Assembly: GCA_903884235.1 (NCBI GenBank)
Contig: CAISEB010000004.1
Span: forward strand, 1 to 64,000
From: an uncultured Pseudomonadota bacterium
GTDB taxonomy: Bacteria > Pseudomonadota > Gammaproteobacteria > Steroidobacterales > Steroidobacteraceae
Direction: 5' to 3'
DNA: 64,000 bases
Position 1 is the stretch's first letter, and each line of letters begins with the position of its first letter. The notes under the pieces were generated by a model. That model was given only the letters and a program-made list of their open reading frames with translations. It made no database searches and had not been told where the DNA came from. The position numbers and the translations under genes are program-made. This document shows positions 1-64,000 of the stretch, piece after piece.

Positions 1-241
1 CGGGCGCAGGCGCAGGCGCCGGGGCGAGCACGGGCGCGGCATCCGCGGCTGCCGCGCGTGGCCCGGAATCGGCCTCGGAGTGTGCGAGATCGACGACGAC
101 GGTCCGGACCTGGGCCGGCGCCTCGGTCGCGGCCGGCGGCGACGTCTTGCGGGGGCCCGTCAGGAGCTCCGGCACGACCAGCACGACGATCAGCACGAGG
201 GCAACCGCTCCGACCAGTCGTTCTTTCAGCCGCGTGTCCAT
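1..241 (-). CDS. dedD: DedD/SPOR-family cell-division protein (3' end outside window)
   Basis: Only the N-terminal 80 residues are in the window. They show a short cytoplasmic start (MDTRLKERLVGA), one strongly hydrophobic membrane segment at about residues 9-24, then a Pro/Ala-rich periplasmic linker. This is the architecture of DedD-type proteins, whose C-terminal SPOR domain binds denuded septal peptidoglycan; that domain would lie outside the window. The ATG sits 8 nt after the folC stop, so it is probably co-transcribed with folC, as in the conserved accD-folC-dedD order. Identity rests on architecture plus position. Confidence 0.72.
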   Translation of the reverse strand, partial: MDTRLKERLVGAVALVLIVVLVVPELLTGPRKTSPPAATEAPAQVRTVVVDLAHSEADSGPRAAAADAAPVLAPAPAPAP

Positions 242-249
242 AGGCTCGC

Positions 250-1536
250 TCAGGATTGGCGCGCAGACGAGTATAGACGATGCCATTCCAGCGCCGGGGC
301 CACCGTGTGGAACGAACCGAACACGACGACGCGATCGCCGGGCTCGGCCTCGTCGGCGGCCCAGGCACAGCCGGCCTCGACCGACAGTGCCGTCGCGATC
401 GAGCGGCCGAGCACGGCGCCCCAGCGTTCCGCGAGGTCGACCGCGTCGCGACCACGCTCGCCGGGCAGCGTGACGGCGCAGACGGCGTCGCGCGCGCCGA
501 GCGCCCGGGCGAGTTCCCTGCCGACGGCGAGGGCATCCTTGTCGGCGAGCAGTCCCGCGACCACGAGCGTGCGCCCGGGACCGCGACGCTCGATCATGGT
601 GTCGGCGAGGACCGCCGCGCTGCCCGGGTTGTGCGCGACGTCGAGCACCCATTCGACCGCGCCCGGCAACACCTGGTAGCGGCCGCACAGGCGCACGGCC
701 GCGAGCCCGCGCGCAACGCTCTGCGCGTCCGGCAGGAGGCCTGCGGCATCGAGCGCCGCGAGCGCGGTTGCCGTGTTCGGATACTGGGCCGCCCCGGCGA
801 GCGCCGGCGCCGGCAGGCCCTCGCGCCTTGCGGCGCCACGCCTGAACGCGAAGCCCGCCGCGCCGCGCTCGTAGCCGAACCCGACGCCGAGCCGCTCGAG
901 GTGCGCACCGATGCGCGCCGCCTCGGTCGCGATCGACTCGGGCATCGCGAGGCTACCGAACAGCGCCGGCCGCCCGGCGCGGAAGATGCCGGCCTTCTCG
1001 CGGCCGATCGCCTCCAGCGTCGTGCCGAGGTACTCCGTGTGATCGAGGCTGATCGACACGACCACGGCGACATCGGCGTCGATCGCGTTGACCGCATCGA
1101 GCCGGCCACCGAGCCCGACCTCGAGGATGGCGAGGTCGACTCCGGCTTCGGCGAACGCGACGAGGGCGGCCAGCGTGCCGTACTCGAAGTAGGTCAGCGT
1201 CGTCGGACCGCGCGCCGCCTCGATGCGCTCGAAGATCTCGCACAGGCGCCCCTCGCCGATCTCGACGCCGTCGATGCGGATGCGCTCGGTGTAGCGCACG
1301 AGGTGCGGGGAGGTGTACAGGCCGGTCGAGAGCCCGGCGGCGCGCGCGACCGCCTCGAGGGTCGCGGTCACCGAGCCCTTGCCGTTGGTGCCGCCGACCG
1401 TGATGACGTGCGCTGCGGGACGCACGATCCCGAGCGCCGGCAGCAAGGCGCGCATGCGATCGAGCGTGAAGTCCATGGCGTGCGGGTGCACGCGCTGCTG
1501 GTGCTCCAGCCAGTCGTCGAGCGTCCGCGGTTCCAC
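250..1536 (-). CDS. folC: Bifunctional folylpolyglutamate synthase / dihydrofolate synthase
   Basis: This 428-aa Mur-ligase-family enzyme adds L-glutamate to dihydropteroate and to reduced folates in the cytoplasm. The P-loop GGTNGKGSV, the SPHL motif after it, VGLGGRLDAVN in the central domain and DVAHNP in the C-terminal domain are all visible. Length is normal for the family. The start is a GTG two nucleotides after the accD stop; longer in-frame readings run into accD and are rejected. It lies in a tight truA-accD-folC-dedD string and is expected to be co-transcribed. Confidence 0.95.
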   Translation of the reverse strand: MEPRTLDDWLEHQQRVHPHAMDFTLDRMRALLPALGIVRPAAHVITVGGTNGKGSVTATLEAVARAAGLSTGLYTSPHLVRYTERIRIDGVEIGEGRLCEIFERIEAARGPTTLTYFEYGTLAALVAFAEAGVDLAILEVGLGGRLDAVNAIDADVAVVVSISLDHTEYLGTTLEAIGREKAGIFRAGRPALFGSLAMPESIATEAARIGAHLERLGVGFGYERGAAGFAFRRGAARREGLPAPALAGAAQYPNTATALAALDAAGLLPDAQSVARGLAAVRLCGRYQVLPGAVEWVLDVAHNPGSAAVLADTMIERRGPGRTLVVAGLLADKDALAVGRELARALGARDAVCAVTLPGERGRDAVDLAERWGAVLGRSIATALSVEAGCAWAADEAEPGDRVVVFGSFHTVAPALEWHRLYSSARQS

Positions 1537-1538
1537 GG

Positions 1539-2402
1539 TCAGGCCGCCTGCGGCGGCCGCTGCATCATCAGGCGCAGGATGTTCGCGATACGCTCGCGAT
1601 GGTCGCGGCGGTCGAGGATCATGTCGAGGGCGCCGTGCTCGAGCAGGAATTCGCTGCGCTGGAAGCCGTCGGGCAGCGTCTCGCGCACCGTCTGCTGGAT
1701 GACGCGCGGACCTGCGAACCCGATCAGCGCGCGCGGCTCGCCGATGTTGACGTCGCCGAGCATCGCGAGGCTCGCCGACACGCCGCCGGTCGTCGGATCC
1801 GTGAGCACCGAGATGAACGGCAGGCCGGCCTGCGCGAGGCGCCCGAGCGCGGCACTGGTCTTCGCCATCTGCATCAGCGAGTACAGGCCTTCCTGCATGC
1901 GCGCGCCGCCGCTGGCCGAGAAGCACACGAGCGGCATCTTGAAGGCCCGGCAGTGCTCGACTGCGCGCACGAACTTCTCGCCGACCACCGAGCCCATGGA
2001 GCCGGCCATGAACCTGAACTCGAAGGCGCAGGCGACGATCTCGAATCCGGTCAGGGTGCCGGCCATCACCGTCAGCGCATCGCGCTCGCCGGTCTCCTTC
2101 TGGGCGGCCAGCACGCGCTCGCGATAGCGCTTGGTGTCCTTGAAGCGCAGCGGGTCCTCGGACTGCACCGCCGCGGCGAGTTCGCTCGCGGAGCCCGGGT
2201 CGAGGAAGCGCTTCAGGCGGTCGCGGCCGTCGATGCGCATGTGGTGCGAGCACTTCGGGCAGACGTTGAGGTTGCGCTCGAGCTCGGCCCGGTACAGGAC
2301 CGCGTCGCAGGCCTCGCACTTGATCCAGAGGCCCTCCGGCACCGACCGGGTGCGGCGCTCGGTCTTGATCCGCGAGGGAATGATCTTCTCGAACCAGGTC
2401 AT
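1539..2402 (-). CDS. accD: Acetyl-CoA carboxylase carboxyltransferase subunit beta
   Basis: This 287-aa beta subunit of the carboxyltransferase works with AccA to carboxylate acetyl-CoA to malonyl-CoA for fatty acid synthesis. A four-cysteine zinc ribbon is intact (C29, C32, C48, C51), followed by the crotonase-like carboxyltransferase fold. The GARMQEG segment and the glycine-rich TDPTTGGV segment that form the acyl-CoA site are present. The ATG overlaps the truA stop in an ATGA arrangement, so the genes are translationally coupled. The trpF/trpB/trpA genes often found just upstream are absent. Confidence 0.97.
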
Positions 2403-3214
2403 CCGGGCCCGTCCAGCGACTGCGAAGCGCCGATCATAGCGGAAAGCCCGTCCCGGACCGAAGGCGGGAAGCCGGCCGCCGCCGGATAGCGCACGCTGGA
2501 GAAGTAGAGCCCGCCCGCCGGCGCCGTCATCCCGGCCCGGGCGCGCTCGCCGGCGGCCAGCAGTTCCGCGACCCAGGCCGCCGGCCGGGCGCCCTCCCCG
2601 ACCGCGAGCGCGGAGCCGGCGATGTTGCGCACCATGTGGTGCAGGAACGCGTTCGCGGTGACCTCGAGGACCACGAAGTCGCCCTCGCGGCGCACCGCGA
2701 TCGACTCGAGCCGGCGGACCGGGGAATGCGACTGGCACTCCGCGGCGCGGAACGCCGAGAAGTCGTGCAGGCCGACCAGCGCCTGCAGCGCCTCGTGCAT
2801 CGCGCCGGCATCGAGCGGCGCGTGCCACAGGCACACGCGCTCACGCAGCAGCGGCGAGCGGGTCGGGGCGTTCAGGATCACGTAGCGGTAGCTGCGCGCC
2901 TCGGCCGAGAAGCGGGCGCTGAAATCGTCCGCGACCGGCACCACCCAGCGCAGCGCGACGTCGCCGGGCAGGTTGGTGTTGGTGCCGAACAGCCAGCCGC
3001 GCATCGGCCGCACGGCCTCGGTGTCGAAGTGCACGACCTGGCCGAGCGCATGGACGCCCGCATCGGTACGGCCCGCACAGACGACGGCGACGGGATGGGC
3101 GGCGACGAAGCCGAGCGCGCGCTCGACCTCGGCCTGCACGGACGGCGCCGAGGTCTGGCGCTGCCAGCCCGCATAGGCGGTGCCGGCATACTCGATGGCG
3201 GCCGCTAGGCGCAC
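2399..3214 (-). CDS. truA: tRNA pseudouridine(38-40) synthase
   Basis: This 271-aa enzyme isomerises uridines 38-40 in the anticodon arm of tRNAs. The nucleophilic aspartate is D51 in GRTDAGVHA, and the N-terminal [13 protein letters not shown] core is typical. The C-terminal half carries the conserved [13 protein letters not shown] segment. I chose the GTG at 3214, 13 nt after the fimV stop, because the extra N-terminal residues of a longer reading would overlap fimV and do not look like TruA. The stop overlaps the accD start (ATGA). Confidence 0.93.
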
Positions 3215-3227
3215 GCGGTGCGCGCGC

Positions 3228-6200
3228 TCAGCGGGGCAGCGTCTCGATGAGCCGCTGGGCCTCCACCTTCTGCGAGGCACTGCCCTCGCTCATCACTTCC
3301 TGGAGGATGCTGCGGGCACCGTCCGGGTCGCCCATGTCCATGTAGGCGCGCGCGAGGTCGAGCTTGGTGCCGACCTCCGAGAGCGTCACCGGCTCGAGTT
3401 CCGGAAGGTCCAGGTCCTGGGGCATTCGCTCGGTCACTGTAGGCTCTCGATGATCGTTCAGCGGCGCGCCCACATCGAGATCCATCCCGGTGACCGGCGC
3501 CTTGTGTATCCCGGTCGCGAACACATCTGTCGAGAACCGGACTTCGTCGCGCCTCGGTTGCGCGACCGTGTCGTTTTCGAGCGCCCGCGCGAGCTCGTCG
3601 AGGTCGAGATCGAGGTCGGAGCTCGACAGCTCGATCTCCGCGCCCTCGACGTCGTGCTCGTCGAACGACGGCAGCAGCTCGGTGGGCGCCGCATCGCCGA
3701 CGCGCGGCGCAAGCTGCGTCGCCTCGTCGCGGAAGGTCGGACGCGGCATTTCCTTGGTGCTGTCGGAATCGCGCGACGCGATCCGCGTCGTGCCCGAATC
3801 GCCCGCCGCGCCGAGCAGCGAGCGCGATCCCGCGTCGAGGCCGGCGACGAGGGTCGCGGCATCGGACGGCTCGAGCGACGGGTGATCGGTCTCGCCGAAG
3901 CCTTCCAGCGCCGTCGCCGTCGCGGTCGAACCGAGCGTGCCGGTATCGACGCCGAGGTCCTCGATGTTGATCTCGGCGGTCGGATCGGCAGCCGACGGCG
4001 CGTGCCGGCCCGCGGCGTCCAGCTTCTGCATCAGCGTCGAGTCGGACTCGTAGCCCGGCATCTCGACGGTCGGAGCCTCCTCGAACGCACTGCGGTGCAG
4101 CTGCGGCTGCTCGACCGTCGGCGCATCGGCGCGGGCCGGCAGTTCCTGCGTCGCGCCGCCGTGGTCGCCGGGCTCCGCCTCGAGCAGCAGGTCGAAGCGG
4201 TCCGGGTCGATGGTCGGCGATTCGCCGGTCTCGGTGGCCGGATCGCCGGCGGCCAGCGCACTGCCGAGGTCGAGGTCGACGCCGTCGTGGTGCACGGCGC
4301 CGGTGTGCATGGCGGCGTCGCCCAGCAGTTCGAGGTCGACGCCCTGCGTCGCACCGGAATCGAGGTCGAGGTCGATGTCGGCGCCGCTCGTCGCATGGTC
4401 GCGGGCCGCGGAGAACAGCGGGTCGTCGGCGGCGATCTGCCGCCCCATGATCGCGACCTTGTCCCACTCGGCCGCAGGCGCGTGGTCGCGGCCGCGCGCC
4501 AGCGTGCGGGCGACCTCGAGGAAGGCGTCCTTGTTGCCCCAGACGAAGTACACCTCGAGCAGCTTCAGCTGCAGGTCGCGGCGCTCGGGCTCGCGGTCGA
4601 TCGCGAGGCGCACGATGTCGGCCGCCTGGTCGTACAGGCCATAGGCCATGTGGAAGTCGGCTTCGGCGAGCGGGTCGGCCTGGTCGAGCCCGATCGAGGA
4701 CTCCGCGGTCAGGCGGCTGTCCACCGGCGGCGACGGCAGGTCGGGCCGGCGCATCGACTGCGTTTCGCTGGTCGACTTGAACGGTGGCGGCGTGTACTCG
4801 CCGCTCGTGTCGTCCGCCTCCTCGACGACGATGTCGTCCCGGGCAGGACGGCGCTGGGCCGCCGTCAGCATCGACTGCGAGTCGAGCGAAGGGTCGGTCT
4901 CAGTACCCGCCGCGGCGGCATGCGGCTGCAGCACCTCGTCGAGGTCGGACGCGTCGCGGCGCCGACGCCACAGGCGGTAGCCGAACAGGCCGCCACCGAG
5001 CGCGACCAGCACGCCGATCGCGGCGTAGTAGAGGCCGTTGTCCCCGAACAGCCCCTCGAGCAGGCCGGGCTCCGCGGCGACGAGCGGCGCCGACTTCTTC
5101 GGCGCGGGCTTCGCCTCGGCGGGATTCGCGTCGACCGGCGTCGCCGGCGCAGGCGCGGGCTTGGCGGCCACCGGGGCGGGCGCCGGCACGGCCGGCTTCG
5201 CAGGCACGGGCGCGGGCACCGGCGTCGGCGGTACGGCGGGCTTCTGCGCCGCCTTCGCCTGCTGCTGCTGCTGCACGCGCGCCAACTCGGCGTTCTTGAA
5301 CTCGAGCAGGCGACGCGCGTCCTCGCGGGCCTTCTCGGCCGCGGGGTTGCGCGGCGCGGGCGCCGGTGCGGGCGCGGCCTTGGCGCTGCCCTCGTCCTTG
5401 CCGGTGGTCTCCTTGGGGACGACGAGCTTGAGGCGGGCCGGGCCGCTGCCGGCCGCATGCGCGCCCGCGCCGGTGCGCGCACGCCAGGCCTCGACCTGGC
5501 GGCTGACCTCGGCCGCGGCCTCGTGTGCATCGGTCGCCGCCCATTCGGACTCGGGCGGGATGCGCAGCACCGCGCCGCGGCGCAGGCGATTGATGTTGCC
5601 GTCGAAGGCCGCCGGATTGGCCCGGAACGTCGCGATCATCATGCGATTGACGTCCGCGGGCGCGGAGATGCCCTGGCGGCGGACGATCACCGACAGCGCG
5701 TCATTCGGCACGACCGTGTACTCGCCGCCGGTGGGCGAGCTCGGGCTCGGTGCCGGCGCAGGGCGCGGCGTGGGCGCGGCCACCGCCGCCGCCGTCGCCT
5801 GCACAGGCTCGGTGGGCGCGCGCTCGATCGTGCCGGAGGCCGGCGCGCTCGAGGCACCGCTGACCGGCGCCGCCATCGCCGGCGCCGCGGTCGGAGTCGA
5901 CTCGAACACGGGCGGATCGAGCAGCACCGTGTACTCGCGGATCAGGTGGCCGCGCGGCCAGCTGAGTTCCACGAGGAACGTGACGAAGGGTTCGCCGACG
6001 GCATCGGCGCTGTGCACCGACAGCACGTTGCGGCCCGCGCCATCGCGCGCGACCTTGAACGTCAGGCCGGACAGGAAGGCCGGGCGGTCGATGCCGTAGC
6101 GCGCGAAGATCTCGCGCGAGGCGACCGCGGCACGCAGCTGGGTCAGCTCCTCCGGCGTCGCGCCGAGCAGTTCGATGTCCGCAGTCAGCGGCTGGTTGAG

Positions 6201-6296
6201 CCCTGAACCGAGATGGATGTCACCGAGGCCGACCGCGTGGGCCGCAGCGGGCGCCGCGAGCAACAGGCCGATCAGGATGCGGGATTTCATGGTCAT
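3228..6296 (-). CDS. fimV: FimV-type LysM peptidoglycan-binding pilus assembly hub protein
   Basis: This is a 1022-aa inner-membrane protein. In order it has: a signal peptide ending near AAPAAAHAVG; the conserved FimV N-terminal domain (GLGDIHLGSGLNQPL); a LysM domain at about residues 200-250; Pro/Ala-rich linkers with a short poly-Gln run; one transmembrane helix (YYAAIGVLVALGGGLFGY); a long acidic cytoplasmic part; and the C-terminal FimV/TPR motif (KLDLARAYMDMGD). In Pseudomonas and relatives FimV supports type IV pilus assembly and cAMP signalling. The ATG at 6296 follows a GGGGTG stretch; GTG 6305 and ATG 6290 are alternatives. A perfect CRP-type palindrome lies about 70 nt upstream. 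Confidence 0.92.
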   Translation of the reverse strand: MTMKSRILIGLLLAAPAAAHAVGLGDIHLGSGLNQPLTADIELLGATPEELTQLRAAVASREIFARYGIDRPAFLSGLTFKVARDGAGRNVLSVHSADAVGEPFVTFLVELSWPRGHLIREYTVLLDPPVFESTPTAAPAMAAPVSGASSAPASGTIERAPTEPVQATAAAVAAPTPRPAPAPSPSSPTGGEYTVVPNDALSVIVRRQGISAPADVNRMMIATFRANPAAFDGNINRLRRGAVLRIPPESEWAATDAHEAAAEVSRQVEAWRARTGAGAHAAGSGPARLKLVVPKETTGKDEGSAKAAPAPAPAPRNPAAEKAREDARRLLEFKNAELARVQQQQQAKAAQKPAVPPTPVPAPVPAKPAVPAPAPVAAKPAPAPATPVDANPAEAKPAPKKSAPLVAAEPGLLEGLFGDNGLYYAAIGVLVALGGGLFGYRLWRRRRDASDLDEVLQPHAAAAGTETDPSLDSQSMLTAAQRRPARDDIVVEEADDTSGEYTPPPFKSTSETQSMRRPDLPSPPVDSRLTAESSIGLDQADPLAEADFHMAYGLYDQAADIVRLAIDREPERRDLQLKLLEVYFVWGNKDAFLEVARTLARGRDHAPAAEWDKVAIMGRQIAADDPLFSAARDHATSGADIDLDLDSGATQGVDLELLGDAAMHTGAVHHDGVDLDLGSALAAGDPATETGESPTIDPDRFDLLLEAEPGDHGGATQELPARADAPTVEQPQLHRSAFEEAPTVEMPGYESDSTLMQKLDAAGRHAPSAADPTAEINIEDLGVDTGTLGSTATATALEGFGETDHPSLEPSDAATLVAGLDAGSRSLLGAAGDSGTTRIASRDSDSTKEMPRPTFRDEATQLAPRVGDAAPTELLPSFDEHDVEGAEIELSSSDLDLDLDELARALENDTVAQPRRDEVRFSTDVFATGIHKAPVTGMDLDVGAPLNDHREPTVTERMPQDLDLPELEPVTLSEVGTKLDLARAYMDMGDPDGARSILQEVMSEGSASQKVEAQRLIETLPR

Positions 6297-6367
6297 CAAC
6301 TTCACCCCAGTGCACCGGAGCCTTGAATCCGGCGGCCAGCGGCCGGCACGGAAAGCTCGTCAAATTC

Positions 6368-6383
6368 TGTGAAATGGATCACA
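6368..6383. promoter_or_regulatory. Predicted CRP/Vfr/Clp-family binding site upstream of fimV
   Basis: The 16-bp palindrome TGTGA-N6-TCACA matches the CRP consensus half-sites exactly. It sits in the fimV upstream region, directly before a -35-like TTGACG on the minus strand (6358-6363), though I see no good -10 at the matching distance. A second, looser match (GATTCACAAGTCACAG) follows at 6391-6406. Vfr (Pseudomonas) and Clp (Xanthomonas) are relatives of CRP that control pilus and virulence genes, so control of fimV is plausible but inferred. Confidence 0.55.
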
Positions 6384-6582
6384 AGTCCCTGATTCACAAG
6401 TCACAGAGCCATGGCGAATTTGACGAAATATAGCTTAGTAAAGAGTCGACCACCAAAACTTCGACCCGCTCACATTCTTGGCAATCCATGCCGCGCCTCC
6501 TGCGACCTCAGGACCCGTGTACCCCAGTTTGTCATAATCGTGGCCGATTTCATCCGGGGTCAATCCGGTATGTGGCGATTCG
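6384..6582. other. AT-richer non-coding stretch between the MFS gene and fimV
   Basis: About 200 bases are visibly poorer in GC than the flanks. Read on the minus strand, the region contains a possible promoter (TTGGTG, 18-bp spacer, TATATT) and a protein-like run ending in KFWWSTLY just before a stop. That run has no start of its own and continues out of frame from the end of the MFS gene. It may be the remnant of a lost gene or simply the fimV leader. I assign no function. Confidence 0.3.
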
Positions 6583-7749
6583 TCACCCGGCCATTCTAGC
6601 CAAACCCGGTCCCGGCCCGCCGCCCTCGGCGCCGACCCGCAGCCCAAAGCTGAGGCCGAGCGCCGCGAGCGCGAGCAGCGTCGCCGCCGCGAAACTCGCG
6701 GCCGGACCCACCGCCTCCCACAACCCGCCGGCCAGCAGGCTGCCGGCGATGCCGCCCGCACCCCAGCCGACGGAGGACACCAGCGCCTGCGCGCGCGCCG
6801 CGTGGCTCGGCGGCACGAGCTGGGGGGCAAGCCGCACGCCGACGACGTGGAACAGCGCGAAGCCAAGGCCGTGCAGCGCCTGCGCGGCGAGCATCACCGG
6901 GCGCGAGCCCGGCAGCAGCGCGCACAGCGCCCAGCGCAGCACGCTGCCCGCGAGCGCCACCCTGAGCAGGCGCACCGGACCGACCCGGGACAGCACGGCC
7001 GGCGCCGCCAGGAACAGGCCGATCTCGGCGACGACGCCGAAGGACCAGTACAGGCCGATCGTAGCCGGCGCGTAGCCCTCGCGCGCGAGGTACAGCGTGT
7101 AGAAGCCGTAGTACGCGCCGAAGCCGGTGAGGTGCAGGAACGAGATCAGCAGCAGCCGCCCGAGCGCACGCCGGTCGCCAGCATCCGCTTCGCCTGCGAA
7201 GGCGAGCTTCGGCGCGCCGCGCGGCAGCGCACCGAGCGCGAGCGCGGTCGCCGCCACCAGCGTCGCGAGCGCCCAGGGGATCGTCGAGGCGCCGTGGCGC
7301 GCGAGCAGCGCGCCGAGCGCGGCGGAGCTCGCGAGGAAGCCGAGCGAGCCCCACAGCCGCAGCCAGCCGTAGCGCAGGCTGCCGCCCGGGCGCTCGATCG
7401 ACAGCGAGTCGACGATCGGCATGAGACCGTGAATCGCGATGCTGAAGCAGGCGAGTCCGGCCGCGAGCGCGAGCATGCCCTCGAGCTGCGTCAGCGCGAG
7501 CGCCGCGAGCGTCGCCGCCGCACCCAGCACCCACAGCACGGTGCGCCGGTCGTCCGCGCGGTCGGCCGCGCCTGCACACAGGTACGGCGCCGCGAGGCGC
7601 AGCCCGTTGAAGATCGCGAGCAGCACGCCGATGGCGCCGGCGCCGTAGCCCAGCGAGACGAGGTAGCTCGGCCAGTACGGCTGGAAGACCCCGATCGCGC
7701 CGAAGTAGAAGAAGTAGCTGGCCGCGATCGCGGCGCGGCCGGTCCTCAC
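6583..7749 (-). CDS. MFS transporter (MFS_1-like, HcaT-type)
   Basis: This 388-aa integral membrane protein has about 12 hydrophobic segments and the [19 protein letters not shown] opening typical of the LacY/HcaT-like branch of the major facilitator superfamily. Charged RAD and RRT loops follow the second and third helices. The substrate cannot be read from the sequence. The GTG start overlaps the aroC stop (GTGA), implying co-translation. An MFS gene of this kind directly after aroC is common in gammaproteobacteria. Confidence 0.85.
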
Positions 7750-8846
7750 GAAGGCGAGCGGGTGATCACCGGGGTCGGCGAGTCGACGTCGGCGTTCTGG
7801 CCGCGGTGGCGCAGCCAGTGGTCCATCAGCACGATCGCGAGCATGGCCTCGGCGATCGGCGTCGCCCGCAGCCCGACGCACGGATCGTGGCGCCCGGTCG
7901 TGACCACGTCGGTCGCTGCACCCTCGACGTCCACGGTGCGGCCGGGGACCTGGATGCTGGAGGTCGGCTTGAGCGCCATGCTGACCACGATGTCCTGGCC
8001 GCTCGAGATCCCGCCGAGCACCCCGCCGGCGTGGTTGGACGTGAACCCGGTCGGCGTCAGCTCGTCGCGCGCGACGCTGCCGCGCTGCCCGACGACGCCA
8101 AAGCCCGCGCCGATCTCGACGCCCTTGACCGCGTTGATGCCCATCATCGCGTGCGCAAGATCGGCATCGAGCCGGTCGAAGACCGGCTCGCCGAGGCCGG
8201 GCGGGACGCCCCGCGCGACGACGGTGATGCGCGCGCCGATCGAATCGCCGGCCTCGCGCACCTCCCACATCAGCGCCTCGAGCTCGGCGATCCGCGACGG
8301 GTCCGGGCAGAAGAAGGGGTTCGTGTACGCCGACGGCGGATCCACCGGATCGAGCACCAGCGGGCCGATGGCGGCGAGGTAGCCGTGGATGGACACGCCG
8401 AGCCGCTCGGCGAGGTACTTGCGGGCGATCGCACCGGCCGCCACGCGCATCACGGTCTCGCGCGCCGAGGAACGGCCGCCGCCGCGGTAGTCGCGGAACC
8501 CGTACTTCTGCTGGTACGTGTAGTCGGCGTGGCCCGGACGGAAGCGGTCCTTGATCTTGTCGTAGTCGCGCGAGCGCTGGTCGGTGTTCTCCACCAGCAG
8601 GCCGATGGGGCTGCCGGTGGTGCGGCCCTCGAACACGCCGGACAGGATGCGCACCTGGTCCGGCTCCTTGCGCTGGCTGGTGAAGTGCGAGGTGCCCGAG
8701 CGCCGGCGCTCGACATCGCGCATCAGTTCGTCCTCGCTGATCGCAAGCCCGGGCGGGCAGCCATCCACGATCGCACCCAGCGCCGGCCCGTGGCTCTCGC
8801 CGAAGGTCGTCACCGTGAACAGCCTGCCGATCGTGTTGCCCGACAT
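7746..8846 (-). CDS. aroC: Chorismate synthase
   Basis: This 366-aa enzyme converts 5-enolpyruvylshikimate-3-phosphate to chorismate with reduced FMN, the last common step to aromatic amino acids. The N-terminus [20 protein letters not shown] carries the conserved GESHG motif. RPGHADYTY and the [12 protein letters not shown] segment that bind substrate and FMN are intact. It starts 7 nt after the prmB stop and overlaps the downstream MFS gene by 4 nt, so the three genes probably form one operon. Confidence 0.97.
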
Positions 8847-8853
8847 CCGCGTG

Positions 8854-9732
8854 TTACTCCAGGGTCAGCAGAAAGACGCCGCCGCCGCCGCGCTCGAAGT
8901 CGAGCCAGACGAACGGCAGCCGGGGCCACGTGGCCTCCACGGCATCCTGCGTGTCGCCCACCTCGACGACGAGGATGGCACCGGGCGTCGCGTGGCGGCG
9001 TGCGCCGTCGAGGATCCGCCGCACCGCATCGAGGCCGTCGGCGCCGGAGGCGAGCCCCATCTCGGGCTCGTGGCCGTACTCGGGCGGCAGCGCATCGACG
9101 ACCGCCTGCGGCACGTAGGGCGGATTGGACACGATGATATCGTACCGCTCGCCGCCGAGCCCGTCGTAGACGTCCGACAGGCGCGTCTCGACCCGTCCGT
9201 CGAGCCCGTGGCGGCGGATGTTGTCGCGCGCGACCTCGAGCGCAGCGGCGCTCAGGTCCGCGGCAACGACCACCGCCCCTGGGAACGCGTGGGCGCAGGC
9301 GATCGCGATGCAGCCCGAGCCGGTGCCGATGTCGAGGATGCGTCGGACCCTCGCGGGGTCGATGAACGGGCTGAAGCGTGACTCGATGAGCTCGGCGATC
9401 GGCGAGCGCGGCACCAGCACGCGCGGATCGACGCGGATCTCGTGACCCCCGAACCAGGTCACGCCGGTCAAATAGGCCGACGGCAGCCGCTCCTCGATTC
9501 GGCGTTGCACGAGCTGGGCGAGCGCACGCCTCGCCTCGAGCGTGAGCTGCCAGTCGTACGCCTCGGGTGCCGCCGAATGCGGCCAGCCGGCGGCGTGGAA
9601 CACGAGCGCGGCCGCATCGTCCACGGCGCTTTCGGTGCCGTGGCCGTAGGTCAGCTTGGCGCGATCGAGGCGGCGCGCGACCCAGCGGATCGCAGCGCCG
9701 GCGGGGATCGGGGGCAGTCGCGCGGTAGCCAT
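8854..9732 (-). CDS. prmB: 50S ribosomal protein L3 glutamine N5-methyltransferase
   Basis: This 292-aa SAM-dependent methyltransferase has the glycine-rich motif [12 protein letters not shown] at about residues 135-146 and the catalytic SNPPYVP motif that binds the glutamine amide. PrmB rather than PrmC or a generic HemK enzyme is favoured by its place directly before aroC and by the N-terminal [14 protein letters not shown] stretch. A -10-like TAGACT lies six bases before the ATG, so the transcript may be leaderless. It is divergent from the SCO1-like gene. Confidence 0.92.
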
Positions 9733-9769
9733 GCGCCCAGTCTAAAGCAGCGGGGCGGCTCGCGAGTCA

Positions 9770-9784
9770 TGGGATAATGGGCCA
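9770..9784 (+). promoter_or_regulatory. Extended -10 promoter of the SCO1-like gene, possibly leaderless
   Basis: TGGGATAAT at 9770-9778 fits an extended -10 element (TGn followed by GATAAT). Transcription would start about 6-7 bases downstream, on or next to the ATG at 9784, leaving no room for a Shine-Dalgarno sequence. No convincing -35 is present, as expected for an extended -10 promoter. Confidence 0.4.
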
Positions 9785-10422
9785 TGTCCCGCTCCCCGCT
9801 CTACCGCCTGACGCTTGCGACCGTGCTCGCGGCCGTCGTCCTCAGCATGGCGCTCGGCGCGTGGCTCGCGCGCCGCGACGGCGCGGCCGCGGCGCCGCCG
9901 ACGCTCGCGACCCTGTACCCCGTGCCGCGCCCGCTGCCGGACTTCGCGCTCGTCGCGCACGACGGCACGCGCTTCGACCGGTCGCGGCTCGCGGGGCACT
10001 GGACGCTGCTGTTCCTCGGCTTCACGCAGTGCCCGGACATCTGCCCGGCCACGCTGATGACGCTGGCCGCGGCCCGTCGCGCGCTCGGCATGCTGCCCGA
10101 GCGCCTGCGCCCGTCGATCGTGCTGGTGTCGGTGGATCCGGCCCACGACACGCCGGCGGCGCTCGCCGCCTACGTGCCGCGCTTCGACCCCGCGTTCGTC
10201 GGCGCGACCGGGGAGGCGACCGCGCTCGCGCCGCTCATGGGCGCGCTCGGCGCCTACGCGTCTCCGGTTGGTGGCGAGGCGGCCGGTCGCATCGTGCACA
10301 GCGGCGCGGTCTACCTGATCGATCCCGAGGCCCGCATCGCGGCGGTCTACACCACGCTGCCCGCGCCACTCGCGCTCGCGGCAGACTACCGGCGCGTGCT
10401 GCGCGCCCGGGGCAGCAGCTGA
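9784..10422 (+). CDS. SCO1/SenC-family copper chaperone
   Basis: This 212-aa protein has an N-terminal membrane anchor (about residues 10-30) and a periplasmic thioredoxin-like domain. The metal and redox motif CPDIC gives C83 and C87, and the distal histidine is in IVHSGAVYLID. SCO proteins deliver copper to the CuA site of cytochrome c oxidase or act as thiol reductases. No oxidase gene is nearby, so the partner is unknown. The stop overlaps the psd start (ATGA). Confidence 0.88.
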   Translation: MSRSPLYRLTLATVLAAVVLSMALGAWLARRDGAAAAPPTLATLYPVPRPLPDFALVAHDGTRFDRSRLAGHWTLLFLGFTQCPDICPATLMTLAAARRALGMLPERLRPSIVLVSVDPAHDTPAALAAYVPRFDPAFVGATGEATALAPLMGALGAYASPVGGEAAGRIVHSGAVYLIDPEARIAAVYTTLPAPLALAADYRRVLRARGSS

Positions 10423-11294
10423 TGTCCATGGCCGCCCACGCCTTCGTCCTGCTGCAGCGCCTGCTGCCGAAGCGGCTGCTGACGGCGGCCGTCTACTGGC
10501 TGGCCCGACGCCGGTCGGTGCCGGTCAAGAACGCACTGATCCGCGGCTTCTGCCGGCTGTACCCGATCGACCTCGCGGAGGCCGAAGGCGGGCGTGCCGA
10601 GGACTATGCCGACTTCAACGCATTCTTCACGCGCGCGCTGAAGCCGGGCGTGCGGCCGGTCGCGCCCGACCCGGCGCGCCTCGTCAGCCCGTGCGACGGC
10701 ACGGTCAGCGAACGCGGCACGATCGACGCCGACCGCGTGCTGCAGGCGCGCCTCGAGGCGAAGTCGCACACCTACACGCTCGCGGCGCTGCTCGGCGATG
10801 CGGCGGCGGCGACGCCGTTCGTCGGCGGCGAGTTTGCGACGATCTACCTCGCGCCCTACAACTACCACCGCGTGCACATGCCCTCGTCGGGACGCCTGGT
10901 CGGGATCCGCCACGTGCCGGGCGCGCTCTACAGCGTGAACGCGGCGACGGCCAGGGCGCTGCCCGGGCTGTTCGCCCGCAACGAGCGCGTCGTGTGCCAT
11001 TTCGAGACCGCCCTCGGTCCGCTCGCCGTGATCTTCGTCGGCGCGATGAACGTGGGCTCCGTGAGCCTCGTCGGCCTCGGCGAGATCACGCCACGCGCCG
11101 GGCGCACGCTCAGCGACCTGCCGCTCCCCGCCGCGCGGGAATTCGTGCGCGGCGCGGAACTGGGCCGCTTCAACATGGGCTCGACGGTGATCCTGCTGCT
11201 GCCGCGCGGCAGCGTGCGCTGGGACGATGGATTCACCGCTCGCGCGACCGTGCGGGTCGGCGCCTCGATCGGCCGCACGGAGCGCCCGGCGTGA
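10422..11294 (+). CDS. psd: Phosphatidylserine decarboxylase proenzyme
   Basis: This 290-aa membrane-associated enzyme makes phosphatidylethanolamine from phosphatidylserine. It is processed by self-cleavage at a GST site, here FNMGSTVIL near the C-terminus (an LGST-type motif with Met in place of Leu), which creates the pyruvoyl group. The catalytic aspartate of SPCDGTV and the histidine of NYHRVHMP are both present. The ATG overlaps the upstream stop, and the epmA start overlaps its own stop by one base. Confidence 0.95.
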   Translation: MSMAAHAFVLLQRLLPKRLLTAAVYWLARRRSVPVKNALIRGFCRLYPIDLAEAEGGRAEDYADFNAFFTRALKPGVRPVAPDPARLVSPCDGTVSERGTIDADRVLQARLEAKSHTYTLAALLGDAAAATPFVGGEFATIYLAPYNYHRVHMPSSGRLVGIRHVPGALYSVNAATARALPGLFARNERVVCHFETALGPLAVIFVGAMNVGSVSLVGLGEITPRAGRTLSDLPLPAAREFVRGAELGRFNMGSTVILLLPRGSVRWDDGFTARATVRVGASIGRTERPA

Positions 11295-12244
11295 TGGCGG
11301 ACGGCGCGCTGCGCGCCGCCCTCGTCGCACGGGCGCGGCTGCTCGAGCGCTGCCGGCACTTCTTCGCCGAGCGCGGCGTGCTCGAGGTCGAGACCCCGGT
11401 GCTCGCGCAGGCGACGGTCACCGACGTGCACCTCGCCTCGCTCGAGACACGCATCGCCGGGCGGCCCGTCCCCTACTACCTGCAGACCTCGCCCGAATAC
11501 GCCATGAAGCGGCTGCTCGCGGCGGGCAGTGGCGACATCTACCAGGTCTGCAAGGTGTTCCGCGACGACGAGAGCGGCCGCCACCACAACCCCGAGTTCA
11601 CGATGCTCGAGTGGTACCGCGTCGGCTTCGACCATCGCAAGCTGATGGAGGAGGTCGAGGCACTGCTCGCGACGCTGCTCGGGGCGGTGCTCACGCTGCC
11701 CGCGGAACGGCTGACCTATGCCGAGGCGTTCCAACGGGTGCTCGGCCTCGACCCGCATGCCGCGACGCTGGCCGAGCTCGAGGCGCTGGCCGCCGAGCGG
11801 CTCGGCGCAGCGGATCTCGGTGGCGAGCGCGACGTGGCGCTCGACCTGCTGATGGGCGCCCTGGTCGGACCCGCGCTCGGCGCGGGGCGCATCACCTTCG
11901 TGCACGAGTACCCCGCCTCGCAGGCGGCACTCGCGCGCACGCTGCCGGGCTCCCCCGCGGTCGCGGCGCGGTTCGAGGCCTACGTCTGCGGCCTGGAGCT
12001 GTGCAACGGCTTCCATGAGCTCGCCGACGCCGCCGAGCAGCGGCGACGCTTCGAGGCCGACCGGCACGCGCGCGCCGCGCGCCGCCTGCCGCTGCCGCCC
12101 GTGGACGAGCGCCTGCTGCGGGCCCTCGCGACGGGCTTCCCGGACTGCGCCGGCGTCGCGCTGGGCCTCGATCGGGTGCTGATGCTCGCGCTCGGCTGCG
12201 ACTCGCTCGCAGGCGTGCTGCCCTTCCCCGTCGCCGACGCCTGA
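11294..12244 (+). CDS. epmA: Elongation factor P--(R)-beta-lysine ligase
   Basis: This 316-aa protein is a class II lysyl-tRNA-synthetase-like enzyme without the anticodon-binding domain. It attaches (R)-beta-lysine to Lys34 of EF-P. Motif 2 (CKVFRDDE through HHNPEFTMLEWY) and motif 3 (GVALGLDRVLML) are intact, and the length matches EpmA rather than full LysRS. Its target gene efp, with a suitable Lys34, lies under 1 kb away. The aminomutase EpmB that makes beta-lysine is not in this window. Confidence 0.93.
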   Translation: MADGALRAALVARARLLERCRHFFAERGVLEVETPVLAQATVTDVHLASLETRIAGRPVPYYLQTSPEYAMKRLLAAGSGDIYQVCKVFRDDESGRHHNPEFTMLEWYRVGFDHRKLMEEVEALLATLLGAVLTLPAERLTYAEAFQRVLGLDPHAATLAELEALAAERLGAADLGGERDVALDLLMGALVGPALGAGRITFVHEYPASQAALARTLPGSPAVAARFEAYVCGLELCNGFHELADAAEQRRRFEADRHARAARRLPLPPVDERLLRALATGFPDCAGVALGLDRVLMLALGCDSLAGVLPFPVADA

Positions 12245-12258
12245 CCGAGGACCTGCCC

Positions 12259-12753
12259 GTGAGCCACGCGACCCCGCTGCTGCCCGCCGACGCCGACGCC
12301 GCCACGACCTACGCGCACCTGCTCGCGGCCCTCGGCGGCCTCGTGGCGGGCGAGCGCGACGCGATCGCCAACCTCGCCAACGCGGCCGCGCTCCTCTATG
12401 AAACGCTGCCGCGCCTCAACTGGGCGGGGTTCTACCTGATGAAGGGCGGCGAGCTGGTGGTCGGCCCGTTCCAGGGCCGGCCCGCCTGCGTGCGCATCGC
12501 GCTCGGGCGAGGCGTGTGCGGAACGGCGGCTTCGGAACGGCGCACCGTGATCGTCGCCGACGTGCATGCGTTCCCCGGCCACATCGCATGCGATGCGGCC
12601 TCCGCGTCGGAAATCGTCGTCCCGCTCGTCAAGGACGGCAGGCTGGTCGGGGTCCTCGACCTCGACAGCCCGGTGCGCGAGCGGTTCGGGGAGGACGACG
12701 GCCGCGGACTGGAGGCGTTCGCGGCGCGCCTGCTCTCGGCGTCGGACCTGTAG
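12259..12753 (+). CDS. msrC: GAF-domain free methionine-(R)-sulfoxide reductase
   Basis: This 164-aa single GAF-domain enzyme reduces free Met-(R)-sulfoxide with the thioredoxin system. The three family cysteines are at C77, C87 (in GRGVCG) and C111 (in HIACDAAS), with SEIVVP after the last one, as in the fRMsr group. The start is a GTG 14 nt after the epmA stop. It is probably the last gene of the SCO1-psd-epmA string and converges with efp, whose stop is 13 nt beyond its own. Confidence 0.88.
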   Translation: MSHATPLLPADADAATTYAHLLAALGGLVAGERDAIANLANAAALLYETLPRLNWAGFYLMKGGELVVGPFQGRPACVRIALGRGVCGTAASERRTVIVADVHAFPGHIACDAASASEIVVPLVKDGRLVGVLDLDSPVRERFGEDDGRGLEAFAARLLSASDL

Positions 12754-12766
12754 GCCCGCCGGCGCG

Positions 12767-13336
12767 CTACTGCTTGGCGCGCGAGAGGTACTCACCCGTG
12801 CGCGTGTCGACGCGGATGACCTCGCCTTCGTTGATGAACAGCGGCACGCGCACGACCGCGCCCGACTCGAGCTTGGCCGGCTTCTGGCCGCCGGTGGCCG
12901 TGTCGCCGCGCAGGCCCGGGTCCGTCTCGACGATCTTGAGCTCGACGTGCGCCGGCGGCGTCACCGTCAGCGGCTGGCCGTTCCACAGCGTCACGATGCA
13001 CTGCACGCCGTCCTTGAGCCACTGCGCGGCGTCGCCCATCGCGGCCTTGCCGGCGGTGTACTGCTCGAAGGTCTCGGGAGACATGAACGTCCAGAAGTCG
13101 CCGTCCGTGTACAGGTACTGCATGTCGGCGTCGACGACGTCCGCGGCCTCGACGCTGTCGCCCGACTTCCACGTGCGCTCGACGACCTTGCCGTTCTTGA
13201 GGTTGCGGATCTTGACGCGGCTGAAGGCCTGGCCCTTGCCGGGCTTGACCATCTCGTTCTCGACGATCGAGAACGGCTCGCCGTCGATCAGGATCTTGAG
13301 GCCGGTCTTGAACTCGTTCGTGCTGTAGGTGGACAT
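12767..13336 (-). CDS. efp: Translation elongation factor P
   Basis: This 189-aa three-domain, tRNA-shaped factor relieves ribosome stalling at polyproline. The loop VKPGKGQAF puts a lysine at position 34, the residue that is beta-lysylated in EpmA-containing bacteria, which fits the nearby epmA. GGAGCGATCGATCC before the ATG gives a clear ribosome-binding site, and this decides the start over longer in-frame readings. It is divergent from the FimX-like gene. Confidence 0.96.
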
Positions 13337-13559
13337 GGATCGATCGCTCCGCGGGGCCGGTGTAGAGGGGCACAAAAGGGGTGCCCGGATGGCCCTCCCA
13401 AAAGGCGCTGCATGATACCGGGTGGCGCGCAGGGGGGCCAGCCGGGAGGTCCGGGAGACACCCGGAAGCCCCTGCCGGGCTTGGAAAAGTGTCGAATCGG
13501 TCCGCATCCGTCGCCTCGGGCCGGTGCTACGATCCCACGCCATACCTCCCCGCTCCCGG

Positions 13560-15647
13560 GTGGCCCGCTTGGCTGAGTTCCCCGTCTCGATCCCGCCCGT
13601 CGACGGCACCCCGGTGCCGGCCCTGGTGATCACGCGTCACCAGGACCACGTCGAGTCGATCAACGCGACCCTGCGCCGGGCCGGGCATGCCGTGCACTGC
13701 ACGTGGCTGCCGGACGCGACGGACCTTGGTGACGCGCTGATCCAGATCAATCCGGAACTGCTCGTCGTATTCGCCGACGAACGCCTGCTGCCGCTCGATG
13801 CCGTCGCCGGCGTGCGCGCGCGGACGACCCCGCCCGTGCCGGTGATCCTCGTCAGCGCCGAGGTGAACGAGATCACCACGACCGCCGCGCTGCGTGCCGG
13901 CGCCCAGGACATCGTCTCGCTGACGCACCCGGAGCGCCTGCAGCTCGTCTGCGCGCGCGAACTCAGGGGCTTTCGGCTCGAGCGCGCGCTCAACCAGACG
14001 ATCAACGCCGCGCGCGAGACCCAGCGCGCGCTCGCCGCCTTCATGGAGGGCTCGGCCGACGCGATCGCGCAGGTGCAGGAAGGCATCATCGTCGATGCGA
14101 ATCCGGCCTGGCTCGAACTGTTCGGGTACGCCGATGCCGATGCCGTGCGCGGCCAGCCGGTGATGGATTTCTTCGACCACGAATCGCATGCGGCGCTGAA
14201 GGGCGGGCTGTCCGCCTGCGCGACCGGCAAGTGGGCGGATCACTCGCTCAGGGTCTCGGCCAAGCTCGCCGACAACACGATCCTGTCGCTCGAGATCGTG
14301 CTCGCGCAGGGCGAGTTCGGCGAGGACCCGGTCGTGAACTTCTGCGTGCCGGCGCGCAAGCGTGACCACGCCGACGTCGAGAAGCACCTCGGCGCCGCGG
14401 TGAAGACCGATCCGTCCACGGGCCTGCTGCATCGCGCCTACCTCGTCGAGGAACTGAAGGCGTGCCTCGCGCAGCCGGTGCGCGGCGGCGTGCGCTACAT
14501 CGCGCTGATCCGCCCCGATCGCATGGAGGCGGCGCTCGCGCAGCTCGGGCCCATCGATGCGGAGGAGTACGTCGCCCAGGTCGCGGGCGTGATCCGCGAC
14601 GAGGCGTCCCCGGAGGACCTCACCGGCCGCTTCACCGGCTCCTCGTTCCTCGCCCTGATCGCCCGTGGCAACGCGCGCGATGCCGAGGCCTGGGCCGAGA
14701 ACCTGGTCGCGAAGATCGGCGCGCAGATCTACAAGGTCGGCACCCGCACGCTGTCCGGCAGCGCGAGCATCGGCCTCGCGCCGGTGCCGTCCGGCCAGCA
14801 CGACCCGTCGCTGCCGACCCGCGAGGCGCTCGAGGCGCTCGCGCTCGCCGCGCGCGAGGGCGGCAACCAGTCGCAGCTCGTCGAGCACGCCGATGCCGGC
14901 GCGCGCGTCGAGGCCAACGACAAGGTGTGGGTGCACCACATCAAGACCGCGCTGATGGAGAACCGCTTCCGGCTCGTGCAGCAGCCGATCGCGAGCCTCG
15001 TGGGCGAGGACAGGGGCATGTTCGACGTGCTCGTGCGCATGCTCGACGAGTCGGGCAAGGAAGTCCTGCCGTCGGAGTTCATCCCGGCGGCCGAGCGCAA
15101 CGACCTGATGAAGAACATCGACCGCTGGGTGGTCGGCGCGGCCATGAGCTTCTGCGCCGCGCGCAAGCCCGGCGCCATCTTCGTGCGCCTGTCGAAGGAC
15201 ACGGTCAACGACCCGACGCTGCCGCAGTGGCTCTCCAACCAGATGCGCGCCAACAAGTTCGAGCCGGCGCGCCTGTGCTTCCAGGTGACGCAGGAGGTCG
15301 CGGACCAGTACCTGCTGCAGACGCAGACGCTGCGCGAGCAGCTCGGCAAGCACGGCTTCAAGTTCGCGATCGAGCACTTCGGTGCCGGGGTCGACCCGCG
15401 CATGATGGTGGAGCGCGTGCGCCCGGACTTCGTCAAGGTCGAGGGCTCCCTGATGCAGGGACTCGCCGGCAACCCGGCGCTGCAGACGCGCGTCAAGCAC
15501 CTGATCATGCTCGCCAAGGCGGTCGGCGCGCAGACGGTCGCCGAGCGCGTCGAGGATGCGAACACGATGGCGGTGCTGTGGCAGCTGGGCATCGAGTTCG
15601 TGCAGGGCTACTTCATCCACAAGCCCGAGGACGTCGTCCTCGGCTGA
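13560..15647 (+). CDS. FimX-like c-di-GMP effector: degenerate REC-PAS-GGDEF-EAL protein
   Basis: About 695 aa, close to the length of Pseudomonas FimX (691). In order: a receiver-like domain without a clear phospho-acceptor (about 20-130), a PAS domain (about 150-265), a GGDEF domain whose signature is replaced by FTGSSF, and an EAL domain whose EAL is replaced by DVL. Such proteins bind c-di-GMP without making or degrading it and control type IV pili. This fits with fimV 7 kb away. The start is GTG 13560 or TTG 13569; neither has a strong ribosome-binding site. Confidence 0.8.
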
Positions 15648-15654
15648 GGCGCGC

Positions 15655-15909
15655 GTGCAGTGCCGTCCGGGCTGCGGCGCCTGCTGCATCGCCCCGTCCA
15701 TCTCGAGTCCCATCCCGGGCATGCCCGACGGCAAGCCGGCGGGCGTGCGCTGCGTGCAGCTCAGGGACGACGAGTCGTGCGCGATCTTCGGGCAGCCGGA
15801 GCGTCCCGCGGTCTGCTCGCAACTGCGGCCGAGCCTCGAGATGTGCGGCGCCAGTCCCGCCGACGCGCTGGTTGGCCTCGACCGGTTGGAGCGAGCGACT
15901 CGCCCCTAG
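15655..15909 (+). CDS. YkgJ-family (UPF0153) cysteine-cluster protein
   Basis: This 84-aa protein begins with the cluster CRPGCGACC and continues with SISSPIPGMPDGKPAGVRC, DESCAIF and CSQLRP. This is the pattern of the YkgJ zinc- or iron-binding family, whose function is not established. The GTG start lies 7 nt after the FimX-like stop, so it may be co-transcribed with that gene. I infer no specific role. Confidence 0.8.
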   Translation: MQCRPGCGACCIAPSISSPIPGMPDGKPAGVRCVQLRDDESCAIFGQPERPAVCSQLRPSLEMCGASPADALVGLDRLERATRP

Positions 15910-15922
15910 CCCGGCATTGCGC

Positions 15923-15957
15923 TTGACCGTGGCTACATTGTGGCTACAATGTAGCCA
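15923..15957 (+). promoter_or_regulatory. Near-consensus promoter and 26-bp operator palindrome at a leaderless start
   Basis: TTGACC (15923-15928), a 16-bp spacer and TACAAT (15945-15950) form a good sigma70-type promoter. Inside it lies a perfect inverted repeat, GGCTACATTG (15931-15940) and CAATGTAGCC (15947-15956), separated by six bases. The repeat covers the spacer and -10 and ends exactly before the ATG. The expected transcription start falls on or next to that ATG, and no Shine-Dalgarno sequence is present. This is the expected layout for autorepression by a ribbon-helix-helix antitoxin. Confidence 0.7.
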
Positions 15958-16295
15958 TGAAAGATGCCGTCATCCGCGCCCGAATCGACGCCAAGCTGAA
16001 AGCCGACGCGGTCGCCGTCCTGTCGGCCTGCGGCCTCGAGGTCAGCGACGCGATCCGCCTGTTTCTGACGCAGGTGGTCGCGCAGCGCCGGCTGCCGTTC
16101 GCGGTACGCGATGCAAGCGCCGATCCTGGGACGATCTCGGCCGAGGAGTTCTGGGCGATGAAGCGCGAGTCGCAGGCGCGTGACCATCACCTCGCTGCCC
16201 TAGAGCGTGGTCCGGCAGACCAGTCCCATCTCTGTCGCAATCTCGACCTGCGCACCGCCCAAGTGAAGTGGCCCACGACCCTGCCGGACGAGTGA
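15957..16295 (+). CDS. RelB/DinJ-type antitoxin, apparently without a toxin partner
   Basis: This is a 112-aa protein. The first 50 residues (MKDAVIRARIDAKLKADAV... SDAIRLFLTQVVAQRRLPF) match the ribbon-helix-helix DNA-binding domain of RelB/DinJ antitoxins. The C-terminal 55 residues should hold the toxin-binding region but match nothing I recognise. No RelE/YafQ-like reading frame follows: the next 150 bases are empty and then the opposite-strand amylase ends. It may be an orphan regulator, or the toxin may have been lost. A strong promoter/operator covers its start. Confidence 0.75.
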   Translation: MKDAVIRARIDAKLKADAVAVLSACGLEVSDAIRLFLTQVVAQRRLPFAVRDASADPGTISAEEFWAMKRESQARDHHLAALERGPADQSHLCRNLDLRTAQVKWPTTLPDE

Positions 16296-16448
16296 GCACA
16301 GTCAGGCAGCCACTTGCACCCACGCCGAGGTCGCGAACGTTCGATCGACCAGCGTGCTGTCTGCAGCCCGGACACGCGCGGTCGAAGCCCTTGCGCTTCG
16401 ATGATGAATCAAGACCGAGAACGGCTCATCTGGTCAACGGGCCATTGC

Positions 16449-17771
16449 TCAGGGCGCGTCGATCCAGAAGCCCCAGGCCCCGAGCGCCTTCGGTTTGGCA
16501 CCGCCGAGTCCCACCGTCCGTGCCTCCCCCGACAGGTTGACGGCCACGGTCACGCCATCCCGCCCCTTCACCCGTCGGAACGCGAATACCTTGGAGTCGT
16601 CGACCGCGAGCACCTCGAACGACCCGCCGGCCGTCCCGGCCGCAAGCGCCGGGTGGGCGTGCTTCAACGCTGCGAGGCGCGTGTAGAGCGGAACGCGGTC
16701 GAGCGCCTTCCAGTCGATCGGATCGCGCTTGAAGAATTTGATCCGGTGGGTGTTGCGCATCTCCTGGCCGCTGTACACCAGCGGCATGCCGGGCAGCGTG
16801 AACGACAGCACGGTGAACGCATCGTGCGCGGGACCGTACAACTCGGCGTCGGAGCCCTCCCACGAGTTGTGGTCGTGGTTGCTCGTGTACAGCATCGGGT
16901 AGCTGTCGACCGGGAACGCGGCCCGGTCCGCCTCGAGGCGGCGCACGAGGTCCTCGCGCCCGGCCTTGCCGGCGGCGATCGCGACCAGCACCTTGTGCAG
17001 CTCCCACGTATAGCCCATGTCGAAGGCCCGCACCTCGAGCTCTGGCTTCTCGGCCTCGGCGAGCATGAAGACCGGCTTCAGCCGATCGAGCGCCGCCCGC
17101 GCCTCCTCCCAGAACGAGGTCGGCACGCGCATCGCGACGTCGCAGCGGAAGCCGTCGATGTCGGCCTCGCGGACCCAGAACTTCATCGCCGAGATCATCG
17201 CGGCGCGAAGTCCTGGCGCGCGGTAGTCGAGCCCGGCGACGTCCGACCACTCCTCGATCGAGGTGCCGTTGTCGTACCGGTAGGAGCTGATCTCGCCCTG
17301 CTTGTCCTTCTGGTACCACTCCGGGTGCGTCAGGATCCACGGGTGGTCCATCGCCGTGTGGTTCGCGACCCAGTCGATGATCACCTTCATGCCGAGCGCA
17401 TGCGCGTGCGCGACGACGGCCTTCACGTCGTCGAGCGTGCCGAACTCCGGGTTCACGGCCTCGTAGTCGCGCACCGCGTAGTAGCTGCCGAGCACGCCCT
17501 TTCGGTCCTGGATGCCGATCGGATGCAGCGGCATCAGCCACAGGATGTCGACCCCCATCGCCTTGAGCTCCGGCAGGTGCTTCTCGAACGCCAGCAGCGT
17601 GCCCTCAGGGGTGTACTGGCGGAGATTCACCTCGTAGATCACGGCGTTGCGCGACCAGGGCACGTGGTGGATCTCGGTGGGCTGCGGCGCCGGGGTCTCC
17701 GCCGCGCCGAGGGCGCCGGACGAGCCGAGCGCGACGACGACGCAGCACAGCAGCGGGAACAGTCTCTTCAT
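16449..17771 (-). CDS. Exported GH13 alpha-amylase family protein
   Basis: This 440-aa protein has a clear Sec signal peptide (MKRLFPLLCCVVVALGSS, cleaved near GAAE). A GH13 (beta/alpha)8 barrel follows. Visible motifs are DWVANHT, the nucleophile region DGFRCDVA, the acid/base glutamate in MLAEAE, and the third acidic residue in SNHDHNSWEG. A short C-terminal beta-domain closes the protein. It probably cleaves starch-type glucans in the periplasm or outside. GGAGGG precedes the ATG. It lies 33 nt downstream of the antiporter gene. Confidence 0.88.
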   Translation of the reverse strand: MKRLFPLLCCVVVALGSSGALGAAETPAPQPTEIHHVPWSRNAVIYEVNLRQYTPEGTLLAFEKHLPELKAMGVDILWLMPLHPIGIQDRKGVLGSYYAVRDYEAVNPEFGTLDDVKAVVAHAHALGMKVIIDWVANHTAMDHPWILTHPEWYQKDKQGEISSYRYDNGTSIEEWSDVAGLDYRAPGLRAAMISAMKFWVREADIDGFRCDVAMRVPTSFWEEARAALDRLKPVFMLAEAEKPELEVRAFDMGYTWELHKVLVAIAAGKAGREDLVRRLEADRAAFPVDSYPMLYTSNHDHNSWEGSDAELYGPAHDAFTVLSFTLPGMPLVYSGQEMRNTHRIKFFKRDPIDWKALDRVPLYTRLAALKHAHPALAAGTAGGSFEVLAVDDSKVFAFRRVKGRDGVTVAVNLSGEARTVGLGGAKPKALGAWGFWIDAP

Positions 17772-17804
17772 GGGGGCATCCCTCCGGTCCGGGGTCGCCG
17801 ACGC

Positions 17805-19004
17805 TCAACTCGCCGCGGGCGGCATCTCGCCGAGCGCGCGCAGCTTCGGTGTCGCGACCGGCACCGAGAGCATCGTGCTGCCCACGGCCATCAGCAGCAG
17901 CGCCGTGAACATGTCGCTCGTGATCACGCCCTTGTCGAGCAGGATGTTGACGAAGATGATCATGATCAGGGCCTTGGTCTGCAGCAGCCAGCCGATCAGC
18001 GAGGCCTCGCCCGGGCGCCAGCCGAGCAGGCGCCCGGCGACTCGCAGGCCGAGGAGCTTGCCCGCGACCGAGGCGGCGAGCAGCACCCCCGCCACCAGGA
18101 ACACGCTCGCGCCGCCGACGGTCCAGTGGGTGCGCAGTCCCGTGCTCAGGAAGAACACCGGCATCAGCACGAGCAGCACGTTGTGGCGCAGCAGGTCCAT
18201 GCGCGCCTGGTCGAACCAGTCGCGGTCGATCAGCGCCCCGGCGAGGAACGCCCCCACCATGAAATGCAGCCCCGACCAATCCGCCCCGAACGCGCAGGCC
18301 GCGAGCCAGATGAGGCCGACGTACCAGCGGTCCGGCTCCGGCAGCCACTGCATCAGGCGCCTGACGAGGAACGCGGCGACAGCGAGGCCGGCGAGGAACA
18401 GGCCCTGGCGACCGAGGCGATTGAAGTCGAGCAGGATCAGGGCGAGCACGCCCCAGATCGCGACGTCATCGAGGCTCGCGTAGCGCAGGATCCGCTGCCC
18501 GATCGGGCGGCGCAGGATGCCGAGCTTCTCCATGAACAGGATCAGGATCGGCAGCGCCGTGACCGCGCAGGCCATGCCGACGCCGAGCGTGAACTGCCAG
18601 GACTCCGCGCCCGCACCCCGCCAGCCGTCGAAGCGCACGATCACGGCCGCCGCGGCGGCGCCGAGCGCGAGCGGCGTGCCGAGCGCGAGCCCGGCGGTGA
18701 TGCCGGTCTCGCGCCGGTTCTTCCAGACGCCGGTGAGGTCGAGTTCGATGCCCGCGATCCAGACGAACAGCATGACCGCCCACCACGCGAGCCCATTCAG
18801 GGACTGCACGACGGTCGGGTTGAAAACAAAGGCGTAGTAGCCGGGGAATACGGCGCCTAGGATGCCCGGCCCGAGCAGGATGCCGAGCAGGATCTGCACG
18901 ACCACGAGCGGCGCGTAGTACTCGGTGCGGCCGACCCGCCACACCAGGTACGGGATCGCGAAGATCAGCACCATCGCGATCAGGAAGATTTCGGTCGTGG
19001 ACAT
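17805..19004 (-). CDS. CPA2-type cation:proton antiporter (KefB-like membrane domain)
   Basis: This 399-aa protein has about 12-13 hydrophobic segments. Typical elements of the Na+/H+ exchanger domain are the acidic pairs in SLDDVAIWG and GIELDLTGVW and the helix HFMVGAFLAGALI. There is no C-terminal TrkA-N domain, so it is a short form. The ion carried (Na+ or K+) cannot be told. The exported amylase gene follows 33 nt downstream on the same strand and may share its transcript. Confidence 0.82.
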   Translation of the reverse strand: MSTTEIFLIAMVLIFAIPYLVWRVGRTEYYAPLVVVQILLGILLGPGILGAVFPGYYAFVFNPTVVQSLNGLAWWAVMLFVWIAGIELDLTGVWKNRRETGITAGLALGTPLALGAAAAAVIVRFDGWRGAGAESWQFTLGVGMACAVTALPILILFMEKLGILRRPIGQRILRYASLDDVAIWGVLALILLDFNRLGRQGLFLAGLAVAAFLVRRLMQWLPEPDRWYVGLIWLAACAFGADWSGLHFMVGAFLAGALIDRDWFDQARMDLLRHNVLLVLMPVFFLSTGLRTHWTVGGASVFLVAGVLLAASVAGKLLGLRVAGRLLGWRPGEASLIGWLLQTKALIMIIFVNILLDKGVITSDMFTALLLMAVGSTMLSVPVATPKLRALGEMPPAAS

Positions 19005-19065
19005 GTGCCCCCCTGCCCGGAATCCTATCGCACGGGGACGTGCATCTCACGGCCCCAAATGAAAA

Positions 19066-19091
19066 GCCCCCGCCGGCTGCCCGGCGGGGGC
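19066..19091 (-). terminator. Intrinsic terminator after the TonB-receptor gene
   Basis: An 11-bp perfect GC-rich stem (GCCCCCGCCGG paired with its complement across a 4-nt loop) is followed, in the minus-strand direction, by TTTTC. It lies about 50 bases past the receptor stop and before the antiporter start, so it should separate the two transcripts. Confidence 0.75.
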
Positions 19092-19139
19092 CAATGCGTC
19101 CGTCGATCCGGACGCACGATCGGCGATGTCAGTATCCGA

Positions 19140-20507
19140 TTACAGCTTGTAGTTCAGTCCGAGGAAGAACTGCTTGCCATAGGTCTGGTAGTCCATCATC
19201 CGCGACTCGATCCCCTGGTACGAGACGTACGGCTCGTTGGTCAGGTTGTTGATCTGGAACAGCGCCGACAGGCCCTTCAGCTTGCCTTCCTGCCACTCGT
19301 AGCTGGTCTGGAAGTCGGTGATCTGGTTGCCCTTCACGTACTGGAACGTGCGGTCGTTCGAGAAGTTCGTGATCTCACCGATGTAGTTCGAGCGTGCGCG
19401 CGTCGAGACACGCGCCGAGAAGCCGGCGTGCTCGTAGAAGAACGTCGCATTCCAGACCGTCTTCGAAAGACCCGGCAGCGGGATGTTGCCGAGGCCGTTG
19501 GTCGGGATCGTCGAGTTGCTTCCGCTCGGCGGATCATAGACCGTGATGCTGCTGTCCGTCAGCGCGAGGCTGACCTGCAGGCCGAAGTCACGCGTGACCT
19601 CGCTCAGCAGGTCACCCGGCAGCGACGCGCTCAGCTCCACGCCTCGCAAGTTGCCGCCCTGGCCGTTCTCCGGCGTGTTCAGCGTGCCGATGGTCAGCGG
19701 GTTCACGCCCGACGGGAAGTAGCCGCTCGACTGCAGCTGCCCAACCATCACCGAGAAGTCATGGTTACCGTCGCTGGCGTTGTAGATGTAGGTATTCAGC
19801 TTCTTGTAGAAGACCGCCGCCGAGACGTAGCCCTTGTTCGAGAAGTACTTCTCCCACGACAGGTCGACCGCATCCGCGCGCCACGGCTTCAGCAGCGGGT
19901 TGCCGGCGCTGCCACCCGGCAGGTTGCCCGCGCCCGTACCGATGCCCTGGTCGATCGAGGCCTTCAGCTGATCGAGGCGCGGACGCGCCATCTCGCGTGC
20001 GATGGCGAACCGGATCGTGTTCTGGTTCGGCAGCAGGAACGCCAGGTTGAGCTGCGGCAGGACGTCGTTGTACGACGTACCCTGGCTGAACGGCAGCACG
20101 CCATTCGCCACGTTCTGGAGGTTCTCCCACGAGTACGACGACTGCTGCGTGTGGACGAACTGCAGGCCGACGTTGCCCTTCAGGGTGACCGAAGAGCTCA
20201 GCTCATGGTTCAGGTTGCCACGCAGCGAGGCGGTCGTGACCGTCTCGTCGACGCCCCAGTTCTTGCCGGCGAGCCAACCATTGCCGGCGATGCTGAGCGG
20301 CGCCCAGGGCTGGAAGTACGCGCCGAGCACCGCGGGCACGTCCCACGCGAGCGCGTTGCCGACCCCGCCGTAGCTGAGATTCGTCGGCGACAGCAGGTAC
20401 TTCGGATCGACCAGCGCCGAGGGGCCGAGGCCAGTCTGGAAGTTCCAGCCGCCTTCATGGTCCTGCTTGTCCTTGTTGCGCTTGGTGACATTGACGCCAC
20501 CGATGTA
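19140..20507 (-). pseudogene. TonB-dependent receptor, N-terminal half missing
   Basis: About 455 residues of a TonB-dependent outer-membrane receptor barrel, of the type found in glucan-use loci of Xanthomonas and Caulobacter relatives. The conserved barrel segments IRFAIAREMARPRLDQL and NLRGVELSASLPGDLLSEV and a short C-terminal strand ending FFLGLNYKL are intact. The signal peptide, TonB box, plug domain and first strands are absent. The coding sequence stops abruptly at a breakpoint near 20505-20515, where a GH13 gene starts mid-gene on the other strand. The frame is otherwise clean, so the loss is recent or an assembly artefact. Confidence 0.85.
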
Positions 20508-20508
20508 T

Positions 20509-21459
20509 CCGCCGCTCGGCAACTATCTCGCGCAGAACGCGATCTGGTGGGTCGAGTACGGCGACCTCTCCGGATTGCGCATCGATACGGTGCCGTATTC
20601 CGACAAGCGCTACATCGCCTCGTTCATGCAGCGTGTGCGCGCCGAGTACCCGCGCCTCAACATCGTCGGCGAAGAGTTCACCGAGGATCCGGCGGTGCTG
20701 GCCTACTGGCAGGACGGGCACACGAACCAGGACGGCTTCAATTCGCACCTGCCGAGCCTGATGGACTTCATGGTACGCAAGGGGCTGCTCGACGCGCTCG
20801 GCTCGCCCGCGTCCAACCACAACGCGCTGCACGAGCTGTACGAGGTGCTGGCGGACGATTTCCAGTACACGCGCCCGGATCGCCTGATGGTGCTCGCGGA
20901 CAACCACGACACCGACCGGCTCTACACCGTGCTCAAGCGCGACGACGGCCTGTGGCGCATGGCAATGGCGTTCCTGGCGACGACGCGCGGCATCCCGCAG
21001 ATCCTCTATGGCGACGAGCTGCTGATGGCGAATGATCGTATCGGCGACGACGGCGACCGTCGCCGCGACTTCCCGGGCGGCTGGATCGGCGACACGATCG
21101 ACGGCTTCAGCGGCCACGGACTTACGCCGCGCGTCGCGGCGGCGCAGTCCTTCCTGCGCACGTTGCTGACCTGGCGCGCCAGTTCGCGCGCCGTGCGCGA
21201 GGGCGCGCTGACGCATTACGCGCCGGAGGGTGACGTCTATGTGTACTTTCGCGTTGCGGGCTCCGAGCGCGTGCTCGTCGCCCTGAACCGCAACGCCAAG
21301 GAGACACCACTCGACCTGCGGCGCTTCGCCGCGAGCCTCGGCGGCGCGACGTCGGGGCGCGACGTGATCAGCGGTGCGACGCGCGCGCTCGGTGGCGCGC
21401 TGACGCTGCCGCCGCGCTCGGCGACGATTCTCGAGCTTGCGCCGGGAACCGCGCCTTGA
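20509..21459 (+). pseudogene. GH13 neopullulanase/cyclomaltodextrinase-like enzyme, N-terminus missing
   Basis: About 316 residues of a GH13 enzyme begin mid-barrel at LGNYLAQNAIWWVEY. The nucleophile region GLRIDTVPYSD, the acid/base IVGEEF, the third carboxylate LADNHDTDR and the C-terminal beta-domain are intact. The N-terminal domain, signal peptide and first barrel strands are gone. Upstream of the breakpoint the same frame reads only antisense of the TonB receptor, so the nearest ATG (20467) is not a real start. Its stop overlaps a possible TTG start of the esterase reading frame. Confidence 0.85.
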
Positions 21460-21473
21460 AAGATCGCCAACCC

Positions 21474-22402
21474 ATGCTTGCGACACGTCGGCAGGTCGTC
21501 GCCGGTCTCGGTGCGGCCGCGACCGGCGCCGCATTGGGCACGGCTCATGCGGCGGACGCGACGGCCGCTCCCGGACGGTTCGACCGTCACCCGGAATTCG
21601 CCTCCCGACACGTCGCCGCGCGCGACGTCGTCGTCTGGCTGCCGCCCGGCTACGACGGCGTAGAGCCGCACGCGGTGCTGTACATGCACGACGGCCAGAA
21701 CCTGTTCGACCCGGCCAGCGGCATGGGCCACGGGCCGTGGGCCGTGGGCCGTGGACGGTCACCTTGCCGCACTGATCGCGGGCAACCGCGTGCGCCCGAC
21801 CATCGTCGTCGGCATCGACAACACAGGCGCCGGTCGTTGGCGCGACTACGCGCCGGCCGTGGCGGTCGCGCCACTCCCCGACGTCCTGCGGGCACGCGTC
21901 GAGGAGACCGGCGGCGGCGTGCCGGTGTCGGACGGCTACGTCCGTTTCCTCATCGAGGAACTGAAGCCTTACATCGACGCGCACTACCGCACCCGGGCAC
22001 AGCGCGCCGAGACGTTCATCATGGGCTCGAGCATGGGCGGCCTGATCTCGCTGTACGCGCTGTGCCGGCACCCGGAGGTGTTCGGCGCCGCCGGTTGCCT
22101 GTCGACGCACTGGCCGCTCACCGTGCGCGCGGACATCCTGCAGGGTCCTGCCGCGGACATCGCGGCCTGCGCCGCGCCCTTCATCGACTGGCTGCCGGCG
22201 AACCTGCCTGGTGCCGGCCACCACCGCTTCTACTTCGACCATGGAACCGAGGGGCTGGACCGCCTCTACGCGCCGTTCCAGCGACGCGTCGATGCGCTGC
22301 TCGGCACGCTCGGCTACCGCAGCGGAATCGACCTCGACTCGAGGACGTACGCGGGCGCCGGCCACAACGAGGCGGCGTGGCGGTCGCGGCTGGACGTGCC
22401 GC

Positions 22403-22425
<23 letters not shown>
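21474..22425 (+). pseudogene. Alpha/beta-hydrolase (esterase D-like), frameshifted by a 7-bp repeat
   Basis: The first part has a Tat-like signal (TRRQVVAGLGAAATG) and the esterase opening VVVWLPPGYDGVEPHAVLYMHDGQNLFDP. The frame then breaks within three tandem GGGCCGT units. From GTG 21751 a second frame continues with IVVGIDNT, the nucleophile elbow FIMGSSMGG and a C-terminal catalytic histidine in AGAGHNEAAW. Removing exactly one 7-bp unit rejoins the frames as HGPWAVDGHL, giving a 314-aa enzyme. This could be phase variation, a recent mutation or a sequencing error. The gene converges with glgX and overlaps its end by 23 nt. Confidence 0.85.
21732..21752. repeat. Three tandem GGGCCGT heptamers inside the esterase gene
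   Basis: Three perfect copies of GGGCCGT are flanked by imperfect copies (GGGCCAC before, GGACGGT after). Seven is not a multiple of three, so each gain or loss of a unit switches the frame. Two units would be in frame; the three seen here are not. Confidence 0.9.
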
Positions 22426-24510
<2,085 letters not shown>

Positions 24511-24511
<1 letters not shown>

Positions 24512-26768
24512 CAGGCGCGCCGCAGGACCAGCGCGCCGAGCGGCGGCAGCGTCAGGCGCAGCGCGTAGCGACGCCCCTGCGCGCCGCCGTCGACCGCCGT
24601 GAACTCCACGCCTTCACAGGCGCCTGCGCCGCCGTAGCGCGGCTCGTCCGAGTCGAGCACCTTCACGTAACGCCCCGGCTCGTCGACGCCGACCCAGTAG
24701 TCCTCGCGTGGCACCGGTGTCGCGTTGCACACGCAGATGAGTGGCGCACCCGCATCGCCACGCGTCGCCCTGCGCTCGAACGCGAACACGCTGTCGGTGG
24801 CGTTATGCAGGTCGATCCACGCGAAGCCGTCGCCGTCGGCGTCGGAGCCGTGCAGCTGGGGCGACTCGCGATAGAGCCGCGTCAGGTCACGATTCAGATC
24901 CCTGAGCCCACGGTGGTTAGCGTGGCCGAGCAGCGCCCAGTCGAGGCCCTCCGCATGCCGCCATTCATGCCACTGGCCGAACTCCTGGCCCATGAACATC
25001 AGCTTCTTGCCGGGATGCACGGTCATGAACGACATGAACAGGCGGTAGTTGGCGCGCTTCTGCCACTCGTCACCGGGCATCTTGCCGAGCAGCGAGTGCT
25101 TGCCGTGCACGACCTCGTCATGCGAGATCGGCAGCATGAACTTCTCGCTCCAGGCGTAGACGAACGAGAACGTCACGAGGTGATGCTCGTGGCTGCGGTA
25201 GATCGGATCGAGCTCGAAGTAGCGCAACGAATCGTTCATCCAGCCCATGTTCCACTTGAACGTGAAGCCGAGGCCGCCGAGGTGCGTGGGCGTGGTCACC
25301 CCGGGGAACGCGGTCGATTCCTCCGCGATGGTCATCGCGCCGGGTGCGTACTCCTGCACCGCCCAGTTCAGGTGCCGGAGGAACTCGATCGCATCGAGGT
25401 TCTCCCGCCCCCCATACCGGTTCGGCACCCACTGGCCCTCCGAGCGGCTGTAGTCGAGATACAGCATAGAGGCGACCGCATCGACGCGGATGCCGTCGAG
25501 GTGGAACTCGTTGAGCCAGTACAACGCGTTCGCGACCAGGAAGTTGCGGACCTCGTGCCGGCCGAAGTTGAAGATCTTCGTGCCCCAGTCCATGTGCTCG
25601 CCCTGGCGCGGGTCGGCGTGCTCGTAGAGCGCCGTGCCGTCGAACTCGACGAGGCCATGCGCGTCCTTCGGAAAGTGCGCCGGCACCCAGTCCATCAGCA
25701 CGCCGATGCCGGCCGCATGGCAGCGGTCCACGAAGGTCATGAAATCCTTGGGCGAGCCGAAGCGGGCGGTGGGCGCGTAGTAGCCGCCGACCTGGTAGCC
25801 CCAGGAGCCGTCGAAGGGGTGTTCGGCGACGCCCATCAGCTCGATGTGGGTGTAGCCCATGTCGAGCACGTAGGGAATCAGCTGCTCGACCGCCTCGTGC
25901 CAGCTCATGAATGGCGGCTCGCGCCCCGGGACCTGGCGCCAGGACCCGAGGTGGACCTCGTACACGCTGATCGCCTGGCGGTGCGGATGCACGCGGGCGC
26001 GCGCCGCCAGCCAGTCGGCGTCGGTCCACTCGTAGCCCGACAAGTCCGTGACCAGCGAGCAGTTGCCGGGCCTGAGTTCCATCGCCGATCCGTACGGATC
26101 GCACTTCAGGCGCGTGCCACCGGCCGCCGTGCGGATCTCGTACTTGTAGGCCGTGCCGGCACCGACCTCCGGCACGAACAGTTCCCAGATGCCGCTCCCG
26201 CCGCGTGCCTGCATCGTGTGCCGGCGGCCGTCCCACAGGTTGAACGGACCGACGACGCTGACCCGCGCGGCATTCGGCGCCCACACCGCGAAATGGGTCC
26301 CGGCAACGCCTTCGAGGACCGTCGGGTGGGCGCCCAGCTTCGCCCAGATGCGGTGATGCGTCCCCTCGCCGAACAGGTGCAGGTCGAGGTCGCTGAGCTG
26401 GGGCGCGAAATAATACGGGTCCGGCTTCGTCCGGGTGTTGCCGTCGGCATAGCGCACCCGCAGCCGGTACGGCACCAGCGGCCGTCGGTAGGCGACGCGT
26501 CCCTCGAACAGACCCGCCGCGTGCACCGCCGCCAGCGGTCGCGCCGCCGACTCCGGCTCGTCCTCCCAGTACAGCGCAACCTCGGTCGCGTCCGGCTCGA
26601 GCACGCGCACGAAGCACAGCGGCTGCTCGCCGTCGCGCGCCCGCTCGTGGTAGCCGAGCAGCGATCGGGGCTCGCGGTGGCTCGCCGATACGAGCGCCTC
26701 GATCTCCGCGCCTGTCAGTGCGTAGTCAGGCGGAGCGGACTTGGCCTTCGGGGTGCGCGGGCGGGACA

Positions 26769-26769
<1 letters not shown>
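24511..26769 (-). CDS. glgB: 1,4-alpha-glucan branching enzyme
   Basis: This 752-aa long-form branching enzyme has two N-terminal carbohydrate-binding/E-set domains (the second around HFAVWAPNAARVSVVGPFN). The GH13 barrel shows DWVPAHFP, the nucleophile region DGIRVDAVASMLY, the acid/base TIAEEST and PISHDEVVHGKHSL. These motifs identify branching rather than amylase activity. The ATG at 26769 overlaps the glgP stop; the longer in-frame reading would lie within glgP and is rejected. Confidence 0.96.
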
Positions 26770-29303
<2,534 letters not shown>

Positions 29304-29362
29304 TTACACCATGCTGCGGCGCGACCTTGGCACGATCGCACCGTTTTGGGGCGTCATTTTTT

Positions 29363-31633
29363 TCAAGCGTCGGCTGATTCGGCCTCAATCATGGTCACGC
29401 GCCGGTAGGTCTTCGGCAGCATGGCGCCGCGCTGGGCACGCTCGCCCCGGTAGCTGTCGAGCTCGGCGTAGGACAACGTCATCGCACGCTCGCCGCAGAC
29501 CACGCGCAGCCGGCCACCGGGCGCGACGACGGCCGCAGACACCATCACCTCGCCGAAGAAGTCGCCCTTCGGCGCATGCACGTTGAACAGCTTGTTGCCC
29601 TTGCCGCGCGCCATCTCCGGCACCTCGGCGACCGGGAACACGAGCAGGCGCCCGTCCTGGCCGTCGAGCGTCGCGGCGACCGCGACCAGCGCCTTCGGAT
29701 GGGCGGGCACGGCGGCGGCCGCGATCGCCTTCGCGCCCTCCGGGACGGCCAGCACCGCCTTGCCGGCGCGGTTGCGCGCGTACAGCTCCTCGAGCTTGAC
29801 GATGAAGCCGTAGCCGGCGTCGCTCGCCAGCAGCCACTTGTCGCCCGGTTCGCCGATGATCACGCTCGGGAACGAGGCGCCGTCCGGCGGATCGACCCGG
29901 CCGGACATCGGCTCGCCCTGACCGCGCGCCGAGGGCAGCGTGTGCGCCAGCACGCTGTAGGTGCGCCCGGTGGAATCGAGGAACACGGCCTGCTGCGTGC
30001 TCTTGCCGCGCGCCGCCGACTGGAACCCGTCGCCGGTCTTGTAGGACAGCGACTTCGGGTCGATCTCATGGCCCTTCGCCTGGCGCACGAAACCCGCCGT
30101 CGACAGCACGACCGTCACCGGCTCGGCGACCACGAGCTCGGTCTCGTCGATGGCCTTGGCGGCCTCGCGCTCGACGATCTTCGTGCGGCGCTTGTCGCCG
30201 TACTTCTCGGCGTCGGCCACCAGTTCGTCGCGGATCAGCTTCTTGAGCTTCGCCGGGCTCTTCAGGGTCGACTCGATGCCGTCGCGCTCGGCGGCGAGTT
30301 CCGCCTGCTCGCCGCGGATCTTCATCTCCTCGAGGCGCGCGAGGTGGCGCAGCTTGGTCTCGAGGATCGCCTCGGCCTGCTCGTTCGACAGGCTGAAGCG
30401 CTTCATCAGCAAGGCCTTCGGCTCGTCCTCGGTGCGGACGATCCGGATCACCTCGTCGAGGTTCAGGTAGGCGATCAGCAGGCCATCGAGGATGTGCAGG
30501 CGCGCGTTGACCTTGCCGAGCCGGTATTCGAGGCGGCGCGTCACGGTCCGGGTGCGGTAGGCGAGCCACTCGGTCAGCAGGTCCCTGAGGCCCATGACCT
30601 GCGGCTTGCCGGCGAGCGTGATCACGTTGACGTTGACGCGGTAGGTGCGCTCGAGATCGGTCGTCGCGAACAGGTGGGCCATCACCTGCTCTGCATCGAC
30701 GCGGTTGGACCTGAGCTCGAGCACGATCCGCGTGGGATCCTCGTGGTCGGACTCGTCGCGGACGTTCTCCACCATCGGCAGCTTCTTCGCGCGGATCTGC
30801 GCGGCGACCTGCTCCTGGATCTTCGAGCCCGACACCTGGTAAGGCAGCGCGACGATGATCACCTCGCCGTCGCCGACCTCGTATACCGCGCGCGCGCGGA
30901 ACGAACCGGTGCCGGTCTCGTACATCGCGCGCAGCTCGGACTTCGGCGTGACGATCTCGGCCCCGGTCGGCAGGTCCGGGCCCGGGATCAGCTTCAGCAG
31001 GTCCTTGAGCGTCGCGTCCGGCTCGTCGAGCAGCTTGACGCAGGCGTTGGCGACCTCGCGCAGGTTGTGCGGCGGGATGTCCGTCGCCATGCCGACCGCG
31101 ATGCCGGTCGCGCCATTCAGGAGCACGTTGGGCAGCCGTGCGGGCAGCAGCGCCGGCTCCTCGAGGGTGCCGTCGAAGTTCGGCGTCCACTCCACCGTAC
31201 CCTGGCCGAGCTCGGCGAGCAGCGTCTCCGAGTACGGGCGCAGTCGGGATTCGGTGTAGCGCATCGCCGCGAACGACTTCGGATCGTCCGTCGAGCCGAA
31301 GTTGCCCTGTCCGTCGATCAGCGGATAGCGGTACGAGAAGTCCTGGGCCATGTGCACCATGGCCTCGTACGCGGCCGAATCGCCGTGCGGGTGGAACTTG
31401 CCGATCACGTCGCCGATCGTGCGCGCGCTCTTCTTGTGCTTGGAGCCGGCCGACAGCCCGAGCTCGCTCATCGCGTAGACGATGCGCCGCTGCACGGGCT
31501 TCAGGCCATCGGCCAGCTGCGGCAGGGCGCGGTCGAGGATGACGTACATCGAATAGTCGAGGTACGCCTTCTCGGTGAACGTCTTGAGCGGCTGGCGCTC
31601 GACGCCGTCGAAGTTCAGGTCGCCCGGGCTCAT
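29363..31633 (-). CDS. parC: DNA topoisomerase IV subunit A
   Basis: This 756-aa subunit cuts and rejoins DNA during decatenation. The catalytic tyrosine is in [11 protein letters not shown]. The quinolone-determining region reads [13 protein letters not shown], with the susceptible-type serine and glutamate. The C-terminal beta-pinwheel is present but lacks the GQRG box of gyrase A, favouring ParC. The ATG overlaps the parE stop. It is probably transcribed as parE-parC, and perhaps on into glgP, since I see no clear terminator. Confidence 0.96.
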
Positions 31634-33525
31634 GGCACCACCTCGGCGAGGTTGCCCTTGGACTCGAGCCAGTCACGGCGGTCGGAGGCCCGCTTCTTGG
31701 CGAGCAGCATGTCCATCATCTGGTCGGTCTCGTCGGCGGCGTCCACGGTCAGCTGCAGCAGGCGGCGCGTCTGCGGCGCCATCGTCGTCTCGCGCAGCTG
31801 CAGCGGGTTCATCTCGCCGAGGCCCTTGAAGCGGGTCACGGACACCTTGCCGCGCGTGCCGTCGGCGGCGATGCGATCGAGGATGCCGGCACGCTCGGCG
31901 TCATCGAGCGCGTAGTAGACGTTCTTGCCCACGTCGACGCGGTACAGCGGCGGCATCGCCACGTGCACGTGCCCGGCGAGCACCAGCGGGCGGAAGTGAC
32001 GCAGGAACAGCGCGCACAAGAGCGTGGCGATGTGCGCGCCGTCCGAGTCCGCGTCCGCGAGGATGCAGATCTTGTGGTAGCGCAGGTCGGATAGCTTCGG
32101 CGAGCCCGGCTCCACCCCGATCGCGATCGAGATGTCGTGCACTTCCTGCGAGGCGAGCACGCCTGCGGCATCGACCTCCCAGGTGTTGAGGATCTTGCCG
32201 CGCAGCGGCATCACCGCCTGGAAGTCGCGGTCGCGCGCCTGCTTGGCGCTGCCGCCGGCCGAATCGCCCTCGACCAGGAAGAGCTCGGTGCGGGCCGGCT
32301 CCTGCGAGGTGCAGTCGGCGAGCTTGCCGGGCAGCGCGGGCCCGGAAACGACGCGCTTGCGGACGACCTTCTGCGCGGCCCGAAGCCGGGCCTGTGCGTT
32401 CGAGATGGCGAGGTTGGCGATCTTCTCGCCGGCCTCGGGGTGCTGCGCGAGCCAGATGCCGAACGAATCCTTCACGAGCCCGGAGACGAACGCGGCCGAC
32501 TCGCGCGAGGCGAGGCGCTCCTTCGTCTGCCCGGCGAACTGCGGCTCGTGCATCTTCACCGACAGCACGTAGCTGAGCCGGTCCCAGACGTCCTCGGGCG
32601 CGAGCTTCACGCCACGCGGGACGATGTTGCGGAACTCGCAGAACTCGCGCACGGCATCCGTGATGCCGGCGCGCAGTCCGTTGACGTGCGTGCCGCCGTC
32701 GGTGGTCGGGATCAGGTTGACGTAGCTCTCGCCGACGGACTCGACGCCGTCCTCGTTGAGCCACGCGAATGCCCACTCGGCGACCTCGTTGCCGCCCTTG
32801 ATCGAGGCGGCGAACGGCTCGTCCGGGACGATCGCGGCGCCGCCCAGGCGCTCGAGCAGGTAGCTCGACAGCCCGCCCGTGTAGAACCATTCGTCGCGCT
32901 CGCCGGTCGCCTCGTTCTGCAGCGTGACCTTGAGCCCGGCGCACATCACGGCCTTGGCGCGCAGCACGTGCTTCAGCTTCGTCACCGACACCTTGTCGGA
33001 GTCGAAGTACTTCGCATCGGGCCAGAACCGCACCGACGTGCCGGTGTTGCGGGCGCCGACCTTGCCGATCACCTTGAGCTTCTCGGCGAGGCGCCCGCCG
33101 TTGAACGCGATCAGGTACTCGCAGCCGTCGCGCTTGACGCGGCATTCGAGTCGCGCGGACAGGGCGTTGACGACCGAGACACCGACGCCGTGCAGGCCGC
33201 CGGACTGCTGGTAGGTCTTGTCCGAGAACTTTCCGCCCGCGTGCAGGCGGGTCAGGATCAGCTCGACACCCGGGATCTTCTCGACCGGGTGCAGGTCGAC
33301 CGGCATGCCGCGGCCGTCGTCGACGACCTCGACCGAGCCGTCCTTGAAGACGGTGACGTTGATCTCGCGACAGTGGCCGGCCAGAGCCTCGTCGACGCTG
33401 TTGTCGACGACCTCGTGCACGAGGTGGTTCGGCCGGGACGTGTCGGTGTACATCCCCGGGCGGCGGCGCACGGGGTCCAGGCCCGAAAGGACCTCGATGT
33501 CGGAAGCGGTGTAGGACTGGTTCAT
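31630..33525 (-). CDS. parE: DNA topoisomerase IV subunit B
   Basis: This 631-aa ATPase subunit has the GHKL ATP-binding motifs [10 protein letters not shown] and [11 protein letters not shown], the transducer region with [17 protein letters not shown], and the TOPRIM domain with [13 protein letters not shown] and [10 protein letters not shown]. The C-terminal [12 protein letters not shown] closes it. Length (about 630, without the insert of many gyrase B proteins) and pairing with parC identify ParE. The ATG starts an apparent new transcription unit after the hairpin at 33567-33585. Confidence 0.96.
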
Positions 33526-33566
33526 CGCGGGCGCGAGGGTACTCGAAAATGACTCACGGGGTCAGG

Positions 33567-33585
33567 GGGGCGGCGCTGCCGCCCC
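33567..33585 (-). terminator. Hairpin downstream of the rubrerythrin operon
   Basis: An 8-bp perfect GGGGCGGC/GCCGCCCC stem with a 3-nt loop lies 24 bases past the DUF3501 stop. No U-tract follows directly (a TTTT appears about 20 bases on), so it may slow rather than end transcription. Confidence 0.35.
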
Positions 33586-33608
33586 GTCCCGGGTGTGGCC
33601 GGAGCCAC

Positions 33609-34193
33609 TCAGGGATCGAGATCGGCGGCCAGCGCCGCGAGCGACGCCGGCGCGAGCGCCACGGCGTGATTATAGGCAGGATGCGCGATCCCGATCAGGA
33701 CCGGACCCGCCGCGAATGCCGCGCGCGACCCGGCGCCGAGCTCGAAGCGCAGGAAATGGACCGCCGAGGTCTTCTGCTCGTTCGCGCGCTCGAGGTCCTC
33801 GTCGGCGATGGCCACCACGCGCCGTCCGGCGCACTCGATCCAGCAGCACGTCTCGACGCCCCGCAGCCGTGCGAGCGCCACCGCCCGGGTGGCGGGGTCC
33901 GGATACTCGATCAGCAGCGTTGCCTTGAGGTTGCCGCCGTCCGGGATCAGGGGGTTGTACGCGTCGAGCTCGGCCCGGATGCCGTCGGCCTCGAAGATCC
34001 GCTCGATGCGCAACATCTCCTGGATCTGGTATTGCACCGTCAGGCGGTCCTCGAAGCAGGCCGTCGCGTGCGGCCCGATCGCGATCCGCCTCGGCGCCTT
34101 GTGCGCGAGCACCCGCGCACGGTAGTCCGGCCGTGCCCGGGCATAGGCCTCGAGGCCCATCAGGTCCCCCGCCGCGAGCGGTCCCTCAGCCAT
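33609..34193 (-). CDS. DUF3501 family protein
   Basis: This 194-aa soluble protein matches the DUF3501 family: [50 protein letters not shown]. Function is unknown, but the family is recurrently encoded after a rubrerythrin and a heterodisulfide-reductase-like Fe-S protein, exactly as here, suggesting a shared role in peroxide or redox defence. It overlaps the end of the Fe-S gene by 8 nt. No metal-binding or catalytic motif is obvious. Confidence 0.85.
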   Translation of the reverse strand: MAEGPLAAGDLMGLEAYARARPDYRARVLAHKAPRRIAIGPHATACFEDRLTVQYQIQEMLRIERIFEADGIRAELDAYNPLIPDGGNLKATLLIEYPDPATRAVALARLRGVETCCWIECAGRRVVAIADEDLERANEQKTSAVHFLRFELGAGSRAAFAAGPVLIGIAHPAYNHAVALAPASLAALAADLDP

Positions 34194-35544
34194 CGTCGAG
34201 CCCGTAGGCCATGCGCAGTAGCGTCAGCGGATGGCGCGAGGCGCGCCGGTCGGCGAGTCCCTCGGCGATCTGCCGCCCGGCCATCGGGCAATCGCTCGAG
34301 TGGTGGTCGGCCGCCGCGGCCTCGACGCGCGCGACGACCGGCTGGCCGATCCTGAGCGCGTGCTCGCGGAACTCCGTCTTGACCGCATAGGTGCCATCGT
34401 GGCCCGAGCAGCGCTCGATGACCTCGAGCGTCGTGTCCGGAACGAGCTTGAGGACGTCGCGCGTCTTGAGCCCGATGTTCTGCACGCGCAGGTGGCACGG
34501 CACGTGGTACGCGACCCGGCCGAGCGTCCGGGCGAAGTCGGTGCGCAGCAGCCCGGCCTTGTGGCGCAGCCACAGGTACTCGAACGGGTCGAACATGCGC
34601 GCCGCGACCTTCCGCACGCCGGCATCTTCCGGGAACAGCAGCGGCAGTTCCTGCTTGTACATCAGCACGCACGAGGGCACCGGGGCGACGAGGTCATGGC
34701 CCGCGTCGACGAGCGCGGCGAGCACGGGGATGTTCGCGGCCTTGAGCGCGGCGACCGACTCGAGGTCACCGATCTCGAGCTTGGGCATCCCGCAGCAGCG
34801 CTCCTGCGGCGCGAGCGTGACCGGCAGTCCGTTGTGCTCGAACACGCGCACGAGGTCGCGGGCCACCTCCGGCTCGTTGTGGTTGCAGTAGCAGGTCGCG
34901 AACAGCGCGACGCGCCCGGTCGTGGTGCCGGCCGGAACCGGCACGAGATCGAGGTGCGCGCGCCGCGCCTCGCTGCTGCGGAACGAGGGATGGTGGTAGC
35001 GCGGCAGGGGCGCCTCGGGATGGACGCCGAGCACGCGCCCGAGCATCGCGCGGCCGACGCGACTCGCGTTGAACGCGTTGACCGCCTCGGCGACGACCGG
35101 GATGCCCGCGAGCCGGCCGACCGCGTCGGTGGCGGACAGCACCCGCTCCCGCAGGCCTGTTCCGCCGGCGCGGTGGCGCACCGCCTTGGCGCGCAGCATC
35201 AGGCGCGGGAAGTCGAGGTTCCACGGATGCGGCGGCACGTACGGGCACTTGGTGCGGTAGCACAGGTCGCACAGGTAGCACTGGTCGACGACCTGCCAGT
35301 AGGCCTTCTTCGGGACGCCGTCGACTTCCCCGCTCGACGAGTCGTCGACGAGGTCGAACAGCGTCGGGAACGACTGGCAGAGGCTGGCGCAGCGCCGGCA
35401 GCCGTGGCACAGGTCGAACACCCGCTCGAGTTCCTGCTCGAGCGCGGCCGGGTCGTTGAACTCGGGCGTGCGCCAGGCGAGCGGGTGGCGCGTGGGCGCC
35501 TGAAGCCCACCCTCCCGGGCGCCCGCGACGGGTGCATCGCTCAT
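34186..35544 (-). CDS. Heterodisulfide-reductase-like Fe-S oxidoreductase (GlpC/HdrD type)
   Basis: This 452-aa protein has two N-terminal [4Fe-4S] motifs ([12 protein letters not shown] and [13 protein letters not shown]). The C-terminal region has two CCG-like domains: the first is intact (ERCCGMP), the second reads ERCSGHD and is degenerate. These domains usually carry electrons to or from a quinone or thiol partner. Its position between rubrerythrin and DUF3501 suggests it feeds electrons to rubrerythrin for peroxide reduction; this is inference. It starts 51 nt after the rubrerythrin stop. Confidence 0.85.
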
Positions 35545-35595
35545 GGTGATCCCGGCCGGTGCGGCGGCCCGGCCGGGCGGCCGGGCCTGCGCCGG

Positions 35596-36009
35596 CTACA
35601 GGCCGTCGAGCGCCTTCTGGAACCGGTTGGCGTGCGAGCGCTCGGCCTTCGCGAGCGTCTCGAACCAGTCGGCGATCTCGGAGAATCCTTCCTCGCGCGC
35701 GACCTTGGCCATGCCCGGGTACATGTCGGTGTACTCGTGGGTCTCGCCGGCGATCGCCGCCTTGAGGTTCTCGGCGGTGGAGCCGATCGGCAGGCCCGTC
35801 GCCGGGTCACCGACCTCGACGAGGTAGTCGAGGTGGCCATGCGCGTGGCCGGTCTCGCCCTCCGCGGTCGAGCGGAACACCATCGACACGTCGTTGAAGC
35901 CCTCGATGTCCGCCTTGTTGGCGAAATAGAGGTAGCGGCGGTTGGCCTGCGACTCGCCGGCGAAGGCGTCCTTGAGGTTCGTCTCGGTCCTGCTGCCCTT
36001 GAGATGCAC
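35596..36009 (-). CDS. Rubrerythrin-family diiron protein without rubredoxin domain
   Basis: This 137-aa ferritin-like four-helix protein carries repeated Glu/His ligand segments ([54 protein letters not shown]). Such proteins reduce hydrogen peroxide. The C-terminal rubredoxin domain is missing, so electrons must come from another protein, perhaps the Fe-S oxidoreductase downstream. The GTG start at 36009 is chosen because GGGAG lies 8 nt before it. A good promoter and a leader hairpin lie upstream. Confidence 0.9.
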
Positions 36010-36041
36010 GTGGCGTTCTCCCGTGAAGGCGGCGCTCGCGC

Positions 36042-36062
36042 CCGCCGGGATCCTCCCGGCGG
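36042..36062 (-). promoter_or_regulatory. Stem-loop in the rubrerythrin mRNA leader
   Basis: A perfect 9-bp stem (CCGCCGGGA with its complement) and 3-nt loop lies between the predicted transcription start (near 36083) and the GTG at 36009, about 32 nt before the start codon. It may stabilise the mRNA or regulate translation; no known riboswitch is recognised. Confidence 0.45.
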
Positions 36063-36089
36063 CGACGACACACGCGGTGGTGGGCGGCC

Positions 36090-36119
36090 ACTCTAGGCGC
36101 CGCCGAATCCCCCCGTCAA
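36090..36119 (-). promoter_or_regulatory. Sigma70-type promoter of the rubrerythrin operon
   Basis: On the minus strand TTGACG (36119-36114), an 18-bp spacer and TAGAGT (36095-36090) form a plausible promoter, giving a leader of about 74 nt. It is back-to-back with the xseB promoter. Confidence 0.5.
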
Positions 36120-36136
36120 CGGTGCGGACCGGGCGT

Positions 36137-36166
36137 TTGACGCCCCGTTCATGGCGCCGGTACTCT
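36137..36166 (+). promoter_or_regulatory. Promoter of xseB-ispA
   Basis: TTGACG (36137-36142), an 18-bp spacer and TACTCT (36161-36166) lie about 25 nt before the xseB ATG. It has the same -35 hexamer and spacing as the divergent rubrerythrin promoter. Confidence 0.45.
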
Positions 36167-36190
36167 GCCCGGCGACCCACTGGAACCACC

Positions 36191-36466
36191 ATGCCCCGCG
36201 CACCCCGCACCCCCGCCGCCGACCCCTCCCCCCCGGTCGCCGCATTCGACTTCGAGGCCTCCATGGCCGAGCTCGAGTCGGTCGTCGGCCGCCTCGAGCA
36301 GGGGGACGTGCCACTCGAGGAGGCGCTCGCCACGTTCGAGCGCGGCGTGGCGCTGACGCGCGCCTGCCAGGAGGCCCTGACGGCCGCCGAGCAGAAGGTG
36401 GAGATCCTCCTGGCCCGGCCGGACGGCAGCCATGCCGCGGCCCCGTTCCTCGACGAGGACGCGTGA
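36191..36466 (+). CDS. xseB: Exodeoxyribonuclease VII small subunit
   Basis: This 91-aa helical protein has the family core [20 protein letters not shown], then [20 protein letters not shown]. It forms exonuclease VII with XseA, which is encoded elsewhere. The start is the ATG after GGAACCACC. The stop overlaps the GTG start of ispA, the classic xseB-ispA-dxs order. Confidence 0.94.
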
Positions 36467-37353
36467 CGGCCCCGGACCGGCACGCGACGCTCGAGGCCTA
36501 CCGGGCGCGGGTCGAGGCTGCGCTCGAGGCGCGCCTGCCACCGGCCAGCGAGCTGCCGGGTCGCCTGCACGAGGCGATGCGCTACTGCACGCTCGGCGGC
36601 GGCAAGCGCATCCGCCCCGCGCTCGTCTACGCGACAGGCGAATTCCTCGGCGTCGATCCCGCCGCGCTCGACGCGGCGGCGGCGGCCGTCGAGATGATCC
36701 ACGTCTATTCCCTGGTCCACGACGACCTGCCGGCGATGGACGACGATGACCTGCGCCGCGGCCGGCCGACCTGCCACCGCCAATTCGACGAGGCCACCGC
36801 GATCCTGGCGGGCGATGCGCTGCAGGTGCTCGCCTTCGAAAGCCTCGCCGAGGCACCGGCGCGTGCCGAGGAGCGCGTCGCGACCATCCGTCTCCTGGCG
36901 GGCGCGAGCGGCACGCGGGGCATGGCCGGCGGCCAGGCGATCGACCTCGCCGCGGTCGGCCGGGTGCTGAGCCCGGCCGAGATCGAGGTCATGCACCGGC
37001 GCAAGACCGGCGCGCTGCTCGAGGCCAGCGTCGGCCTCGCGGTGACGCTCGCGCCGGACATCGCACCGGCGACACGCGCCGGGCTGACGCGGTTCGCCTC
37101 CGCCCTCGGCCTCGCGTTCCAGATCGTCGACGACATCCTGGACGTCGAGGGTGATCCGACGCTGCTCGGCAAGGCGGTCGGCGCGGACCAAGCCCGCCAC
37201 AAGCCCACCTATCCCGCGGCCGCCGGCATGGCGGCGGCGCGCGAGCGCGCCGCGGCGCTGTACGCCGAAGCCCAGGCCGCGATCGGGCCGCTGGGCCCCC
37301 GGGCCGGGATGCTGGCCTGGCTCGGCGCATTCATCGTCGAGCGGTCCTCCTGA
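36463..37353 (+). CDS. ispA: Farnesyl diphosphate synthase (polyprenyl synthetase family)
   Basis: This 296-aa enzyme condenses IPP with DMAPP and GPP to farnesyl diphosphate. The first aspartate-rich motif is in [15 protein letters not shown] and the second in [20 protein letters not shown] near residue 45 binds IPP. The GTG start overlaps the xseB stop by 4 nt. dxs follows after 48 nt, so isoprenoid precursor supply and chain elongation are encoded together. Confidence 0.95.
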
Positions 37354-37401
37354 GGAATCCCCGACCTCGGACCGGGGCCGCTTAACGGGTAGACTGGGGG
37401 G

Positions 37402-39297
37402 ATGGCCGGACCGTCCCGCTACCCGTATCTCGACCGCATCACCTCGCCGGCGGAGCTGCGCGCGCTCCCTGAGCAGGAGCTGCCCGCGGTGGCAGCCGAA
37501 CTGCGCACGTTCCTGATCGACACCGTCAGCCAGATGGGCGGGCATTTCGCCGCCGGGCTCGGCACGGTCGAGCTGACGCTGGCGCTGCACTACGTCTACG
37601 ACACCCCGCTTGATCGCATCGTCTGGGACGTCGGCCACCAGGCCTACCCGCACAAGGTGCTGACCGGCCGGCGCGACCGGCTGCACACGATCAAGCAGAA
37701 GGACGGCCTCGCGCCGTTTCCGGCGCGCGAGGAGAGCGAGTACGACACGTTCGGCGTCGGCCACTCGAGCACCTCGATCTCGGCGGCGCTCGGCATGGCG
37801 ATCGCCGACCAGCTCGCCGGTGGCCGCGGACGTCCGGGCGCGCGTCGCCACGTCGCGGTGATCGGCGATGGCGCGATGACCGCGGGCCTCGCCTTCGAGG
37901 CGCTCAACCACGCCGGCGCACTCGACGTCGACCTGCTCGTCGTGCTGAACGACAACGACATGTCGATTTCGGAGAACGTCGGGGCGCTGTCGAACTACTT
38001 CGCGCGGGTGCTCTCCGGGCGCCTGTACGCCGGAATCAAGGAGGGTGGCAAGCGCATCCTCAGGCGCATGCCCGCCGCGTGGGAACTCGCCCGCCGCTCC
38101 GAGGAGCACATGAAGGGCATGATCCTGCCCGGCACCATGTTCGAGGAGATGGGCCTCAACTACATCGGCCCGGTCGACGGCCACGACGTCGTCGGCCTCG
38201 TGCGCATGATGAAGAACCTGCGCCTGATGCGCGGCCCGCAGTTCCTGCATGTGGTCACGCGCAAGGGCAAGGGCTACGCGCCCGCCGAGGCGGATCCGAT
38301 CAAGTGGCACGGCCCGGGCCCGTTCGACGCCGACAAGGGCCTGATCTTCCGCGAGAGCGCATCGGGCCCGAGCTATACGCAGGTGTTCGGCCAGTGGCTG
38401 TGCGACATCGCGGCGAAGGACGAACGCATCGTCGCGATCACGCCGGCGATGCGCGAGGGCTCGGGGATGGTCGAGTACTCGCGGCGCTTCCCGTCGCGCT
38501 ACTTCGATGTCGGCATCGCCGAGCAGCACGCGGTCACGCTGGCCGCCGGCCTCGCCTGCGAGGGCCTCAGGCCCGTGGTCGCGATCTATTCGTCGTTCCT
38601 GCAGCGCGCCTACGACCAGGTGATCCACGACGTCGCGCTGCAGAACCTCCCGATCACGTTTGCACTGGACAGGGCGGGCCTCGTCGGCGGCGACGGCGCG
38701 ACGCACCAGGGCGTGTTCGACCTGTCGTTCCTGCGCACGGTGCCCAACATGACCATCATGGCGCCGGCGGACGAGAACGAGTGTCGCCAGATGCTCTACA
38801 CGGCAACGCGCCTGCCGGGACCGGCGGCCGTGCGCTACCCGCGCGGTACTGGACCGGGAGTGCAGATCGAGGAGGAGATGCGCGAGCTGCCCGTCGGTCG
38901 CGGGCTCATCGTGCGCGAAGGCCGTTCGGGGCTTGCAATTCTCGCGTTCGGCACCATGCTGGGCGCGTTGGCTGCGATCGCGGAAAAGCACGACGCGACG
39001 CTGGTCAACATGCGCTTCGTGAAGCCCCTGGACGTAGACCTGATCCGGCAGCTCGCCGACCGCCACGCCTCGTTCGTGACGGCCGAGGAGAACTCGCTGG
39101 CGGGCGGCGCGGGTGCCGCGGTGCTGGAGGCCTTGAGCGCGCACGGCTACGCACTGCCGGTGCTCGCGCTGGGCGTCCCGGATCGCTTCATCCCGCACGG
39201 CACGCGCGCCGACAACCTGGCGGCGGCCGGGCTCGACCCGGCGGGCCTCGCGTCGCGCATCGAACGCTTCTGGCAACCCCTCCAGCGCCGCGCCTGA
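37402..39297 (+). CDS. dxs: 1-deoxy-D-xylulose-5-phosphate synthase
   Basis: This 631-aa thiamine-diphosphate enzyme joins pyruvate and glyceraldehyde-3-phosphate in the first step of the MEP isoprenoid pathway. [19 protein letters not shown] with the downstream NDN (thiamine/Mg2+ site), [15 protein letters not shown] and the C-terminal transketolase domain are intact. The ATG is preceded by TAGACT-GGGGGG, so either a G-rich ribosome-binding site or a leaderless start from the TAGACT hexamer is possible. Confidence 0.97.
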
Positions 39298-39355
39298 GGG
39301 CGCCGGCAGCACCTGCAAAATCTTGGAGCCGCCCGCGCGGCGCAAAGGACATTCG

Positions 39356-40177
39356 ATGGTCACCGTAACCGAGCCGCCCGCGCCGCAGGCGATTGAAGAC
39401 GTGCAGAGCCGCGCCGACACGCGCCGTATCGCGATCGACAAGGTCGGCATCAAGGACATCTACCACCCGGTGCGCGTGCGCGACCGCTCGGGCGGCGACC
39501 AGAACACCATCGCGAACTTCAACATGTACGTGTACCTGCCCCACAACTTCAAGGGCACGCACATGTCGCGGTTCGTCGAGATCCTGCACCTGCACGAGCG
39601 CGAGCTGTCGGTGGACTCGTTCCGCACGATGCTGCGCGAGATGGTGCAGCGCCTGGATGCCGAGAAGGGCCACATCGAGATGGCGTTCCCCTACTTCGTC
39701 ATGAAGAAGGCGCCCGTGTCCGGCGTGCAGAGCCTGCTCGACTACCGCGCGACGCTGATCGGCGAAGTCAGCGGCGAGCGCATCGACACCTGGATCAAGG
39801 TCGTCGTGCCGGTCACGAGCCTCTGCCCCTGCTCGAAGAAGATCTCCGACTACGGCGCGCACAACCAGCGCTCGCACGTGACGATCACGGCGCGCATCAC
39901 CGGTCACGTGTGGATCGAGGAGCTGATCGACGTCGCCGAGAGCGAGGCCTCCTGCGAGGTCTACGGCATCCTGAAGCGCCCGGACGAGAAGTACGTGACC
40001 GAGCGCGCCTACGACAACCCGAAGTTCGTCGAGGACATGGTGCGGGACGTTGCGGTGCGCCTGAACGCCGACGAACGAATCCGCGAGTACGTGGTGGAGT
40101 CGGAGAACTTCGAATCCATCCACAATCACTCGGCGTACGCGCTCATCGAGCGCAACAAGGACGCACCCGCCACCTGA
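39356..40177 (+). CDS. folE2: GTP cyclohydrolase FolE2 (type IB)
   Basis: This 273-aa T-fold enzyme makes 7,8-dihydroneopterin triphosphate from GTP, the first step of folate synthesis. Family marks are the zinc/metal cysteines in [25 protein letters not shown] and the C-terminal [21 protein letters not shown] lies 7 nt before the ATG at 39356, which decides the start over the upstream TTG. FolE2 often replaces the Zn-dependent FolE when zinc is scarce. Whether a folE also exists cannot be seen here. Confidence 0.94.
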
Positions 40178-40193
40178 GCGGCCGCCGTCCCGG

Positions 40194-41507
40194 TCAGCCG
40201 GTCTGCGGGGTCTCGTTGCCCTGCAGGCGGCTGATCAGCGAGCGCAGGAATACCTTGTTGAAGCGCAGCTGGCAGGCGGCCGACACCTGTTCGAGCAGCG
40301 TCGAGCTGACCTTCATCACGGTGACCGTGCCCGTTGCGCGGATCGTCGCGAGGCGCTTGGCGCCGTGCACGAAGCTGGTCTCGCCGAAGCACTCGCCGGC
40401 CTCGAGCGATCCGACGATGCGGCCGTGCCGCTCGACGCGCACGCCGCCCTCGACGATCACGTAGAAGCGATCGTCGATCTCGCCTTCCTTGACGATCTCC
40501 TCGGCCTCGGCGTAGTCCTGCCACTGGCTGGCACGCAGCACCTCCCAGATCTCGCCGTGCGAGAAGTCGTGGAAGAACTTGAGGCGCCTCAGCAGCGCGA
40601 ACTGGGCATGCCGGTCGATCTTGTTGGACTCGACCCGGAGGCGCTGGTGCACGCGCGTGAGGTCGGCGGCGAAGTCCTGGCCGGACGGATAGCGCCTGGC
40701 CGCCTCCTTCTGCAGCGCCATCGCCACGACCCGCTCGAGTTCCTCGGGGACACCCTCGCGCAGCGTGTGGATCGGGGGCGGCGTGGCATAGACGATCTGG
40801 TGCAGGAGCTTCGAGAGGTTGCCGGCGCGGAACGGCCGGTAGCCGGTGAGCAGCTCGTACATCACCGCGCCCAGCGAGTACAGGTCCGAGCGCGGCGTGA
40901 TCTCGGCGGACTGGACCTGCTCGGGTGACATGTACGAGGGACTGCCGGCGATGCCCTCGATCCGGGAGATCTCGGAGTCGGCCACGATCGCGATGCCGAA
41001 GTCGATGATGCGCACGTCGCTGTCGACCGTGAGCATGACGTTCGAGGGCTTGATGTCGCGGTGGATGACGCCGCGACCGTGCGAGTAGGCGAGCGCCTTC
41101 GCGCACTTGTAGACGAGCTCGACGACATCGTCGATGCGCAGCAGGTTGTCGGGCTTGCAGTAGGTCTGCAGCGTGCGCGCGCCGTGCACGAACTCGCTGA
41201 CGACGTAGTAGTGGCCACCCTCCTCGCCCGCGTCGTAGATCGGCAGGATGTTCGGGTGCTGCAGCATGCCCACCATGTGGGCCTCCGACAGGAACATCTT
41301 GCGGGCGACCCGCGCCTTCTCGGGGTCGTCGGTCGCCTCGATGTTGTAGACCTTGATCGCGACGTCGCGCCCGTAGTACGGGTCGTGCGAAAGGTACACG
41401 GAGCCGGTGCTGCCGCGACCGACTTCCTTGATGATCTCGTATTTGCCGATGCGATCGGGGACGGGGCGTCCCGCCCGTCCGCCGGCCAAACCTCGACTAC
41501 CGGCCAT
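40194..41507 (-). CDS. Ser/Thr protein kinase fused to a cyclic-nucleotide-binding domain
   Basis: This 437-aa soluble protein has a complete Hanks-type kinase domain (about residues 20-280): glycine loop GRGSTGSVY, VAIKVY lysine, catalytic HRDIKPSN, metal-binding DFGIA and activation-segment SPEQ. After a linker, residues about 320-425 form a cNMP-binding domain with FGETSFVHGAKRLATI as the phosphate cassette, where the glutamate and arginine are kept. No transmembrane helix follows the kinase. It could be a kinase switched by cAMP or c-di-GMP. The start is taken as ATG 41507; an upstream extension is possible. Confidence 0.88.
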   Translation of the reverse strand: MAGSRGLAGGRAGRPVPDRIGKYEIIKEVGRGSTGSVYLSHDPYYGRDVAIKVYNIEATDDPEKARVARKMFLSEAHMVGMLQHPNILPIYDAGEEGGHYYVVSEFVHGARTLQTYCKPDNLLRIDDVVELVYKCAKALAYSHGRGVIHRDIKPSNVMLTVDSDVRIIDFGIAIVADSEISRIEGIAGSPSYMSPEQVQSAEITPRSDLYSLGAVMYELLTGYRPFRAGNLSKLLHQIVYATPPPIHTLREGVPEELERVVAMALQKEAARRYPSGQDFAADLTRVHQRLRVESNKIDRHAQFALLRRLKFFHDFSHGEIWEVLRASQWQDYAEAEEIVKEGEIDDRFYVIVEGGVRVERHGRIVGSLEAGECFGETSFVHGAKRLATIRATGTVTVMKVSSTLLEQVSAACQLRFNKVFLRSLISRLQGNETPQTG

Positions 41508-41639
41508 GGGGGTCAGATTGCGAATGACCGTTACTCCGCGCGCCCGTGGCCTCGGTCGGCTGGGCGATCGACGGCCAGCATAGGGCTCCGCCGGGGCGCG
41601 AACCGTGAACCGCATCGCGCTTTGCGGGAAGCCACGCGC

Positions 41640-42602
41640 TCAGGCGCGAAAGTGGTCCCAGCCCCGCGGCACCGGCAGCTCGCCGCGCTCGGCGAGCACC
41701 CGGACGCCCCGGCCGGCGACCACCTCGCCGATGCAGTGGCAGGCGGGTGCGCCGGCGCTCGCGGCGAGCGCCACGAGCGCCGCACGGGCACCGGGCGGCA
41801 CCGTGAACAGGAGCTCGTAGTCGTCGCCGCCGGACAGCGCCAGCGCCCGCGCGCCGGCTTCGCCGGCGAGCGCGTACAGCGCGCGCGACAGCGGCAGCTC
41901 GGCGGCCCGCACCACCGCCCCGGCACCGCTCGCCGCGACCATGCGGCCGAGGTCCGCGGCGAGCCCGTCGGACACGTCGATGCACGCGCTCGCGATCCCG
42001 CGCAGGCGCTGCCCGAACGCGACCCGCGGCTCGGGTCGGCGGAACTTCTGCTCGAGGGCGCCGCGATTGGCACCCTGCCCCTGCAGGCGCCCCTGCAGCA
42101 GCGCGAGCCCGGCCGCCGCGTCCCCCGGCCAGCCCGTGACGTAGAGGAGGTCGCCCGGCCGCGCGGTCGAACGCCTGAGCGCGGTGCCGGACTCGACGTG
42201 CCCGATGACCTGCACGCTGATCGTCAGCGGACCCTTGGTCGTGTCGCCGCCGACGAGCGCGACGCCGTGCGCGGTCGCGATCGCGGCAAAGCCGGCGACG
42301 AAGCCCTCGAGCCAGTCCTCGTCGGCCTCCGGCAGGGTCAGTGCGAGCGTCGCGAACGCGGGCCGCGCGCCCATCGCGGCGATGTCCGACAGGTTGACCG
42401 CGAGCGCACGCCAGCCGATGTCGTCGGCGTGGCTGCCCTGCGGGAAGTGGTGGCCGTCGACGAGCGTGTCGACGCAGGCGACGATCTCGTGGCCGGGCGG
42501 CACGCGCAGCAGCGCCGCATCGTCGCCGATGCCGAGCACGACGTCCTCGCGGCGGGCGCCGACGTGGGCGAAGTAGCGCTCGATCAGCTCGAACTCGCCC
42601 AC
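41640..42602 (-). CDS. thiL: Thiamine-monophosphate kinase
   Basis: This 320-aa PurM-like enzyme phosphorylates thiamine monophosphate to thiamine diphosphate. VLGIGDDAALL, VDTLVDGHHFP and DVSDGLAADL mark the ATP- and metal-binding sites. The GTG at 42602 is preceded by GGAG with 6-nt spacing and lies 10 nt after the nusB stop, in the standard ribH-nusB-thiL order. It supplies the cofactor used by Dxs. Confidence 0.95.
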   Translation of the reverse strand: MGEFELIERYFAHVGARREDVVLGIGDDAALLRVPPGHEIVACVDTLVDGHHFPQGSHADDIGWRALAVNLSDIAAMGARPAFATLALTLPEADEDWLEGFVAGFAAIATAHGVALVGGDTTKGPLTISVQVIGHVESGTALRRSTARPGDLLYVTGWPGDAAAGLALLQGRLQGQGANRGALEQKFRRPEPRVAFGQRLRGIASACIDVSDGLAADLGRMVAASGAGAVVRAAELPLSRALYALAGEAGARALALSGGDDYELLFTVPPGARAALVALAASAGAPACHCIGEVVAGRGVRVLAERGELPVPRGWDHFRA

Positions 42603-42612
42603 GGTGACTCCG

Positions 42613-43062
42613 TCAGGCGCCGCGCTCGTGCGGCCGCAATTCACCGGCCGCGCGGTCCAGCACGCCGTTCACGAACTTGTATCCATCGGTCGCGCCGAAT
42701 CGCTTGGCGAGGTCGACCGCCTCGCTGATGGCGACGCGGAACGGCACGTCCGGGCGGTGCTGCAGCTCGTAGAGCGCGATCCAAAGGATGCCGTGCTCGA
42801 TTGGATCGAGGCGCGCCGGCTCGATGTCGGAATACTTCGCCAGCGTCTCGTCGAGCGCGTCGCGGCCCTGCGCAACCTGCATCAGCACCTCGCGGAAGAA
42901 GTCGGGATCGGCGCCACCCGCATCCGGGTCCTCGAGGTACTGGTGGTACAGGTCCTGCCACGGCGCCCCGGCGATCTGCAGCTGGTACAGCGCCTGCGCG
43001 AGCAGCTTGCGCGCGGCGCGCCGCGCCCGTGACAGGTTCCGCTGATCGCTCTCGCGTCCCAT
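42613..43062 (-). CDS. nusB: Transcription antitermination protein NusB
   Basis: This 149-aa all-helical RNA-binding protein joins NusE (S10) at boxA during rRNA antitermination. The N-terminal arginine-rich SRARRAARKLLAQALYQ and the C-terminal ISEAVDLAKRFGATDGYKFVNG are hallmark segments. The ATG is 2 nt after the ribH stop. Confidence 0.95.
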   Translation of the reverse strand: MGRESDQRNLSRARRAARKLLAQALYQLQIAGAPWQDLYHQYLEDPDAGGADPDFFREVLMQVAQGRDALDETLAKYSDIEPARLDPIEHGILWIALYELQHRPDVPFRVAISEAVDLAKRFGATDGYKFVNGVLDRAAGELRPHERGA

Positions 43063-43064
43063 GC

Positions 43065-43541
43065 TCAGGTGTCCAGGCGCTTGAGGAGGTTGTGGGTCTC
43101 GAGCGCCGCGAGCGCCGCCTCGGCGCCCTTGTTGCCAGCCTTGCCGCCGGCCCGGTCGATCGCCTGCTCGAAGGTGTCGCAGGTCAGCACGCCGAAGCCG
43201 ACCGGCACGCCGCTGTCGAGCGAGGCGCGGGCGACGCCCGAGGAACACTCCCCGGCGACGAAGTCGAAGTGGGCCGTGTCGCCCTTGATGACCGCGCCGA
43301 GCGCGACGATCGCATCGTAGCGGCGCGACAGCGCCAGCGTCTTCACCACGAGCGGCATCTCGTAGGCGCCCGGGACGCGCACGATCTCGAGGTTCTTCTC
43401 GGAGGCACCGTGGCGGACCAGCGCATCGACCGCGCCGTCGATCAGGCGTGCCACGACGAAGTCGTTGAATCGCGCCGCGACGATCGCGACGCGGATGTCG
43501 CGGGCCAGCAGGTCCGCCTCGAGGGTCTTGATGGTGCTCAT
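43065..43541 (-). CDS. ribH: 6,7-dimethyl-8-ribityllumazine synthase
   Basis: This 158-aa enzyme condenses the RibB product with the diaminopyrimidine to form lumazine, the substrate of RibE. RFNDFVVARLIDGA, VPGAYEMPLV and GAVIKGDTAHFDFVAGE (with the catalytic histidine) are present. Its ATG overlaps the ribB stop (ATGA). Confidence 0.96.
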   Translation of the reverse strand: MSTIKTLEADLLARDIRVAIVAARFNDFVVARLIDGAVDALVRHGASEKNLEIVRVPGAYEMPLVVKTLALSRRYDAIVALGAVIKGDTAHFDFVAGECSSGVARASLDSGVPVGFGVLTCDTFEQAIDRAGGKAGNKGAEAALAALETHNLLKRLDT

Positions 43542-44668
43542 GCGCTCTGGCTCCCCGCCTCGCCTTCCGAGCCGGTGTTGACGTATTCGGTGATCGTGAG
43601 GCCGAAGGCCGCGAGGCCCTGCAGCTGCTTCGGCGCGGACAGCACGCGCATCTGCGAGACACCGAGATCCTGCAGGATCTGCGCGCCGATGCCGTAGGTG
43701 CGCAGCACCGGGCCCGGGTTCGTGCGCGGCGCGGTGCCGTCGAGCGCCTGGATGCTGTCGACGAGCTCGCGCGGCCCCTCGTCGCTGCGCAGCAGCACGA
43801 CGATGCCGTTACCGTCCTCGGCGATGCGCCTGAGGGCGTCGCGCAGCGGCCAGCCGAGGCCCTTGCCGCGCACGCCGACGACGTCGCGCAGCGTCTCGGC
43901 GAGGTGCACGCGCACCAGCGGCGGACGCGCCGGGTCGAGGTCGCCGCGCACCAGCGCGAGATGCACGTTGCGATTCACGTGATCCTCGTAGCCGAGCAGG
44001 CGGAACGCCCCGAATTCGGTGTCCACCGCCCGGTCCTGGATCCGCTCGACGCTGCGCTCCTTGCTCAGCCGATAGCGGATCAGGTCCGCGATCGTGCCGA
44101 TCTTGAGCCCATGCTCGGCCGCGAACTTCTCCAGGTCGCGGCGCCGCGCCATCGTGCCGTCCTCGTTCAGGATCTCGACGATGACGGCGGCGGGCTCGAA
44201 GCCGGCGAGGCGCGTCAGGTCGCAGCCGGCCTCGGTGTGGCCGGCGCGGGTCAGCACGCCACCCGGCTGGGCCATGATCGGGAACACGTGGCCGGGCTGG
44301 CGCAGGTCCTCGGGGCGCACGCCCACCTTCACGGCCGTGCGCACCGTGTGCGCGCGGTCATAGGCCGAGATGCCGGTGGTCACGCCCTCGGCGGCCTCGA
44401 TCGAGATCGTGAAGTTGGTGCGGTGCGTGAGGTCCGTGCTCGACACCATCAGCGGCAGTCGCAGGTCGCGGCAGCGTTCGGCGGTCAGCGTCAGGCAGAT
44501 CAGGCCGCGCCCGTAGCGCGCCATGAAGTTGATGTCCTCGGGCCGGACGCACTCGGCGGCCATCAGCAGGTCACCCTCGTTCTCGCGATCCTCGTCGTCC
44601 ATGATGACGACCATGCGCCCGGCGCGCAGCTCGGCCAGGATCTCGTCGATGCTGTGGAAGGCGGTCAT
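43538..44668 (-). CDS. ribB: 3,4-dihydroxy-2-butanone-4-phosphate synthase with degenerate GTP cyclohydrolase II domain
   Basis: This 376-aa protein has an N-terminal DHBP synthase domain that is complete ([29 protein letters not shown]). The C-terminal part follows the fold of GTP cyclohydrolase II but lacks the zinc cysteines: where active RibA has CxxGDxxxSxxCDC, this protein reads [11 protein letters not shown]. It is therefore probably active only as RibB, as in other proteobacterial pseudo-RibBA proteins, and a real ribA should exist elsewhere. It heads the ribB-ribH-nusB-thiL operon. Confidence 0.92.
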
Positions 44669-44701
44669 GGGCGGGGGTCTGCCGGCGGCGTCAAAGCGGG
44701 A

Positions 44702-44710
44702 ATTGTAGCA
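44702..44710 (-). promoter_or_regulatory. Extended -10 promoter before ribB
   Basis: On the minus strand TGCTACAAT is an extended -10 (TGn plus TACAAT) about 33 nt before the ribB ATG. It lies just past the stop of the SUI1-like gene and could drive ribB-ribH-nusB-thiL independently of the split-off glyA-nrdR-ribD-ribE part. No FMN riboswitch fits in the 53-nt gap. Confidence 0.45.
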
Positions 44711-44721
44711 GCCCGGCCGGT

Positions 44722-45084
44722 TCAGCCGCCCGCGCGCTTGGCGGCGATGCCGCGGCGGGTGAGCTCGGCGACGAGCGTGTCGCGATGCTCGCCCTGGATC
44801 TCGATCACCCCGCCCTCGGCGACCCGCCCGCCGCTGCCGCAGCGCTGCTTGAGCTCGCGCGCAAGCTTCTCGAGATCGGCCGCCGCGAGGCCGAGCCCGG
44901 TGATCACCGTGACACCCTTGCCGCCGCGACCCTGGGTCTGCCGGGCCACCCGGACAGGACCTGCCGGGCCTGCCGGCCGGGCGGCCGCGAGCGCCTTGCA
45001 GCGGCAGGCATTCGCGGGGAAGCCGCAGCCAGGGCAGACGCGGCCCTGGCCGGAGGAGTAGACGACGCGCGATCCGGAGCTCAT
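44722..45084 (-). CDS. yciH: SUI1/YciH-family translation factor
   Basis: This 120-aa protein has a four-cysteine N-terminal element (CPGCGFPANACRC) followed by an SUI1/eIF1-like domain (GGKGVTVITGLGL, KQRCGSGGRVAEGGVIEIQG). Bacterial YciH resembles eIF1 and has been linked to initiation fidelity and stress; its main role is uncertain. TAGACT lies six bases before the ATG, again suggesting a leaderless transcript. It is divergent from the GNAT gene. Confidence 0.9.
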   Translation of the reverse strand: MSSGSRVVYSSGQGRVCPGCGFPANACRCKALAAARPAGPAGPVRVARQTQGRGGKGVTVITGLGLAAADLEKLARELKQRCGSGGRVAEGGVIEIQGEHRDTLVAELTRRGIAAKRAGG

Positions 45085-45149
45085 GCGGCAAGTCTAGCGA
45101 ACCGCCGCCCGGCGCTCGACGGCCACGCCGGACGGACCGACAATGGCGC

Positions 45150-45626
45150 ATGGCCGCCATCCAGATCGCCCCTGCCCGTCGTGGCGACGCCGCCCGCCTC
45201 GCCGCGATGTCGCGCCGGCTCGTCGAGGCGGGCCTCGACCCCTGCTGGACCGAATCGCGCATCGAGCGGCACCGCCAGGACCCGGACAGCGTCGTGCTGA
45301 CCGCGCGCCTGTCGGGCACGGTCTGCGGCTTCGCGATCATGCAGTACGGCGACGAGGCGGCCCACCTCAACCTACTGGCGGTGGAGAAGGTTCAGCAGCG
45401 GCACGGCGTCGGCCGTGCGCTCGTCCAATGGCTGGAGGAGACGGCGCGCGGCGCCGGGGTGTTCCGCGTCCGCCTCGAGGTCCGCGGCAGCAACCCGGGT
45501 GCGCAGCGCTTCTATGCCGCGCTCGGCTACGAGGAGCGCGGCTGGGTCGCCGGATACTACGGTGCCGGCGAGGACGCGCTGCGCTACGAACGCGACCTCA
45601 GCGTCCGCGCGCGTCGGGTCGAATAG
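45150..45626 (+). CDS. GNAT-family N-acetyltransferase
   Basis: This 158-aa GNAT fold has the acetyl-CoA motif QQRHGVGRALVQWLEE and the terminal NPGAQRFYAALGYEERG. This layout resembles RimI-like and small-molecule acetyltransferases; the substrate cannot be told. A GACAAT hexamer lies five bases before the ATG and there is no ribosome-binding site, so the transcript may be leaderless. Confidence 0.83.
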   Translation: MAAIQIAPARRGDAARLAAMSRRLVEAGLDPCWTESRIERHRQDPDSVVLTARLSGTVCGFAIMQYGDEAAHLNLLAVEKVQQRHGVGRALVQWLEETARGAGVFRVRLEVRGSNPGAQRFYAALGYEERGWVAGYYGAGEDALRYERDLSVRARRVE

Positions 45627-45687
45627 ACCCGCACGCCAGGGCGCGAGCCCCCCGGCAGGGCGGCGCGTCCGGCCGCGCCGGTGCGAC

Positions 45688-45975
45688 TCACAGCTGTCGG
45701 ATTCGGACTGCGAGCTCGATCTGGCGGTGGCACCCGGACTTCGCCAGCACGCGCTTGAGCTGGGTGCGCACGGTGTGCACGGACACCCCCCGATCCTGCG
45801 CGATGGCCCGCGGCGCGCGCCCGAGCGCGACGTCCGCGGCGACGAGCGCCTCGGTTTCGGTGAGGTGCCAGGCGGTGCGGCTGCGCACGGCATACAAGCG
45901 GCTCTCGGCGGTGCCGTCCACCCGCTCGGGCTCCGCAGCCGGGTTTCCGCGTTCTTCCACGAACGTATTGGTCAT
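45688..45975 (-). CDS. Stand-alone LuxR-type HTH regulator
   Basis: This 95-aa protein consists almost only of a GerE/LuxR DNA-binding domain (LTETEALVAADVALGRAPR, VSVHTVRTQLKRVLAKSG). There is no receiver or ligand-binding domain. It could be controlled by abundance or by a partner. It lies downstream of the PAS histidine kinase on the same strand, but a strong hairpin separates them. ATG 45975 is chosen over TTG 45984. Confidence 0.8.
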   Translation of the reverse strand: MTNTFVEERGNPAAEPERVDGTAESRLYAVRSRTAWHLTETEALVAADVALGRAPRAIAQDRGVSVHTVRTQLKRVLAKSGCHRQIELAVRIRQL

Positions 45976-46145
45976 GTTTTTCAAGCGGTTACGTCCCAGT
46001 TAAAGACGGGGTGGCACGGTCACCCGCCGCGCGGATACCCCGTTCGGATGACAGTACCGCCGCAGGCCTCGCGGGTCCCTGAAGGTGGCTGAACAAATTC
46101 TGAAAGTCCGTGAAGGCCGCGCGACGCCGGCCGGGCTGCACGGTC

Positions 46146-46177
46146 GCGGCGTGGCGCGCATCCCCGCGCCACGCCGC
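46146..46177 (-). terminator. Strong hairpin just after the histidine kinase gene
   Basis: A perfect 13-bp stem (GCGGCGTGGCGCG with its complement) and a 6-nt loop begin 5 nt past the kinase stop. No U-tract follows on either strand, so it may be a Rho-assisted terminator or an mRNA-protecting 3' structure. Confidence 0.45.
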
Positions 46178-46182
46178 GGGCG

Positions 46183-48003
46183 CTAGGGAGCGGGGACCCA
46201 GACGCCGATGCGGGCACCGCCCGCGGCACTCCGACCGAGCTGCAGTCCGCCACCGACGGCGGTGAAGCGTTCGCGCATCGCGAGCAGGCCGAGGCTGCCG
46301 ATCCTCGCCTCGCTGCCGCTCGCGAGGCCGACCCCGTCGTCCTCGACCACCAGCCAGTACCGACCCTCGCGCCAGGCCAGCGTCACGGCCGCCCGGGTGG
46401 CCCGGGCATGGCGCCAGACGTTGGTCAGCGCCTCCTGGGCGGCGCGGAAGAACAGCAGCTTGCGCTCCGGGTCGAGCGCGGGCAGGCCTGGCGGGACGTC
46501 GACCTCGACGGGAATGCCGCTACGCTCCTGGAACTGCGCCGCATGCTGGCGGATCACGTCGCCGAGCTCGAGATGATGCAGCGCCGTCGGGAACAGGTCC
46601 TGGGTCAGCGTGCCGATGCCGCGGACCGCCTGCTCGATGATCCCGTGGATGTCATTGAGCGCGGCCACGGCGTCCTCGTCCCGCGTCGCGCGGCGCAGGC
46701 GCTCGACGCCGAGGCGCGCCGCGTACAGGTCCTGCGCCGCGCCTTCGTGGAGCGACATCGCGATCTCGCGTCGCTCCGACTCGCGGACCGCGGCGAGCCG
46801 TTCGACGACCTCGCGCAATCGCGTCCGTGACTGCTCGAGCTCGGTGACGTCGTAGCCGAGCGCCAGCACGCCGACGGCGTCGCCGGCCGCGTCGCGGTAG
46901 GGCATGAACGTGACCTCGCGCCGCCGCGTGCCGCCATCGATGTTCATCAGGATCATCATGCGCACCGACTCGCCCGCCAGCGCCCGCCTGCGCGCGTCGG
47001 CCGAGTCGCGAAACACGTCCGCTCGCAGAAAGTCCTCGCCGCGGGTGCCCTCGGCGACGACGCCCGGCCGCCCCAGGGCCCGATAATGGTCGTTGGCGAA
47101 GCGGATCCGATGGTCCGAGTCGTAGAGCACGATGGAGATGGGCACGCCGTTGGTGATCGCGCTCAACTGGCTGAGCGTGGATTGCAGGTCGTCGCGCGCG
47201 GTTCGCAGCGCCTGCAGCGCGCTGCGCTCCTCGGTCACGTCGGTGAACGTGGTGACGACGCCGACGAGCACCAGCGGCGAACCGACCCAGATCGGCTGCG
47301 TGTTGAAATCGATCCAGCGCCGACTGCCGGTGGACACGACGCCCATGAGCTGGTGGCGGACCGGCTGCCCGGTGCGCTGGGTGATGGCGGAGGAATACTC
47401 CGCGAGCGGGAACAACGTGCCGTCCTCGCGGATCGCACGCCAGCCCGGATCGATCGCGGTGCGCCCGAGAAGCTGGTCGCGGCTGAGCCCGAGGATGCGC
47501 TCTGCGGCCGGGTTCGCATCGACGATGCGCCCGTCCGGCTCCTGCATGACGAGCCCCTCGTTCATCGCCTCGAACACGCCGCGCAGGCGACTCTCGCTGC
47601 GGATCACCTCGCCGATCGACCGGAGGTGCTTGGAGACGTCGACGAAGGAGCCGCCGAAATCCGTCTCGTCCTCGCCGAGCCGCGCCCATGCGACGGTGAA
47701 GCTGCCGATGGTGCCGTCGCGGCGCAGCAGCTGGATCTCCCCCTTCCAGATCGCCCCGGTCGCGGTGACCGCGGCGGATTCTGCCCTGATGCGGTCACGG
47801 GCGGCCGCGTCCGGATAGAAGTGATCGATCTGGAGGCCGACGACCGTTTGCACGTCGAAGCCGAACATCGTGGCGAACGCCTCGTTCGCCCAGACGATCC
47901 GGCCGTGATGGGAGCGCATCAGGCCGACGATGCGGCTCTTCGCATAGGCGCTCTGCAGAGCTGGGTCCGGCGCCGGCAACGGTTCCGAGGGCGCAACGGC
48001 CAT
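46183..48003 (-). CDS. Multi-PAS sensor histidine kinase (NarL-type HisKA_3)
   Basis: This 606-aa cytoplasmic kinase has three PAS domains (about residues 20-140, 150-280, 285-410), then a HisKA_3 dimerisation domain with the phospho-acceptor histidine in AMSLHEGAAQDL, then an HATPase domain (QEALTNVWRHARA, DDGVGL). There is no transmembrane segment. HisKA_3 kinases usually signal to LuxR-type receivers; the only LuxR protein nearby lacks a receiver. The ATG at 48003 is chosen because AGGAGG lies 6 nt before it; ATG 48009 is too close. Confidence 0.9.
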   Translation of the reverse strand: MAVAPSEPLPAPDPALQSAYAKSRIVGLMRSHHGRIVWANEAFATMFGFDVQTVVGLQIDHFYPDAAARDRIRAESAAVTATGAIWKGEIQLLRRDGTIGSFTVAWARLGEDETDFGGSFVDVSKHLRSIGEVIRSESRLRGVFEAMNEGLVMQEPDGRIVDANPAAERILGLSRDQLLGRTAIDPGWRAIREDGTLFPLAEYSSAITQRTGQPVRHQLMGVVSTGSRRWIDFNTQPIWVGSPLVLVGVVTTFTDVTEERSALQALRTARDDLQSTLSQLSAITNGVPISIVLYDSDHRIRFANDHYRALGRPGVVAEGTRGEDFLRADVFRDSADARRRALAGESVRMMILMNIDGGTRRREVTFMPYRDAAGDAVGVLALGYDVTELEQSRTRLREVVERLAAVRESERREIAMSLHEGAAQDLYAARLGVERLRRATRDEDAVAALNDIHGIIEQAVRGIGTLTQDLFPTALHHLELGDVIRQHAAQFQERSGIPVEVDVPPGLPALDPERKLLFFRAAQEALTNVWRHARATRAAVTLAWREGRYWLVVEDDGVGLASGSEARIGSLGLLAMRERFTAVGGGLQLGRSAAGGARIGVWVPAP

Positions 48004-48116
48004 GGCCATCCTCCTGATCAGCGATCGATCCAAACTTGTCACAGCGCGGGGCAGGCACGCAATCCGCCCCGAACCCCGATCCCGCCGACGAAGGCAGGGG
48101 TCACGAGGCGTGCCGG

Positions 48117-49640
48117 TCAGTGGCGCGCGGGCTCCCGCCGCAGCACCCGACCGGGGTGCCGTCCGGTTGTCGCACCGCCATCGACGACCCATTCGCCGGA
48201 GACCATCACCGCCGGTATCCCCTCCGGTGCCCGTTCCGGGTCCGCGACCGTGGCGCGGTCGATCACCGTGGCCGGGTCGAACACGACGACGTCGGCGACG
48301 TATCCCGCCGCGATGCGGCCGCGATCCTTGAGGCCGAGGTTGCGTGCCGGCAGCCCGGTCATCTTGTGCACCGCCTGCTCGAGGGTCAGCGCGTGCTGCT
48401 CGCGCACGTAGCGGCCGAGGATGCGCGGGAACGTGCCGGCGCCGCGCGGATGCGCACCGTGCAGCTCGCCATCGCTGCAGAACATGATGCCGGGCTCGGC
48501 GACGAACCAGCGGACGTCGTCCTCGCTCATCGAGGTGACGATGACGTCCTCCAGCTGCTCGCCGGAGTCGACCTCGGCTTCGGTCGCCTTGATGACGCGC
48601 ATGTACGCCTCGACCGGGGTCACGCCCCAGGCCGCCGCGAACTCCTCGAGCGTGCGGCCGGCGAGCGCGGGCTCGGGCACGTAGTGCGCGATGCGGATCG
48701 CCGCGGCGCCGCCGTTGTCGAGGAGCGCCTGCGCGACCTTCGCCGGGTTGAAGAAGTCCCGATCCGGCACGATCACGCGGATCGTCGAATGCCAGTACGG
48801 ATACGGGTAGACGTCGACCCGCAGGTCGACGTGATCACGCCGCGCCGCCTCGAGCACCTGCGGGAAGCGCGTCGCGGCGAGATGCCAGTTCGAGGGCGAA
48901 CCGAGCTTGATGTGGGTGATCTCCGCCGGGATCGGCGCCTCGCGGCCGATCCTGAGCAGCTCGTTCCAGGCGGCGAACACGTCGTCGGCCTCGTCGCGGA
49001 CGTGGCTTTCGTAGAAGCCGCCGGTTGCGGCGGCGACCCGCGACAGCTCGACGACCTCCTCGGTCGTCGCGAAGTGCGCCGCCTCGTACTCGAGCCCGCT
49101 CGACAGCCCGAACGCGCCGGAGCCGAGCTCGCGGGCCAGCACGACCTTCATGACGGCGAGCTCGGCCGGCGACGATGGCCGATACAGGTCCTTGCCCATC
49201 GCCCGCGCGCGCACCGTCGCGTGCCCGACGAGGCTCGCGACATTGATCGCCGGCGGGGTCCGCTCGAGCCTGCCGAACCAGTCGGCGAGCGGGTAGTTCG
49301 ACTCGCCGTCCTGGCCGACCACGATCGTGGTCACGCCCTGGCGAGCGATCGTTGCGGCGTCGCGGTCCTCGAGCAGGCCACGGTCGCCATGGCTGTGCAT
49401 GTCGATGAAGCCGGGCGCGAGCGCGAGACCGCGCTCGTCGCGCACCTCCTCGCCGGTCCGCGCCGCCAGGTGCGCCGCCACCGCGACGATGCGCGAACCC
49501 CTGACACGCACGTCGGCGCGAAAGGCCGCCCGCCCGGTGCCGTCGTAGACCATCGCATGGCGCAGCAGCACGTCGGCCGCCGTGGCGGGCGAGGCTGCGA
49601 GAGCGAGCAGCAGCGCGAGTGGGGCGAGGACTTTCGGCAT
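48117..49640 (-). CDS. Exported D-aminoacylase-like amidohydrolase
   Basis: This 507-aa protein has a Sec signal peptide (MPKVLAPLALLLALAASPATA). The TIM-barrel amidohydrolase domain shows the metal motif FIDMHSHGD, GQDGESNYP, a GHATVR segment, ITHIKLG and the C-terminal SDGELHG. These match N-acyl-D-amino-acid deacylases. Export suggests a role on D-amino-acid derivatives from peptides or peptidoglycan, but the substrate is inferred. GGGAG lies 5 nt before the ATG at 49640. Confidence 0.88.
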   Translation of the reverse strand: MPKVLAPLALLLALAASPATAADVLLRHAMVYDGTGRAAFRADVRVRGSRIVAVAAHLAARTGEEVRDERGLALAPGFIDMHSHGDRGLLEDRDAATIARQGVTTIVVGQDGESNYPLADWFGRLERTPPAINVASLVGHATVRARAMGKDLYRPSSPAELAVMKVVLARELGSGAFGLSSGLEYEAAHFATTEEVVELSRVAAATGGFYESHVRDEADDVFAAWNELLRIGREAPIPAEITHIKLGSPSNWHLAATRFPQVLEAARRDHVDLRVDVYPYPYWHSTIRVIVPDRDFFNPAKVAQALLDNGGAAAIRIAHYVPEPALAGRTLEEFAAAWGVTPVEAYMRVIKATEAEVDSGEQLEDVIVTSMSEDDVRWFVAEPGIMFCSDGELHGAHPRGAGTFPRILGRYVREQHALTLEQAVHKMTGLPARNLGLKDRGRIAAGYVADVVVFDPATVIDRATVADPERAPEGIPAVMVSGEWVVDGGATTGRHPGRVLRREPARH

Positions 49641-49692
49641 GGACGCTCCCGGGGGTTGGCGGGTCGAGTGCAGGCGACGCCGCCCGGATGGA

Positions 49693-50292
49693 TCAGACCG
49701 CACGCGCGGTCACGAGGCGCTCGACGTAGCGGGCGATGATGTCGATCTCGAGGTTGACCACGGCGCCCGGCGCGAGTTGCCCGAGCGTCGTCACCTCGCG
49801 GGTGTGCGGGATGAGGTTGATGCCGAAGCGGCGGCCCTCCACCTCGTTGACGGTGAGGCTGACGCCCGCGAGCGTCACCGAGCCCTTGGCCGCGACATAG
49901 CGCGCGAGCGAATCCGGCACCTCGAACACGAGTCGCAGCGAGCGCGCGTCGTCCTGCGCCGTCACGACCGTCGCCAGGCCATCGACATGCCCCGTCACGT
50001 AATGGCCACCGAGCGCGTCACCGGCGCGCAGCGCCTTCTCGAGGTTGACCGGGCTGCCCGGCACGAGGCCGCCGAGCGTCGTGCGCGCCAGCGTCTCGTT
50101 CGAGACGTCGGCGGCGAAGCGGCGCCCGGCGAGGCGCGTCACCGTGAGGCACGCGCCGGCGACCGCGATGCTGTCGCCGCGTGCGACGCCATCGAGCCCC
50201 AGGCCCGCGGCATCGATCAGCATCTCGACGTCGCCGCCCTTCGGCGCCAGAGCGACGACCGAACCCACCGCCTGGACGATACCCGTGAACAT
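49693..50292 (-). CDS. ribE: Riboflavin synthase alpha subunit
   Basis: This 199-aa enzyme dismutates two lumazine molecules to riboflavin. It starts [10 protein letters not shown] and has two lumazine-binding repeats, with GACLTV in the first and GVSLTVN in the second, plus the GHYVTGHVDG segment. Its ATG overlaps the ribD stop (ATGA). The next downstream gene is the D-aminoacylase-like one rather than ribB, so the riboflavin operon is split here. Confidence 0.95.
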   Translation of the reverse strand: MFTGIVQAVGSVVALAPKGGDVEMLIDAAGLGLDGVARGDSIAVAGACLTVTRLAGRRFAADVSNETLARTTLGGLVPGSPVNLEKALRAGDALGGHYVTGHVDGLATVVTAQDDARSLRLVFEVPDSLARYVAAKGSVTLAGVSLTVNEVEGRRFGINLIPHTREVTTLGQLAPGAVVNLEIDIIARYVERLVTARAV

Positions 50293-51410
50293 CAAGCCCC
50301 CTCGCGAATGACGGGGACGAGCGTCAGGCGCAGGTCTGGCCCGACCTGGCGCACGTCCGTGTAGCGGAATTCCCAGCGATCGCCGAGGTCGTCGAGCATC
50401 GGCAGCATCGCGAGCGGCGCGCCGTCGTGCCCGAGCATGTGCGGCGCGAGATACAGCACGAACTCATCGGCGAGCCCTTCGCTGATGAAGCCGCCGGCGA
50501 GCCTGGGGCCCGCCTCCACCAGCACCTCGTTCGCATCGCGCGCAGCGAGCAGCGCGAGGACGCGGGCGAGGTCGCGGGCAGCGCCGTCCGGCAGCACCTC
50601 GACCTCCGCACCGGCCGCCTCGAGCCGGCCACGGGCCGCCGCGTCGGTCGAGTGCGTGATGATGAGCACCGGCCCGCGCTCGGCGAACAGCCTCGCGGCC
50701 GGCGACAGGATCAGGCGCGGGTCGAGCACGACGCGCAGCGGCGTGCGCCCGCGCGTCTCGAGCGATGAGTCGCGCACGCTCAGGCGGGCGTCGTCGCGAT
50801 CGACCGTGGCGGCGCCGCTCAGCACGACCGAGCTGCGCGCCCGCAGGCGCTGCACGTCCGCGCGGGCGTCCTCGGAGGTCAGCCACTGGCTCTTGCCGTT
50901 GGCAAGCGCGGTGCGCCCATCGATGCTGGCGCCGAGCTTGACGCGCAGCCATGGCCGGCCACGGCGATGGCGCGCGAGGAAGCCGACGTTGAGGCGCTCG
51001 CTCTCGCCGGCGAGGAGACCCGACTGGACCGTGATGCCGGCGGCCTCGAGGCGCGCGCCGCCACGGCCCGCCACGCGCGGATCCGGGTCGCCGACCGCGT
51101 AGACGACGCGCGCGACGCCCGCCGCGACGAGCGCCTGGGCGCAGGGCGGCGTGCGGCCCTGGTGGGCGCAAGGCTCGAGCGTGACGTAGGCGGTCGCGCC
51201 CTTCGCCGCGTCCCCCGCCGCGGCGAGCGCGAGCGCCTCGGCGTGCGGCTCGCCGGCGCGGGCATGGAAGCCCTCGCCGACCACGGCGCCGTCGCGCACG
51301 AGCACGCAACCGACGCGCGGATTGGGATCAGTGGAATAGAGGCCACGTTCCGCGAGCCGCAGCGCCCGCGCCATGTAGCCGTGGTCGGCCGCGCCGAACT
51401 CGGTGCTCAT
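50292..51410 (-). CDS. ribD: Bifunctional riboflavin deaminase/reductase
   Basis: This 372-aa protein has an N-terminal cytidine-deaminase-like domain with the zinc site [10 protein letters not shown] and [15 protein letters not shown], and a C-terminal NADPH-dependent reductase domain ([27 protein letters not shown]). It performs steps two and three of riboflavin synthesis. The ATG overlaps the nrdR stop by 4 nt. Confidence 0.96.
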
Positions 51411-51943
51411 GGTCCGCGCCGGCGGCCCGGCTTGTCCTTGTCTTCGGCGCCTTCGAGGAAGGACAGCTGGTTCACCTTGACGTCGCGTCGCGGCTTGTGG
51501 CGCAGCTTCGCGATCTCGTCATGGAACGCCTCGACGTCCTGGAAGCTGCGGTACACCGACGCGAAGCGCACGTAGGCCACCTCGTCGAGGTGGCGGAGTT
51601 CCTCCATGACCAGTTCGCCGAGCAGCCGCGCGGGCACCTCGCGCTCACCGAGACCGCGCAGCTTGTGGGAGATGTGCGCAACGGCCGCGTCGATCGCGTC
51701 GTTGCCGACCGGTCGCTTCTCGAGCGACTTCTGCATGCCCGAGCGCAGCTTCGATTCGCTGAATGGCTCGCGCGTCTGGTCGCTCTTGACGACCTGCGGC
51801 ATCACGAGCTCGGCCGACTCGAAGGTCGTGAAGCGCTCGCCGCAGGCGAGGCACTCGCGGCGCCGACGGATCTGCTGGCCTTCCGCGGCGAGGCGCGAAT
51901 CGGTCACCTTGGTCTCGACGTGGGCGCAGAACGGGCAGTGCAC
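51407..51943 (-). CDS. nrdR: NrdR transcriptional repressor of ribonucleotide reductase genes
   Basis: This 178-aa protein has an N-terminal zinc ribbon (C3, C6, C31, C34) followed by an ATP-cone ([19 protein letters not shown]). The C-terminus is slightly extended and Lys/Arg-rich. NrdR senses dATP/ATP and represses nrd operons at NrdR boxes. It lies between glyA and ribD as in many gammaproteobacteria. No NrdR box was sought exhaustively. Confidence 0.96.
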
Positions 51944-51964
51944 GTCGCGCGCCCTCGGAGTCCG

Positions 51965-53272
<1,308 letters not shown>

Positions 53273-53361
53273 GGGGCGGCAGCTTCCGGGGTGATGGACC
53301 CGTTGCGGGTCGGATGGCCTCTGATTTTAGCGGAGTCGGGGGCCGCCCAGCGACGGGAAAT

Positions 53362-54321
53362 TCAGCGTTCGTGCTCGACGAAGCTGCGGACCACCCGGGA
53401 CCAGGCGCGGGCGATGTTGCGGCGGTTGTAGCCACCGCCGCCGACACCCAGCAGCCGGCCGTCGCAGAGCCGGTCGGCAATGCCGGCCAGGCGGGCCGCG
53501 GCGTGGGCGTGGGCTTCCTCGGTGTAGCGCAGGTGCGTGATCGGGTCGCCTTCGAGACTGTCGGCGCCGCATTGGAACACGATGAACTCCGGCCGGCGTG
53601 CCTCGAGGTAGGCCTCGATCCGGTCCCAGGCCGGCATGAATGCCGTGTCGCCCGAGCTCGGCGGCAGCGGGATGTTGAGCTTGGTCCCGACCGCCCTGCC
53701 CCGCCCCGCCTCGTGCGCGGCCCCGGTGCCGGGGAACAGGAACCGCCCATCCTCGTGGATGTCGGCGAAGGCGACGTCGGGATCGTCCTCGAACGCGTAG
53801 AACACGCCGTCGCCATGGTGGGCATCGATGTCGACGTAGGCGATCCGGGTCAGGCCCCAGCGCCGGCGCAACTGCTCTATCACGATGCCGGAGTCGTTGA
53901 ACACGCAGAAGCCCGAGGCATGCGCGCGCGAGGCGTGGTGGAGGCCCGCGATCGGCACGAACGCGCGCCGCGCGCGACCTTCCATGATCGCCTCGGTCGC
54001 GACCAGCGTCGCGCCGACGACGTGGCTCGCCGCGTCGTAGACCCCCTTGTAGGCCGGAGTATCACCCGCGTCGAGGTAGCCCTGGCCGTGCAGCGAGCGC
54101 TCGGCGACCAGCGACACGTAGGCCGGCTCGTGGAAGCTCTCGAGTTCCTCGCGCGTGGCGAGCCGGGGCGCCGCGAGCGCGACGCGCCCGTCCAGCTCGT
54201 CGGCCTTGAGTTCGCGCAGGAACACGTCGTGCCGGTCCGGTCCGAACGGGTGGCCTTCGCCGAAGCCGTAGCGGGCGATCTGCTCGCCCGCCACCAACAA
54301 CGTGTCACGTCGCTTCGCCAT
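53362..54321 (-). CDS. Histone deacetylase-family (HDAC/AcuC-like) amidohydrolase
   Basis: This 319-aa zinc hydrolase of the arginase/deacetylase fold shows the catalytic histidine pair in LHHASRAHASGFCVFND, the metal-binding YVDIDAHHGDG, the second metal aspartate in CGADSLEGDP and GVGGGGYN. Bacterial members deacetylate polyamines, acetoin-pathway proteins or other small amides; the substrate is unknown. It starts 12 nt after the radical SAM stop, so it probably belongs to that operon. Confidence 0.88.
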   Translation of the reverse strand: MAKRRDTLLVAGEQIARYGFGEGHPFGPDRHDVFLRELKADELDGRVALAAPRLATREELESFHEPAYVSLVAERSLHGQGYLDAGDTPAYKGVYDAASHVVGATLVATEAIMEGRARRAFVPIAGLHHASRAHASGFCVFNDSGIVIEQLRRRWGLTRIAYVDIDAHHGDGVFYAFEDDPDVAFADIHEDGRFLFPGTGAAHEAGRGRAVGTKLNIPLPPSSGDTAFMPAWDRIEAYLEARRPEFIVFQCGADSLEGDPITHLRYTEEAHAHAAARLAGIADRLCDGRLLGVGGGGYNRRNIARAWSRVVRSFVEHER

Positions 54322-54333
54322 CGACCGAGCTTA

Positions 54334-55788
54334 TCAGCTTAGCTCCGGGGGGGCAGGCCGCAGCGGCACCGCACGGCCACCGAATGCCCGCTCGACCTCG
54401 GCCCGGCGCTCCGCCAGCAGCGCCGCGCGGCCGTCCCGGTACAGCAGGTTGAACGACTCGAACGGCACCAGCCGGCCGTCCGGCTGCACCAGGTGCACGC
54501 AGGACTTCTTCATCGCGCGGACGTCGAAGTTGACCGCATCCATGAACGCCATCACGAGCACGCGGAACACGTCCCGGTAGCCGAGCGACGGCGGCGCCTC
54601 GACCGACGGCAGGCAGCACATCAGCGAGGCGAGCCGCGCCGCCTGCGCCTCCGGTCCGGCGTCGGTCGAGAACACCCGGAACACCTCGCGGCGCAGATCG
54701 GGATCGGATTCGAACACGATCGTGTTGCGGGGACCGGCCAGCAACACCTCGGGGCCGACGAACCGAGTCAGCGGCACGACGCCAGCCGGCGTCTTGATCG
54801 CGTAGCCCATCGCGAGCGCATCGGGATTGCACGGCACGGGCACGATGTCCTCCGGCCTGAACATCGGCGTCTGGGCGAGAATCGCCTGGCGCACCTCGCC
54901 GAGGGTGAGGCGCCCCGCCGGCACCCCGTCGGTGCGCCCCGCATACTGCACCGGCTGCAGCGTGACCCCGCGCACGCAGGGCTGCGCCGCGGCGAACTCG
55001 ATCAGCCGCCCGATCTCGCCGTCGTTGACGCCCCGCGCCACCGTGACGACGAGCGTCGTCGACAGGCCGACCGCGTTCAGGCGCGCGAGGGCGTCGTGGC
55101 GCACGCGCCGCAGGTCGGCGCCGCGCAACCGCATCAGCGGCTCCCGCTCCAGCGAGTCGAACTGCAGGTAGATCTCGAATGCGGGCGCGTACGCGGCGAG
55201 CCGTTCGGCGAAGCCGGCCTCGCGCGCGATGCGCACGCCGTTCGTGTTCATCATCAGGTGACGGATCGGGCGGCGCTTGGCCGCATCGAGGATCGCGAAC
55301 AGCTCCGGATGCTCGGTGGGCTCGCCACCGGACAGCTGCACGACGTCCGGCTCGCCCTCGTTGGCGACGATCGCATCGAGCATGCGCTCGATGGTCGCCA
55401 GGTCGCGATGCTGTCCGGCGCGATGGGGCCCGGAATCGGCATAGCACACGGGACAGGCGAGATTGCAGGCGTCCGTGACCTCGAGGATCGTCAGGCAGGA
55501 ATGCTGCATGTGATCCGGACACAGCCCACAGTCGTATGGGCAGCCCCAGTGCATGTCGGTGTTGAACCGCAGCGGCATCTCCGGCGGCTTGATCCACGCT
55601 TCCCGCCCGCTGCGCCAGTAGGCGGCGTCCGGCGCGACCAGCACCTTCGAGGTGCCATGCTCCGGGCACCACTTGTACATCCAGACCTCGCCGTCGCGGA
55701 TGACGTGCTTGGCCTCGATGCGGCGCAGGCAGTGCTCGCACAGCGACAGCGTCTGGTCATAGTAGAGGTAAGGTCGCACGCGTGGCAC
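54334..55788 (-). CDS. Radical SAM protein of the MJ0619/Tes-like family
   Basis: This 484-aa protein has the AdoMet [4Fe-4S] motif C108-N-L-A-C112-P-V-C115. Before it lies a cysteine-rich block (C83, C87, C90, C98 in WGCPYDCGLCPDH through HSC) and an N-terminal CxxC/CPEHG element (C17, C20, C41), as in archaeal MJ0619-type proteins. Characterised members of this family (tetraether synthase) join lipid alkyl chains by C-C bonds, so a lipid substrate is a reasonable guess but unproven. QLSGGEPTEHPELF follows the cluster. It begins 1 nt after the Lgt-like stop. Confidence 0.85.
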   Translation of the reverse strand: MPRVRPYLYYDQTLSLCEHCLRRIEAKHVIRDGEVWMYKWCPEHGTSKVLVAPDAAYWRSGREAWIKPPEMPLRFNTDMHWGCPYDCGLCPDHMQHSCLTILEVTDACNLACPVCYADSGPHRAGQHRDLATIERMLDAIVANEGEPDVVQLSGGEPTEHPELFAILDAAKRRPIRHLMMNTNGVRIAREAGFAERLAAYAPAFEIYLQFDSLEREPLMRLRGADLRRVRHDALARLNAVGLSTTLVVTVARGVNDGEIGRLIEFAAAQPCVRGVTLQPVQYAGRTDGVPAGRLTLGEVRQAILAQTPMFRPEDIVPVPCNPDALAMGYAIKTPAGVVPLTRFVGPEVLLAGPRNTIVFESDPDLRREVFRVFSTDAGPEAQAARLASLMCCLPSVEAPPSLGYRDVFRVLVMAFMDAVNFDVRAMKKSCVHLVQPDGRLVPFESFNLLYRDGRAALLAERRAEVERAFGGRAVPLRPAPPELS

Positions 55789-55789
55789 T

Positions 55790-56542
55790 TCAGCGGCTCC
55801 GCTGGCGCGCGATGCGCGTGGCGAACCAGCCGGCGCCGGCGAGGCCCGCCCACTGGATCGCCGACAGGCCCGCGATGCGGTCGATCGCGATGCCGCCGGC
55901 GGCGGTCGCGCCGAATGGCGGCTTCAGGAAGTCGAGCGCGACGCGCAGCAGGCAGTAGCCGAGCAGGAACGCGTTGAACGCACGGCCCTTCGACCACGCC
56001 GCGCGCGGGCGACACGCGACCCAGAGCACGACGACGCCGGCGATCTCGATGAGACCCGTCGGGTAGCGGGGCACGCCGTCGCCGTAGTCCCAGCCGTAGC
56101 CCGTCCCAGTCGGGCTGCCATAGGTCATGTCCCAGATTCCGGCCAGCTGGCAGCCGACCCGACCGATCACGAGGCCGATGGCGAGGGCTGGCACCCACGC
56201 GTCGCCGGTCGGCGTGCGCCAGCCGGTGAGCGCCTTGCCCACCTCGGTGCCGAGCGTACCGCCGAGGAGCGCGCCGAGCACGCTCTTGCCGGAGATCCAG
56301 CCGGCAGCGCCGTGCCCGACGACCCAGGTCAAGCTGGCGAGCGCGTGCAGCAGCACGGCGCCGGCGGCGGCGCCGAACAACGTGCATGCGAACAGGAGCG
56401 CCAGGTCGGCGCGGGCAAGCAGGACCGGGTCGGCGCGACGACCGCGGAGGTAGACGCGCGCACCGACGAAGTACGCGATCCAGTCGGTCATCGCATGCGC
56501 GAAGGGGGTCGACTGCGTGAACGCGAGAAGTGTGCCGGTCAT
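55790..56542 (-). CDS. Divergent prolipoprotein diacylglyceryl transferase-like membrane protein
   Basis: This 250-aa protein has about seven hydrophobic segments and a recognisable Lgt core: GRVGCQLAG (127-135) in place of GRxGNFIN, followed by GVPRYPTGLIEI, which resembles the Lgt signature end. The essential HGG-type motif of true Lgt is replaced by GKSVLGALLGGTLGTE, and the conserved Asn after GRxG is Cys131. It is therefore unlikely to be the housekeeping Lgt. It abuts the radical SAM gene and follows two small membrane-protein genes. ATG 56542 is chosen. Confidence 0.8.
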   Translation of the reverse strand: MTGTLLAFTQSTPFAHAMTDWIAYFVGARVYLRGRRADPVLLARADLALLFACTLFGAAAGAVLLHALASLTWVVGHGAAGWISGKSVLGALLGGTLGTEVGKALTGWRTPTGDAWVPALAIGLVIGRVGCQLAGIWDMTYGSPTGTGYGWDYGDGVPRYPTGLIEIAGVVVLWVACRPRAAWSKGRAFNAFLLGYCLLRVALDFLKPPFGATAAGGIAIDRIAGLSAIQWAGLAGAGWFATRIARQRSR

Positions 56543-56562
56543 GGATCGAGGGTCGCGGCGAT

Positions 56563-56799
56563 TTAATCGCCGCGGAACACCCTGTAGATCGCGTACAGCC
56601 CGCCGACCCCGGCTGCGGCGCAAGACAGGCCGAGCACGGCCAGCAGCATCATCCCGTCTGCGCCGGACGTCACGTTCACCACGAACAGGGTCGCCCCGCA
56701 GGCCGTGAACAGCACCGTGGGGATGGCGACCAGGAGCAGCAGGATCGTCACGACCATGCTCGGCCGGCGCCGCCGCGGGGGCTCGATCGTCGCGGTCAT
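56563..56799 (-). CDS. Small two-helix membrane protein (copy 1)
   Basis: This 78-aa protein has an Arg/Pro-rich cytoplasmic start and two transmembrane helices (about residues 15-42 and 50-72). Its first helix contains LFTACGATLF and its second ends in GGLYAIYRVFR. The same pattern recurs in the neighbour upstream (FLFTACGVLF and GGAVLYGLERIRR), so the two are paralogues. No known domain is recognised. It ends 20 nt before the Lgt-like start. Confidence 0.65.
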   Translation of the reverse strand: MTATIEPPRRRRPSMVVTILLLLVAIPTVLFTACGATLFVVNVTSGADGMMLLAVLGLSCAAAGVGGLYAIYRVFRGD

Positions 56800-56871
56800 T
56801 CCGACTCCTGCGCCCTGGCGAGGTGCCGCGGGCTGCAGCGCGAGTCTAGCAGTCCGGTCGGCACGCCCCGC

Positions 56872-57117
56872 TCACAGGCGCCGGCGGATCCGCTCGAGGC
56901 CATACAGCACGGCGCCCCCGGCCACGGCGCAGGCGAGCGCCGCCAGCGTCTCGCCGCGATCGACGCCACTGCCCGCGAGGCCCGCGATCGAGAACAGGAC
57001 GCCGCAGGCGGTGAACAGGAACACGAGGAACGCGACGCAGCCGAGCGCGATGGCGGCCAGCATGCGGCGGAACGTGCGCCGCGGGTCCGGCGGTGGCGAG
57101 TCCGGATCAGCCGCCAT
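56872..57117 (-). CDS. Small two-helix membrane protein (copy 2)
   Basis: This 81-aa protein has a Pro-rich N-terminus with an RRTFRR basic patch and two predicted transmembrane helices. The shared FTACG motif sits in helix 1 and a GGAVLYGLERIRR end follows helix 2. It is a paralogue of the 78-aa protein 72 nt downstream. The cysteine of FTACG is kept in both and could be a functional residue. No function is known to me. Confidence 0.6.
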   Translation of the reverse strand: MAADPDSPPPDPRRTFRRMLAAIALGCVAFLVFLFTACGVLFSIAGLAGSGVDRGETLAALACAVAGGAVLYGLERIRRRL

Positions 57118-57168
57118 GCGCGCGCCTGCGGCCCACCGCCCTGCCGGGAGCGGCTTGCCCCGCGCGGA

Positions 57169-57594
57169 TCAGGCGCAGGATGGGCAGTCTCCGGCCGCCC
57201 TGCAGTCGGCCACGCCCTGGGTCCGGATCCAGCGGCAGGCCGCACCGGCCGTCGGATGGAAATGCACGTGGATCTCCGGCTGGAACAGGCCCGCCAGCCG
57301 CTTGATCTCGGCGACGACCGCCGGATCGGTCGCGACGCTCGCGATCACGAGATCGGGATGGGTGTAGCGGGACCCGATCTGCAGCGCCGCGATCAGCATC
57401 GCGTTGTCCTCGCAGACCGTGAGGGACTCGACGCGGGAGTAGTCGGCGATGCAGCAACGGATCTCGTCGAAGCGGGGATCCGAGCAGACCTCGCGCAGGC
57501 TCGCGACCAGGTCCTCGCCGGTGACCAGACCGGAGTATCGCCGCACGAGGCAGCGCGATTCCCAGACCAGTTCGTACGGCAACTCGGTCCCCAT
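57169..57594 (-). CDS. Hypothetical STAS-like soluble protein
   Basis: This 141-aa protein begins MGTELPYELVWESRCLVRRYSG and looks like the STAS/SpoIIAA-like fold found in short proteobacterial hypotheticals (alternating strands and helices, FDEIRCCIADYSRVESL). It ends in a cysteine-containing tail (CPSCA). The start is uncertain: ATG 57594 has a G-rich stretch directly before it, and the frame is open for 50 further codons. It is the first gene before the small membrane proteins on the same strand. Confidence 0.55.
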   Translation of the reverse strand: MGTELPYELVWESRCLVRRYSGLVTGEDLVASLREVCSDPRFDEIRCCIADYSRVESLTVCEDNAMLIAALQIGSRYTHPDLVIASVATDPAVVAEIKRLAGLFQPEIHVHFHPTAGAACRWIRTQGVADCRAAGDCPSCA

Positions 57595-57749
57595 CTCCCG
57601 GCCGGCGAGCGCGTCCGTGCCAACCTCTGCGCCCCCTCGCCGATCCGCGTCGGCCCGGCCATCGCGCAGGGCGATATACTGGGCGTTTGAGGACACGCGG
57701 CCCCGAATCTGTCCTTGCCCGGGGCTGCTTCGGAGTGTACGCACCCCTT

Positions 57750-57817
57750 TACAATCCCGGGAGTAGGTGAATATCGCAAAACGGCGATACCCAACCTCCT
57801 AAAGAGCGAGTGAGGAA
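57750..57817 (+). promoter_or_regulatory. ettA promoter element and structured mRNA leader
   Basis: TACAAT at 57750-57755 is a good -10 with a weak -35. The leader contains a TATCGC/GCGATA stem (57772-57777 with 57784-57789). GGAG (57760-57763) can pair with CTCC (57796-57799), while CCTC (57795-57798) can instead pair with the Shine-Dalgarno GAGG (57812-57815). Two exclusive folds are therefore possible, which would allow control of ettA translation. Confidence 0.45.
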
Positions 57818-59485
<1,668 letters not shown>

Positions 59486-59635
59486 GCGGGGCCCTGCCCG
59501 GGTGCGGCGGCGTGGCCCCCCCCCGGGACCCTCCCGCTGGCCGGGGATGCGCTAGACTCGGCCCAAACAGGGCACCGCCCGGGGGCGGGTCGCGGCATCC
59601 GCGGCCCGGCGGCCGGCGCCCGGCGGGGACTGGCC

Positions 59636-60349
59636 ATGCCGATCTACATCGATTCGGGCGGCACGCTGCACCACGACCAGGCGCACAACTTCGCCCTGAC
59701 CTGCCCGCATTGCGAGGTGCTGGCGCACGTCACGCCGGTGTCCGTCCCGTCCTACGCCGCACTCGTCTCGATGAAGCCCTCGCACGTCGGCATCGTCTAC
59801 CGTTGCGACGCGTGCAACCAGCCGCTGTTCCTGAAGTTCCCGGTCAAGATGTACGCCGGCACCCGCGTCGAGCTCGCCAGCGGCTATACGGAACTCGAGC
59901 GCCCGCGCGAGAAATTCGACGTCACCCACCTGCCCCAGGAGATCGACGCACAGTGCCGCGAGGCGCTGGCGTGCTTCTCCGCGGGCTGCTGGAACGCATT
60001 CGGGTCGATGTGCCGGCGCATCGCGCAGTCCACGTTCCAGGACCTCGGCGAGCACGGCAAGCTGAAGATGTTCGACCAGCTCAACGACTCGCGCGAGATG
60101 GCCGAACTCGACCAGGAGACCTTCAACCTGCTGCGGCGCGTGCTGTTCGCCACCGACTCCAACGGCGGGCGCAACTCGATGCCGCCACTCGACGCCAACT
60201 CCGCCGGCATCCTGCTCGAGGTGCTGAAGGACCTGCTGTACCAGAGCTACGTGCGTCGCGGCCGCCTGCAGCAGGCGATGATGATGCGCCGCAGGTTCGC
60301 GACCGACGACACGGCGGCGAAGGTCACGCTGCTCGGGGCCAAGCCATGA
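59636..60349 (+). CDS. DUF4145-like protein with N-terminal zinc ribbon
   Basis: This 237-aa soluble protein has two CxxC pairs (LTCPHCE near residue 23 and YRCDACN near residue 57) that probably form a zinc ribbon. A helical DUF4145-type domain follows (HLPQEIDAQCREALACFSAGCWNAF, SMCRRIAQ). Function is unknown; DUF4145 occurs alone and in restriction or defence proteins. A TAGACT hexamer about 80 nt upstream may be its -10. The stop overlaps the start of the first SIMPL gene. Confidence 0.7.
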   Translation: MPIYIDSGGTLHHDQAHNFALTCPHCEVLAHVTPVSVPSYAALVSMKPSHVGIVYRCDACNQPLFLKFPVKMYAGTRVELASGYTELERPREKFDVTHLPQEIDAQCREALACFSAGCWNAFGSMCRRIAQSTFQDLGEHGKLKMFDQLNDSREMAELDQETFNLLRRVLFATDSNGGRNSMPPLDANSAGILLEVLKDLLYQSYVRRGRLQQAMMMRRRFATDDTAAKVTLLGAKP

Positions 60350-61074
60350 ACCGGAACACGTCCATCGCCGCCGTCGCCCTCGTCGCAATCCTAGGCGCCC
60401 TCGTGCCGGCGGCGCACGCCGCCGATGCCGCGCCCCCGCAGGTGACGGCGGGCGGGTCGGGCGAGGTTCGCATCCCGCCGACGCACGCGAGCTTCAGCGT
60501 CTCCATCCAGACGAGCGCGCAGACCTCGGCGGCCGCGGCGGCCGAGAACGCGAGCATCACGAAGGACGTCACGACCGCCCTCCTGGCGGCGGGACTTGCG
60601 CGCGACGAACTGAAGGCATCGCGACTGAACGTCAATGCGGTCTGGGACTACTCCAAGACCGGCGAGCGCCACCGGCGCGGCTACACGGCGATCAACGCGC
60701 TGCTGATCGACACGAAGCAACTGGACAAGCTGGGCGCCGTGATCGACGCCGGCCTTGAGGCGGGCGCTTCGTCCGTGTCCAGCCCGTACTTCGCAGCCGA
60801 CGACCGCGGTGCCGCGCGCCACCAGGCGCTGGCCCTCGCGGTCGCGGCCGCGCGAGATGACGCCGAGTCGGTCGCGAAGGCCGCCGGCGGCACGCTCGGC
60901 GAACTGCTGGATGCCGGCACGGACGGCGCCGTGTATGCAGGGCGGCCGGAGTCCCCGATGTTCATGCGCTCGCGCACCGCCGAGGCCGGTGCCGCCACGG
61001 AGGTCATCTCGAGCGACATCGTCGTCTCCGCGCACGTCAACATGCGCTGGGCGTTCCTTGCTGGCCGTCGCTAG
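60346..61074 (+). CDS. Periplasmic SIMPL-domain (DUF541) protein, copy 1
   Basis: This 242-aa protein has a Sec signal peptide (AAVALVAILGALVPAAHA). The DUF541 pattern follows: VTAGGSGEVRIPPTHASFSVSIQ, a central GYTAINALLIDTKQLDKLGAVIDAGLEAGA and the C-terminal VSAHVNMRWAF. SIMPL proteins are exported and of uncertain role, with reported links to oxidative or envelope stress. The ATG overlaps the DUF4145-like stop (ATGA). A same-length paralogue follows 42 nt on. Confidence 0.85.
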   Translation: MNRNTSIAAVALVAILGALVPAAHAADAAPPQVTAGGSGEVRIPPTHASFSVSIQTSAQTSAAAAAENASITKDVTTALLAAGLARDELKASRLNVNAVWDYSKTGERHRRGYTAINALLIDTKQLDKLGAVIDAGLEAGASSVSSPYFAADDRGAARHQALALAVAAARDDAESVAKAAGGTLGELLDAGTDGAVYAGRPESPMFMRSRTAEAGAATEVISSDIVVSAHVNMRWAFLAGRR

Positions 61075-61116
61075 GCGACGCCTATCCGGCCGATCCGCAC
61101 CGGAGGCTCCTCCATC

Positions 61117-61845
61117 ATGATCGCCAGGCACTGGCAGCACCTGCTGCTCCTCTGCGCCGCCGCCTTTCCAAACGCCGGCGCGCTCGCGCAGCCGGCGCCG
61201 GGCCTTTCGGAAATCATCGTGTCCGGATCCGGCGAAGTGCGCGTCGCGCCGACGCGGGCCCGCCTGACCATCCACGTTCGCAGGACCGCGCCGACGGCGG
61301 CGGCGGCCGGCGCCGAGGCGGCCCGCGCCTCCAAGGCCGTCACCTCGGCCCTGGCCGCTGCCGGATTGGCCGGCGACGGGATCACCGAGACGAGTGTGAG
61401 CGTGGCGCCGCACACCGACGACAACGATGCGCACCGCCGGCGAACGGGCTTCGACGCCACGGCCACCCTGCACGTCGAGACGACGAACCTCGACCGCGTC
61501 GGGCCGCTGATTGACGCTGCGCTTGCGGCCGGCGTGACCGATGTCGACGATGCCGAGTTCGTGATCGACGATCCGCAGGCCGCGCGACAGCAGGCCCTCG
61601 CGCTCGCGGTGGCCGCGACACGTCGTGACGGCCAGACGCTGGCTCGCGCGGCCGGGGGCGGCCTCGGGGAACTGCTGGTGCTGAGCACCATCGGACTCGG
61701 CGATGCGATGCCCGCGGCCCTCGTGGAGGCGCCGGACTACCGGCCGCCGCCGACGGACGTGGTCCACTCGACGGTCGTACCCGGCCTCATCTCGGTCACG
61801 GCCCACGTCACGGCGCGATATGCGTTCCTCGCACCGGCCCGTTGA
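61117..61845 (+). CDS. Periplasmic SIMPL-domain (DUF541) protein, copy 2
   Basis: This 242-aa paralogue of the preceding gene has a signal peptide ending near GALAQ, VSGSGEVRVAPTRARLTIHV, the LDRVGPLIDAALAAGVTDV core and a VTAHVTARYAFLA end. The two copies are clearly related but diverged, so this is an old tandem duplication. A GGAGG ribosome-binding site is part of a GGAGGCTCCTCC palindrome just before the ATG, which could fold and limit translation. Confidence 0.83.
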   Translation: MIARHWQHLLLLCAAAFPNAGALAQPAPGLSEIIVSGSGEVRVAPTRARLTIHVRRTAPTAAAAGAEAARASKAVTSALAAAGLAGDGITETSVSVAPHTDDNDAHRRRTGFDATATLHVETTNLDRVGPLIDAALAAGVTDVDDAEFVIDDPQAARQQALALAVAATRRDGQTLARAAGGGLGELLVLSTIGLGDAMPAALVEAPDYRPPPTDVVHSTVVPGLISVTAHVTARYAFLAPAR

Positions 61846-61861
61846 CCCGCGGACGGACCCG

Positions 61862-62239
61862 ATGGCCAGCCACCGACACATCGTCGGCAGCCGCGAGGAG
61901 CGCGCGGCCCAGGGCGCGTTGGAACTCGTCGTGCCGGACCTCGCCCGCGCGCTATCCTTCTACGCCTCGCTAGGCTTCGAGACCCTGCGGCGAACGGACG
62001 GCTTCGCCGTGATGACCTTCGGCGACGTCCACCTGCTCTTCGCCGAGGATCCCGCGGCCACGACGGCGCCACGCTGGGCCAACCTGCGCATCGTCGTCGC
62101 CGACGTCGATCGCATCTGGGCGCTCCTGCGGCACCTTCCGATCGCGTGCCCGATCGGGGACCGGGAGTACGGCCTGCGTGATTTCACCGTCCGCGACCCG
62201 TTCGGATTCGAACTGCGTTTCGCGCAGCTGATCGAGTAG
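61862..62239 (+). CDS. VOC-family (glyoxalase/bleomycin-resistance-like) protein
   Basis: This 125-aa single VOC domain shows ALELVVPDLARALSFYASLGFE at the start and DFTVRDPFGFELRFAQ at the end. VOC proteins include bleomycin-binding proteins, glyoxalases and dioxygenases. The metal ligands are not clear enough to choose. It follows the SIMPL genes by 16 nt and converges with murI. Confidence 0.75.
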   Translation: MASHRHIVGSREERAAQGALELVVPDLARALSFYASLGFETLRRTDGFAVMTFGDVHLLFAEDPAATTAPRWANLRIVVADVDRIWALLRHLPIACPIGDREYGLRDFTVRDPFGFELRFAQLIE

Positions 62240-62266
62240 CAGCAGGCACCCGGGCCCGGCGCGCAC

Positions 62267-63118
62267 TCAGGCGACGTCGACGATCTCGATGTCCGCCGCG
62301 CCCAGCGGCCGCGCCAGGAACTGGCTCCCAACCCGCGCGAACCGCTCCGGTCCGTCGGTGGCGAGGAACCGCGTCGCGCGCTCCGCGCCCGCGCCGGCCG
62401 GCGCGAGGTCGCCGGCCGCGACGAGCTCGGCGACCGCCGCCGCCGTCGTCGCCGCCGAGTCCACCAGCGCGACGCCGGCCGGCAGCAGCCGCGCAAGCGT
62501 CGGCGCCAGCACCGGGAAGTGCGTGCAGCCAAGCAACACCGTGTCCGGCGCCGACGGATGCGGGTAGATCGCGCCGAGGTAGCGGCGCGCCGCGTGCTCG
62601 GCGACGTCGCTGTCGCCCCAGCCCTCCTCGGCCAGCGCGACGAACACCGAGCAGCCGATAGGAGTGACCGCGACGTCCGCGGCGAGGCGCGCGAGCGCCG
62701 ATTGGTAGGCGCCCGCGCGGATCGTGCCCTCGGTCGCGAGCACCAGCACGCGGCGGTTGCGGGTCGCGGCAAGCGCCGCACGCGCACCGGGCTCGACGAC
62801 GCCGACCACGGGCATGCCGGGATGCGCGGCGACGAGCTCGGGCAGCGCCGCGCTCGCCGCGGTGTTGCAGGCGATCACGAGCGCCTTGACGCCGCTCCTC
62901 ACGAGCAGGCGCGCGCACTGCGTCGCGTAGCGCACGACGCTCGCCGGACTCTTCGTGCCGTAGGGCAGGCGCGCCGTGTCGCCCAGATAGAGGAACGATT
63001 CGCCGGGCAGCGCGGACTCGAGCGCGCGCAGCACCGTGAGTCCGCCGACACCCGAGTCGAACACGCCGATCGGCCGGTCGTCGACCAGCCGCGGCGCCGG
63101 TTCAGCCGAGCGCGACAC
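62267..63118 (-). CDS. murI: Glutamate racemase
   Basis: This 283-aa cofactor-independent racemase makes D-glutamate for peptidoglycan. The two catalytic cysteines lie in IACNTAAS and LLGCTHFPV, and [11 protein letters not shown] is the N-terminal signature. The start is a GTG at 63118 that overlaps the purL 3' end by 17 nt, so the genes are probably coupled. Confidence 0.94.
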
Positions 63119-64000
63119 GCGCGTTGCGGAACATCCGCGTCCAGCCGCCGTCCTCGTGCCAGCCCGGCGGCCGCCACGAGTTCAGCGCGGCCCGGTAGAC
63201 GCGCTCCGGATGCGGCATCGTCAGCGTCACGCGGCCATCGCGGCTCGTGATGCCCGCGATGCCGGCCGGCGTGCCGTTCGGGTTCGCGGGATACGTCGTC
63301 GCGACGCGGCCGTGGCCGTCGACGTAGCGCATCGCGACGCCGCGACCGGCGAGGAACGCCGCCTGGTCCGCGGGCGTCGCGAACACCGCGCGTCCCTCGC
63401 CGTGCGACACCGCGATCGGCATCCGCGAGCCCGCCATGCCGGCGAAGAACGGCGACGGCGAGTCGAGCACCTCGACGAGCGAGAGGCGGCCCTCGAACTG
63501 CTCCGAGCGGTTGCGCTTGAAGCGCGGCCAGTGCTCGGTGCCGGGGATGAGCTCGGCCAGCGCAGCCACCATCTGGCAGCCGTTGCAGACGCCGAGCGTG
63601 AGCGTCCCGGCACGCTCGAAGTGGCGCTGGAATTCGTCGCGGGCGCGGTCGTTGAACAGGATGGACTTGGCCCAGCCCTCGCCTGCGCCGAGCACGTCGC
63701 CGTAGCTGAAGCCACCGACCGCGACCAGCACCGGGTAGTCGGCGAGCGTGACGCGCCCGGACAGCACGTCGGTCATGTGCACGTCGTCGGGCGCGAAGCC
63801 CGCGCGATGGAACACGGCCGCCATCTCGACCTGGCTGTTGCAGCCCTGCTCGCGCAGCACCGCGACGCGCGGGCGCGCGCCCGTGGCGATGTACGGCGCC
63901 GCGATGTCGGCATCGACGTCGAAGCTGAGCACCGCCGAGAGGCCCGGATCGGACTCGTCGGCCACCGCCGCGAACTCTTCCCGCGCGCACTCCGGCTCGT
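63102..64000 (-). CDS. purL: Phosphoribosylformylglycinamidine synthase, C-terminal part (5' end outside window)
   Basis: The C-terminal 299 residues or so of large-type PurL are present, comprising the class I glutamine amidotransferase domain ([16 protein letters not shown], nucleophile cysteine in [18 protein letters not shown]). It provides ammonia for step four of purine synthesis. The reading frame stays open to the window edge ([13 protein letters not shown]), so an internal GTG at 63965 is not the real start. Confidence 0.95.

Follow-up and report, generated by a model that had tools for sequence, protein, structure and literature searches.

The window analysed here, a stretch of 64,000 nucleotides from an uncultured bacterium of the Steroidobacteraceae, carries a conserved gene module consisting of one or more small two-helix proteins with a cysteine in the first helix, an Lgt-like membrane protein, and a Tes/TrsS-like radical SAM enzyme. 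The genes lie in a run of six open reading frames, all present on one strand as a first-pass annotation had described, with gaps (from the 141-aa gene down to the deacetylase gene) of 51, 72, 20, 1 and 12 nt:

57169..57594, minus strand: 141-aa protein with no family assigned, in the inserted stretch and outside the conserved module
56872..57117, minus strand: small two-helix membrane protein of 81 aa, paralogous to the next, FTACG in helix 1
56563..56799, minus strand: small two-helix membrane protein of 78 aa, FTACG in helix 1
55790..56542, minus strand: Lgt-like membrane protein of 250 aa (Pfam LGT, E 2.5e-11)
54334..55788, minus strand: Tes/TrsS-like radical SAM enzyme of 484 aa (Pfam Radical_SAM and HMPTM zinc ribbon)
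53362..54321, minus strand: HDAC-family deacetylase (Pfam Hist_deacetyl), a flanking gene and not a module member

The three short proteins (141, 81 and 78 aa) have no Pfam match above the cut-off.

Gene neighbourhoods and distribution

The first-pass annotation had proposed a shared lipid-modification system that included the zinc deacetylase. The Tes-like radical SAM enzyme, the Lgt-like protein and the two-helix proteins are indeed conserved together, but the deacetylase has to be removed: it is found at none of the other 89 radical SAM loci, and it belongs to an older SHMT-HDAC-ABC-F block, directly adjoining the ABC-F gene in 14 congeneric genomes, so that its position in the run is incidental. 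The other genes of the run are an insertion between the HDAC and ABC-F genes. The insert is not set apart by base composition (0.714, vs 0.67-0.71 for the flanks and the window), and its 141-aa gene has a homologue at one other locus only (L079).

An Lgt-like gene accompanies the radical SAM gene at 84 of 90 loci, on the same strand at 81 and, with the starts chosen, with a 4-nt overlap at 31. In the reverse test, eight of 369 genomes of the class had an Lgt-like match of at least 190 bits, all eight beside a radical SAM gene, and the next best match scored 110.6 bits; for the small proteins, 88 of 89 profile matches fell at the module; they cover 69 of 91 loci, 25 of which had not contributed to the profile. 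Homologues scattered without a conserved neighbourhood, the result that the first-pass annotation had named as refuting, were thus not what was found, and the grouping is far above chance. Distances among the Lgt-like and radical SAM proteins are also correlated (r 0.83 over 78 loci, 0 of 2000 permutations), which may partly reflect shared organism history. Two loci (L021 and L022) on the same contigs as L036 and L041 were dropped before counting, and the counts include near-identical MAGs unmerged; genome searches scored the best 4 (radical SAM), 7 (Lgt-like) or 15 (small protein) candidates per genome. The alignments held 53 of 79 (A1), 37 of 87 (A2) and 59 of 87 (A3) of the sequences offered, and the column counts below cover Lgt-like proteins of 200-330 aa (79 of 84 kept) and radical SAM proteins of 430-540 aa (88 of 90 kept).

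Chance neighbourhood of unrelated genes does account for HDAC and, for the most part, for the 141-aa gene, and no Lgt-type module was found on searching 59 close relatives, one of which has a methyltransferase-type radical SAM gene. As an account of the whole run, however, coincidence is extremely improbable: it is contradicted by the pairing, the reverse genome test and the small-protein profile, and by the recurrence of the pair in records named Burkholderiales, Rhodocyclales, Methylotenera, Methylococcaceae and Myxococcaceae, and on a plasmid of Persicobacter (Bacteroidota). The gene set occurs widely in bacteria from the environment, and named genera with it include Roseateles, Pelomonas, Massilia, Collimonas and Dechloromonas. 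A mobile or plasmid origin was considered and rejected: a match at 1e-30 is given by 9 of the 72,556 plasmid records, one of the three examined among these 9 has the Lgt-like gene, and the base composition is unremarkable.

The Lgt-like protein and the radical SAM enzyme

The Lgt-like protein scores 43.8 bits against Pfam LGT (cut-off 24.9), and E. coli Lgt (PDB 5azb, TMq 0.58) is its only fold match with E below 0.001, but it falls far below the cut-offs of the NCBIfam Lgt models. E. coli Lgt works from the periplasmic side; Arg143, Arg239 and His103 are reported to be essential in it, and none of five His103 changes complemented (PMC4728403). The equivalents of the two arginines (R128 and R200) are invariant in 79 of 79 sequences, whereas the equivalent of His103, in the HGGL motif, is V in 67, L in 10 (L89 in the window) and I in 2, and the Lgt signature GRxGN is replaced by GRxGC, with Cys131 at the position of Asn146 in all 79. 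The earlier description of an Lgt-like core with altered catalytic motifs is thereby confirmed. A normal Lgt is encoded elsewhere in the genome.

The radical SAM protein carries a CxxC...CxxH zinc or rubredoxin-type site, an N-terminal cluster motif (CxxxCxxC), the radical SAM CxxxCxxC and a private CCLP at 391-394. Its Cys/His pattern, at first assigned to the MJ0619/tetraether-synthase group, is that printed for GDGT-MAS/Tes, and the metal-site residues (C-x2-C-x20-C-x2-H; three cysteines and a histidine of the N-terminal cluster; C-x3-C-x2-C) show no variation across the 88 sequences aligned, the histidine having two candidates, 93 and 96, both invariant there. It shares with Tes/GDGT-MAS (MJ0619; PDB 7tol, 7tom), which couples sp3 carbons in the lipid tails of archaea, the fold, the spacing of the rubredoxin-type site and the cysteine motifs of both clusters. 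Among solved structures the lipid-tail enzyme 7tol comes closest to it (TMq 0.76, structure alignment with 28% identity, E 2.9e-35).

To speak of known family chemistry was nevertheless an overstatement. NCBIfam ranks TrsS first (NF045646, a (seleno)protein model; 316 bits, cut-off 490) and Tes second (249 bits, cut-off 450), both below cut-off, and two residues given in print as fully conserved across 1000 archaeal Tes homologues, Met439 and Tyr459, are not kept: at position 413, onto which Met439 maps by alignment arithmetic, 76 of 88 sequences have V, 11 (the window protein included) M and one I, and position 433, mapped likewise to Tyr459, is F, M, I or L. The M439A variant of Tes is still active. 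The window group also differs from Tes in having CCLP, the Lgt-like partner and the small proteins, and from TrsS in that no selenocysteine was seen in the radical SAM genes here; in-frame TGA codons first reported in two genomes (G194 and G263) are taken to be ordinary gene ends, the stops coming after the conserved region at L028 (G263) and none lying inside L023 (G194) as read. Judged by these residues, neither enzyme is a standard Lgt or Tes, because the essential histidine of Lgt is lost, its asparagine has become an invariant cysteine, and Met439 and Tyr459 of Tes are not kept.

The CCLP motif, found in 85 of 88 radical SAM sequences, tracks the presence of the Lgt-like partner: it is absent in exactly three loci, which have a methyltransferase instead of Lgt. 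At L025, L026 and L031, and in Haloarcula and Mycolicibacterium, a related radical SAM protein has a methyltransferase as its partner. The loci with radical SAM, methyltransferase and DUF547 genes (L025, L026, L031 and Haloarcula L154) resemble the module in that a partner gene adjoins the gene of a related radical SAM enzyme, but the methyltransferase replaces the Lgt-like gene and there is no CCLP; the small-protein profile has no match in L025, L026 and L031. These pairings, the higher score of TrsS and the altered C-terminal site are what one would expect if the chemistry were non-lipid radical chemistry, as in the TrsS-like and methyltransferase-partnered branches, and the Lgt-like fold had been recruited to a new reaction on a small substrate; having an integral protein of Lgt fold as partner, along with small membrane proteins, speaks instead for the membrane, and we regard the non-lipid explanation as very unlikely.

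The small two-helix proteins

The two small proteins of the window are paralogous membrane proteins that both carry FTACG, as had been claimed. Across the family this cysteine is the sole invariant residue (59 of 59 proteins, under a selection that itself required a cysteine), and the rest drifts around it, with a mean column identity of 17% and one to several copies per locus. It sits in a glycine-rich [GST]-x-C-G setting in helix 1, nearer the side of the hairpin predicted to face the periplasm, and the hairpin has positive tails. The usual setting has G, S or T at -2 and Leu at -1; seven of the 59, both window copies among them, fit a lipobox with a small residue at -1. When small two-helix ORFs were selected by position alone, a helix-1 cysteine was present in 30 of 33 that end at the Lgt-like start, vs 19 of 99 at other places in these loci.

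The genome-wide search for small proteins was noisy (105 of 369 genomes match at 0.01), and several of the genomes had supplied rows to the profile. Its best eight matches all lie beside the module, as does rank 11 (G263), while ranks 9 (same genome, other contig) and 10 (G174) lie away from it; two genomes with the pair (G074 and G132) gave no match. No small protein was found beside the pair in L047, L070, L084, Persicobacter L152, L027, L029, L040 and L108. In the first three only, which are Myxococcaceae-type loci, the Lgt-like protein lacks H16, D138 and the segment 138-156; a link between this lack and the missing small proteins is only suggestive, because one lineage is involved and the other five loci break the pattern.

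Short, fast-evolving, repeated ORFs that adjoin a radical SAM gene would also suit peptide maturation, in which, as in ribosomal peptide pathways, the radical SAM enzyme would modify the small protein (for example by a thioether or C-C link at the Cys-Gly region) and the Lgt-like protein would anchor or lipidate the product; the peptide maturases SkfB and SuiB are among the next fold matches after Tes. We think it quite unlikely, since Tes is a far better match than any peptide maturase (the best reaches E 1.9e-9), neither a leader nor a core can be made out in the small proteins, which are membrane hairpins, and no conserved protease or exporter was seen among the gene clusters listed.

Possible functions in the membrane

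Lipid modification is a plausible function. We tentatively favour, as possible rather than probable, a membrane modification module: the Lgt-like protein would lipidate the small-protein cysteine, and the attached lipid would be altered by the radical SAM enzyme. In a first step the Lgt-like protein, with the two essential arginines of Lgt kept and the acceptor-side HGGL histidine lost, would attach diacylglyceryl, or a similar glycerolipid group, to the helix-1 cysteine; in a second, the radical SAM enzyme would activate an unreactive C-H, either in the lipid so attached or in a partner phospholipid, and the C-C or C-S bond newly formed would yield an altered, perhaps tail-joined proteolipid. 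Counted in favour are the 84/90 pairing, the 8/8 reverse test, the small-protein profile, the contrast in helix-1 cysteines, the invariant cysteine, the kept arginines, the replacement of His103 by V, L or I in 79 of 79, the likeness to 7tol, and CCLP tracking the Lgt-like partner.

Against the same proteolipid reading we counted the scarcity of lipobox settings and the ranking of TrsS above Tes. Tes acts in the cytoplasm-facing region of the membrane, whereas Lgt works from the periplasmic side, so that both faces of the membrane would need access to a single lipid. His103, reported to be indispensable in Lgt (PMC4728403), is absent here. Because the eight loci mentioned have the pair and no detected small protein, the small protein cannot serve as substrate at every locus, unless it escaped detection there. 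Unlikely in its full detail is a route by which a His-less Lgt relative places a glycerolipid on the intramembrane cysteine of hairpin proteins and the radical SAM enzyme joins or functionalises the tails; two paralogous small proteins might in this way be connected by their tails, or a membrane-spanning protein-lipid conjugate be made.

Both enzymes could instead act on free phospholipids, for instance by joining or functionalising acyl-chain ends, with the small proteins as scaffolds or regulators of the membrane enzyme. The nearest solved relatives of both handle glycerophospholipids, an MFS-acyltransferase gene cluster is present at 39 of 90 loci (one representative scanned) and a fatty-acid hydroxylase at L047, L070 and L084, pairs without a detected small protein occur, and bacterial Tes homologues have been proposed for brGDGT synthesis (PMC8941075). 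Such tailoring leaves unexplained the single cysteine kept amid drift and the one to several copies, and we hold it to be somewhat doubtful.

In our literature search, with most subscription papers outside its scope, we came across no paper about an Lgt-like protein paired with a radical SAM enzyme, with or without a link to tetraethers; in PMC7641849, radical SAM and Lgt enzymes are mentioned in unrelated passages. Bacterial Tes homologues are listed as candidates for making membrane-spanning lipids, their function untested there (PMC8941075; PMC11868695). In the genera named above, one branch of Tes-like enzymes is now linked with a particular Lgt-like partner and with small proteins as candidates for substrate or helper, and the question of what bacterial Tes-like enzymes do becomes experimentally approachable through three genes. 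Should the proteolipid reading be true, the module would represent a new form of protein lipidation.

The gene run and its insertion among conserved neighbours

As the first-pass annotation had noted, the genes of this region run on one strand with short gaps: six open reading frames (ORFs) extend from 57594 to 53362 on the minus strand, separated successively by 51, 72, 20, 1 and 12 nt.

57169-57594, minus strand, 141-aa protein, nothing above the Pfam cut-off
56872-57117, minus strand, small two-helix protein of 81 aa, nothing above the Pfam cut-off
56563-56799, minus strand, small two-helix protein of 78 aa, nothing above the Pfam cut-off
55790-56542, minus strand, Lgt-like protein of 250 aa (Pfam LGT, E 2.5e-11)
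54334-55788, minus strand, radical SAM protein of 484 aa (Pfam Radical_SAM with an N-terminal HMPTM zinc ribbon)
53362-54321, minus strand, deacetylase (HDAC) of 319 aa (Pfam Hist_deacetyl)

An ordinary Lgt is also encoded in this genome, on another contig.

The deacetylase had been counted as a member of the system, a proposal we reject: it adjoins the module (the radical SAM, Lgt-like and small-protein genes) only as a neighbour, none of the 89 other radical SAM loci has an HDAC match, and congeners keep HDAC without the module. Each of the 14 other genomes covered by the genus search carries an HDAC orthologue. In all 13 congeneric stretches compared, the SHMT, HDAC and ABC-F genes lie together and nothing matches the radical SAM enzyme, its Lgt-like partner, the small proteins or the 141-aa protein; in the fourteenth congener the ABC-F gene adjoins HDAC, judged by coordinates. 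Because congeners keep these three genes together without the others, and because in the best alignment (locus L113) the match to the window DNA breaks off at 54343 and restarts at 57817, the module and the 141-aa gene represent an insertion when this genome is compared with its congeners. At a single other locus, L079, a homologue of the 141-aa protein (33%, E 3e-11) is encoded immediately downstream of the module, on the opposite strand.

Distribution of the enzyme pair

The two enzymes had been proposed to act together, and their neighbourhood proved to be conserved. Among 90 radical SAM loci (80 named loci, the best 80 of 121 candidates, plus 11 further genome stretches, less two duplicates, plus the window), 84 carry an Lgt-like gene, 81 on the same strand and three on the opposite one, and at 31 loci it runs 4 nt past the radical SAM start, a figure that depends on the start codon chosen. 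Of the remaining six loci, two (L042, L082) are truncated where their contig stops, a short way upstream of the radical SAM gene, and the Lgt-like gene is absent from L025, L026, L031 and L030 despite ample flank. The radical SAM homologue is found in one of 59 close relatives (L031, of the methyltransferase type described below) and, counting the window's own genome, in 11 of the 369 class genomes. A reverse test with an Lgt-like family profile over the same 369 genomes gave eight matches of at least 190 bits, all eight adjoining a radical SAM gene, followed by one at 110.6 bits (genome G060, with no radical SAM match) and a remainder at or below 93 bits; the window and, apart from G074, each of the other matched genomes (six of seven) had contributed rows to the profile, which inflates their scores and leaves the absence elsewhere unaffected. 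The distance matrices of the two proteins are correlated (r 0.83, 78 loci), with none of 2000 permutations as high. In G060, a different Lgt-like protein (L136, 1411-2235; GRIGC...CCYG) adjoins a desaturase-like gene, as read from ORFs.

Several loci depart from the common layout. At L025, L026 and L031 a methyltransferase and a DUF547 gene stand in place of the Lgt-like gene; together with L153 (Mycolicibacterium; CcdA and a disulfide oxidoreductase nearby) and L154 (Haloarcula; a redoxin nearby) they make up another branch of the Tes-like radical SAM genes, one that comes with a methyltransferase, and with DUF547 in four of the five. L030 has two radical SAM genes, both distant Tes-like forms, in a different setting: they share a run (7634-11689) with genes for short-chain dehydrogenases and an aminotransferase-like protein, near a phosphopantetheinyl-transferase-like gene (all read from ORFs), perhaps a natural-product cluster. 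The three opposite-strand loci (L047, L070 and L084, Myxococcaceae-type records) have a fatty-acid hydroxylase nearby and an Lgt-like protein with GRxGC...GGCCYG or AGCCYG that lacks the 138-156 segment. At seven loci (L086, L090, L093, L094, L095, L097, L101) a Sel1-type lipoprotein-like gene lies between the two enzyme genes, the Sel1 match of one representative falling just below cut-off, and an MFS-acyltransferase gene cluster occurs at 39 of the 90 loci.

The two enzymes and their characterized relatives

Because its NCBIfam scores for TrsS (316 bits, cut-off 490) and for the tetraether lipid synthase Tes (249 bits, cut-off 450) both fall short, the radical SAM protein is, judged by these sequence cut-offs, a relative of both families and a member of neither. 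Its sole strong sequence match among solved structures is the Methanocaldococcus jannaschii tetraether synthase (7tol, E 6.3e-63), also the best structural match of the predicted model (TMq 0.76; mean pLDDT 81.4, with low confidence between about 341 and 400, the region holding CCLP). The MJ0619-type cysteine pattern read from the sequence was confirmed, since all 88 aligned sequences share the metal-site residues printed for this synthase (the rubredoxin-site Cys/His, three N-terminal-cluster Cys and the radical SAM Cys). The family diverges from Tes around the C-terminal cluster, having V (76 of 88) or M (11, the window's included) at the Met439 position and F, M, I or L at that of Tyr459; the available text of PMC9433317 describes both residues as completely conserved in 1000 archaeal homologues and the M439A enzyme as still active. 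The family's own motif, C391-C392, occurs in 85 of 88 sequences; the three without it are those of L025, L026 and L031, the methyltransferase loci. Of further relatives, the protein of the Persicobacter plasmid (L152), where the Lgt-like partner is present, has the motif, and CCLP at that position is absent from the aligned relatives L030, L153 and L154.

The Lgt-like core with altered catalytic motifs is likewise upheld by the Pfam match and by the predicted model (mean pLDDT 91.4), for which E. coli Lgt (5azb, TMq 0.58) is the sole match below E 0.001. Arg143 and Arg239 of Lgt are kept as invariant Arg128 and Arg200, whereas the Asn146 position is an invariant Cys131 and that of His103 is V, L or I; in E. 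coli Lgt, five changes of His103 are described in the available text of PMC4728403, and none complemented. The window copy departs from the family norm (79 sequences) at Y160 (H in 78), I165 (Y in 78), Y149 (W in 75) and V63 (K in 74), and may be specialised or decaying.

Both enzymes are from known superfamilies; nothing like the gene system, and no account of an Lgt-like and radical SAM pair, was found in the literature searched. In their available text, Zeng et al. count 456 homologues of Tes in bacteria and propose that they take part in brGDGT synthesis (PMC8941075), Lloyd et al. mention homologues from bacteria that are not known to produce biphytanyl chains (PMC9433317), and neither names a partner gene.

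Small two-helix proteins and a proposed lipidation

Most pairs have short ORFs beside them, from one to several per locus, that encode two hydrophobic stretches, the first containing a Cys. Because the first selections of these ORFs had relied on the Cys pattern, the test was redone by position alone: a helix-1 Cys is present in 30 of 33 two-helix ORFs whose end lies no more than 45 bp from the Lgt-like start, against 19 of 99 elsewhere in the same loci, and in 4 of 4 immediately downstream of the radical SAM gene and 3 of 7 between the two genes, the other four having a Cys just past the stretch scored. The paired peptides keep their proposed place in the system: a profile of 59 small proteins found 89 ORFs in 91 loci (the Persicobacter plasmid, L152, added), of which 88 lie close to the module on the same strand, with matches at 69 loci, 25 of which are absent from the profile (some closely related to its rows). 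The residue at -2 from the Cys is G, S or T in 58 of 59, that at -1 mostly Leu or Ala, and that at +1 Gly in 39; on average the net charge amounts to +1.2 ahead of helix 1, -0.6 for the loop and +1.0 for the tail.

No profile match lies beside the pair in L047, L070, L084, L152, L027, L029, L040, L108 and a few more loci; several of these are on truncated contigs or have frames that fall beyond the limits of the search. Such loci favour the chief alternative, which we rate only slightly below the favoured reading, that the substrate is free lipids and the small proteins are helpers; the fatty-acid hydroxylase and MFS-acyltransferase neighbours are compatible with this and with a proteolipid product alike. 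The Lgt-like protein retains two essential Lgt residues, its acceptor-side motif differs from that of Lgt, and a new candidate acceptor Cys lies next door, which suggests that this protein would transfer a glycerolipid onto the helix-1 cysteine of the small hairpin protein. We tentatively hypothesize, as the explanation we favour, that this lipidation would come first and that the radical SAM enzyme, whose closest relative of known structure has lipid tails as its substrate, may then act on the lipidated product or on its lipid.
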